A DNA stretch of 36,515 bases, from positions 75,296-111,810 of the forward strand of contig JAANXF010000018.1 in the NCBI GenBank assembly GCA_018263395.1, given 5' to 3'. The stretch comes from Methanonatronarchaeales archaeon (lineage in GTDB: Archaea > Halobacteriota > Methanonatronarchaeia > JAANXF01). A program made the translations under genes and the position numbers. Position 1 is the stretch's first letter. Each line of letters starts with the position of its first letter. A model generated the notes under the pieces. The model was not told the DNA's origin. It saw only the letters and a list, made by a program, of their open reading frames with translations, and did not search any database. Shown here one piece after another: positions 1 to 36,515 of this stretch.

Positions 1-617
1 ACATCGAAGCGGAGCCGGAGGAGGTGGAGCGCTCCATCGAGGAGAACGACATCGGCTTCATGCTGGCTCCGGTTTTCCACCCCTCCATGAAGGCGGTCAT
101 CGGTCCGAGGAGGGAGCTCGGCGTCCGTACCGTGTTCAACGTCCTCGGGCCCCTGACCAACCCTGCGGGTGCGGAGGCACAGGTCGTCGGCGTGTTCGAC
201 CCCGGCCTTACCGAGATACTGGCGGAGACGCTGGGCCGACTGGGCTCGAAGCACAGCCTCGTCGTGCACGGCTCGGGGACGGACGAGCTCGCGCTGCACG
301 GCCCCACGGAGGTGTCCGAGCAGAACGGGTCGGAAGTGGAGACGTACGAGGTGGGGCCCGGGGACTTCGGTCTGGATGGATGCGGCCTCGAGGAGCTGGC
401 GGGAGGATCCCCCGAGGAGAACGCGGAGACCCTGCTTGGGATTTTGCGTGGCGATGTCGAGGGTCCGAGGAGGGACGTGGTGCTGCTTAACGCCGGTGCC
501 GCGCTCTACGTGGCCGGGAGGTCCTCAATCGAAGCCGGGATACGGGCCGCCGAGAGGGCAATCGGCTCGGGCGACGCCCTGGAGCAGCTGGAGAAGCTGT
601 CGGGAGAACAGTTTTGA
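1..617 (+). CDS. trpD: Anthranilate phosphoribosyltransferase, C-terminal part (cut by window edge)
   Basis: This is the second step of tryptophan synthesis, transferring phosphoribose from PRPP to anthranilate in the cytoplasm. The reading frame is open from base 3, so the start and the N-terminal PRPP-binding glycine loop lie outside the window. Visible TrpD signatures are the APVFHPSMK stretch, the RELGVRTVFNVLGPLTNPA block and a HGSGTDE segment, all in the order expected for the family. About 204 residues remain of a usual 330-350. The stop overlaps the trpF start (TTGA), which indicates translational coupling. The order trpD-F-E-G matches the split tryptophan operon described in Haloferax. 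The truncation comes from the window edge, not from gene decay. Confidence 0.96.
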   Translation, partial: IEAEPEEVERSIEENDIGFMLAPVFHPSMKAVIGPRRELGVRTVFNVLGPLTNPAGAEAQVVGVFDPGLTEILAETLGRLGSKHSLVVHGSGTDELALHGPTEVSEQNGSEVETYEVGPGDFGLDGCGLEELAGGSPEENAETLLGILRGDVEGPRRDVVLLNAGAALYVAGRSSIEAGIRAAERAIGSGDALEQLEKLSGEQF

Positions 618-1225
618 AGGTGAAGGTCTGCGGGCTTCGGACCAGCAGGGACGTGGAGGTATGCGTCGAGGCGGGTGCCGACATGCTCGGCTTCCTCGTC
701 GCGGACGTGGACAGCCCCAGAGCGATAACGCCCCAAGAGACCGCCGACCTAATAGACGCCACAGGTGGGGTGGAGACCGTGGCTGTGGACACGTCGAGGG
801 ACCCGGACGACGCACTGAAGAAGCTCGATATGACCGGTGCGGACCGCCTCCAGATGCACCGCGACGACCTCGACGGCCGGGAGCTCTCGGACCTCGCCGG
901 CTCCTGCGACCTGATACAGGTTGTAAAGGTCTGCGAAGAAGGGCTCCCCGATATACGTGTCGAGGGCGACTTCGTTCTGCTCGACACCACTGCCGAGGTC
1001 CACGGCGGCACCGGCGAGACGCACGACTGGGACGCCAGCCACCGGCTCGTGGAAGAGTGCCCGGTGCCCGTTATTCTCGCCGGCGGCCTCGGGCCTGACA
1101 ACGTGGCGGAGGCGGTGTCGGCGGTTAGGCCGTCGGGGGTGGACGCGGCGTCACGCCTCGACGGCGGGAAGGGGAAGGACCCGGAGGCCGTCAGGAGGTT
1201 CGTGAAGAATGCAAAGGGGGCGTGA
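614..1225 (+). CDS. trpF: Phosphoribosylanthranilate isomerase
   Basis: The enzyme converts N-(5'-phosphoribosyl)anthranilate to CdRP, the third step of tryptophan synthesis. The 203-residue protein opens with KVKVCGLRTSRDV, which carries the catalytic cysteine of the TrpF (beta/alpha)8 barrel. A late ILAGGLGPDNV segment is the phosphate-binding loop, followed by a GVDAASRLDGGKGKD stretch like the usual G(V/I)D..SG.E..PG.KD. The length is normal for the family. The start is TTG, overlapping the trpD stop by four bases. The gene also overlaps trpE by 17 bases, so trpD-F-E-G should be one coupled operon. Confidence 0.96.
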   Translation: MKVKVCGLRTSRDVEVCVEAGADMLGFLVADVDSPRAITPQETADLIDATGGVETVAVDTSRDPDDALKKLDMTGADRLQMHRDDLDGRELSDLAGSCDLIQVVKVCEEGLPDIRVEGDFVLLDTTAEVHGGTGETHDWDASHRLVEECPVPVILAGGLGPDNVAEAVSAVRPSGVDAASRLDGGKGKDPEAVRRFVKNAKGA

Positions 1226-2708
1226 GCCGGAGCCCTCGCTGGAGACCTACTTGGAGGAGGTCGCGGAGGGTACTGTTCACCCGATAAAGGTGGAGGCGGA
1301 CCCTGCCTGTGGACCGGTGGACCTCTACCGCGAGCTGCCGGGGGACCGGAAGTTCCTGCTGGAGTCGGCCGACATGCCGGGCAGCGACGCTCAACATTCC
1401 CGTTTCTCGTTCGTCGGCGGCTCCCCGGACGCCGTCGTAACCGTGACCCCGAGGGGCAGGGAGTTCGAGGCCCTGACCGAGAACGGAGAGCGTCTGGAGG
1501 AGATGTCAGGCGGGACTGATACCGGTGACCTGTACGATTCGCTGCGGGGCTGCATGCCAGAGTCCGGCGGATTCGAGGGTTTCTCCCGCCAGGTTTTCAC
1601 CGGAGGTGCAGTAGGCTACGTCAGTTACGACTCCGTCATGCCGTATATCGATCGGGACGTCGACGAGGACGCGACGCTGGCCAGGTTCTTCCTGACGAGC
1701 GAGGTCGTGGTGTTCGACCACGCCCTCGGAAAGGCTTACGTGTACGAGACGCCGGTCGCGGACGGCGAGGAGACCTACCGCGGAGGCGTGGAGAGGGCCC
1801 GCGAAACGGCGGACCTCGTGGAGTCCGTCGAGGGAACCGGGTACAAGCTGAGTGAGGAAAACGGGGAGCTGGAGTCGTCCGACGAGTTCGGGAGGGAGGG
1901 GTTCGTAGAGTCCGTGGAGCGGGCGAAGCGACACGTCTACGACGGCGACGTTTTCCAGGTCGTGCTCTCCCGCCGGAAGACCGTGGAGAGGACGTGCTCT
2001 CCGTACGACCTCTACCGGGCGTTGCGCGAAATCAATCCGTCACCCTACATGTACCTCTTCGGGGATGGTGACTCGGCCGTGGTCGGGGCCTCCCCGGAGA
2101 CTCTGTTCGGCGTCACGGGAGACACACTGCGGGTCAACCCCATCGCGGGCACGAGGCGACGGGGAAAGGACTCGATGGAGGACGAGGAGCTTGCCCGCGA
2201 GATGCTGAACGACGATAAAGAGAGGGCGGAGCACGTGATGCTGGTTGACCTCGGACGCAACGACGTACGAAAGGTCTGCGAGCCGGGTTCCGTCGACGTG
2301 ACGGACTACATGTCTGTGCTGCGGTACAGCCACGTCCAGCACATGGAGTCCACCGTGGAGGGCACCCTCCGAGAAGGAATGGACGCCTTCGACGCCGCCC
2401 GCGCCACCTTCCCCGCCGGCACCGTCTCCGGCGCCCCGAAGGTCCGGGCGATGGAGATAATCGACGACCTCGAACCCGTGCCTCGGGGACCTTACGCCGG
2501 AGGAATCGGGTACTTCTCCTGGACCGGAGACTCCGACTTCGCCATCATCATACGGACCGCGGTTTTCGACGGCGACGACGTGAAGGTGCAGGCCGGTGCC
2601 GGAATCGTTCAGGACAGCGACCCGGAGAGGGAGTACGTCGAGACCGGGGAGAAGATGGAGGCCGTGCTGGAGGCGCTCAGGAGGGCGAAAGATGGCGGAG
2701 AGAGCTGA
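1209..2708 (+). CDS. trpE: Anthranilate synthase component I
   Basis: Anthranilate synthase component I makes anthranilate from chorismate using ammonia delivered by TrpG. The 499-residue protein has an N-terminal anthranilate-synthase domain (roughly residues 15-170) with a LLESA motif, which in characterised TrpE proteins contributes to tryptophan feedback binding. The chorismate-binding domain (about 230-490) carries NPSPYMYLF, GTRRRGKD, DLGRNDVRKVCEPGSV, TFPAGTVSGAPKVRAME and GGIGYFSW. The start is ATG at 1209, inside the end of trpF, and the end overlaps trpG by 17 bases. Length and motif order are typical, and feedback inhibition is inferred from the family. Confidence 0.97.
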   Translation: MQRGREPEPSLETYLEEVAEGTVHPIKVEADPACGPVDLYRELPGDRKFLLESADMPGSDAQHSRFSFVGGSPDAVVTVTPRGREFEALTENGERLEEMSGGTDTGDLYDSLRGCMPESGGFEGFSRQVFTGGAVGYVSYDSVMPYIDRDVDEDATLARFFLTSEVVVFDHALGKAYVYETPVADGEETYRGGVERARETADLVESVEGTGYKLSEENGELESSDEFGREGFVESVERAKRHVYDGDVFQVVLSRRKTVERTCSPYDLYRALREINPSPYMYLFGDGDSAVVGASPETLFGVTGDTLRVNPIAGTRRRGKDSMEDEELAREMLNDDKERAEHVMLVDLGRNDVRKVCEPGSVDVTDYMSVLRYSHVQHMESTVEGTLREGMDAFDAARATFPAGTVSGAPKVRAMEIIDDLEPVPRGPYAGGIGYFSWTGDSDFAIIIRTAVFDGDDVKVQAGAGIVQDSDPEREYVETGEKMEAVLEALRRAKDGGES

Positions 2709-3417
2709 GACGAAAGGCGCGGATACGGAGGTGGACAGTCCTCCACCTCAGAGCGAGGGTTCGACTGAGGACCGTTCGTCTCGGGACAGGCTCCTCGTCC
2801 TGTTCGTCGACAACCGGGACAGCTTCGTCTGGAACCTCGTGGACGCCTTCTCCGTTGCCGGAGCCGAGACGGTCGTGAGGCCCAACACCGTCATCTTGAA
2901 GGAGGTGCGGGAAATCGATCCCGACGCCGTCGTGATTTCGCCGGGTCCCGGCTCCCCGGAGAACCCGCGAGACATCGGGAACTGCGTCGAGATAATCCGG
3001 GAGGTCGACGTCCCGATCTTCGGGGTCTGCCTCGGGCTCCAGGCCGCCGCCGTCGCGTTCGGCGGCTCCGTCGGGCACGCACCGAGCGGCCCTGTACACG
3101 GCAAGGCCTCCGACGTGAAAGTCTCCAATGGAGACACGCTTGAGCACCCCGGCAAAGTCGGGTGCGGGCCACACGACCCGGATGTCCTGTTCGAAGACGT
3201 CGAGGGCCCGCTAAGAGGAGGGCGCTACCACTCCCTCGTCGTCGCGGACCCTGGCGAACTCGAAGTGACGGCCCGGAACGGCGACGGAGAAGGCGTCATT
3301 ATGGCGGCGAGACACCCCAACAGACCCGTCTACGGCGTCCAGTTCCACCCCGAGTCCATCCTGACGCCGGATGGGGGGCTAATCGTGGAGAACTTCCTGA
3401 AAGAGGTTAAGGCGTAG
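2692..3417 (+). CDS. trpG: Anthranilate synthase component II, glutamine amidotransferase
   Basis: TrpG hydrolyses glutamine and channels ammonia to TrpE. The 241-residue protein has a class I glutamine amidotransferase domain from about residue 35. It includes [16 protein letters not shown], the oxyanion-region [10 protein letters not shown], the nucleophile elbow GVCLGLQA with the catalytic Cys, and the catalytic His and Glu in VQFHPES. I place the start at the ATG at 2692, overlapping trpE by 17 bases, because frame extension further upstream would lie wholly inside trpE. This gives an unusual 34-residue acidic, Ser/Pro-rich extension before the domain. A GTG at codon 14 is an alternative start. 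TrpG is the last gene of this operon. Confidence 0.95.
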
Positions 3418-3434
3418 AGGGCCCACTTCCCACC

Positions 3435-3923
3435 ATGCGCCGGGTCGAGAGCTTCCCCTCGGAGGGCACGAACTCGATGTCGGGCTGGTGGAGGATACGG
3501 AACCCTGTCCGGGTATCCCTCAACGTCCTCGTCGTCAAGCTCTGCGGCCTCCTCCCCACCCTGCGGCTCAAAAGGGTCCTGCTCCGACGGATAGGGGTCG
3601 AGGTCGGCGCCGGGGTCTCGGTCGCTCCCGGCGCGACGCTGGACTTCTTCTTCCCCGAACTCGTGTCGCTCCGCGACGGATGCACCGTGGGGTACGACGC
3701 CCTCATCCTTACCCACGAGTACCTCCGGAAGGAGTGGAGGCGGGGCGAGGTCGTGGTCGGGGAGGGGGCAGTAATCGGGGCGAGGGCAGTCGTGCTGCCC
3801 GGGGTCCACGTCGGGAGAGGGGCCGTGGTAGCCGCGGGCTCCGTCGTCACGAGGGACGTGCCGGAGGGCGCGACGGTCGGGGGAGTTCCGGCGGAGGCGA
3901 TAATAAAACGAGGCAAGGAGTGA
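3435..3923 (+). CDS. Hexapeptide-repeat acyltransferase (left-handed beta-helix)
   Basis: The 162-residue protein belongs to the LbH/WbbJ-type O-acyltransferases, which usually acetylate sugars or antibiotics using acetyl-CoA. Repeated hexapeptide-like units run from about residue 55 to 155 ([50 protein letters not shown]). A histidine in LILTHEY lies in the loop where family members keep the catalytic His. An N-terminal segment (residues 25-45) is hydrophobic and basic and may pack on the helix or a membrane. The ATG at 3435 lies 18 bases after trpG, so read-through from trp is possible. The acceptor substrate cannot be told from sequence. Confidence 0.85.
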
Positions 3924-3939
3924 ATCTCGGGTGAAACCC

Positions 3940-3945
3940 TTTATT
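3940..3945 (+). promoter_or_regulatory. TATA box of the HEPN/MNT pair
   Basis: TTTATT is centred 24-25 bases before the ATG at 3967, the archaeal spacing for a leaderless transcript. It lies just after the acyltransferase stop, so the toxin-antitoxin pair has its own promoter. Confidence 0.55.
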
Positions 3946-3966
3946 CGTCACTCCTATGTGTAACCG

Positions 3967-4326
3967 ATGGACGAGGCCGCCCGCTGGATAAAGCAGGCCC
4001 GCGAGGATCGGGAGACCGCCGACTTCCTCAGTGAGAGCGGCAGGTACGCCCATGCCTCGTTCCTGTACCAGCAGGCGGTCGAGAAGGGCCTGAAAGCGGT
4101 TCTACTCGAAAAGGAAGCGGGGCTGCCAAGGGTCCACGACTGCTTCGTCCTCGCCAAAAAGGCCGAGGCCCCTCACGGGGTGGTCCAGAAGGCCGACGTC
4201 TTGACGCCGTATTACTTCCGCACGCGCTATCCCGATACTGCGGATGTCGAGATAGCCGAAGAGGACATCGAAGACATTCGAGAGGCCGTCAAGGAGGTGT
4301 TTCGATGGATCGAAAAACAGCTCTGA
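3967..4326 (+). CDS. HEPN domain protein of a HEPN/MNT toxin-antitoxin pair
   Basis: The 119-residue all-helical HEPN protein carries the family's ARWIKQAREDRETAD start, a YQQAVEKGLKAVL helix and a VHDCFVLAKKA segment corresponding to the common HDL..L motif. HEPN toxins normally cleave RNA through an R-x4-6-H motif. I find no Arg followed by His at that spacing, so this looks like a minimal HEPN protein that may not be an active RNase. It overlaps the downstream nucleotidyltransferase gene by 22 bases, as in HepT-MntA pairs where the nucleotidyltransferase AMPylates the HEPN protein. Activity is inferred from family only. Confidence 0.88.
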   Translation: MDEAARWIKQAREDRETADFLSESGRYAHASFLYQQAVEKGLKAVLLEKEAGLPRVHDCFVLAKKAEAPHGVVQKADVLTPYYFRTRYPDTADVEIAEEDIEDIREAVKEVFRWIEKQL

Positions 4327-4622
4327 GAACCGTAAAGCGGGAGCTGGAGAAAGAGCTGGACGTCCAGGAGGTGTATCTGTTCGGGTCCCGCGCAAGGGGC
4401 TCGTACGACGAGGACTCGGACTACGACCTCGCCGTCGTATCGCCCGACTTCGAGGACACGAGGTTCAAGGAGCGACAGGAGTTAGTCAGGCCCCTCGTCA
4501 GGAAGGCACTGGGAGACGTCCCGCTCGACGTCGCATGCTACACCTCAGCCGAGTTCGAGGAAGGTAAGAAAGGGTTCCTGCCGGGTATTATCGAGAAGGA
4601 AGGAGCTCGGGTAGGAAGTTGA
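4305..4622 (+). CDS. Minimal nucleotidyltransferase (MNT) antitoxin partner
   Basis: The 105-residue protein belongs to the pol-beta nucleotidyltransferase superfamily. It has the diagnostic GS-x10-D-x-D motif in VYLFGSRARGSYDEDSDYDL (about residues 22-41), and a third acidic residue in VPLDVACY completes the metal-binding triad. MNT proteins work with HEPN proteins and can transfer AMP to a tyrosine of their partner, silencing it. The ATG lies inside the HEPN gene (22-base overlap), so synthesis is coupled. All catalytic residues look intact, which contrasts with the missing RNase motif of the partner. Confidence 0.9.
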   Translation: MDRKTALRTVKRELEKELDVQEVYLFGSRARGSYDEDSDYDLAVVSPDFEDTRFKERQELVRPLVRKALGDVPLDVACYTSAEFEEGKKGFLPGIIEKEGARVGS

Positions 4623-4675
4623 GAAAATAGCCATATCTAAAACCAAATAAACCAATTCCTGCAGAGAGGTTCACG

Positions 4676-5050
4676 TCACCTGTACCGCTCTACCTTCACA
4701 CTCCCCAGTTCACCGAGATGGTCGTCTTCCGTAAGAACCGGCTCGCCTTCTATGCGGGAGGCCGCGGCCACGAAGTAGTCAACCTCGCTAATCGGTCTAC
4801 CTCCCCGTAGTAAACCCCGCCTAATGATTCCCGCCTCCTGCTCCACTTCGGTACTCAGGTCGACCCTGGGGAGGCGGTCGGCCAGGATGTCGATCTGCCC
4901 CTCGGCTCCGGAGGCACCGGAGTACAGTTCGAACAGCACGCCGGGCGGCAGCTTAGGGGCCTCTCCCCTGTCCTCCAGCTCCCTTCGCTTCGCCAGCGCC
5001 GCGTCGTCTCCCCGCAGGAGGTCGATGAGGAAGCTAGAGTCCAGCAGCAT
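4676..5050 (-). CDS. vapC: PIN-domain ribonuclease, VapC-type toxin
   Basis: The 124-residue PIN protein is probably an endoribonuclease toxin that cuts tRNA or rRNA with Mg2+ or Mn2+. The conserved acidic residues are visible: Asp in MLLDSSFLIDLL near the N terminus, Glu in FELYSGA, Asp in SEVDYFVAAA and Asp in VLTEDDHL. Its ATG overlaps the stop of an antitoxin-like reading frame (5034-5204) by 17 bases, the usual vapBC arrangement. That antitoxin frame has no start and looks 5'-truncated, so the toxin may be unexpressed, weakly expressed or otherwise neutralised. The target is unknown. Confidence 0.88.
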   Translation of the reverse strand: MLLDSSFLIDLLRGDDAALAKRRELEDRGEAPKLPPGVLFELYSGASGAEGQIDILADRLPRVDLSTEVEQEAGIIRRGLLRGGRPISEVDYFVAAASRIEGEPVLTEDDHLGELGSVKVERYR

Positions 5051-5204
5051 CTCTCTGGGCCTCTACGCTCTCCTCGTCCAGCCGCTCTATCTCGGCCCGC
5101 ATCTCCTCGGCCTCCCGCTCAGAGAGCGTACCGGCCACCTCGTCCAGGGCGTCGTAGGCGCTACCGATGTAGGACTCGATGGCCTCCCTGATGAAGGAGC
5201 TCCT
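5034..5204 (-). pseudogene. VapB-like antitoxin remnant lacking its 5' end
   Basis: Read on the minus strand, this frame gives RSSFIREAIESYIGSAYDAL followed by an acidic, helix-forming tail with EREAEEMRAEIERLDEE, and it stops inside vapC. RSSFIREAI resembles the second helix of ribbon-helix-helix antitoxins, and the acidic C-terminal tail is typical of the toxin-binding part. No start codon or N-terminal DNA-binding strand exists in this frame. Immediately upstream the sequence instead encodes, in another frame, a radical-SAM N terminus. I infer a deletion or recombination that removed the antitoxin start. Use of an unconventional start cannot be excluded. Confidence 0.6.
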
Positions 5205-5364
5205 TTCCCTCCTCCGTCGAGAGCTCGCCCGCGTGCCGCTCGGGCTGGGCCTCGGCGCGGCAGTGCTCGCACACGAGGTCGCAGGCCTGCGTCACCTCCC
5301 ATATGACTAGAAAAAGGTCCCTGTCGAAGTCCATCTTGTGCAGGGCTGCGGGAGGCTTCGACAT
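5161..5364 (-). pseudogene. 5' fragment of a radical-SAM gene
   Basis: The frame starts with an ATG at 5364 and encodes DRDLFLVIWEVTQACDLVC and then EHCRAEAQPERHAGELSTEE. This is the start of the radical-SAM/SPASM-like family common in archaea, with the CxxxCxxC cluster motif (CDLVCEHC) that binds 4Fe-4S and AdoMet. After about 55 residues the homology ends near the GKELL stretch (about 5200) and the frame stops at 5161. The remaining several hundred residues of the barrel are missing. A TATA-like TATTAAAGG at 5388-5396 suggests the promoter survives. Enzyme function is not possible from this fragment. Confidence 0.8.
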
Positions 5365-5387
5365 CGGGGTAAGAGTCGGCGCGGAGA

Positions 5388-5396
5388 GCCTTTAAT
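5388..5396 (-). promoter_or_regulatory. TATA box ahead of the radical-SAM fragment
   Basis: On the minus strand TATTAAAGG overlaps the pheA stop codon and is centred about 28 bases before the ATG at 5364. This spacing fits an archaeal promoter with almost no leader. Confidence 0.45.
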
Positions 5397-6192
5397 ACTC
5401 AGGGCTCCTCGGGTATGACCCGAGCACCTCCAGCCGCTTGACCTCGTCGGCGAGGTCGTCTAGGCAGGCGGCGACTTCGCGGTCGTCGCGGTGTCCCTCG
5501 AGGTCCGCGAAGAAGTAGTAGTCGCCGAGTTCTCCGCGGGCGGGGCGTGACTCCAGCATGGTGAGGTTGACGCCGTGCCGGTAGAATATGCGGAGGGCGT
5601 GGTGAAGGGCGCCGGGCTTGTCCTCCACAAAGAACGCCACGGTGGTCCTGTCGTCCCCGGTGGGCTCCGGCCTCCCCCTCCCGATGACGACGAAGCGGGT
5701 GACGTTGCGCTCCACGTCCTGCACGTCCCGCGCCACGACGGGGAGGCCGTGTCTCTCCGCCGCCTCCTCCGTGCCTATCGCGGCGACGTTCTCCCTCGAC
5801 GCAGCGAGCTCCACGGCGCGGGACGTGGAGTCCACCGTCCTGACCTCCACGCCGGGGAGGTTCTCCTCCAGGTAGTGTCGACACTGGGCGAGGGCCTGGG
5901 AATGGGACGCGACTACTTCGGGGTCGCGGGAGCCGACGAGGTGGTGGCGTATCTCGGTCACGACCTCTCCGACCACGCGGAGGTCGCTCTCCCTGAGCAG
6001 GTCCAGGGTCCTGGTGACGACACCCTCGATGGAGTTCTCGACGGGAACGACGCCGACGAGTTCCCCGTCTCCCCCGACGAGCTCGAAGACGCCGGGGATA
6101 GAGTCGGCGAACTCCACCTCCGCGTCCTCCGCGTGTAGCCTGGCGGCCCTCTCGCTGTGTGTACCGGCCGGTCCGAGGGTGACGATGCGCAT
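5392..6192 (-). CDS. pheA: Prephenate dehydratase with C-terminal ACT domain
   Basis: The enzyme converts prephenate to phenylpyruvate for phenylalanine synthesis. The 266-residue protein has the PDT catalytic domain at about residues 1-178, with GPAGTHSERAA, VPVENSIEGVV, HSQALAQCRHYL and a NVTRFVVIGR end containing the conserved Thr-Arg-Phe. An ACT domain follows at about 188-262 (FVEDKPGALHHAL, LTMLESRPARG), whose ESRP motif binds phenylalanine in known enzymes. There is no chorismate mutase domain, as usual for archaea. The gene lies between the two trp operons but on the opposite strand. Phe feedback control is inferred from the ACT domain. Confidence 0.96.
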   Translation of the reverse strand: MRIVTLGPAGTHSERAARLHAEDAEVEFADSIPGVFELVGGDGELVGVVPVENSIEGVVTRTLDLLRESDLRVVGEVVTEIRHHLVGSRDPEVVASHSQALAQCRHYLEENLPGVEVRTVDSTSRAVELAASRENVAAIGTEEAAERHGLPVVARDVQDVERNVTRFVVIGRGRPEPTGDDRTTVAFFVEDKPGALHHALRIFYRHGVNLTMLESRPARGELGDYYFFADLEGHRDDREVAACLDDLADEVKRLEVLGSYPRSPEY

Positions 6193-6258
6193 CCGGGTTT
6201 AAAGGGAACCGCGGAAGGAAAGCTTTGGTGGAACGGACCGAAGTGAGGACCCGAAACC

Positions 6259-6280
6259 ATTATCTTTAGACATATCTATA
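6259..6280 (+). promoter_or_regulatory. Probable promoter of trpCBA
   Basis: An AT-rich patch in GC-rich surroundings, ATTATCTTTAGACATATCTA, lies 16-37 bases before the trpC ATG. Either TATCTTTA or ATATCTA could be the TATA element, giving a short or absent leader. No attenuator-like leader peptide is visible. Confidence 0.5.
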
Positions 6281-6295
6281 CTTTGAGGTACAGAA

Positions 6296-7150
6296 ATGGT
6301 CACCGAGGTCGTGCGGGAAATTATCGAGGAGTCAGAGCGTCGGGCGTCCCGGCTGCCGGAAGAGGACGCGGAGCCCGTGGATTCGAGAGAGTCGCATCGC
6401 TTCAGAGAAGCGGGTGCTGAAGCAGGTTCCCGAAGGCTTCGAAAAAGCCTTCTTGCAGAAGACCCCGAAGGAATCTTCAAATCCGGTGTAGACAACCTGC
6501 GGTTTGCGGAGGGGCTTAGCGGCGGGGGCGTCTCGATTATCGCGGAGGTGAAGCCGTCGTCCCCGACGAGGGACTTCCCGGCAATGGACCCGGCGGAGGC
6601 GGCGCGGGCGATGGAGCGCGGCGGCGCATCGGCGATATCGGTGCTGACTGAACCGACGCAGTTTGGCGGCTCCATGGAGAACCTGCTTGCGGTCAGGGAT
6701 GCGGTGGACCTGCCGGTTCTGCGGAAGGACTTCGTGATTGACGAGCGGCAGCTCCACGAGACTGCTCGGGCCGGGGCGGACGCGGTTCTGCTCATCGCGC
6801 GGTTCCTGCAGGACCTGGACCGGTTCGTCGAGACTTCAATCGACCTGGGAATCGAGCCTCTCGTGGAGGTTCATAGTGCGGAGGAGCTGGAGCGGGGTCT
6901 CGATACGGAGGTAGAGGTCGTCGGCGTGAATTCGCGCGACCTAGAGACGCTGGAGGTGGACCTCTCCGTGGCGGAGGAGCTTCTCCCCCGGGTGGACCGG
7001 GTAGCGGTGGCCGAAAGCGGCATACGGTCGGAGCGGGACCTGATGCGCGTGAAGGATGCGGGTGCTGACGCGGCCCTGATAGGGACCGCGATAGTTGAGG
7101 GCGGCGCCGTGGAGGCTGCGGCTCGACGGTTCGTGGAGGCTTCGTCTTGA
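6296..7150 (+). CDS. trpC: Indole-3-glycerol-phosphate synthase
   Basis: The enzyme closes the indole ring from CdRP. The 284-residue protein has the TrpC barrel from about residue 60: [15 protein letters not shown] holds the first catalytic Lys, followed by [32 protein letters not shown] with a second catalytic Lys, [25 protein letters not shown] and [11 protein letters not shown]. The first 60 residues are longer and more charged than in most archaeal TrpC proteins but contain the usual N-terminal helix. The gene starts the trpC-B-A operon and its stop overlaps the trpB start (TGATG). Confidence 0.96.
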
Positions 7151-8325
7151 TGAGGTACTTCGGGGATTACGGCGGCAGGTTCGCGCCGGAAATCCTGATG
7201 GAAGCGCTGGAGGAGCTGGAGTGGGAGTGCTCCCGGGTCCGGGGGGACGACGGCTTCCGGGAGGAGCTGGACGAGCACCTTGGGGAGTACGCGGGGCGGC
7301 CTACCCCCCTGACCTATGCGCCCAGTACGAGTGAAAGGCTGGGTTTCGACGTCTACCTGAAGAGAGAGGACCTTGTTCACGGCGGCGCCCACAAATTGAA
7401 CAACACGCTGGGCCAGGGCCTTCTGGCCCGGGAGATGGGGAAGGACCGAATCATCGCGGAGACCGGGGCGGGTCAGCACGGCACCGCCACCGCCATGGCC
7501 GGCGCGGCGCTGGACCTGGAGACGGAGGTGTACATGGGGGCGAAGGACGTGGAGCGGCAGGCGATGAACGTCTTCCGGATGCGGCTCATGGGGGCCACCG
7601 TGAACCCTGTGGAGAAGGGTTCGAGGACGCTGAAGGACGCCATCAGTGAGACCCTGAGGGACTGGTCCGCCTCCGTGGAGGACACGCACTACGTCATCGG
7701 CTCCGTCGTGGGTCCGTCGCCTTACCCCGCGATGGTGCGTGAGTTCCAGTCCGTCATCGGGCGGGAGGCGCGGGAGCAGGTGCTGGAGATGGAGGGCCGG
7801 TTGCCTGACGCCGTGGTGGCGTGCTGCGGCGGCGGCAGCAACGCCGTCGGAGCGTTCCACGAGTTCGTGGAGGACGGGAACGTGGACCTGGTGGCGGTGG
7901 AGGCCGGCGGCACCGGCGGCGTGGATTACGGGTCGCGGGTGGCGCACCACTCGGCGTCGCTGTGCGAGGGCAGGGACGGCGTGCTGCAGGGCTCGAAGAC
8001 GAAGATTCTGGACGACCGGTACGGCCAGGTGCTGGAGAGCCACTCCGTGGCGCCGGGGCTGGACTACAGCGGCGTGGGGCCGGAGCTGGCGCACCTTGAG
8101 GAGACGGGTCGAATCGAGGCCGCGAGCGTGGGCGACGGGGCGGCGCTGCGCGGATTCAGGCGTCTGTCGCGGGAGGAGGGCATCATCCCGGCACTGGAGT
8201 CGAGTCACGCCTTGGCGTACTTGGAGGAGATGGACCCTGAGGAGCACGACCTCGTGATCGTGAACCTGTCGGGCCGGGGCGATAAGGACGTTCAGACCGT
8301 TTACGAGATGGAGGGAGAGAGGTGA
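7150..8325 (+). CDS. trpB: Tryptophan synthase beta subunit
   Basis: TrpB condenses indole with serine using PLP. The 391-residue protein is a TrpB1-type chain with [21 protein letters not shown] (the PLP lysine follows His in HKLNN), [23 protein letters not shown], the phosphate loop [10 protein letters not shown] and a C-terminal LSGRGDKD. I take the ATG at 7150 in the TGATG overlap with trpC. A TTG one codon earlier is also in frame. The stop overlaps trpA by four bases. Pairing with TrpA next door supports the alpha2-beta2 complex with an indole tunnel. Confidence 0.97.
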
Positions 8326-9104
8326 GTCTTGAGGAGGCGTTCGCGGAGCCGGTGCTGGTAGGTTTCGTGATGGCCGGTGACCCCTCGCCCGGGGAGTCAG
8401 TGGAGTACGCGGAGGCGCTGGTGGACGGCGGAGCGGACGTGGTGGAGCTCGGGATTCCGTTCAGCGACCCGGTGGCGGATGGCCCGACGATTCAGCGGGC
8501 TCACGAGCGCGGCCTGGAGGCCGGGGTCGACACCGACAGCTTCTTCGAGATTGCGTCGGAGGTCAGGGACCGGACCGGTGCTCCGCTTGTGACGCTGTGC
8601 TACTACAACTTGGTCTACCGTCGCGGCCTCGACAGGTTCGTGGATGAATGCGAGGATGCCGGCGTGGAGGGCGTCGTAATTCCGGACCTTCCGGTGGAGG
8701 AGTCGGGGCCGATGATAGAGGTTACGCGGGGGAGCGGCGTGGACGTGGTGTTCCTGGCGGCTCCGACTACTGGCGACGAGCGGATGAGGCGCATCGGGGA
8801 CGCCGCCTCGGGCTTCCTCTACCTCGTGGCGCGGGCGGGAGTGACGGGGGCGCGGGAGTCGCTGGACGCCGCGACGGCGGGTCTGGTTGAGAGGGCGAAC
8901 CGGAACGTGCCGGGGGTGCCGAAGGCCGTGGGTTTCGGTGTTTCGAGGGGGGAGCACGCTCGCCGCATAGTGGAGGCGGGGGCGGACGGCGTCATCGCGG
9001 GCTCCGTATTCGTGGACCTGGTCGAGGAGGGCGATTTGGCCGGGGTGAGGGAAAAAGCCGGGGAGCTGCGCGGAGGAATGGACTCTGCGCGGAACGAGAG
9101 CTGA
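8322..9104 (+). CDS. trpA: Tryptophan synthase alpha subunit
   Basis: TrpA splits indole-3-glycerol phosphate into indole and glyceraldehyde 3-phosphate. The 260-residue barrel shows [18 protein letters not shown] with the catalytic Glu and the loop-2 Asp, [30 protein letters not shown] and a phosphate loop around [13 protein letters not shown]. The start is GTG within a GTGA overlap with the trpB stop. This is the last gene of the operon, and what follows is a gene-poor gap. Confidence 0.97.
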
Positions 9105-9652
9105 ATCCAGGAGGTATACCGGACGTCCCGCGGGGAAAGACCTCAAACAGGGCCAGCAGATTTAATGGGCTCAGGAAGGCTCACCCAAACGCCCACGTCT
9201 CCCTCGAACACGAGTGCATCCCCTTATTCCGCGAGGGGGCCTCGACGAGGAGTTTCGAACCGGAATCCGAGCGACGGCACATAAGCACACTTCCGGGAAG
9301 AACGCAGCACCTGGTTCTCCGACGTCTGGACCGACGTCGAGTGCACACTGCAGGAGCTGTACCACAGGGACCACGACGAGCTGAGGGAAGGACCGCTGCA
9401 TTCCGATCGAGCTTCCCTGCAGACTGATTCAGATGTACTCGCTATGCAGGGACGTCGTCCTGGACACTTTTTGGGGACCGGTACGACGACGGTGGGAGTG
9501 ATAACTCATCAGCCCCGGGCCTCCAGGCACACGAAGAACCCGGTGATCTCCCTTTACCCCCTGAGGCTTTTTACCTGATCGTCGAGGCAGAAACGGTACG
9601 TCGTGCCCTTAAACTACTCTTTAAAGAGTCTGGACGAAGAGGAACGTATTAG
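9105..9652 (+). other. Gene-poor 548-bp gap with traces of decayed coding sequence
   Basis: I see no intact gene here. Two short plus-strand stretches read like protein but in different frames: one around 9163-9290 (HPNAHVSLEHECIPLFREG) and one around 9292-9400 (REERSTWFSDVWTDVECTLQ, then ELYHRDHDELREG), with a stop just upstream of the second. This pattern fits a frameshifted, decayed gene, but I cannot name the family. The right end (9611-9652) carries the archaeosortase promoter. No tRNA or repeat array was seen. Confidence 0.4.
9616..9629 (+). promoter_or_regulatory. Palindromic TATA region of the archaeosortase gene
   Basis: ACTCTTTAAAGAGT is a perfect 14-bp palindrome whose centre TTTAAA lies about 28-33 bases before the ATG at 9653. 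It can act as the TATA box, and its symmetry suggests it may also bind a dimeric regulator. Confidence 0.5.
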
Positions 9653-10588
9653 ATGAAGATTGCAGAGGTGGGGCCAGGGGGGGGTCTCGCGACCTACGGG
9701 GCCGCGAACGTCTTGCTTCTATCGGCCGGTTACCTCGTCTGGGGCTCGACGTCGGTTCACGGAGCTGTTTCGGCCCTGCTCGTGGCTTCCGCCCTGACCC
9801 TGCTGGCGGCGGGCAGCTTCAGGCCCGGGTTCAGGCTTCCGGGCTGGGTAGCGATGGCAGCGTACTGGGCGCTGCAGCCGATGCAACTGTACCACAGGGA
9901 TCTGGCAGACGTAGTGAACGCCGGCTTCGCTGCCCTGGCGGTGCCGTTCTTTCTCTACCTGGCGTACAGGGAGCTTCTGGGAGACGACAGGGCCCTGCGG
10001 TTCGCTGCAGGGATGTCGGTCGTGGCGGGAGGAGGCTACTTCGCGCTTTACTACGCGCCGGTGCTGGGCGACCAGCTGAGGTACGCAGTAGCTTACATCA
10101 GCCGCGGAATTTTGAGCGCGTCTACGGCAGGGAACGTCGGGCTAGCGGAGAGGTACACGCCTGGACACCCCGAGTATATGCCTATAATCGAGCTTGGAAA
10201 CGCCAGGATAGGCATAATCCTGGCCTGCACGGGTATCCAGTCCATACTCATATTCGTATCGGGCATACTGGTCACCTCCGCTCCTGCGGTGGACAAGGCG
10301 AGGGCGTCGCTCGCCACCGTCCCCACGATTTTCGGCCTCAACCTGCTGCGGGTCAGTGGCGAGGCCTGGGGCATTGATTACCTGATGAGGCGGGGCTGGA
10401 GCGAGGTCACGGCCTACAACTTCCTCGAGAACGGGGTCGCCAAGGTGGCGTCCCTCGTCGCGCTCTTCGTCCTGGCGTACGTGGTCTTCGCCCTTCTTCC
10501 CTCGCTACGCGATGACGTGATGAACCTGGTATCGCTGCCCAAACGGGGGGGTCCACTGGAGCGAGCGGTCGCCGGAATCGTGGCTTGA
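9653..10588 (+). CDS. artA: Archaeosortase A-like membrane transpeptidase
   Basis: Archaeosortases are membrane cysteine enzymes that cleave a C-terminal PGF-CTERM signal and allow lipid attachment of surface proteins such as the S-layer glycoprotein. The 311-residue protein is very hydrophobic, with roughly eight membrane segments. It contains the family motif LACTGIQS with the catalytic Cys at residue 192, and an NLLR motif whose Arg is at 233, matching the essential Arg downstream in Haloferax ArtA. A second conserved Arg was not identified with confidence. No substrate with a C-terminal sorting signal lies in this window. The gene has its own promoter and stands six bases before an in-frame TTG of glyA. 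Confidence 0.88.
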   Translation: MKIAEVGPGGGLATYGAANVLLLSAGYLVWGSTSVHGAVSALLVASALTLLAAGSFRPGFRLPGWVAMAAYWALQPMQLYHRDLADVVNAGFAALAVPFFLYLAYRELLGDDRALRFAAGMSVVAGGGYFALYYAPVLGDQLRYAVAYISRGILSASTAGNVGLAERYTPGHPEYMPIIELGNARIGIILACTGIQSILIFVSGILVTSAPAVDKARASLATVPTIFGLNLLRVSGEAWGIDYLMRRGWSEVTAYNFLENGVAKVASLVALFVLAYVVFALLPSLRDDVMNLVSLPKRGGPLERAVAGIVA

Positions 10589-10651
10589 GGCACTTTGCCT
10601 GGGCGTTTCCGGGAAACCCTTTTGCGAATTCTGAACGATTTCCCGGGACAG

Positions 10652-11956
10652 ATGAACGTCGTCGACCTAGCACGGAAGCATAACGGTTACCGGGAGAGCT
10701 GCGCCAACCTGATCGCGAGCGAGAACGTCACGTCGCCCGCAGTGGAGGAGGCCTACGGGCTGGGGAAAGACCTTGGGCACCGTTACGCCGAGGGAGAGAA
10801 CGAGGTGGCCGGGCACCCGGTGTCGCGGCACTACCAGGGCCAGAGGTACATCAAACAGGTGGAGGCCGCAACAGCGGACCTGTTGCACGAGGTTTTCGGC
10901 ACGGACTTCGTGGAGCCCCGCGCCATCTCGGGATGCAACGCGAACCAGGCGGCCTTCAGGGGCCTCACCGACCTGTCCCACAAGTCGATGATGATGGCCG
11001 TGGCTCTACCCTCGGGGGGCCACATATCCCACGATTACGCAGGACTCGCCGGCCAGATGATCGGCCTGCAGACCGCGAACTTCGCGTACGACGAGGAGGC
11101 GATGAACATCGACGTCGAAGGGTCGAAGGAGATTATCCGTGCCACGAAGCCCGGGTTCGTCGTTTTCGGCGCCTCGCTGTTCCCCTTCCCGCACCCCATC
11201 GAGGAGCTGGCGCCGGTCGCCAGGGAGGTCGGTGCATTCGTGGTGTACGACGCAGCTCACGTCCTGGGCCTCGTGGCGGGCGGTCAGTTCCAGCAGCCCC
11301 TGGACCACGTCGACTTCGTTACCGCATCGACCCACAAGACCTTCCCGGGTCCGCAGGGCGGGGTTATCCTGGGGCGCGTGAAGGGCGACGAGCGGCTTGA
11401 GAGGGCCGCAAGGGGCATCCAGAGGGCCGTCTTCCCAAAGTCGGTATCCAACCACCACCTGCGCAGGTTCCCGGCCCTGGGTGTCACTGCGCTGGAGATG
11501 CTGGAGTTCGGGGAGGGCTACGCCTCGATGGTGGTGAATAACGCGAAGGCGGCCGCGGAGACACTGCACGACGAGGGGTTGAACGTGCTGGGGGAGGACC
11601 TAGGCTTCACGGAGAGCCACCAGGTCGTGGTCGACGTGAGAGAACTCGGTGGCGGCACAGAGGTCGCGGAACGCCTCGAGGAGGCCCGCATCATCCTGAA
11701 CAAGAACCTGCTTCCCTACGACGAGCTCGGCGAAGAGGCCGACCCTTCGGGTATCAGGATCGGATTTCAGGAGGTTACCCGGCTCGGGTTCGACGTGGCC
11801 GATACGCGGTACCTCTGCAGGCTGCTGGTCCGCGCGCTGAGGGGCGAACCTTCAGCGGTCAAGGAGGAGGTGACGGAGTTCGTGAAGGACCGGGACGTCC
11901 GCTACGGCTTCTCCTCGCTCGAAGAGGCGGAGGCCCACCTCCCGGCCCCTGATTAA
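10652..11956 (+). CDS. glyA: Serine hydroxymethyltransferase
   Basis: GlyA interconverts serine and glycine with a tetrahydrofolate or tetrahydromethanopterin C1 carrier, using PLP. The protein shows NLIASENVTSPAV, HRYAEGENEV, SGCNANQAAFRGL, VVYDAAHVLGLVAGGQF and the PLP-lysine loop TASTHKTFPGPQGG, all in family order. It resembles archaeal SHMT in length (434 residues). I prefer the ATG at 10652, which has a CCTTTTGCG TATA-like box 25-34 bases upstream. An in-frame TTG at 10595 would add 19 residues. With Fae-Hps elsewhere in the window, a methanopterin-type carrier is plausible but inferred. Confidence 0.95.
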   Translation: MNVVDLARKHNGYRESCANLIASENVTSPAVEEAYGLGKDLGHRYAEGENEVAGHPVSRHYQGQRYIKQVEAATADLLHEVFGTDFVEPRAISGCNANQAAFRGLTDLSHKSMMMAVALPSGGHISHDYAGLAGQMIGLQTANFAYDEEAMNIDVEGSKEIIRATKPGFVVFGASLFPFPHPIEELAPVAREVGAFVVYDAAHVLGLVAGGQFQQPLDHVDFVTASTHKTFPGPQGGVILGRVKGDERLERAARGIQRAVFPKSVSNHHLRRFPALGVTALEMLEFGEGYASMVVNNAKAAAETLHDEGLNVLGEDLGFTESHQVVVDVRELGGGTEVAERLEEARIILNKNLLPYDELGEEADPSGIRIGFQEVTRLGFDVADTRYLCRLLVRALRGEPSAVKEEVTEFVKDRDVRYGFSSLEEAEAHLPAPD

Positions 11957-12067
11957 GCGGAGCGGTGGGGACCGCTGTATCGCGACGTGGACGCGTCTGA
12001 CCGTACCGGCCCGTATCGGATCCGCAGGTGGTAACCGTCCCGCCGGGGCGTCCTCGGCATAGGGTAG

Positions 12068-12075
12068 TTTTTAAG
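12068..12075 (+). promoter_or_regulatory. TATA box upstream of dacZ
   Basis: TTTTTAAG lies about 43 bases before the dacZ ATG, which predicts a leader near 20 bases. That leader holds purine-rich ribosome-binding sequence (GGAGGGG at 12098-12104). Confidence 0.5.
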
Positions 12076-12114
12076 CGAAGTAAGATTCAACTATAGCGGA
12101 GGGGTTCTGAGGGG

Positions 12115-12951
12115 ATGGAGGACCGTATACTGGAAAAGGCCATCGAACTGGCGGGGGAGGTGGACGCCACCGCCGTAATAGTTATCCAGGAAGAGAGCCC
12201 CGACCTGAAAGTCTCTTCGCCCGAAAGTGATCTACCGATATACGTCGTATCCTCCCAGGGGGAGGCCCGCGGCGAGCCCTCGATCGACGTGCTGGGTATC
12301 GGAGGAACGTTCATAGAGCGGCTGAGGGACGCCGTGATGATGGCATACGTCCAGGACAAGATCGACATTGGCGACAGAGTCGTAGGGATCGGAGATCTGG
12401 ACAAGGAGGGTACAGCGATCGTCGTGTACCGTGTCGAGGAGGACCCGCTGCTGAAGAGCGTGCGTGAGTCCCAGGACCTCGTCAGTGCAGAGGTGATGCG
12501 GGCGGTAATCACCCTCGCAGTCGAAATCGGCAGGGAGGGACGGGAGGGGCGGCCTGTGGGCACGATGTTCGTGGTAGGCGATTCCGATAAAGTGATGGCC
12601 AGCTCTCACCAGTTGCTCCTTAATCCCTTCGAGGGTCATCCTACTTCGACCAGGGACGTGACGGACCCGGAGACGTGGGAGAGCGTGAAGGAGATAGCAC
12701 AGATAGAGGGCGCCTTCGTTTTGGACGACGATGGTGTGGTCCTCGCCGGTGGTAGATACCTGGACGTGGACGCGGAGGACGTCGACATAATCAAGGGCCT
12801 GGGCGCAAAGCACACCTCTGCCGCGGCAATTTCCCGGATGACCGATGCCGTGGCAGTCGTGGTGGCCGAGAGCGGCGGCGTGGTCAGAATTTTTAAGGAC
12901 GGCTCCATAATAGGCGAAATCGAGCCCCGTATACACGTGCTGAGGGTCTGA
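12115..12951 (+). CDS. dacZ: DacZ-type diadenylate cyclase
   Basis: DacZ makes the second messenger c-di-AMP from two ATP and is the archaeal counterpart of DisA/CdaA. The 278-residue protein has an N-terminal pyruvate-kinase-like alpha/beta domain (residues 1-130) and a C-terminal DAC domain (about 140-278). The DAC motifs appear as DDDGVVLAGGRYLD (the DGA-like motif) and GAKHTSAAAISRMTDAVAVV (the RHR-like motif, here KHTSA). The gene stands between glyA and AdoMet synthetase on the same strand but with separate promoters. In Haloferax c-di-AMP is essential and linked to osmotic control, a plausible role here. Confidence 0.93.
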   Translation: MEDRILEKAIELAGEVDATAVIVIQEESPDLKVSSPESDLPIYVVSSQGEARGEPSIDVLGIGGTFIERLRDAVMMAYVQDKIDIGDRVVGIGDLDKEGTAIVVYRVEEDPLLKSVRESQDLVSAEVMRAVITLAVEIGREGREGRPVGTMFVVGDSDKVMASSHQLLLNPFEGHPTSTRDVTDPETWESVKEIAQIEGAFVLDDDGVVLAGGRYLDVDAEDVDIIKGLGAKHTSAAAISRMTDAVAVVVAESGGVVRIFKDGSIIGEIEPRIHVLRV

Positions 12952-12958
12952 GTGGAAG

Positions 12959-12968
12959 GTTTTTACCC
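12959..12968 (+). promoter_or_regulatory. TATA box of the AdoMet synthetase gene
   Basis: GGTTTTTACC, starting right after the dacZ stop, is centred about 33 bases before the ATG at 12997. It gives a predicted leader of roughly nine bases. Confidence 0.55.
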
Positions 12969-12996
12969 CGTTCGGAGCCATTAAACCCAGAGCTCC

Positions 12997-14196
12997 ATGG
13001 GGAGAAACATAGACGTCGAGAGGGCGAACAGGGTCTCTGTAGAGGACGAGGGCGTAGAACTCGTCGAGAGAAAGGGCATCGGCCATCCCGACAGCATCGC
13101 CGACGGCATAGCGGAGTCGGTCTCCAGGAAGCTGTGTCAGGAGTACCTGGACCGATACGGCGCGATTTTGCACCACAACACCGACGAAACACAGATAGTG
13201 GCGGGCAGGTCCTCCCCCGGGTTTGGCGGTGGAGAGGTTATCGACCCCATATACATACTCCTCACCGGCCGAGCCACGAACCGGGTGGGTGACGACCAGT
13301 TCCCGGCCAACAGGATAGCGCTGAAGGCCGCCAGAGGGTACCTGAAGGAAAACATGAGGAACCTCGACCTGGAGGGCGACGTCGTAGTCGACTCCCGGCT
13401 GGGCGAGGGCTCCGCCGACCTGAAAACGGTCTTCGACGAGAAGGAGAGTATCCACAAGGCGAACGACACCTCGTTCGGCGTGGCGCACGCCCCGTTCTCC
13501 GATGCCGAGGCCATAGTGCTCGATACGGAGAGGTCTGTGTGCGAGTGGCGGGGTAAGGACCTCAAAGAGGTCGGAGAGGACGTCAAGGTTATGGGTCTAC
13601 GGAGGGGTGACGAGATTAGACTGACAGTCGCCGCGGCCCTGGTGTCCCCGCTTATCGACGACGTGGACCACTACCGGAGCGTCGTGGAGGAGCTCGGTGG
13701 GAGGGTAGTCGACAACGCCCTGAAGCAGACGGAAAGGGAGGTATCCGTCCTGGTGAACACGGCGGATAGCTACGCAGACTCGAGCCTGTACCTCACGGTG
13801 ACCGGGACAAGCGCGGAGATGGGGGACGACGGGTCGGTCGGGCGAGGAAACCGGAGCAACGGCCTCATCACTCCAAACCGCCCGATGTCGATGGAGGCGA
13901 CGAGCGGAAAGAACCCGGTTTCCCACGTCGGCAAGATCTACAACCTGCTCTCGGGCGAAATCGCGTCGGACATTGCCGATTCCGTCGAGGGCGTGCGTGA
14001 GGTCTACGTCAGGATTCTCTCACAGATAGGCGAGTCGATAGACAATCCCCAGACGGCCAACGCGCAGCTCGTCCTCGAAGAGGGGTACTCCCTTGACGAC
14101 GTGAAGTCCAAGGTGGAGGCGACCGTGGACATCTGGCTGGACGACGTCACGCAGATTACCGATATGGTTGTGAGAGACGAGCTGTCCACATTTTAG
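12997..14196 (+). CDS. mat: Archaeal-type S-adenosylmethionine synthetase
   Basis: The enzyme makes AdoMet from ATP and methionine. The 399-residue protein belongs to the archaeal MAT family, which is only distantly related to bacterial MetK. Recognisable blocks are [98 protein letters not shown] and [17 protein letters not shown]. The length is normal. It is convergent with the COG2433 gene and their stop codons overlap by four bases. AdoMet feeds methylation and radical-SAM chemistry. Confidence 0.97.
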
Positions 14197-15377
14197 GAGA
14201 GTTCATCGGCCACGCGGTCCAGCAGCGTCCTCATCTCTCCCTCCCTCAGCTCCTTCAGGTGGTCGACCGCCACCTCGAGCGCCCCGCTGTACTCCTCCTC
14301 GTCCATTATCGTGAACGCGTCACGGTGCCTGAGCTCCAGGTTTCCGGCGTCCATCAGGGGGACCTGGTTCTCCAGGAGGGCCTCCTCGGCGTGATGGGGC
14401 AGGGCGTCCTCCGATATTACGGCCTCTACGCCGGCCCCCGCCAGCACCTCCACCCCGCTTCGACCGGCACCTCCACCGCTCTCCACGTACACAGGGTGGG
14501 AGGAGACGTCGAAGTCCTCCGTAACCCGCCTCGCCTCACCCCGGGTCAGGTTCTCCATCCTGTACGCTATCCTGCCCCCACGGCTCTCGACTAGGCGGCC
14601 CCTCCTGGCCTCGTTAATCCGCCTGGAGAGCCTCGAGGACCGTTCCCTCTCCCTGTTCAGAAGGGAGTGCAGGCGGGACACCTCCCCGCGCAGCTCCTCG
14701 ACCTCGCCGTGGCCCGGGGAGCCGCTCTCGGCGCGGGACCTGAGGACCTCTATCTCCCGGGACTTTTCATCCAGCCTGTCCTTCAGCTCCTCCACACGTT
14801 TCCTGAGCCTGGCGATGGTCCGTGCCTGCCGGGTAAGCAGGGTCTCCTCCTCCACCTTCCTCTCGGGTTCCTCCGGCTCCTCCTCCGTGGTCTCGAGTTC
14901 CCTTATCGCCTCGGCTATCGGGCGGCCCCTCAGTACCTGTCGCTTGACCTCTTCAACTTCGAGGTCGCCGGGGGTCCTGATCTCGATCCTCTCGAATAGG
15001 TTGCGGTGGGCGGCGTAGGCCTTCAGGGCTGCGGCGAGGGCGTCCCGCTCGTGGTCGTTCCCTACGGGATGGTCCCTGGCCAGCTCCCGCTTCTCGTCTA
15101 TGGAGAGGTCGCGGCCCGGCACCCAGAGCTGGGCGTCCACGGCCCTGGAGAGTTTCCCCACCGACTCGGGCGAGGGGGTGACGTCCGCCGCGACTACGAC
15201 GGGAGTTCCGTGAACCAGTGCTCGCTCGAGGAGGACGTCGGTGCCCGCGTCCCTTGAAGAGCCCGTCGCCAAAACGTTGCCCTCCAGGTCGAGGACTGCC
15301 CAGGCCGCTGTGGTCCCCGGGTCGACTCCCAGTACTGTGGCCCTCTTCACGTGGGAAATTAGGTCGCTCAGACCCAT
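14193..15377 (-). CDS. COG2433/DUF460 RuvC-like nuclease-fold protein with coiled coil
   Basis: The 394-residue archaeal protein is of unknown function. Its N-terminal domain (residues 10-125) has an RNase H/RuvC-like fold: LGVDPGTTAAWAVLD holds the first acidic residue and NDHERDALAAALKAY the C-terminal acidic helix typical of RuvC/YqgF folds. Residues 165-270 form a long charged coiled coil rich in E, R and L. A further alpha/beta region with AGAGVEAVISEDALPHH ends the protein. Many annotated members are longer, so this may be a compact form. The start (15377) is ten bases from the divergent thiolase-type gene. A nuclease or Holliday-junction role is suggested by fold only. Confidence 0.85.
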   Translation of the reverse strand: MGLSDLISHVKRATVLGVDPGTTAAWAVLDLEGNVLATGSSRDAGTDVLLERALVHGTPVVVAADVTPSPESVGKLSRAVDAQLWVPGRDLSIDEKRELARDHPVGNDHERDALAAALKAYAAHRNLFERIEIRTPGDLEVEEVKRQVLRGRPIAEAIRELETTEEEPEEPERKVEEETLLTRQARTIARLRKRVEELKDRLDEKSREIEVLRSRAESGSPGHGEVEELRGEVSRLHSLLNRERERSSRLSRRINEARRGRLVESRGGRIAYRMENLTRGEARRVTEDFDVSSHPVYVESGGGAGRSGVEVLAGAGVEAVISEDALPHHAEEALLENQVPLMDAGNLELRHRDAFTIMDEEEYSGALEVAVDHLKELREGEMRTLLDRVADELS

Positions 15378-15387
15378 AAATGGTTAC

Positions 15388-16275
15388 ATGGAGTGCGTCA
15401 GGTGCGATGAGGAGTCGGTGGTTCACCAGAGGTACTCGGGTCTGCACCTGTGCCAGGCCCACTTCCTGGAGGACGTGGAGAGGAAGGTGAGGAGGGAGAT
15501 TCGTAGCTACGGCGTAGACGGCGACATCGTGGTCGGGCTATCCGGTGGGAAAGATAGCGCCGCGGCTCTCCACCTCCTGGTGGACGTTTTCGGCGAGTGG
15601 CGCGACGTCGAGGTGAGGGCGGTCTGCGTACACGAGGGTATCTCGCCGTACAGGGACCGCGGCGTGGAGGCCGCACGCGTGTCGGCGGAGGCTGCCGGAA
15701 TCGAGTTGGAGGTGGTGCGCATGGACGAGGAGCTCGGAATCTCTATGGAGGAAGTGGATGGAAACGAGCTGACCACCTGTGGGTACTGCGGCGTCTTCCG
15801 CAGACGGGTTTTGAACGACGCCGCCCTGGAGATGGGGGCCGACTGGCTGGCGACTGGACACAACCTGGACGACGAGGCACAGACCGTCCTTATGAACGTT
15901 CTGCGGGGAGACGGTTTCCGGCTCTCGGTGCAGGGGGGCGTTCCCGAGAGAATCAGTGGCCTGGTTCCGAGGATTAAACCCCTGAGGAGGGTCCCGGAGA
16001 GGGAGGTGGCCCTTTACGTCCGCCTCAGAGGGCTTCGCGCGGTCACTGAGGAGTGCCCCTTCGCGGAGTCCTCCTTCCGGTCCAGCGTAAGGGACCTGCT
16101 TAACGGCCTGGAGTCCGCCAGGCCTGGCACGAAGTACTCGGTCGCCTCGCTGCCGGCGTCCCTGAACGTGGACGCAGGGAAGGCCTCACTCGGGAGCTGC
16201 GAGAGGTGTGGACATCCCTCCGGCTCATCCACCTGCCCGGCCTGTCGCCACCTGGAGTCCGTGGGCGCTACCTGA
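15388..16275 (+). CDS. tRNA 2-thiolation adenylyltransferase of the TtuA/Ncs6 family
   Basis: This PP-loop ATPase activates a tRNA uridine and inserts sulfur, using a ubiquitin-like carrier or sulfide as donor. The 295-residue protein begins with a zinc finger ([18 protein letters not shown], then CQAH). It then has the PP-loop [12 protein letters not shown], a central [10 protein letters not shown] with catalytic or Fe-S cysteines, [12 protein letters not shown], and a C-terminal second zinc finger ([16 protein letters not shown]). This architecture fits archaeal NcsA/TtuA. The ATG at 15388 is chosen because it directly precedes the zinc finger, and upstream frame extension would lie in the opposite gene. 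It ends in an 8-bp convergent overlap with ftsZ. Confidence 0.93.
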
Positions 16276-17362
16276 TGACGTCCAGGTTCAGTGCGGACTC
16301 GTTAACCTGGCTTCCGGACGCCTCCATCTGCTGGTTGCTGAGGATCTGGGCCGACTCAACCCCCGTCATTATCGCGACGACCCGGACCTTGCCCTCGTGG
16401 CCCTCGCTTATCCGCGCACCCCATATCATGTTTGCGCTGGACTCCATCTCGTACGTTAGCTGGTTCGCGATTTCCTCGGCCTCCTTGAGCGTAAGGTCGG
16501 TTCCGCCGGTTATGTGTACCAAGGCCCCGGTCGCTCCATCGTAGCTTACGTCGAGGAGAGGGTGGCTGAGCGCCTCTTTGACGACTGAGGAGCTCTTCTC
16601 CTGCTCGTTCGTTTCACCGACGAGCATAACCGACAGTCCTCCCTGCGACATGACAGTCTTGATGTCGGCGTAGTCCAGGTTGATCAGCGAGGGCTGCGTG
16701 ATCGTCTCGCTGAGACCTTTCACTGTCTGTGCAATGAGCTGGTCCATGACGGAGAACGCCTGCTCTATAGGCAGGTTTGGCACGTAGTTCAGGAGCCTGT
16801 TGTTATCGAGGACGATGACTGTATCCGATATCTTCTTGACGTCGTCGAGACCCTGCTCTGCCTTCTTCATGCGGGCTCTCTCGACGTGGAACGGTGTCGA
16901 AACCATCCCCACAACGATGGCGCCATGGTCCTTGGCGACCTCGGCAACGACCGGCGCGACTCCTGTACCGGTTCCTCCCCCCATCCCGGCCGTCACGAAG
17001 ACGAGGTCCGAACCCGATAGCACGTCCTCCAAGGCGTCGCGGCCCAGTTCGGCGGCGCGCCTGCCAACGTCGGGATGCCCACCGGCCCCCAGTCCCTGAG
17101 TAAGGCTCTTCCCGATGAGCAGCTTCTTGTCCGCCTTTACTATGTCGAGGTGCTGTTTGTCGGTGTTTACAGCTATCGTCTCGGCGCCCCTGATGCCGAT
17201 ATTGTGTATCCGGTTGACGGTGTTGTTACCGGCGCCACCGCAGCCGACAATAAGGATCTGCGGTTTACCGAAGCTGTCCAGCTGTTCCTCAACGCTCTCT
17301 CGGAAATCCTTCTCTTCCTCCGAGTGCTCCAATGCCTCAGAAATTATTGACTCCAGTTCCAT
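16268..17362 (-). CDS. ftsZ: Cell division GTPase FtsZ
   Basis: FtsZ polymerises at mid-cell with GTP to guide division. The 364-residue protein has a charged N-terminal extension of about 33 residues, [13 protein letters not shown], the tubulin signature [17 protein letters not shown] at about residues 125-140, the NNRLLNYVP region and the T7-loop [11 protein letters not shown] that activates GTP hydrolysis in the neighbouring subunit. The sequence resembles archaeal FtsZ1, the structural paralogue. A strong ribosome site (GGAGGGG) directly precedes the ATG, with TATTTAAATA upstream. Only one ftsZ is present here and its secE-nusG neighbours of other archaea are absent. Confidence 0.97.
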
Positions 17363-17394
17363 CCCCTCCAGGATTGAGTTAAGATTCGGCGGTT

Positions 17395-17404
17395 TATTTA
17401 AATA
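17395..17404 (-). promoter_or_regulatory. TATA box of ftsZ
   Basis: TATTTAAATA, a perfect 10-bp palindrome, lies 33-42 bases before the ftsZ ATG. It predicts a leader of around 12 bases that includes the GGAGGGG ribosome site. Confidence 0.65.
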
Positions 17405-17449
17405 CTTTTGGGTAATCGGGGGACCTCCCGGGGCGGAGGGAACGGGTTT

Positions 17450-17490
17450 AAAAAGTCGCGGGGGAGCCCGTCGTTGGGCTCCCGGTTTTT
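17450..17490 (-). terminator. Hairpin plus T-run terminator after the DUF1059 gene
   Basis: GGGAGCCC (17462-17469) and GGGCTCCC (17476-17483) form a perfect 8-bp stem with a 6-base loop. On the minus strand it follows the DUF1059 stop and is followed by CTTTTTAAA. The plus strand also has a short T-run after the stem (17486-17490), so it may work in both directions and insulate ftsZ. Confidence 0.6.
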
Positions 17491-17496
17491 ACGTTC

Positions 17497-17676
17497 TCAG
17501 GAGGCCGGTTTTATGCTCTTGAGATTGTTCCGGGTTTCACGCCTCGATAGCTCTGCGTCGTGTGTCTCCCGGGCGTGTCGCTTCGCCATTTCGACCAGCT
17601 CGTCTTCCTCGTCGCTCTCGACCGCGAAGTTGCAGTTCCGGTTTCCGGCTCTCCTGCACGAGAACTTATGGGTCAC
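17497..17676 (-). CDS. Small DUF1059-family protein
   Basis: The 59-residue protein starts THKFSCRRAGNRNCNF, then has an acidic ESDEEDELVEMAKRHARETH segment. This matches the DUF1059 pattern of two cysteines near the N terminus and a later basic helix ending in His. The function is unknown and the cysteines could bind metal. The start is a GTG at 17676, chosen because GGAGGTG lies seven bases upstream. The basic C-terminal 20 residues are longer than in most family members. A hairpin terminator follows, so it is probably a single-gene unit, with an AT-rich promoter region at 17720-17760. Confidence 0.75.
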   Translation of the reverse strand: MTHKFSCRRAGNRNCNFAVESDEEDELVEMAKRHARETHDAELSRRETRNNLKSIKPAS

Positions 17677-17860
17677 ATTTCACCTCCTGGGTTCGGAACC
17701 CGAGTCTGTATGGAAGACGGTTAACTTAAGGTTATCTTATACATTTAAGACATTAATTAAGGCCGTGGGTTATCGGCGAGGGGATGGATACCGGCGTGAC
17801 GTACCCCGGGAGGGCGCGTGAAACCCGGCCCGCCGGGGTTCCCCTCGACCTCCACGACCG

Positions 17861-18091
17861 TCAGCCGTACTTCGACTCCAGGTAGCGAACAATCCTGGAC
17901 GAGTCGCTCACGACCTCCCCGTCTTCATCGACGAGAACAGGTACGGCGCGCTGCCCCGATAACCTGTAAACCTCATCCCTCTCCTCGTGGGGCAGGGGTA
18001 CCTCCACCTCCTCGTACTCTAGGCCTATGTCGTCCAGTTTCCTGCACACCCTCTGACAGTAGGGGCAGGACGGTATCTGATAGAGCTTCAT
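17861..18091 (-). CDS. Glutaredoxin-like protein
   Basis: The 76-residue thioredoxin-fold protein carries the redox motif SCPYCQR at residues 8-14 (CPYC). It has a cis-proline region RAVPVLVDEDG and the closing SSRIVRYLESKYG seen in glutaredoxins and GST N-terminal domains. It should catalyse thiol-disulfide exchange with a small thiol, and gamma-glutamylcysteine is a candidate given the GCS2 gene at 32955. The ATG at 18091 puts the CPYC motif at the usual distance from the N terminus. It is divergent from the DUF302 gene, sharing an 80-base promoter region. Confidence 0.88.
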   Translation of the reverse strand: MKLYQIPSCPYCQRVCRKLDDIGLEYEEVEVPLPHEERDEVYRLSGQRAVPVLVDEDGEVVSDSSRIVRYLESKYG

Positions 18092-18171
18092 CGTTTCCTG
18101 TCGAGGTACCTCCCGATAGTTCTTGCGTATATCGTGCAAAACCTTTTGGGCGGTGGCGGAGAGGTCTACAG

Positions 18172-18561
18172 GTGTACACCTATTCGGTCGAGATAGAGGC
18201 GTCGACGGCAGAGGCGGAGAGGCGAATCCGGAGGGAGCTGGAGCGGGAGGGATTCGGGGTCCTGACGGAGATCGACGTCGAGGAAGTTCTGAAGGAGAAA
18301 CTCGGCGTGGACTGGAGCCCCTACAGGATACTCGGCACCTGCAACCCGGAGTTCTCCCACCGTGCACTTGAGACGGAGAAGGAGCTGGGAGTGCTCCTGC
18401 CCTGCAACGTGGTCGTATACGAGGACGACGGGGCAACGAAGGCGTCCGCCGTAAGCGCACGTCGGATGCTGTCGCTGGTGGACAACCCGGACCTGGGACC
18501 CATCGCGGAGGAGGTGGACGAGCGGCTCGGGCGGGCCCTCGACCGGGCGGCCAAAAGCTAA
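18172..18561 (+). CDS. DUF302-family protein
   Basis: The 129-residue protein has the DUF302 pattern: YSVEIEASTAEAERRIRREL, then GFGVLTEIDVEEVLKEKLG, ILGTCNPEFSHRALE and GVLLPCNVVVYED. The fold is an alpha/beta dimer of unknown function, often encoded near redox proteins, which fits the divergent glutaredoxin. I chose the GTG at 18172, preceded by GGAGAGG about seven bases upstream, because extension further upstream runs antisense through the glutaredoxin gene. The Cys residues in TCNPEF and LPCNVV could be redox active, which is speculation. Confidence 0.85.
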   Translation: MYTYSVEIEASTAEAERRIRRELEREGFGVLTEIDVEEVLKEKLGVDWSPYRILGTCNPEFSHRALETEKELGVLLPCNVVVYEDDGATKASAVSARRMLSLVDNPDLGPIAEEVDERLGRALDRAAKS

Positions 18562-18586
18562 GAGGGATCTACACCATTCATTACGG

Positions 18587-19090
18587 ATGAGGGTCGACCT
18601 CAGCATCGAGCTGAAGGACGTGCCGGGCGAGCTTTTAAGGGCCCTGGAGCCGCTTAGCGAGGCCGGCGCGAACATCGTAAGCGTAGTTCACCACCGGGAG
18701 AAGCGCACCGCCCGCGGAACCCTGCCGGTGGAGGTGGAAATCGAGGTGGAGGAGAACAGATTGGAGAGGCTGCTGGACGACCTGAGGACGAGTGGCGTAC
18801 AGATAATTAACGTGGGACACAACCGCCTGAGGGAGCGGCTCAGCGTCGTGCTCATAGGCCACGTTCTCCACACCGGTCTCCAGGACACCGTGGACAGGAT
18901 AGATTCCACGGGTTACGCAGAGGTCGTGGACCTGGCGATGGAGATGCCGGAAGTAAACGGCAGAAGCGCCGCCCGGCTGGGGATAAGGACCGTGTCGGAG
19001 AAAAGCTCGAGGGACGTTCTGATGCTGCTGGACCGGGTTTCGGAGGAGAAGGACCTGATCCTAGTCAAGGACGTGGGGGCACCTGCGTGA
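18587..19090 (+). CDS. ACT-domain regulatory protein paired with homoserine dehydrogenase
   Basis: The 167-residue protein has an N-terminal ACT domain (residues 1-78: LKDVPGELLRALEPLSEAGA, NIVSVVHHRE), followed by a second ACT-like region (HTGLQDTVDRIDSTG onwards). Such proteins sit directly before homoserine dehydrogenase in many archaea and probably sense an amino acid such as threonine. Its stop overlaps the hom start (GTGA), which supports a two-protein allosteric unit equivalent to the C-terminal ACT domain of bacterial homoserine dehydrogenases. The ligand is inferred. Confidence 0.88.
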   Translation: MRVDLSIELKDVPGELLRALEPLSEAGANIVSVVHHREKRTARGTLPVEVEIEVEENRLERLLDDLRTSGVQIINVGHNRLRERLSVVLIGHVLHTGLQDTVDRIDSTGYAEVVDLAMEMPEVNGRSAARLGIRTVSEKSSRDVLMLLDRVSEEKDLILVKDVGAPA

Positions 19091-20067
19091 GGATCGCTAT
19101 CAGGGGGTTCGGGTCTGTGGGGCAGGGCCTCGCGGAGGTGTTGAGGGACGAGGGCGACAGAATACGTCGAGAGGAGAGCGTGGACGTAAGGATAGTCGCA
19201 GCCGAGGACTCCAGCGGCTCCGCGGCCGACCCGGACGGCATCGAGCCCGCGGAGCTCCTCGAAGCGAAGTCGGAGGGCCCCCTCGCGTCCGGGAGATGGA
19301 CCGCGTCAATCGAGGACGTCGACTACGACGTACTGGTAGAGGCCACCCCGACGGACGTCGAAGGGGGAGAGCCCGGTATGTCGAACATCAGGGAGGCGCT
19401 TTCCAGCGGTACACACGTCGTCACCTCCAACAAGGCCCCGCTGGCGCTTAGTTACAGAGAGCTGACGGAGCTGGCCCGGGAGAACGGGGTGGAGCTTCTC
19501 TTCGAAGCGACCGTCGGTGGAGGGATGCCCCTGATCAACCTGTCGAGGAGGTGTCTCGCCGGAAACGAGGTAACGTCCATTCACGGAGTGCTGAACGGCA
19601 CCTGCAACTACATCCTCAGCCGGATGGCCGTGGAGGGGCTGTCCTACGAACAGGTGCTAAGCGACGCCCAGGAGCTCGGCGTGGCCGAAGCGGACCCCAC
19701 CTACGACGTGGAGGGGCTGGATACCGCCCTGAAGCTGGTCATCCTGGCCGACGCCGTGATGGGGCTTTCGTGCTCCTACGACGACGTGGAGGTGGAGGGG
19801 ATCACCGGCATAACTCAGGAGGCGCTTCGCCTCGCGGGAGAGGACAACATGAAGATAAAACTGGTGGGAACGGTTCACGACTCGCGAATCGAGGTCGGGC
19901 CAAGGCTCGTTCCCTCGGACCACCCGCTGGACGTGCCGGGTGTACTGAATGCGGCGACGCTCTCCACCGGGCTGGCCGGCGACATAACCGTCACCGGGAT
20001 GGGTGCCGGCTCCATAGAGACGGCCTCGGCTATTCTGAGCGACCTTCTTTCAATCCCTCGGGCCTGA
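19087..20067 (+). CDS. hom: Homoserine dehydrogenase
   Basis: The enzyme reduces aspartate semialdehyde to homoserine, leading to threonine and methionine. The 326-residue protein has an N-terminal Rossmann loop (IRGFGSVGQGLAEVL), VVTSNKAPLALSY, the substrate region FEATVGGGMPLINL and GVLNGTCNYILSRM, and a VAEADPTYDVEGLDTALKL block. There is no C-terminal ACT domain. That role is probably held by the upstream ACT protein. The start is GTG in a four-base overlap. The 3' end overlaps the convergent DUF373 gene by 38 bp. Confidence 0.96.
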   Translation: MRIAIRGFGSVGQGLAEVLRDEGDRIRREESVDVRIVAAEDSSGSAADPDGIEPAELLEAKSEGPLASGRWTASIEDVDYDVLVEATPTDVEGGEPGMSNIREALSSGTHVVTSNKAPLALSYRELTELARENGVELLFEATVGGGMPLINLSRRCLAGNEVTSIHGVLNGTCNYILSRMAVEGLSYEQVLSDAQELGVAEADPTYDVEGLDTALKLVILADAVMGLSCSYDDVEVEGITGITQEALRLAGEDNMKIKLVGTVHDSRIEVGPRLVPSDHPLDVPGVLNAATLSTGLAGDITVTGMGAGSIETASAILSDLLSIPRA

Positions 20068-21124
20068 TTGCCCAGCCGGCGCTCTTCAGTGAACGGGAGG
20101 CCCCGATTCCGAGCAGGGCCAGAAGCAGGCTGGAGCCGATAGCGAAGAAGAGGCGCTCCTCCCCGCCGAACGAGGGGCTCAGTATGTACTCGGAGCCGCC
20201 CCAGAGCAGGAGCGCAGCCGACCCCGCGAAGAAGGGCAGGATAACTATCCGGTTGTCCACCGCCCCGCTTCCCAGGTACCTGTCCAGCATAAGGCCCAGG
20301 GTTACCAGAATCACGCTCGCGACCCACCACCAGACCGCCACCACGAAGAACGCCGCTATCCTGAACAGGAGGCCCTCACCCCAGAAGGCCCCAACCGGGG
20401 ACGCTGCTGCCTCCAGGGCGGCGTAGTAACCCCTCACAGTGCCTACTATCAGCAAGATGACGCCCGCAAAGTAGCTGAGCACGGACACCTGACCCGACAG
20501 GAAGGATTCGGCGAGGCGCTGGTAAAACTCGTGAAGCCTGAGGTCGATCCTCGCGGCCCTGTTGACGAGGTACAGCCCTATGACGCCGAGAATGCCGCTG
20601 ACTCCGTACATCTGCAGCCCGGCGACGCTCAGGGCCGCGTACGCCAGGCTGGCGAGGCCCAAGGGTATAAAGAACCTCTTGACGAACCTAGGGTCGTCCA
20701 GCACGCGCTTGACGATGTAGTACGTGGTCTCTAGGTTCTGGCTCTGATTTACGATTACGCGCTTTATAGACGCGACCTTTACCCTCGACTCGACCAGTGG
20801 CAGGACGAACTCGTCCTCTGCCCCGTCCGTCACGACGACCGCCTCCTCGAAGTCCTCGAGAACCTCGTCGAGCTGCCGGGAGACGTGTCTATCCGACTCC
20901 ATTCCCACGCTGGAGTGACCCGTTATCGTCGCCACCTCGGCGTCGAGCTCGTCAGCCAGATTGACGGCCTGAAAGATGGTGTTCACGTCGGAGTCCTCGG
21001 GGTCGGCGAGAGCCAGCCTGTTAACTGCGTCGATATTGGCCTCCCTACCCACGACCGGGCCCTCGATGCCGGCCTTCCTGCCGACGTCGTCGTCCCGGTC
21101 TATACAGAGGACTATGCGCTCCAT
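20030..21124 (-). CDS. DUF373 archaeal membrane protein
   Basis: The 364-residue protein has a soluble N-terminal domain (residues 1-140) beginning MERIVLCIDRDDDVGRKAG and a C-terminal part with roughly seven or eight membrane helices from about residue 150. DUF373 is an archaeal family of unknown function in which the Asp-rich CIDRDDD start is conserved. I chose the ATG at 21124 because a TTATTTTG box lies 24 bases upstream, the leaderless distance. An in-frame TTG at 21145 would overlap that TATA box. It follows the COG1340 gene on the same strand and overlaps hom at its 3' end. Confidence 0.88.
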   Translation of the reverse strand: MERIVLCIDRDDDVGRKAGIEGPVVGREANIDAVNRLALADPEDSDVNTIFQAVNLADELDAEVATITGHSSVGMESDRHVSRQLDEVLEDFEEAVVVTDGAEDEFVLPLVESRVKVASIKRVIVNQSQNLETTYYIVKRVLDDPRFVKRFFIPLGLASLAYAALSVAGLQMYGVSGILGVIGLYLVNRAARIDLRLHEFYQRLAESFLSGQVSVLSYFAGVILLIVGTVRGYYAALEAAASPVGAFWGEGLLFRIAAFFVVAVWWWVASVILVTLGLMLDRYLGSGAVDNRIVILPFFAGSAALLLWGGSEYILSPSFGGEERLFFAIGSSLLLALLGIGASRSLKSAGWAIRPEGLKEGRSE

Positions 21125-21142
21125 CAGGAAAGATTCAGCCCG

Positions 21143-21151
21143 CAAAATAAA
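21143..21151 (-). promoter_or_regulatory. TATA box of the DUF373 gene
   Basis: On the minus strand TTTATTTTG is centred about 24 bases before the ATG at 21124. This fits leaderless transcription and decides the start. Confidence 0.55.
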
Positions 21152-21215
21152 ACCTTTTGCCCACTCCCATCCTGCGGAGGTCCTCCAAAACGTCCCTCAC
21201 AGAGGAAAGACCTGG

Positions 21216-22130
21216 TCAAACGAGGCCGGCGCGCTGCAGCAGCAAGAGGTCGTCGGTGTCGAGGGACTCGCCCTCCTTGAACCTCTCGAAGACCTCCTCT
21301 GCCCTCTTCTTGACGACGAGCTCGCGCTCTTCGAGCTCCTTCCGCCTCTCCTGAGGCGCGGCTCTGCGGGATTCGTCACGCCGCTTCCGCTTCAGGCTGT
21401 GGATGACCTTCTGGAAGTCGCGAAGGTCGTTCTTGTAGTCGAGAAAGGTCTCATGGTGCCCGTCGGCGATCCCCTGGGCCTCCACGAAGCTCTCGTGGGC
21501 CTCGTCCGCCTTTCTCCTGGTCCTCTCGGCTTCCTCGAACAGCTCCGTCATCTTCTCGTGCTGCTCCTGGGCGAGGCGGGAGTACTCCAGCACCTTCTCG
21601 TGGTACTTGGATGCCTCTTCCTTCAGCTCCTTCGCCTCCTCCAGCTTCTCGCGGAGCTCCGAGTGCTCCTCCAGAATGCTTCTGCGCCTCTCCAGCTCCT
21701 CCCTCAGCCCCTTGATTCGCTCGACGACCTCCCGCTCCCTTTCGGTTGAGAGCACCTCGGTCTGTTGCTCGAACTCCAGGCGCTGGAGCTCGTCCTCCAG
21801 CTCTTTTATGGGGCGTCCCTCGTCGCCGAGCTCGGAGCGCTTCTCCTCCACGGCCTCAAAGAGTTCACTGGCTCTCGAGTTCAGTTCGTCTCTCTTAGCC
21901 TTGTTTTCCTGAACAAGCTCGTTGTACTCGTCCCGCCTGGCCTGGAACTCCTTCTTCTTATCCATGAGCTCGCGGGCCTCCGAGTTGTACTCGTTCCTCG
22001 TGGCGGCCCACTTGCCGGCCTTCTGGTTATATTCGTCTCTCCGGGAGGCCTTCTCCTCCACGGCCTCCTTTAAATCGTCCCTTCTTTTTATTAGCTTCTC
22101 CAGCATATCTCCGTCCCCGCTACTCGACAT
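21216..22130 (-). CDS. COG1340-type coiled-coil protein
   Basis: The 304-residue protein is almost entirely a charged alpha-helical coiled coil rich in E, K, R and L (residues 10-255). Repeated units such as RRDEYNQKAGKWAATRNEYN and ARRDEYNELVQENKAKRDEL suggest an antiparallel or rod-like fold. This archaeal family is often mislabelled phosphoserine phosphatase because of its neighbour, but has no HAD motifs. Its function is unknown. The ATG overlaps the serB stop by 11 bases, so the two are made together. A short unstructured-looking C-terminal tail ends in a Leu-rich helix. Confidence 0.85.
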   Translation of the reverse strand: MSSSGDGDMLEKLIKRRDDLKEAVEEKASRRDEYNQKAGKWAATRNEYNSEARELMDKKKEFQARRDEYNELVQENKAKRDELNSRASELFEAVEEKRSELGDEGRPIKELEDELQRLEFEQQTEVLSTEREREVVERIKGLREELERRRSILEEHSELREKLEEAKELKEEASKYHEKVLEYSRLAQEQHEKMTELFEEAERTRRKADEAHESFVEAQGIADGHHETFLDYKNDLRDFQKVIHSLKRKRRDESRRAAPQERRKELEERELVVKKRAEEVFERFKEGESLDTDDLLLLQRAGLV

Positions 22131-22743
22131 GGTTAAGCACCGCAGTCAAATCCGCGTCGTCGGTAATGATGTCCGCCTCACTGTATAAAATTTTGTTCGC
22201 GTTGAACGCTATCGCGAGGCCGGCCTCCTCCATCATCGGCAGGTCGTTCGCGCCGTCACCCACCACGACGCACCTGTCCAGACCTATCCCGAGTTCCCCG
22301 GCGAGCGCCCTCAACGAGTCACCCTTCGTACCGTCCACGAGGGGGCCTCTCACCTCACCCGTCAACCGACCGTCCTCGAGAACCAGTTCGTTCGCGACGA
22401 CGTGGTCCACCCCCAGTTTATCGGCTACGACCTCCGCGATGCGCCTGAAGCCACCGGTCACCACGGCGGTCTCGCAGCCCCTTTCGTGCAGGGCCTCGAC
22501 GGTTTCTCTCGCGCCCTCCATCAGGGGGAGAGCGTCGGCTACGCGGCCAACCTCCCCTGCCGAGAGGCCCTCGAGCAGCCCGACTCTCTCCCGCAGGGCG
22601 TCGGCGAAAAGAAGGTCGCCCTCCATCGCCCTTCGGGTAATTTCCGCTATCTCCTCGTGAACTCCCCCGGCCCTGGCCAGTTCATCTATTGCCTCACCGT
22701 CGATCAGGGTAGAGTCCAAATCGAAGACTACGAGCCTATTCAT
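22120..22743 (-). CDS. serB: Phosphoserine phosphatase
   Basis: SerB performs the final step of serine synthesis, hydrolysing phosphoserine. The 207-residue HAD-family enzyme has motif I VFDLDSTLID (DxDxT), motif II AVVTGGF, motif III Lys in VDGTKGDSL and motif IV VVGDGANDLPMM, with a small cap between motifs I and II. I chose the ATG at 22743, which starts five residues before motif I as is normal. A start seven codons earlier is also possible. Serine made here would feed GlyA, TrpB and cysteine synthesis encoded in this window. Confidence 0.96.
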   Translation of the reverse strand: MNRLVVFDLDSTLIDGEAIDELARAGGVHEEIAEITRRAMEGDLLFADALRERVGLLEGLSAGEVGRVADALPLMEGARETVEALHERGCETAVVTGGFRRIAEVVADKLGVDHVVANELVLEDGRLTGEVRGPLVDGTKGDSLRALAGELGIGLDRCVVVGDGANDLPMMEEAGLAIAFNANKILYSEADIITDDADLTAVLNHVE

Positions 22744-22796
22744 CCGGTTTCCCTTAAGTAGCAAGCCCTATTAGGGACGCGGCTAAATATCTCTTT

Positions 22797-23222
22797 TTAC
22801 CCAACGAGCAGCCCACGTATCTCGTCTATCCGCCGCCTCTCCTCCTCATCCGCCCCCCTCTCCATCGCCGAGAGCCTCCTCAGCACCCGGCCCCTCTCGA
22901 CCACCGAGACGTCTCCCTTGGCCGCGGCCCTTAGTTCCGACAGCTCGTCAACCTCATCCGAGCCGAGAGCTGTGGCCAGAGCCGAGGCGACCCTCTGGCC
23001 CTCCTCCGTGAGCGACAGCGCCTCGTCCAGCAAACCGGCCTCCTGGAGCTGTGCCGTTACCCTCTCCACGTAGGGTCCCTGGTAACCCGTGGACCCCGGC
23101 TCGCCGCGGGTGAAGCCCAGCAGGATGTCCACCGGTCCCTTCCTGAACAGGAGCCTCTCCCATCGATTCCCGGACCCGGCGGGGGAGTTGTTGACCACGC
23201 GAATATTGATACTCGGCGGCAC
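22797..23222 (-). CDS. Unrecognised 141-residue protein, possibly winged helix
   Basis: I do not recognise this family. Residues 20-75 (RWERLLFRKGPVDILLGFTR, then YVERVTAQLQEAGLLDEAL and LTEEGQRVASALA) read like a winged-helix domain with a helix-turn-helix and a short wing. The C-terminal half is charged and helical (RAAAKGDVSVVERGRVLRRL), so it may dimerise. The start is uncertain: GTG at 23222 or an in-frame GTG at 23198, the latter about 25 bases after an AAATAAGG box. It is divergent from the HTH-CBS regulator with nine bases between the outermost starts, so the promoters overlap and mutual control is possible. Confidence 0.6.
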   Translation of the reverse strand: MPPSINIRVVNNSPAGSGNRWERLLFRKGPVDILLGFTRGEPGSTGYQGPYVERVTAQLQEAGLLDEALSLTEEGQRVASALATALGSDEVDELSELRAAAKGDVSVVERGRVLRRLSAMERGADEEERRRIDEIRGLLVG

Positions 23223-23236
23223 CTTATTTCTTGCCG

Positions 23237-23788
23237 ATGGAGCTGCTCTCTCCAGGTGAGCTTAGACAGCGCAGGGAGCGCCTGGGCCTCACCCAGGCTG
23301 AGCTCGCGGAGCGCGCAGGCGTATCACAGCCCCTCATAGCCCGCGTCGAGAGCGGCTCTTTGGACCCCAGTATGTCGACCTACACCCGGGTCCTGGAGGC
23401 CCTGCACGAGACCGAGAGGGTGCAGGTGGAGGCCAGGGACCTCATGCATACCCCCGTGCTATCGGTATCCCCGAGGGATTCGGTACGGAAGGCGGTAGAG
23501 CTGATGAGGGACAGAGGGTTCTCACAGCTGCCGGTGATCGATGAAGACGTGCCGGTGGGAAGCATATCCGAGTCCGACGTGGTCCACGAGATGAGCGTCG
23601 AGGGACGGGCCATCACCGAGAGAAGCGTCAGGGACCTGATGGACGAAGGATTCCCGACCATCTCTCCCTCCACCGGGATCGACACCGTCTCGAGGATACT
23701 GGAGCACGAGTCGGCGCTCATGGTGGTCGAGAGGGGTGCGGTCGTCGGCGTCGTGACGAACGCTGACGTGATGAGGGTCCTGGAATGA
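23237..23788 (+). CDS. HTH-Xre regulator with two CBS domains
   Basis: The 183-residue protein joins an Xre-type helix-turn-helix (residues 7-60: LRQRRERLGLTQAELAERAG, VSQPLIARVESG) to a CBS pair (residues 68-183: RDLMHTPVLSVSPRDS, GFSQLPVIDEDVPVGSISES, RDLMDEGFPTISPST). CBS pairs bind adenine nucleotides or AdoMet, so it probably couples cell energy or methyl status to transcription. This domain pairing is common in archaea. The stop overlaps the Hps-RraA start (ATGA), which makes the sugar-phosphate enzyme the most likely target. I prefer the ATG at 23237 over the TTG two codons earlier. Confidence 0.9.
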   Translation: MELLSPGELRQRRERLGLTQAELAERAGVSQPLIARVESGSLDPSMSTYTRVLEALHETERVQVEARDLMHTPVLSVSPRDSVRKAVELMRDRGFSQLPVIDEDVPVGSISESDVVHEMSVEGRAITERSVRDLMDEGFPTISPSTGIDTVSRILEHESALMVVERGAVVGVVTNADVMRVLE

Positions 23789-25038
23789 TTCTACAGGTCG
23801 CACTCGACCTGACCAGTCTGGACAGGGCTATGGACATAGGTGAGGCAGCCCGGAGCGGGGGGGCCGACTGGCTCGAGGCAGGAACCCCCCTGATAAAGAG
23901 CGAGGGTATGGAAGCCGTCCGGAGGCTCAGCGAGAGATTCTCCGACGCCAAAATCGTCGCGGACATGAAGACGCTAGACACGGGCTCCCTGGAGGCCGAG
24001 ATGGCGACCAGGGCCGGAGCCGACCTCGTTACCGTCGTGGGAAGCAGTGAGGACTCGACAGTGGAGGAGGCCGTCGAATCCGCGAGGAGGTACGGCGGCG
24101 AGGTAGTGGCTGACCTGCTCGGCGTCGACGACCCGGAGAACAGGGCACTGGAGCTACAGGGGCTGGGCGTCTCCCACCTGCTCGTACACACGGGGATAGA
24201 CGCCCAGATGGCTGGCGCCTCGCCGCTCGACACGCTCAGGCGCGTGGCCTCCGCTGTCGATATCCCGGTAGCCGTCGCCGGCGGTATAGACGCCTCCTCG
24301 GCCGCCGGGGCCGTGTCCGCCGGTGCAGACATCGTCGTCGTGGGTGGAGCGATTACACGTACCGACGACGTGAAGGCCGCGGCGCTCAGGGTAAGGGAGG
24401 CGGTTGACTCCGGCGGCCCCGCCGAGCAGCCGGAAGAGGCGGGGAGGCCGAGTCCGTCCACTGCCAACATCAGCGACGCGGCACACCGCCGGGGCGTCGT
24501 CAGGGGACTCGGCGCCCTTCTCGACACGAGGGCCGAGGGGAGGGCGCTTACGGTAAAGACCGCGCCGGGGGACTGGGGGAGGGTTGTCCGGGCCCTTGAG
24601 GGGGCCGGCGAGGGAGACGTCGTGGTGGTGGACGCCGGAGGGACGGAGATGGCCGTGTGGGGGGAGCTGGCGAGCCTCTCAGCACTGAACCGCGGGGTCG
24701 CCGCAGCGGTGATAGACGGAGGGATACGGGACGTCGAGGAGATAATGGAGGCCGGTTTCCCCGTCTGGTACAGGCACGTGACGCCGGAGGCCGGCGAGCC
24801 GAAAGGGCTCGGCGAGGTGGGGGGCGAGGTGGAGGTCGGCGGAGTCCGGGTCTCGGAGGGCGACTACGTCGTCGCGGACCCGGACGGGGTCGTGGTGATC
24901 CCGTCGAGCCGGGTCGAGGAGGTTCTGCGTCGAGGAGGCATGGTGGAGGAGAACGAGGACCGGGTCAGGGCCGAGATTCTGGAGGGCTCGACGCTGAGCG
25001 AGGTGCTGGAGCTGGAGAGGTGGGAACGCGGCGACTAG
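23785..25038 (+). CDS. 3-hexulose-6-phosphate synthase fused to RraA-like domain
   Basis: The 417-residue fusion has an N-terminal Hps barrel (residues 1-205: LQVALDLTSLDRAM, ADMKTLDTGSLEAEMATRAGAD with the D-x-K-x-x-D active site, IPVAVAGGIDASSA). A Pro/Gly-rich linker follows at 205-230, then an RraA/HMG-aldolase-like domain (about 230-400) with AVIDGGIRDVEEI, including the RD-x2-E motif of metal-dependent aldolases. Hps links formaldehyde and ribulose 5-phosphate, and archaea can run it in reverse to make pentoses. The role of the RraA part in archaea is unsettled. This is the second Hps domain in the window. It is coupled to the HTH-CBS regulator and meets the antiporter gene at overlapping stops. 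Confidence 0.92.
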   Translation: MILQVALDLTSLDRAMDIGEAARSGGADWLEAGTPLIKSEGMEAVRRLSERFSDAKIVADMKTLDTGSLEAEMATRAGADLVTVVGSSEDSTVEEAVESARRYGGEVVADLLGVDDPENRALELQGLGVSHLLVHTGIDAQMAGASPLDTLRRVASAVDIPVAVAGGIDASSAAGAVSAGADIVVVGGAITRTDDVKAAALRVREAVDSGGPAEQPEEAGRPSPSTANISDAAHRRGVVRGLGALLDTRAEGRALTVKTAPGDWGRVVRALEGAGEGDVVVVDAGGTEMAVWGELASLSALNRGVAAAVIDGGIRDVEEIMEAGFPVWYRHVTPEAGEPKGLGEVGGEVEVGGVRVSEGDYVVADPDGVVVIPSSRVEEVLRRGGMVEENEDRVRAEILEGSTLSEVLELERWERGD

Positions 25039-26201
25039 GCAGAGGGGGCAGGTTGCAGTGCCCCCACGGCCCTGTGCAGCAGGGACGGCGTGACGAGGAC
25101 CGATACCACCACGAGGGCCAGAACGGCAGAGAATAACCTTTCGTCTATGATGCCTGCACCGAGGGCCGTGCCGACGATCGCCAGCTCGACGCCCGTCCGT
25201 GGCACCATGCCGACCCCCACGACCAGGGACTCGCCGTGATCGCCACCGGCAAGGCGGTTTCCGAGGTATCCACCTAGTAGCTTCCCCGCGATGCCCACGG
25301 CCACCACGGTCAGAATCAGCGGGTCCATCCCCGAGACGGAGGCGAAGTCCAGGCGCGCCCCCACGTAAACGAAGAACAGGGGTATGAAGACACCGTAGGC
25401 TATACCCGTAATGCCCTCACGAACCTCCAGCTCCTCCAGGCGTTCCTCGCTCCCGACGATGAGGCCGGCCGCGAACGCGCCGACCATCGCATCGAGTCCC
25501 ACGACCTCTGCGAGGTACGAGAAGACGAACAGGACCCCCATTATGCCGAGAAAATCCGCCCCCCTCTGCACGGAGCCGAACAGCATTCGCGACATGCCTC
25601 CGACGACCCTGTAGAAGAGGAGAGCCGCCGCGAAGAACAGGAGTGCCCCGGCCACCGAGCCTGCGATCCCGCCTCCAGTCGAAGAACCGCCTTCAGCGAC
25701 CACGAGGAGGACGGAGAACCCGAGTAGGCCGAGGACGTCGTCGACCACTGCGGCGCCTATCAGTCTCGCTCCGTAGGGCGTGCCCAGTCGACCGATATCT
25801 ATCAGGACCCTCGCGGTAACCGCTATCGCCGTAATCGAGAGCGCGAGGGCGAGGAACAGGCTCTGCAGGAGCGGGTACCCGAAGTAGAGCCCCGTGGCGA
25901 GGCCGCAGGTGAAGGGAATCGCCATACCCAGGAGTGCTATCAAGAGGGCCGGGCCAACGGCGTTCACCAGCGGCCCCAGCTCTACCTCCTCGTAGCCGGC
26001 GTCGAAGAGGAGGAGAACCGCGCCCATCGCAGCGAGGGCGGAGAACTCTCCGCCCACGTCGAGGAGACCCAGAAGATGAGGTCCGAGTATCACGCCGGCG
26101 AGTATCTCCCCAAGCAGCCCGGGTTCACCGAGCCTCTCCGCCGCCTCTCCGAGAAACAAGGCGGATATAAGGGCCGCACCCACCGTCAGGAATATCTCCA
26201 A
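25035..26201 (-). CDS. Cation/H+ antiporter, CPA2 (KefB/NapA) family
   Basis: The 388-residue protein has about 12 predicted membrane helices and the CPA2 pattern. Helix 1 is followed by GEPGLLGEILAGVILGPHLL, the DAGYEEVE region matches the DAG of helix 4, and VVDDVLGLLGF carries the paired acidic residues that bind Na+ in NapA-type electrogenic exchangers. There is no C-terminal TrkA-N domain. It would exchange Na+ or K+ for protons at the cell membrane, sensible for a salt-exposed organism. A TTTTTAGATA box lies about 36-45 bases before the ATG. The stop overlaps that of the Hps-RraA gene. Confidence 0.93.
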   Translation of the reverse strand: MEIFLTVGAALISALFLGEAAERLGEPGLLGEILAGVILGPHLLGLLDVGGEFSALAAMGAVLLLFDAGYEEVELGPLVNAVGPALLIALLGMAIPFTCGLATGLYFGYPLLQSLFLALALSITAIAVTARVLIDIGRLGTPYGARLIGAAVVDDVLGLLGFSVLLVVAEGGSSTGGGIAGSVAGALLFFAAALLFYRVVGGMSRMLFGSVQRGADFLGIMGVLFVFSYLAEVVGLDAMVGAFAAGLIVGSEERLEELEVREGITGIAYGVFIPLFFVYVGARLDFASVSGMDPLILTVVAVGIAGKLLGGYLGNRLAGGDHGESLVVGVGMVPRTGVELAIVGTALGAGIIDERLFSAVLALVVVSVLVTPSLLHRAVGALQPAPSA

Positions 26202-26236
26202 ACAGGTCCTCCTGCCACTGTCCTGATATGGGTACC

Positions 26237-26246
26237 GTATCTAAAA
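26237..26246 (-). promoter_or_regulatory. TATA box of the antiporter gene
   Basis: On the minus strand TTTTTAGATA lies 36-45 bases before the ATG at 26201, predicting a leader of about 15 bases. The 214-bp space to the divergent DUF3054 gene is otherwise without visible genes. Confidence 0.5.
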
Positions 26247-26415
26247 AGGATGGGGCGGGGTGCCCGCGTAGCAGGAGCTACACGGCCTTCGCCGGCAGCG
26301 GGAGACGTCCTTCCACTCCACCCCGCGCCTCTCTCGGTGGGCGTGGCGCCGAAGGCATATTCCGACGGAACAGGAAGAGGATATTACCCGTTTCGGACAG
26401 ATTAGGTGGGAGCTG

Positions 26416-26835
26416 ATGAGGGTCTTGGGAGTTATCGGGACGCGGCCGGACGTGTCGGTCGAGAGCGCGAAGGTAGCGGCCGGTGACGTGGCGGTGCTCG
26501 CGCTTTTCGTCGTGGTGGGGGAGTCCTTCCACAGCATAAGCCCCCTGAGCTTCCCCTGGCTGGCGCTGGACACCTTTTTGCCCTTCTTCATCGCGTGGGT
26601 CCTGCTGGCACCCGTGTCCGGCGCCTACGGCAGGGACGCCCGCTCGTCCGCCAGGGGGGCCGTGGTCCACGGAACCGTGGCCTGGTCCCTCGTCAGCCTG
26701 CTCGGTCAGGCGATAAGGGCGTCGCCGTACTTCCACGGCGGCACCGGGGTCGAGTTCTTCGTCGTCACCCTGGTCACGGGAATGCTCTTCCTCCTGCCGT
26801 GGAGGATAGCGGCCTCCAGGTGGCTCAAAAGCTGA
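26416..26835 (+). CDS. DUF3054-family membrane protein
   Basis: The 139-residue protein has four membrane segments (about residues 23-40, 51-67, 82-100 and 113-130). It shows the DUF3054 pattern [16 protein letters not shown], then [39 protein letters not shown] and a final LPWRIAASR. The function is unknown, and members are common in haloarchaea and actinobacteria. A GATATTACC box lies about 30 bases upstream, with AGGTGG just before the ATG. It overlaps the convergent triosephosphate isomerase gene by 11 bp. Confidence 0.85.
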
Positions 26836-27466
26836 CCAGGTCCCGAAGCGCCTCTCCCGGTTCGTCGGCCTTCACGACGCCGCTGGCGAGAAGGACGCCC
26901 TCCGCGCCGAGAGACAGGGCCGCCTCCACGTCCTCTCCCGTGGAGATTCCGGCGCCGCAGAGAACCGGTACGTCCGAGACAGCCACGGCCCCCTCGACTA
27001 TCTCGGGTTCGGCCCTGGAGACCGGTATCCCCGTCCCGATTAGCTCAGGCGGCTCGATCGCGACGTAGTCGGGCTCTAGCTCCGACGCGGCGGCCGACGT
27101 GGAAGCGTCGTTACTGCACACGATGGTCTCGAGTCCGACCTCCCGAGCCCACTCCACCGCTCCGCCGGCGTCGGCGAGGGTGAGGCGCCTCTCGCTGTGG
27201 TTTATCAGGGTACCGACCGCCCCGGCCCCCCTGACGGCCTCGGGCAGCGCGTGTCCGGTGTTGCTGCCGGGCTCGACGGCGTCCACGTGCTGGGCCCAGA
27301 CCTCGGCATCCGTCTCCCGCGATACGCGGTACAGGTCGGCGGCCTGAGGCGCCACGGCGATACGTTCTCCGGTCTCCTCCGACGCCTCGGCGCAGAGCTC
27401 CGCGATTCTCACCGCCCCCCCGCCGGTCCCCTCCGCGTAGGTCTTCAGGTTGACGAGGATCAACAT
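26825..27466 (-). CDS. tpiA: Triosephosphate isomerase, archaeal type
   Basis: TpiA interconverts dihydroxyacetone phosphate and glyceraldehyde 3-phosphate. The 213-residue length matches compact archaeal enzymes rather than the 250-residue bacterial ones. Visible active-site parts are LVNLKTY (Asn and Lys), TLINHSERR (electrophilic His), [13 protein letters not shown] (catalytic Glu and loop 6) and the phosphate loop around [10 protein letters not shown] and [10 protein letters not shown] take the ATG at 27466, and a GTG one codon earlier is also in frame. With the type V FBPase at 30757 it supports gluconeogenesis. Confidence 0.96.
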
Positions 27467-27572
27467 CACCCTTAGCTCTCACGGTGGGGTCAAAACGGTT
27501 TAGGCCCCTCGCGAACGGGGACTGCGTAGAGAGGATGGGAAACTGGAGCCCGCCCGAGGGGACCCCTGTCGT

Positions 27573-27591
27573 AAAAAAAGTGTTTTTTTTT
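27573..27591 (-). terminator. Poly-T termination region after the small Cys4 gene
   Basis: Just after the Cys4 gene stop (27597), the minus strand reads A9 then CAC then T7 (T7 at 27573-27579). The plus strand has T9 at 27583-27591. Archaeal RNA polymerase terminates at such T-runs, and in this GC-rich sequence it stands out strongly. Confidence 0.6.
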
Positions 27592-27596
27592 GCACT

Positions 27597-27752
27597 CTAC
27601 CTGTTTATCACGTCCTCCTCGGTGAGCTCGTTTCCACAGCAGACTATTTTCTCTATGCCGGCTCCTCCATCGAGTATCTCTATCCTGGCCCCGCAGCACG
27701 CTCCGTACTGTTCCGGGTCCTCGTACACTATATCTCCTTTCTGGAAAACCAT
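27597..27752 (-). CDS. 51-residue cysteine-rich protein, desulforedoxin-like
   Basis: This short protein starts MVFQKGDIVYEDPEQYGACC and contains KIVCCGNELTEED near the end. Two CC pairs about 28 residues apart, with VY before the first and CCG in the second, resemble desulforedoxin or the N-terminal domain of desulfoferrodoxin, where four cysteines bind iron. Here the first pair is CC rather than CxxC, so the fold and metal are uncertain. The start is supported by GGAGGT seven bases before the ATG, and a poly-T terminator follows the stop. It is divergent from the HxlR regulator, sharing its promoter region, so a redox-sensing link is plausible. Confidence 0.65.
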   Translation of the reverse strand: MVFQKGDIVYEDPEQYGACCGARIEILDGGAGIEKIVCCGNELTEEDVINR

Positions 27753-27776
27753 TTCCTGGACCTCCTTACCTTTAGT

Positions 27777-27812
27777 AGGCTAGTAACAAAGGGAAACTAC
27801 TTAAGGGTTCCC
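27777..27812 (+). promoter_or_regulatory. Promoter/operator between the Cys4 gene and hxlR
   Basis: AAACTACTTAAGG is centred about 30 bases before the HxlR ATG (27831), a fit for its TATA element. It is bracketed by the inverted arms GGGAA (27791-27795) and TTCCC (27808-27812). A repeated TAGTA lies at 27775-27785 on the side of the small gene. The arms could be an HxlR binding site controlling both genes, which is inference. Confidence 0.4.
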
Positions 27813-27830
27813 TGAGAGGGCGGTAATCGG

Positions 27831-28145
27831 ATGGCTTCAGGGAAAGAGGCTGACTGCCCACTCACCTCCGCCGCCGATATCCTCGGAAGGAAGTGGAGCT
27901 TCGTTATAGTCGGACACCTGACGGGCGGGGATAAAAGGTTCTCCGAACTCGAGGCCGAGATTCCCGGCATCTCTTCGAAGGTACTGTCCTCGAACCTCAA
28001 GTCCCTGCAGGGGGAGGGAATCGTGGAGCGCAGCGTCGAGACCAACTCCCCCATAGAGGTCAGGTACAGCCTGACGGAGAAGGGACGCGACCTCGAACCC
28101 CTCATCGGAGAGGTGGAGAGGTGGGCGAGCGAGTGGGACGTTTAG
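27831..28145 (+). CDS. HxlR-family winged-helix regulator
   Basis: The 104-residue protein has the full HxlR fold: ADCPLTSAADILGRKWSFVI, RFSELEAEIPGISSKVLSSN as the recognition region, LKSLQGEGIVERSVE and a wing YSLTEKGRDLEPL. Cys9 is at the position of the redox or electrophile-sensing cysteine of HxlR/HypR-type proteins. The founding member activates the Hps/Phi genes of Bacillus in response to formaldehyde. Here the next gene downstream, convergent, is Fae-Hps, and a small Cys-rich gene is divergent. Control of one or both is a reasonable inference. The TATA spacing suggests a leaderless mRNA. Confidence 0.92.
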   Translation: MASGKEADCPLTSAADILGRKWSFVIVGHLTGGDKRFSELEAEIPGISSKVLSSNLKSLQGEGIVERSVETNSPIEVRYSLTEKGRDLEPLIGEVERWASEWDV

Positions 28146-28210
28146 AGCGGCCCCTGTACCTGTGACCCCCGTGACCCTCAGTTGACCAGGCGTCGGAGGA
28201 GCCGCGCCGA

Positions 28211-28228
28211 GGAGAGGGCTACCTCTCC
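28211..28228. terminator. Inverted repeat between convergent hxlR and fae-hps
   Basis: GGAGAGG and CCTCTCC form a 7-bp perfect stem with a 4-base loop in the 99-bp space between the two convergent stops. There is no T-run, so a terminator or RNA 3'-end role is only suggested. Confidence 0.35.
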
Positions 28229-28244
28229 CGGAGGAGGCAACGGC

Positions 28245-29459
28245 TCAGAAGTCGGTCTTCCAGCGGAACTGGTCTATGTCGCCGAACTTCTCGTCCATCC
28301 CGCTCCAGGCCGTATCCATCTTCTCCAGGAAGTTCCTGGCCTTGGCCTCCGGGTCCTTGGAGTTGGCGATGGCGCGCCCGACCACCAGGATGTCGGCTCC
28401 CGCCCTCAGGGCGTCGTCGACGGTCTCCTCCGTGATGCCGCCCGCTACCGCGACCAGGGCCCCCCCGGTGACCTCCTTTATCTCCGCGATGTCGCCCCAG
28501 GCGGAGTGTTCTCCTCCTGCGTACTCCTGATCGATGCCACGGTGGAGCTCGACGACGTGGGGCCTCTCGTCCAGCTCCTCCAGCAGCGCGACGGGGTCCT
28601 CCACGTTCAGCATGTCTATTATGCAGTATATGCCGGTCTTGTCGGCCTCCCGTATCGCCTTCTCCACGGTGTTGCTGTCTGCCAGACCGGAGACGACTAT
28701 GCCGTCCGCACCAGCGTCGCTGGCCATCCTCGCCTCGAGGTGCCCGGTATCCAGGGTCTTCAGGTCGGCGATTATGAATGCATCCTCGTCGTGCTCCCTG
28801 AGCTCCTCGATTACGTTTATGCCGTACTTCTTCGTTAGCGGCGTTCCCGCTTCGAAGATCAGGTGGTCGCTCTCCGGCATGGCCTCGAGTATCCCTATCT
28901 GCTGCTTTATGGAGGGCCTGTCCATGGCCACCTGCAGGTACGGCGGGCTCCTGAGCTTCACGGTGCGGGTACCCATAAGCGGGTGTCCCCCCCTGTCCTT
29001 CTCCTCCATCAGCGTCTCGTAGTCCGGGAAGTCCTCCACGGCGCGCTGGATGGCCAAGCGGGTGGCTCCGTAGTTGAACCTGTTTATTTTCTGGTAGTCC
29101 TCGGCCTCGGGGTGGATGAATACACTGACTATGAGGACCAGCTCCTCCAGCCGGTCCTTCGGAAGTGCACCCTCCTCCACGGAGTCGGCCACGGCGCGTG
29201 CCACAGCCTCCTGCGCCGGTCCAAAAATCTTTCCCGCCTCCTCCATGTCACTGACCGTGACCTTCGGCACGAGAAGCGTGGCGGGCTTCGTGGGCAGGTT
29301 CGGCCTTATGACGCTCAACAGCGGGGTGTGTCCCCTCGAAAGCTCGGTGAGTCCGTTCAGAAAGGCCTCCCCGACGGGGCCCTCCTTGTCACCTACCACG
29401 AGATCTATGTGAGCCACCTCGGGCTCCTCACCCACGAGTGCCTCTCCAACCTTGAACAT
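28245..29459 (-). CDS. fae-hps: Bifunctional formaldehyde-activating enzyme / hexulose-6-phosphate synthase
   Basis: The 404-residue protein fuses Fae (residues 1-160: [20 protein letters not shown] with the catalytic His, [31 protein letters not shown]) to an Hps barrel (about 175-395: [50 protein letters not shown]). In archaea Hps cleaves hexulose 6-phosphate to ribulose 5-phosphate and formaldehyde, and Fae captures the formaldehyde on tetrahydromethanopterin. This gives pentoses without an oxidative pentose pathway. Its presence implies a methanopterin-type C1 carrier. A CGTTATAGC box lies about 33 bases before the ATG, which directly precedes [10 protein letters not shown]. It is not coupled to the second Hps gene at 23785. 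Confidence 0.95.
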
Positions 29460-29516
29460 GATGGTGGTACTAATAAAGAGGGGGCGCTATAACGTTTTCC
29501 TCGGAACCCCGGGGGG

Positions 29517-29771
29517 TCAGGCCGCCTCCACCGAGACCGTCTCCACGTAGTCCCCGTGAATTATCATCTCCTCGCAGAGCCAGTGCCACTCCTCCTCTTC
29601 CCGCTCAGTGGGTCGGCCGAACAGGCTCAGCTCCTCGACGTCCCGGAGCAGAAGGGAGAGGGTCTCGGAGTCGATGGACTTGCACACCCCCCGGTAAACC
29701 GAGTCCGGCGTCTGTATCCTGACCCGCTCCCCGGTCATCTCCGAGAGCTGTTCGAAAAAATCGTTATCCAT
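29517..29771 (-). CDS. Divergent Sm-like (LSm) protein
   Basis: The 84-residue protein starts MDNDFFEQLSEMTGERVRIQ and continues TPDSVYRGVCKSIDSETLSLLLRD, which follows the Sm1 pattern of an N-terminal helix and three strands (GxxVRIxTxDxxxYxGxxxxxDxxTLxLxL). The C-terminal half has an acidic EREEEEW insert and ends in YVETVSVEAA, a possible last strand. Sm-like proteins bind RNA as rings, but the classical Sm2 motif is not clear, so RNA binding is unproven. I prefer the ATG at 29771 because the TATA element at 29805-29811 is 34 or more bases upstream. An ATG at 29804 would lie on the box itself. Confidence 0.6.
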   Translation of the reverse strand: MDNDFFEQLSEMTGERVRIQTPDSVYRGVCKSIDSETLSLLLRDVEELSLFGRPTEREEEEWHWLCEEMIIHGDYVETVSVEAA

Positions 29772-29804
29772 ATCGTTCTCCCGAGCAATTTGGAGGGGCA
29801 CCAT

Positions 29805-29811
29805 GTTTAAC
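29805..29811. promoter_or_regulatory. Bidirectional TATA element
   Basis: GTTTAAC is centred about 26 bases before the GTG of the dUTPase/dCTP deaminase gene (29834) and about 37 bases before the Sm-like gene start on the other strand. One near-symmetric box could serve both directions. Confidence 0.5.
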
Positions 29812-29833
29812 TCTTTGCCTCCGGACCAGCGGG

Positions 29834-30322
29834 GTGGACCCGGTGGTCCCTAGGGGTGAAACAGTGGCAGGATGGCTGAGGGGGCTGGTGGACCGCGACG
29901 TACAGACCTGCGGCCACGGCGTGGACCTGACGGTCGGCGGCGTGGAGGAACTGGACGGGCCCGGAAGGCTGGACTTCGACAACTCCACGAGGAATATCCC
30001 GGAAGGGAGCGGCGTGGAGTTCGGCGACGAGGTGTTTCTGGAGCCCGGCTGCTACCGCGTCACGTACAACGAGGTCGTGAGGGTGCCGGGGGACCACGTC
30101 GGCGTGATTCTCCCAAGGTCGTCCCTTCTCAGGAGCGGCGCGGTGCTTTACGGCGCGCTGTGGGACGCCGGGTACGAGGGCAGAGGGCAGGGCCTTCTCG
30201 ACGTCAGGAACCAGCACGGATTGACGCTCTGCAGGGACGCGAGGATAGGACAGCTATTCTTCGTCGCCGCAGAGGCCGCCGGAGGGGGATACACAGGCAG
30301 GTACCAGGGGGAGAACCTGTAA
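29834..30322 (+). CDS. dUTPase / dCTP deaminase family protein
   Basis: The 162-residue protein has the dCTP deaminase/dUTPase beta fold: CGHGVDLTVGGVEEL, the motif PRSSLLRSGAVLYGALWDAG, YEGRGQGLLDVRNQHGL and RIGQLFFVAAE. The Ser in PRSSLLRSG and the GYEGRGQG loop bind the nucleotide phosphates in this superfamily. It removes dUTP or converts dCTP to dUMP, keeping uracil out of DNA. I cannot tell dUTPase from deaminase by sequence alone, and its shortness (usual Dcd is 170-200) favours dUTPase. The GTG start fits a leaderless transcript. Confidence 0.85.
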   Translation: MDPVVPRGETVAGWLRGLVDRDVQTCGHGVDLTVGGVEELDGPGRLDFDNSTRNIPEGSGVEFGDEVFLEPGCYRVTYNEVVRVPGDHVGVILPRSSLLRSGAVLYGALWDAGYEGRGQGLLDVRNQHGLTLCRDARIGQLFFVAAEAAGGGYTGRYQGENL

Positions 30323-30377
30323 GGCCGTCACCCGTCCTCGCTCAGGCGTCCACCGTCGGAGGGACCCGCTGTAACGC

Positions 30378-30776
30378 TCACTCCCTCGGAGCTGCCTGAG
30401 CCACGACCTTTCCGTCCGCGCTAAAGGTGGAGACCTCCGCCTCGACGAGAACCAGGTCTCCCGAGGAGTGGACCTCGTCCGCACGTGCCCTCCGCATCTC
30501 CACCCCGTCTGCCTCCAGTGCACCTATCCCGGAGCCGGGGAGAAGAATCGCCGAACCCCTTACCGAGGCTCTCCCCATGACCTTCGCGCGCGGGCCGAGC
30601 ACCAGGTCGCCCCCGATCCGCAGGTCGCCCGTCACCAGGGCCCCGTGTCCGAGGGAAAGGTTTCCCCCGGCATCGACGCCCCCGCACACGGTCGCGGACA
30701 TCCCTACCACAAGGTTCTCCCGCGTCCTGACCCCCCTATCGATGGTCCTCCCCGACCTAATTACGGAGCTTTTCAC
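30378..30776 (-). CDS. Bactofilin-like polymer-forming protein
   Basis: The 132-residue protein consists of short Gly-rich beta-helix repeats: NLVVGMSATVCGGVDAGGNL, SLGHGALVTGDLRIGGDLVL, GPRAKVMGRASVRGSAILLP. This pattern is that of the bactofilin/DUF342 polymer-forming right-handed beta-helix, which may assemble into filaments or bind membranes. The C-terminal 40 residues form an irregular acidic tail. The start is GTG, overlapping the FBPase stop by 20 bases, so it is made with that enzyme. The function in archaea is unknown, and a hexapeptide acyltransferase is less likely as no catalytic His is seen. Confidence 0.7.
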   Translation of the reverse strand: MKSSVIRSGRTIDRGVRTRENLVVGMSATVCGGVDAGGNLSLGHGALVTGDLRIGGDLVLGPRAKVMGRASVRGSAILLPGSGIGALEADGVEMRRARADEVHSSGDLVLVEAEVSTFSADGKVVAQAAPRE

Positions 30777-31848
30777 CCTCGAACCTCTTCTCCAGCCTCT
30801 CGAGCACCGCCGGGAGTGTCGTGTACTCGAGATCCTCGGCGCCGACGAGGTTCGGCTGAAAGGGGCCGTGTCGCCGCATGTACTCCGCAGCCTCCATGGC
30901 CCTCTCCCTGGTGTAGTCGAAGGCGGGGTCGTCGAACAGGTCGTGGGACCCGACCAGCTTCCCGTCCTTCAGCTGGAAGCCGAGGCCGACCACCCGGGGC
31001 GGTCCGTCGAACCTCGAGGGTGTGGACTGCTCCTGCGACACGGGCATGAGGGGTCCATGGTGGCTCCCCCGCATCCACCCGGAGACGAGGTGGGGGAAAG
31101 AGAAGGCCTCCGTGGCCTCGCCGACGGCGGGGAACCCGGACTGGTTCCTGACCACCGCGACGGGGTCGTCCTTGCCGACGTACTCGCCGGCGACCAGATT
31201 CAGCTTGTCCGTCGAGACCGCTGCAGCGGGTGAGCCGTCGGGCTTCCTTATCGATTTGACGTGGTACTTAGAAGTGACGCCAATGAGGGCGAGCAGGTCG
31301 TACAGCTCCTCCGGAGCCTCGATCTCCGCTACGTCGCCCTCCTTCACGTCCTGGACCTCAAACACGAAGCCGTCGTGCAGTGAGGGGTCCAGGACCAGGC
31401 CGGAGGTGTTGAACGGGTCGGCGAACATCCGGTAGAGCGGCAGGTTGAAGGCGGCGGGCTCCGTCTTGTCGCAGAGGAAGACCGTCACGGGCTCGGCGGG
31501 GCGCTCCTCGAACTCCATCTCGGCGCTTCCGGGGCCGAGGCCCTTCACGTTGCCGCTGAAGGCGTCGCTGAGCAGGTCCTGGCCCGCCCCGTAGAGACCG
31601 AGGTCTCCGGCCACGTCCGCCGCGCTCGTGAACGCGTCCCACGCGAGGCCGTGGACCTCCTCGGCGTCGGGTCCGAGGTCGTGGGTCATGACAAGGTCCA
31701 CGTCGTCGCCGCAGTGGGCGACCCTGTAATCGGTCAGAAAGTCGCTCTCCGCGAGGACGGAGTCCACCTCCCCGAGGAGGGACTCGTGGACCTTTACGTG
31801 GCCGGGGTAGCTGCCGACATCTGCCTTCAGAACGCTGACCGTGACCAT
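30757..31848 (-). CDS. fbp: Type V fructose-1,6-bisphosphate aldolase/phosphatase
   Basis: This archaeal bifunctional enzyme condenses dihydroxyacetone phosphate and glyceraldehyde 3-phosphate and dephosphorylates the product to fructose 6-phosphate, committing carbon to gluconeogenesis. The 363-residue protein shows the family's TVSVLKADVGSYPGHVKVH start, HCGDDVDLVMTHDLG, AWDAFTSAADVAGDLGLYGA, LCDKTEPAAFNLPLYRMFAD, SKYHVKSIRKPDG with the Tyr and Schiff-base Lys region, VVRNQSGFPAVGEATEAF and GSHHGPLMPVS. Length and metal-binding Asp clusters are intact. It is convergent with the dUTPase gene and coupled to the bactofilin-like gene. Together with TPI it supports sugar synthesis, feeding the Hps branch. 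Confidence 0.96.
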   Translation of the reverse strand: MVTVSVLKADVGSYPGHVKVHESLLGEVDSVLAESDFLTDYRVAHCGDDVDLVMTHDLGPDAEEVHGLAWDAFTSAADVAGDLGLYGAGQDLLSDAFSGNVKGLGPGSAEMEFEERPAEPVTVFLCDKTEPAAFNLPLYRMFADPFNTSGLVLDPSLHDGFVFEVQDVKEGDVAEIEAPEELYDLLALIGVTSKYHVKSIRKPDGSPAAAVSTDKLNLVAGEYVGKDDPVAVVRNQSGFPAVGEATEAFSFPHLVSGWMRGSHHGPLMPVSQEQSTPSRFDGPPRVVGLGFQLKDGKLVGSHDLFDDPAFDYTRERAMEAAEYMRRHGPFQPNLVGAEDLEYTTLPAVLERLEKRFEGEKLRN

Positions 31849-31887
31849 AACGCGTCTCCATCGACCCCGCGCCTCTAAGAGCTTTTC

Positions 31888-32718
31888 CTAAATCGCCCCG
31901 ACCAGGAAGCCCGCGAGTGCCACCGCCATCGCCGCCTTGATACGGCGCTGGGAGGTTCCCGCGGCCTCCACGGAGGGACTCCTCAGGAGTGATGATGCTG
32001 CACCTATCAGCAGGAGGTCCGCGGCGGCCGCGAAGGGGAGAAAACCGTGGCCCAGGACCCCGAGTAGGTACGGCAGGGGGCTCGCGGCGGCGGCGAGCAG
32101 GGAGACGGCAGCCGACGCCTCGGAGGCCCTCCCCGGGCCGTACCTCGTGGCGAGGGTGTCGGCGCGCCCCGCGTCGCCCCGCAGGTCCTCCACGTCCTTC
32201 GCCACCTCTCTGCCCAGCGTGGCCAGGAGCGCGAGGAGGAAGAGGGGGACGGACTCCACCGGGCCGCCCACTGCCGCCCCCCCGAACAGGAACGCTGAGC
32301 CGACGAGGTACGAGACCGCCGCGTTGCCCACGAGGGGTAGGCGCTTGAGCCTGAGGGAGTACAGGACGAGAATCGCGGCGTTGAAGACGGCTATCGCCAG
32401 GACGAGGGGGTTAATGAGGAGGCCCAGCACCGAGGAGCCCAGCAGTACTGCAGACGCGACGATCGCACCCTCCCTCGATAGACGGCCACCGGGTATGGGC
32501 CTGCCGGGCCTGTTCACCTCGTCGATTTCGGCGTCGAACAGGTCGTTCACGACGTTTCCGCCCGCCGTGACGAGGGCGGCAATCGCAGAGGCGGTGAGCA
32601 GGCTCGCTACGTCTGCAGTGGAGAAAGACGGGACGACTATGCCCCCGACGACGACCGCCACGAGGGTCATCGCGGCGTTCCCGGGCCGGGTTGCCTCAAA
32701 GGCGCCCCTCAGGCCCAC
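31888..32718 (-). CDS. UbiA-family prenyltransferase, probable digeranylgeranylglyceryl phosphate synthase
   Basis: The enzyme adds the second geranylgeranyl chain to geranylgeranylglyceryl phosphate in archaeal ether-lipid synthesis. The 276-residue protein has seven to nine membrane helices and the two Asp-rich motifs of UbiA enzymes: NVVNDLFDAEIDEVNRPGRP (NDxxDxxxD) early, and EVAKDVEDLRGDAGRADTL (DxxxD) later. The length and the NRPGRPIP segment fit archaeal DGGGP synthase. The start is GTG at 32718. A later ATG at codon 17 would still precede the first membrane helix. Confidence 0.9.
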   Translation of the reverse strand: MGLRGAFEATRPGNAAMTLVAVVVGGIVVPSFSTADVASLLTASAIAALVTAGGNVVNDLFDAEIDEVNRPGRPIPGGRLSREGAIVASAVLLGSSVLGLLINPLVLAIAVFNAAILVLYSLRLKRLPLVGNAAVSYLVGSAFLFGGAAVGGPVESVPLFLLALLATLGREVAKDVEDLRGDAGRADTLATRYGPGRASEASAAVSLLAAAASPLPYLLGVLGHGFLPFAAAADLLLIGAASSLLRSPSVEAAGTSQRRIKAAMAVALAGFLVGAI

Positions 32719-32767
32719 CCCGAGACCTCCGGAGGACCTCTAGGTTCGGACGCTCTTTTGACCCGGC

Positions 32768-32893
32768 TCACTGCTTCCATCCCCCACATCCGCTTGCGGC
32801 AACCGGCATCGACCGGTTCGTGATGGACGCGCTGGCCAGGGAAACCCCGGCCCCGTACATCGACCCCGCGTCCTCGAGGCCGTCCTCCCGCAT
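32768..32893 (-). CDS. Possible 41-residue small protein divergent from the GCS2 ligase
   Basis: I do not recognise a family. The frame begins MREDGLEDAGSMYGAG, continues with Ala/Ser-rich residues and ends CGGWKQ. Third codon positions are almost all G or C, as in real genes here. A minus-strand CTTATCAAG box about 27 bases before the ATG would give a leaderless transcript. Against this, the opposite strand is also open and GC-rich DNA produces spurious frames. A single Cys near the C terminus is the only notable residue. Confidence 0.35.
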   Translation of the reverse strand: MREDGLEDAGSMYGAGVSLASASITNRSMPVAASGCGGWKQ

Positions 32894-32954
32894 CTGTTTA
32901 AAGGAAAGGTTTCGCTTGATAAGTCTTACCTGTAGGGCCCCCGAAGGAAGGCGC

Positions 32955-34475
32955 ATGAACGACCTCTTCGAAGAGGTTCAGGAGGTCCTTTCCACGAGTC
33001 CCGGGGAGTACGAGGAGCGGGTGGAGAGGCAGGTGGAGTTCCTCAGGCGCGAATGCGATACCGGGGCCCTGCACAACCCCGAGCCGACGGTGGGGCTGGA
33101 GATGGAGCTCTACTGCGTGGACAGGAAGGGTCGCCTCGCGAGGATACCGTACGGCCTGTTCGACAGGGTGGGCATCGCCAAGGAGCTGGGGCTTCACAAC
33201 GCAGAGGTTAACACGGACTACGCCCTCCTGGACGAGGAGGGCTTCAGGGCCCAGTTCCGGGAGCTCTCTGAGAGGCTCTGGAGGGCAGAGGAGGTTTTCT
33301 CTGAAAGCGGTCTTCGCCTCGTGTCCGACGGGATGTGGGTGATTCCTCCGGCTGAGGGCTCGGAGGAGTACCTCGGCGCAACGGATGAGGTGGAGGGAAT
33401 CGTGATCGCGAGCAACGCAGCGGAGTTGCCCAGGTACCACTCGATTTCCAACGTCATTCTCGAGAGGACCGGGGGCAGCATACGCGTCGAGGTTCCCGGA
33501 TTCAGTGGCAGGTTCCAAACGATTCTCCCAGAGGCCCTTACCACGAGCATACAGCCGCACCACCAGGTGCCCGACCCCGCCGATTTCCCCCTTCACTTCA
33601 ATTACTCCATAAGGCTCCTGGGGCCGATGCTCGCGCTCTCCACTAACAGCCCCTTTCTCCCCTCCGACCTCTACGCCGAGGACGTGGACCCCCGTGAGGT
33701 CGCGTACCACGAGCTGAGGATACAGCTCTTCGAGCAATCCATAAACACCGAGGATGACTACCGCGACAGGAAGGTGCGGGTCCCCGACGACCTCCACAGC
33801 CCGGACGACGTTTTCGAACAGATCAGGGCAGACGAGACCATCGTGCCGATGCTGGCCAAGGAACGGGGAGAGATGTACGAGGACAGCTTCTTCGAGTTCA
33901 ACATGAAGCGTGGCACCTTCTGGCGCTGGACCCGTCCGGTCATCGGCGGAGAGACGAGGACCGAGGCCAACCTGAGGCTGGAGTTCCGGCCGCTTCCGTC
34001 CCAGCCCACCCTGAGGGACACCGTCGGGCTTCAGGCACTGTTCTCGGGCGCCCTGCTCGGGCTCGTGGGTGAGGACCATCCGCTGGTGGAGCAGGACTGG
34101 TCCGTCGCGAGGGATAACTTCTACGCAGCCGCCGAGGGTAGCCTCGACGCGGAGCAGCGCTGGATCGACCGGGAGGGTGACGAGGTTCGAACCAACGACG
34201 AGATGTACGGAGAACTGTTCGACCTCGCCGAGAGTGGGCTGCGCACGAGGAGCGTCTCTGAAGGCTTCTTTGACCAGTTCCTGTCTCCCCTCAAGCTGAG
34301 GGTGGAGGAGGGTGTAACCCCCTCCGTCTGGAGGGTGAGGAGAACCGTGAAGCACCTGCACAGTGGGGAGGGTCCGAGGGAGGCGATGGAGGCTGCGCAG
34401 AGGGACTACCTGGCGATGCAGGAGGGGCGTCTCTTCGACGGGAGCTTCGCGGACTGCATCAGGCAAGGTATATAA
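32955..34475 (+). CDS. gshA: Glutamate-cysteine ligase family 2 (GCS2) enzyme
   Basis: GCS2 enzymes ligate glutamate to cysteine with ATP, giving gamma-glutamylcysteine, the main low-molecular-weight thiol of haloarchaea. The 506-residue protein has TVGLEMELYCVD with the acidic metal ligands, LGLHNAEVNTDYALLDE, YHSISNVILERTGGSIRVEV, TSIQPHHQVPDPADFPLHFNY, LALSTNSPFLPSDLY and TRTEANLRLEFRPLPSQPTL. I chose the ATG at 32955, preceded by GGAAGG and by a TTGATAAG box. Upstream extension lacks conserved sequence. It opens a same-strand cluster with a Cys-rich regulator, a cysteine synthase and a JAMM protease, so substrate supply and use of cysteine sit together. Some GCS2 proteins act on other amines. 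Confidence 0.88.
   Translation: MNDLFEEVQEVLSTSPGEYEERVERQVEFLRRECDTGALHNPEPTVGLEMELYCVDRKGRLARIPYGLFDRVGIAKELGLHNAEVNTDYALLDEEGFRAQFRELSERLWRAEEVFSESGLRLVSDGMWVIPPAEGSEEYLGATDEVEGIVIASNAAELPRYHSISNVILERTGGSIRVEVPGFSGRFQTILPEALTTSIQPHHQVPDPADFPLHFNYSIRLLGPMLALSTNSPFLPSDLYAEDVDPREVAYHELRIQLFEQSINTEDDYRDRKVRVPDDLHSPDDVFEQIRADETIVPMLAKERGEMYEDSFFEFNMKRGTFWRWTRPVIGGETRTEANLRLEFRPLPSQPTLRDTVGLQALFSGALLGLVGEDHPLVEQDWSVARDNFYAAAEGSLDAEQRWIDREGDEVRTNDEMYGELFDLAESGLRTRSVSEGFFDQFLSPLKLRVEEGVTPSVWRVRRTVKHLHSGEGPREAMEAAQRDYLAMQEGRLFDGSFADCIRQGI
34469..34475 (+). promoter_or_regulatory. TATA box of the HTH/Cys regulator
   Basis: TATATAA overlaps the gshA stop codon and is centred 27 bases before the ATG at 34499. 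This supports a leaderless transcript and decides that start over the upstream GTG at 34478. Confidence 0.65.
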
Positions 34476-34498
34476 CGGTGTTAAACGATAATAGGGGG

Positions 34499-34867
34499 AT
34501 GGGTCTGAAACCCCCCTGCGAGATGATGGTCAGGACCTACCTCCCGCTCATAAGAAGGAGTCTGGCCCAGAAGCTCGTCGATAACGGGGTTAGCCAGAGC
34601 GAGGCAGCAGACAGGCTGGGTCTCACACAGGCAGCGGTATCCCAGTACCTCAGCAGGAAGAGGGGCTCCAACGAGCTGGAGGAGCTTGGCCTCCTGGAGA
34701 AGCTGACCGAGGAATTCGCCAGCACCCTGGCGGAGGAAAAGGTCGGAGAAGAGGACCGCGTGCTCGGCCTCTGCGGCATATGCGTGGAGCTACGCTCCTC
34801 CAAGACCGTCTGCGAGCCCCACCTCGGAGACGGAGAGCTCGTGGACTGCAAGATCTGTTGTGCCTGA
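34499..34867 (+). CDS. COG2522-type HTH regulator with Cys-rich C-terminal domain
   Basis: The 122-residue archaeal regulator starts MGLKPPCEMMVRTYLPLIRR, has an Xre-type helix-turn-helix at residues 27-53 (VSQSEAADRLGLTQAAVSQY), a helical linker and a cysteine-rich end. Cysteines lie at 92, 95, 105, 117, 120 and 121 (CGIC, CEPH, CKICC), plus Cys7 before the HTH. The C-terminal cysteines probably hold a metal or an iron-sulfur cluster, making it a candidate sensor of cysteine, sulfide, iron or redox state. It has its own TATA box and lies 29 bases before the cysteine synthase gene. The regulatory target is inferred from position. Confidence 0.88.
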   Translation: MGLKPPCEMMVRTYLPLIRRSLAQKLVDNGVSQSEAADRLGLTQAAVSQYLSRKRGSNELEELGLLEKLTEEFASTLAEEKVGEEDRVLGLCGICVELRSSKTVCEPHLGDGELVDCKICCA

Positions 34868-34871
34868 AAAA

Positions 34872-34890
34872 CACCTCCAACAAAGAGGTG
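34872..34890 (+). promoter_or_regulatory. Hairpin masking the cysteine synthase ribosome binding site
   Basis: CACCTC (34872-34877) and GAGGTG (34885-34890) form a perfect 6-bp stem with a 7-base loop. The right arm is the Shine-Dalgarno sequence six bases before the ATG at 34897. The left arm CACCTCC copies the anti-Shine-Dalgarno end of 16S rRNA, so the structure can compete with the ribosome. No known riboswitch is recognised. Confidence 0.5.
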
Positions 34891-34896
34891 CGTTTA

Positions 34897-35823
34897 ATGA
34901 ATTCGTCACGATTAGTCAGCGGGATGGCTCTCTCGGAATCCATCTCCGACACTGTGGGTGGAACCCCCCTGATACGGGTCAAGAGCCCCGGCGATGTGGA
35001 CGTGCTGGCAAAGGTCGAGTGGTTCAACCCCGGAGGCTCCGTCAAGGACCGTCCCGCACTGAGGATGATCCTGAAGGGTGAGCGTACCGGAGAGCTTACG
35101 GAGGACAGGGTCCTGCTGGACTCCACCTCGGGAAACACCGGCATCTCGTACGCCATGCTCTGCGCATCCCGGGGCTACCGCGTAAAAATCGTGCTGCCGG
35201 CAAACGCCTCATGGGAGCGTAAGAAAATGCTCAGGGCACTGGGCGCCGAGATAGTGGAGAGCGACCCGCACGAGGGTAGCGACGGCGCGATACGTCTGGC
35301 GCACGAGTTGAAGGAGGAGGACCCCGAGCGCTACTTCATGCCCGACCAGTACAACAATCCGGAGAACTGGAGGGCACACTACGAGACCACGGGGCCGGAG
35401 ATATGGGAGCAGACCTCGGGGGAGGTGACGCACTTCGTATCGGGGATAGGTACAGGCGGGACGATCACCGGTGTCGGTAAGCGCCTCAAGGAACTCGAGC
35501 CGGACGTCAGAGTGGTGGGGGTGGAGCCCGACGACCCTCTGCACGGTATCGAGGGCCTCAAGCACATCGAGACGTCGATCAAGCCCTCGGTGCTGGACGA
35601 GTCGATTGTCGACGAAGTTATCCACGTGAGTACGGAGGACGCATACGACGAGGGCAGACGCCTGACGCGGGAGCAGGGGCTCCTGGTGGGGCAGTCATCC
35701 GGAGCAGCGATGGCCGCCTGCAGGGAGCTGGCAGGGAGGATCGAAACGGGCACCATCGTTACCGTCTTCCCGGACGGTGGTGAGAAGTACATCAGCACCC
35801 AGTACCTCGACGATGAGGATTGA
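34897..35823 (+). CDS. cysM: CysM/CysK-like PLP cysteine synthase
   Basis: The enzyme joins an activated serine (O-acetyl- or O-phosphoserine) with a sulfur donor using PLP. The 308-residue fold-type II protein shows GGTPLIRV, WFNPGGSVKDRPA with the PLP lysine, the substrate loop STSGNTGISYA, the GIGTGGTITGVGK phosphate cup and GEKYISTQYL. The loops EGSDGAIRLAHEL and NPENWRAHYETTGPEIW resemble CysM and O-phosphoserine-type enzymes more than classical CysK. I chose the ATG at 34897 for its Shine-Dalgarno. An ATG at 34924 is possible. It overlaps the JAMM protease gene by 11 bases, recalling the CysM-Mec pairing of mycobacteria. Substrate type is inferred. Confidence 0.92.
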   Translation: MNSSRLVSGMALSESISDTVGGTPLIRVKSPGDVDVLAKVEWFNPGGSVKDRPALRMILKGERTGELTEDRVLLDSTSGNTGISYAMLCASRGYRVKIVLPANASWERKKMLRALGAEIVESDPHEGSDGAIRLAHELKEEDPERYFMPDQYNNPENWRAHYETTGPEIWEQTSGEVTHFVSGIGTGGTITGVGKRLKELEPDVRVVGVEPDDPLHGIEGLKHIETSIKPSVLDESIVDEVIHVSTEDAYDEGRRLTREQGLLVGQSSGAAMAACRELAGRIETGTIVTVFPDGGEKYISTQYLDDED

Positions 35824-36238
35824 GCGCCGCGTCTTCGAGGCGGTAAAAGCTCACTGCGAGGACGAGTACCCTCGAGAGGGGTGCGGGGTTCTCGGCGGCG
35901 ACCCCGAAACCGGGGTCGTAACAAGTTCGTCGCCCGTGGAGAACGCGGCGAGGCACGAGGGTTTCGACGTGTACTACATGGATCCAGTGGAGCAGCTCGA
36001 GACCTTCGAGGCGCTGGAGAGAGCCGGCCTTAGCAGGGAGGGCTTCTACCACTCACACCCCGACCACGGGGCATATTTCTCCAGGATGGACAGGGAGAGC
36101 GCCCTTGTGGAGGGAGAACCCCTCCACCCGGGGGAGACCTATCTGGTGCTATCCGTAGTTGACGGCAAGTGCAGGGGGGCGAGTGCCTTCGGATGGGGCG
36201 GAAACGGCTTCGTCGAGGAGGGGTTCGAGGTCCTGTAG
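35813..36238 (+). CDS. JAMM/MPN+ metalloprotease, Mec-like
   Basis: The 141-residue protein contains a complete JAMM zinc-protease motif, HSHPDHGAYFSRMD (H-x-H-x7-S-x2-D), with the upstream conserved Glu in the REGCGVLGGDP region. The family removes ubiquitin-like modifiers. Haloarchaeal JAMM1 cleaves SAMP conjugates, and mycobacterial Mec releases cysteine from the carrier CysO. The ATG lies inside the cysteine synthase gene (11-base overlap), so the pair is translationally coupled. That context favours a Mec-like role in protein-carrier-dependent cysteine synthesis, but no carrier with a C-terminal Gly-Gly is encoded in this window. General desampylation is the alternative. Confidence 0.9.
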   Translation: MRIERRVFEAVKAHCEDEYPREGCGVLGGDPETGVVTSSSPVENAARHEGFDVYYMDPVEQLETFEALERAGLSREGFYHSHPDHGAYFSRMDRESALVEGEPLHPGETYLVLSVVDGKCRGASAFGWGGNGFVEEGFEVL

Positions 36239-36246
36239 AGTCCCGA

Positions 36247-36345
36247 CTAATCCCTCACCCGGACGCGGGCCTTTTTCTTCTTTCCGCCCTCGCCGTCGTC
36301 CTCGTCGTACATCTCTATGAACTCGTCGCACGTAGGGCAGCACAT
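36247..36345 (-). CDS. Possible 32-residue CCxxC protein
   Basis: The short frame reads MCCPTCDEFIEMYDEDDGEG followed by a Lys/Arg-rich tail. The CCPTC start, an acidic middle and a basic end suggest a tiny zinc-binding or nucleic-acid-associated protein, but I cannot assign a family. GAGGGG lies nine bases before the ATG, and the minus strand has CTATATATG further upstream as a TATA candidate. It is convergent with the JAMM gene and eight bases from its stop. Short length keeps confidence low. Confidence 0.45.
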   Translation of the reverse strand: MCCPTCDEFIEMYDEDDGEGGKKKKARVRVRD

Positions 36346-36400
36346 CTAGTATCCCCTCACCGGGCCCATTGATGGCGCAACTACATATATAGTTATTGAC

Positions 36401-36414
36401 GTAACTTATTTATG
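36401..36414 (+). promoter_or_regulatory. TATA region of the gene entering at the right edge
   Basis: GTAACTTATTTATG in AT-rich DNA includes CTTATTTATG, which lies about 25 bases before the ATG at 36436, the leaderless spacing. Confidence 0.45.
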
Positions 36415-36435
36415 GTTTGCTCTTGAAGATGGTTT

Positions 36436-36515
36436 ATGCCGAGAGACTACGTCACCGAAACCAAAAAATGGATTTCTAAAAAAGAGTTGGTAAACAAAAT
36501 TAAGAAGAAAAGAAT
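36436..36515 (+). CDS. N-terminal part of an unidentified Lys-rich protein (cut by window edge)
   Basis: The frame is open from ATG 36436 to the edge and encodes about 26 residues beginning MPRDYVTETKKWISKKEL and ending in a KIKKKR stretch. No family can be named from so short a piece. Codon use is AT-rich (AAA, ATT, AAT-type codons), unlike all other genes in the window, suggesting recent acquisition. A TATA-like box stands about 25 bases upstream. Confidence 0.5.
   Translation, partial: MPRDYVTETKKWISKKELVNKIKKKR

Follow-up and report, generated by a model that had tools for sequence, protein, structure and literature searches.

A 51-residue CC/CC protein, probably a very divergent desulforedoxin relative, encoded opposite an HxlR-family regulator between fae-hps and tpi

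Introduction

The locus raises the question of what a 51-residue protein with two pairs of adjacent cysteines may do beside the enzymes of formaldehyde fixation, and whether it belongs with the HxlR/DUF24 regulator encoded divergently from it. The genes lie in a stretch of 36.5 kb (hereafter the window, meaning the whole stretch of DNA that was analysed), which is part of a 22-contig assembly with a total length of 1.17 Mb and a completeness of 78%, archaeal in type as judged from the genes it carries. Members of the HxlR/DUF24 family are described as sensing electrophiles and oxidants through their conserved cysteine (PMC7835342, PMC6798810). A first-pass annotation, made from the sequence alone, had compared the small protein to desulforedoxin and had proposed that the regulator responds to formaldehyde or oxidants. 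These proposals were followed up by profile and genome searches, shuffling controls and a comparison of gene order in relatives.

Results

The small gene and its signals

The features of the locus are collected in Table 1. The small gene encodes the protein MVFQKGDIVYEDPEQYGACCGARIEILDGGAGIEKIVCCGNELTEEDVINR, in which both cysteine pairs read CCG and which is acidic (D+E 22%, K+R 8%). The reading frame with two CC pairs and a strong ribosome site, as first annotated, was borne out by the ORF, by the GGAGGT motif and by a coding score of 0.53 bits per codon, which is rough because at least four of the 23 long window ORFs used to train it lost their place to ORFs of a different frame when the genes were finally chosen. 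This score was reached by none of the 37 spurious ORFs of 45-70 aa that were nested within the long ORFs of the training set. Judged by its sequence, the small CC/CC gene is real. The poly-T terminator that had been assigned to it was retained only in part, as a T7 run is present after the stop but no GC stem was found 3' of the gene in the terminator scan, so that the run would be at most an archaeal-type oligo-T signal. Moreover, the only A/T runs of at least 7 nt in the window were this T7, on the coding strand of the small gene, and an adjoining T9 on the forward strand.

Table 1. Features of the locus, in window coordinates
Feature	Position	Strand	Remarks
Triosephosphate isomerase gene (tpi)	26825..27469	(-)	Downstream half of the putatively interrupted operon
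Gap between fae-hps and tpi	27470..28244	.	775 bp; filled by the divergent small gene and HxlR gene
T7 run	27573..27579	(-)	3' of the small-gene stop; possible archaeal oligo-T terminator, without GC stem
51-aa CC/CC protein gene	27597..27752	(-)	ATG start; Cys19, Cys20, Cys38, Cys39; divergent, desulforedoxin-like
Region common to the divergent small gene and HxlR gene	27753..27830	.	78 bp
Shine-Dalgarno motif GGAGGT	27760..27765	(-)	7 nt 5' of the small-gene ATG; read directly
Inverted repeat AGGGAA-N12-TTCCCT	27790..27813	.	Arms AGGGAA 27790-27795 and TTCCCT 27808-27813, around CTTAAG (27800-27805); candidate TATA boxes and operator; chance level
HxlR/DUF24 winged-helix regulator gene	27831..28145	(+)	104 aa; single Cys9, codon 27855-27857
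fae-hps fusion gene (formaldehyde-activating enzyme / hexulose-6-phosphate synthase)	28245..29459	(-)	Upstream half of the putatively interrupted operon

Likeness of the small protein to desulforedoxin

In the Pfam scan of the small protein, PF06397 was the only family found at E<=1, with 16.2 bits, below the cut-off of 23; its E value of 0.0085 is weak alone because one of 40 Cys-preserving shuffles gave E 0.009 to another family, while none of the 40 matched PF06397. In NCBIfam, the only matches were the desulfoferrodoxin models TIGR00320 and TIGR00319, neither of which came near its cut-off (13.1 bits against a required 36.05 for TIGR00319), and all five PDB matches at E<=10 were desulforedoxins or desulfoferrodoxins (E 0.28-1.3). 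Furthermore, when 29 desulforedoxin domains from the phylum were made into a profile, the small protein scored 14.1 bits against it, a value equalled by 16 of 20000 Cys-preserving shuffles and by 6 of 20000 full shuffles, so the similarity extends beyond the cysteines. An hhalign comparison with eight desulforedoxins gave a probability of 75 and a P of 2.5e-5 over 25 columns. In both the HMMER and the hhalign alignments, VCCG at residues 37-40 was placed on the last ligand pair of desulforedoxin, which is likewise a CC followed by Gly.

Blind searches with the single sequence and no profile, run against 40 relatives at E<=1 and against the phylum genomes at E<=0.05, returned 15 weak places besides the gene itself. 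Most tellingly, three of them (L005, L006 and L016) proved to be genuine desulforedoxin domains, L005 and L006 overlapping PF06397 places from the genome profile search. When the small protein and a desulforedoxin were combined in a two-row profile, a PDB search retrieved desulforedoxins strongly, but this result was discounted as circular. The single-sequence AlphaFold model was poor (pLDDT 55), with a single Foldseek match at E 7.1; AlphaFold2 is described in PMC11241148 as unable to distinguish metal-binding from metal-free cysteine sets.

In common with desulforedoxin and the N-terminal domain of desulfoferrodoxin (PF06397, TIGR00319), the best match in three libraries, the small protein is a small, stand-alone four-cysteine protein with VCCG as its second pair, and the likeness takes in CG, an IEIL/VEVL-like strand, a glycine-rich turn and [IL]VCCG. 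Homology to desulforedoxin is thus considered likely, and the small protein is probably a very divergent relative. The resemblance proposed at first therefore holds as distant homology (16.2 bits, hhalign, three of the 15 weak matches) but not as family membership, for which 23 bits would be required.

Departures from the desulforedoxin motif

The motif of desulforedoxin centre I is given as CX2CX15CC in PMC3116461 and was kept in all 30 PF06397 loci fetched, while the small protein reads CCX17CC. As the second pair of the motif is itself CC, only the first pair differs, and the statement that CxxC had been replaced by CC is accurate for the first pair but not for the second. The number of residues between the first cysteine and the last pair is 18 in both proteins. 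The change at the first knuckle can be described either as the loss of two internal residues with a hairpin two residues longer, or as a shift of the second cysteine beside the first, and two alignments differ on this point.

Unlike desulforedoxin, the small protein has CC and not CxxC as its first pair, a spacer to the second CC that is two residues longer (17 against 15) and a longer N-terminal part, and it falls below all the curated cut-offs tested. By motif and cut-offs it lies outside the desulforedoxin family, but it may well work like one. In particular, it would be a stand-alone, diverged protein of the desulforedoxin type in which a single metal ion is bound by the two CCG knuckles; metal binding is slightly favoured. 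Among the matches listed in searches of open-licence papers, no CC/CC desulforedoxin was found.

The HxlR/DUF24 regulator

The first-pass description of a divergent, cysteine-bearing HxlR regulator was upheld: the protein matched PF01638 with 98.1 bits, above the Pfam cut-off of 20.8, and has Cys9 in the sensor column of the family. Its nearest solved structures were YybR (E 8.8e-19) and YodB (E 1.9e-18), with whose N-terminal cysteines Cys9 aligns. Homologous places numbered 29, from 17 of the 40 relatives, and 21 of these carried a cysteine in the sensor column, so that this conserved N-terminal residue is the family norm. The gene has an unremarkable GC content (60%).

YybR, which we take to be HypR, has a second cysteine that is presumably the partner of the N-terminal one. 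The regulator is alike with the MarR/DUF24 thiol sensors HypR, YodB, QsrR and HxlR in being a full-length member with the conserved N-terminal cysteine. It differs in having nothing at the position of the second cysteine of YybR, no C-terminal cysteine as in YodB and no lysine partner as in B. subtilis HxlR. With one cysteine in 104 aa, and hence no second residue for an intersubunit disulfide, a pair of the HypR or YodB type is impossible in this protein. By analogy, a single-cysteine switch as described for QsrR (PMC6798810) or a Cys9-Cys9' bond is possible, and a single-cysteine winged-helix thiol switch has been described in an archaeon (OxsR, PMC9426492).

The formaldehyde response of B. 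subtilis HxlR is reported to depend on a methylene bridge that links Cys11 to Lys13, the K13A variant being insensitive (PMC7835342). Here the regulator reads Cys9-Pro10-Leu11, without the Cys-x-Lys arrangement, and with Leu11 in place of the lysine, that mechanism is unavailable to it.

The shared intergenic region

The first-pass annotation had noted GGGAA/TTCCC arms in the common promoter region of the two genes. The arms are present but, as operator evidence, lie at chance level: dinucleotide shuffling of 27753-27830 produced a 6-bp arm pair in 1955 of 5000 cases (39%), or in 1026 of 5000 (20.5%) if the loop is restricted to 8-14. Moreover, GGGAA-N12-TTCCC has one other copy in the assembled genome, inside an ORF reading like a cysteine desulfurase, and the reversed control pattern also occurs at one place per strand. 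Since equal arms arise in shuffles, the inverted repeat was rejected as evidence of an operator. The CTTAAG between the arms is separated from the HxlR ATG by about 28 bp and from the small-gene ATG by about 50 bp, spacings compatible with TATA boxes if the HxlR transcript is leaderless and the small-gene transcript has a short leader. Control of the small gene by the regulator is considered about as likely as not.

Neighbours of HxlR relatives

A recognisable homologue of the small protein was found beside none of the 29 HxlR relatives. A scan for ORFs with at least four cysteines, which counts 28 of the 29 loci as the regulator was misplaced in L079, yielded mostly ORFs that look like chance frames. 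At two of the 29 loci (L074 and L077), a short cysteine-rich ORF is encoded on the opposite strand with its start 101-150 nt upstream of the HxlR relative: at L074 (genome G020) it has 59 aa and contains CGC and CCCG, and at L077 (G022) it has 72-74 aa, contains CC and CECGC and is DUF5320-like below cut-off. These proteins resemble the small protein in being short, cysteine-rich with CC, and divergent from an HxlR-family gene, but they are unrelated in sequence, with a cysteine-rich head and a helical-looking tail. The placing of an HxlR gene beside a small cysteine protein is therefore not unique to the window, and at two of 29 loci it may still be due to chance.

Other neighbours were varied. 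The nearest HxlR relative (55% identity, genome G024; L051 1492-2914) adjoins a gene for an FTR1 iron permease. In two of the 29 loci, both from one genus (L073 and L075), the HxlR relative lies beside a Fae gene, from which it was read to be divergent in L073 (811-1875), and in both the sensor cysteine is replaced by serine. A Haloarcula relative adjoins genes for a carboxymuconolactone decarboxylase family protein and a TauE/SafE exporter, and in Haloferax mediterranei the neighbour is a 56-aa protein with one cysteine. No CC/CC neighbour of plasmid HxlR relatives was annotated in the three of 65 records inspected. Overall, the neighbours give hints of an iron, formaldehyde or redox context.

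These loci bear on two other readings of the small protein. In the first, which we consider unlikely, it would be a zinc-knuckle protein akin to the C(P)XCG proteins of haloarchaea, in which zinc has a structural role and the fold binds either protein or nucleic acid, for regulation and not for electron transfer. Such zinc-finger microproteins abound in Haloferax at 40-60 aa, as described in PMC11241148, and the acidic small protein shares with them this size range, its 51 aa falling within it, and four cysteines in two pairs, each followed by Gly, forming two CG knuckles. In addition, at L059 (G010) a 55-aa zinc-finger-type protein of family DUF7838 (about 1257-1424), carrying CPECG and CEECG, is encoded immediately upstream of the HxlR relative and in the same orientation. 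However, the two C(P)XCG motifs by which the group is defined in PMC11241148 are absent, as the small protein has no CxxCG or CPxCG and its pairs are adjacent (CCG twice), and its profile matches were to desulforedoxin, not to zinc-finger families.

In the second reading, the small protein would be free of metal, its CC pairs acting as vicinal dithiols that trap oxidants, electrophiles or a thiophilic metal after induction through the regulator upon thiol attack. The adjacent cysteines, the loss of the CxxC of the desulforedoxin site and the DUF24 partner, of a kind described as sensing oxidants or electrophiles (PMC6798810), would fit such a role, as would the CC or CCC runs in the short proteins divergent from the HxlR relatives of L074 and L077. 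It is nevertheless distinctly unlikely, since desulforedoxin itself uses the CC of its second pair to bind metal and the residues near both pairs resemble metal knuckles (CCG).

Searches for homologues of the small protein

No CC/CC homologue was found by single-sequence search in the 391 other genomes of the phylum (392 with its own), which include the 40 relatives and two other genomes of the same class, and none was found in species genomes (two scans), viral contigs, plasmids or phages, the species-genome and viral scans being of lower sensitivity as they need near-exact short peptides. A CC..CC pattern was present in the aligned stretch of none of the 15 weak genome matches, L007 giving a poor alignment only. 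As a control, a 41-aa desulforedoxin query matched 20 of 41 genomes (E<=0.05); in 17 the match had E<1e-8, with identities reaching as low as about 50%, and these 17 relatives were also the ones with a PF06397 match at E<1e-12. A homologue of the small protein with about 50% identity should thus have shown in the genomes searched. In plasmids, the desulforedoxin control query also found no match, so the lack of plasmid matches to the small protein says little. The small protein matched two PHROGs families of unknown function (E 0.095 and 0.3). A lack of homologues at this locus in relatives, which the first-pass annotation had named, jointly with a missing transcript, as counting against it, is what was found among the genomes searched; codon use speaks for a real gene.

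In the genome itself, L017 was considered as a paralogue and rejected, as it encodes a CBS-domain protein (L017 1048-1584) whose C-terminal ribbon carries CxxC/CxxC. The ribbon scored 19.0 bits against the desulforedoxin profile, more than the small protein and also below cut-off. A further PF06397-like place was found at L019 (E 0.46). No superoxide reductase (PF01880) was found in this 78%-complete genome; rubrerythrins are present. A second rubrerythrin-like protein (L083, 1363-1845) has an N-terminal CC pair and, unlike that of L082, no rubredoxin domain match. Among viral sequences, the CxxC...CC pattern of a small protein encoded on an IMG/VR contig (L089, about 1444-1626) is desulforedoxin-like.

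The lack of homologues in any collection searched would suit a decayed or newly arisen orphan ORF that came with the regulator and has no conserved function, as would the composition of the gene, whose GC content is the lowest among the 24 window genes measured and whose GC3 is low (33/51 vs 0.81; P 0.0045). Such an origin is improbable, since the frame is clean, the ribosome site strong, the codons coding-like and the knuckle residues kept; read from the codons, more than one base change would be needed to restore CxxC.

The fae-hps/tpi operon

The tpi loci of 20 relatives were fetched with about 1.5 kb of flank. In 10 of them, which represent seven families, tpi is immediately preceded by a co-directional fae-hps, with gaps between matched ends of 10-216 bp in nine and of 664 bp in one (G020); in the other 10, no fae-hps was found within the approximately 1.5 kb fetched around tpi. 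In the two genomes of the same class, both of which are among the nine, the fae-hps and tpi ORFs are 2 bp and 17 bp apart. Thus fae-hps and tpi adjoin in half of the 20 relatives, and in the window exactly the divergent pair separates them, an observation new here that draws on window positions 26825-29459 and loci L091, L092, L096-L101, L105, L107, L108 and L115-L117.

The stretch 27573-28145 has 55.0% GC, compared to an average of 63.9% for windows of equal size. A GC content as low was found in 0.55% of the 35942 windows of 573 bp in the 36.5 kb, at three places, of which 27573-28145 is one. No direct repeats of at least 8 bp were found at both ends of the stretch. Most simply, the divergent pair would be an insertion, made in this lineage, into a fae-hps/tpi operon that existed before, after which tpi would depend on its own promoter; the unremarkable GC content of the HxlR gene does not favour this. 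From the gene order we infer both the direction of change, an insertion, and the entry of the pair as a single unit; the lack of flanking repeats, together with the lack of a small-protein homologue beside any of the 29 HxlR relatives, counts against entry as a unit. An insertion would explain how a possible redox protein came to lie beside a formaldehyde enzyme without a functional link.

In the relative with the 664-bp gap (G020), the same operon gap also holds a redox protein gene on the opposite strand, but this is a gene for an NADPH-dependent FMN reductase (PF03358), and no HxlR match was found at the locus. Opposite-strand or divergent genes of redox type in the fae-hps/tpi gap were therefore seen in the window and in G020. 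Separately, a gene for an HTH-CBS regulator followed by an HPS-RraA fusion (window 23231-25038) is kept in G002 of the same class (L117 3031-4868), near fae-hps in both.

A role of the regulator in sensing formaldehyde through Cys9 and controlling the small protein within a fae-hps formaldehyde response, which the fae-hps neighbour and the HxlR relatives beside Fae genes in L073 and L075 (one genus, divergent in L073) might suggest, is very improbable, because the lysine required two residues past the cysteine in B. subtilis HxlR (PMC7835342) is missing, the Fae-linked relatives carry serine at the sensor position, and fae-hps is convergent, with no common promoter, and the pair looks inserted beside it; by the known route, the formaldehyde sensing first proposed thus fails.

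Discussion

The locus is read here, tentatively, as a lineage-specific pair formed by a metal-thiolate microprotein and a thiol-switch regulator and inserted in a formaldehyde operon. Set beside the alternatives given above, this reading is somewhat more apt to fail in one of its parts than to hold entire. The metal bound by the two knuckles would most likely be iron, with zinc as the main alternative, and the protein might form a homodimer like desulforedoxin. Its role may be that of a small one-electron carrier or of a metal-thiolate buffer under redox or electrophile stress. The regulator would most likely control both genes from the 78-bp region through a Cys9 thiol switch, releasing or activating the common promoter upon thiol damage so that the small protein is made, and the pair would have entered the lineage as a unit between fae-hps and tpi.

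A bolder form of this reading is that the small protein is a natural 'all-CC' desulforedoxin, in which both knuckles are CCG and a mononuclear iron site is strained on both sides, and which forms with its own regulator a transferable pair that splits the fae-hps/tpi operon. This we consider rather unlikely. To our knowledge, no natural protein has a rubredoxin-type site built from two adjacent-cysteine pairs. As it stands, the small protein is one orphan sequence so far, and its putative chemistry is read from its residues.

If the small protein binds iron, it would establish that two adjacent-cysteine pairs suffice for a rubredoxin-type site, and the relation of ligand spacing to redox potential would be directly testable in a protein of 51 residues. 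If it does not, it would show how far small cysteine proteins may drift beyond the profiles of their families. Furthermore, the operon comparison points to a pair of regulator and microprotein that breaks up a widely kept operon for formaldehyde fixation, and the HxlR-type genes of L074 and L077, with their unrelated short cysteine-rich proteins, suggest that such pairing may be a wider habit.
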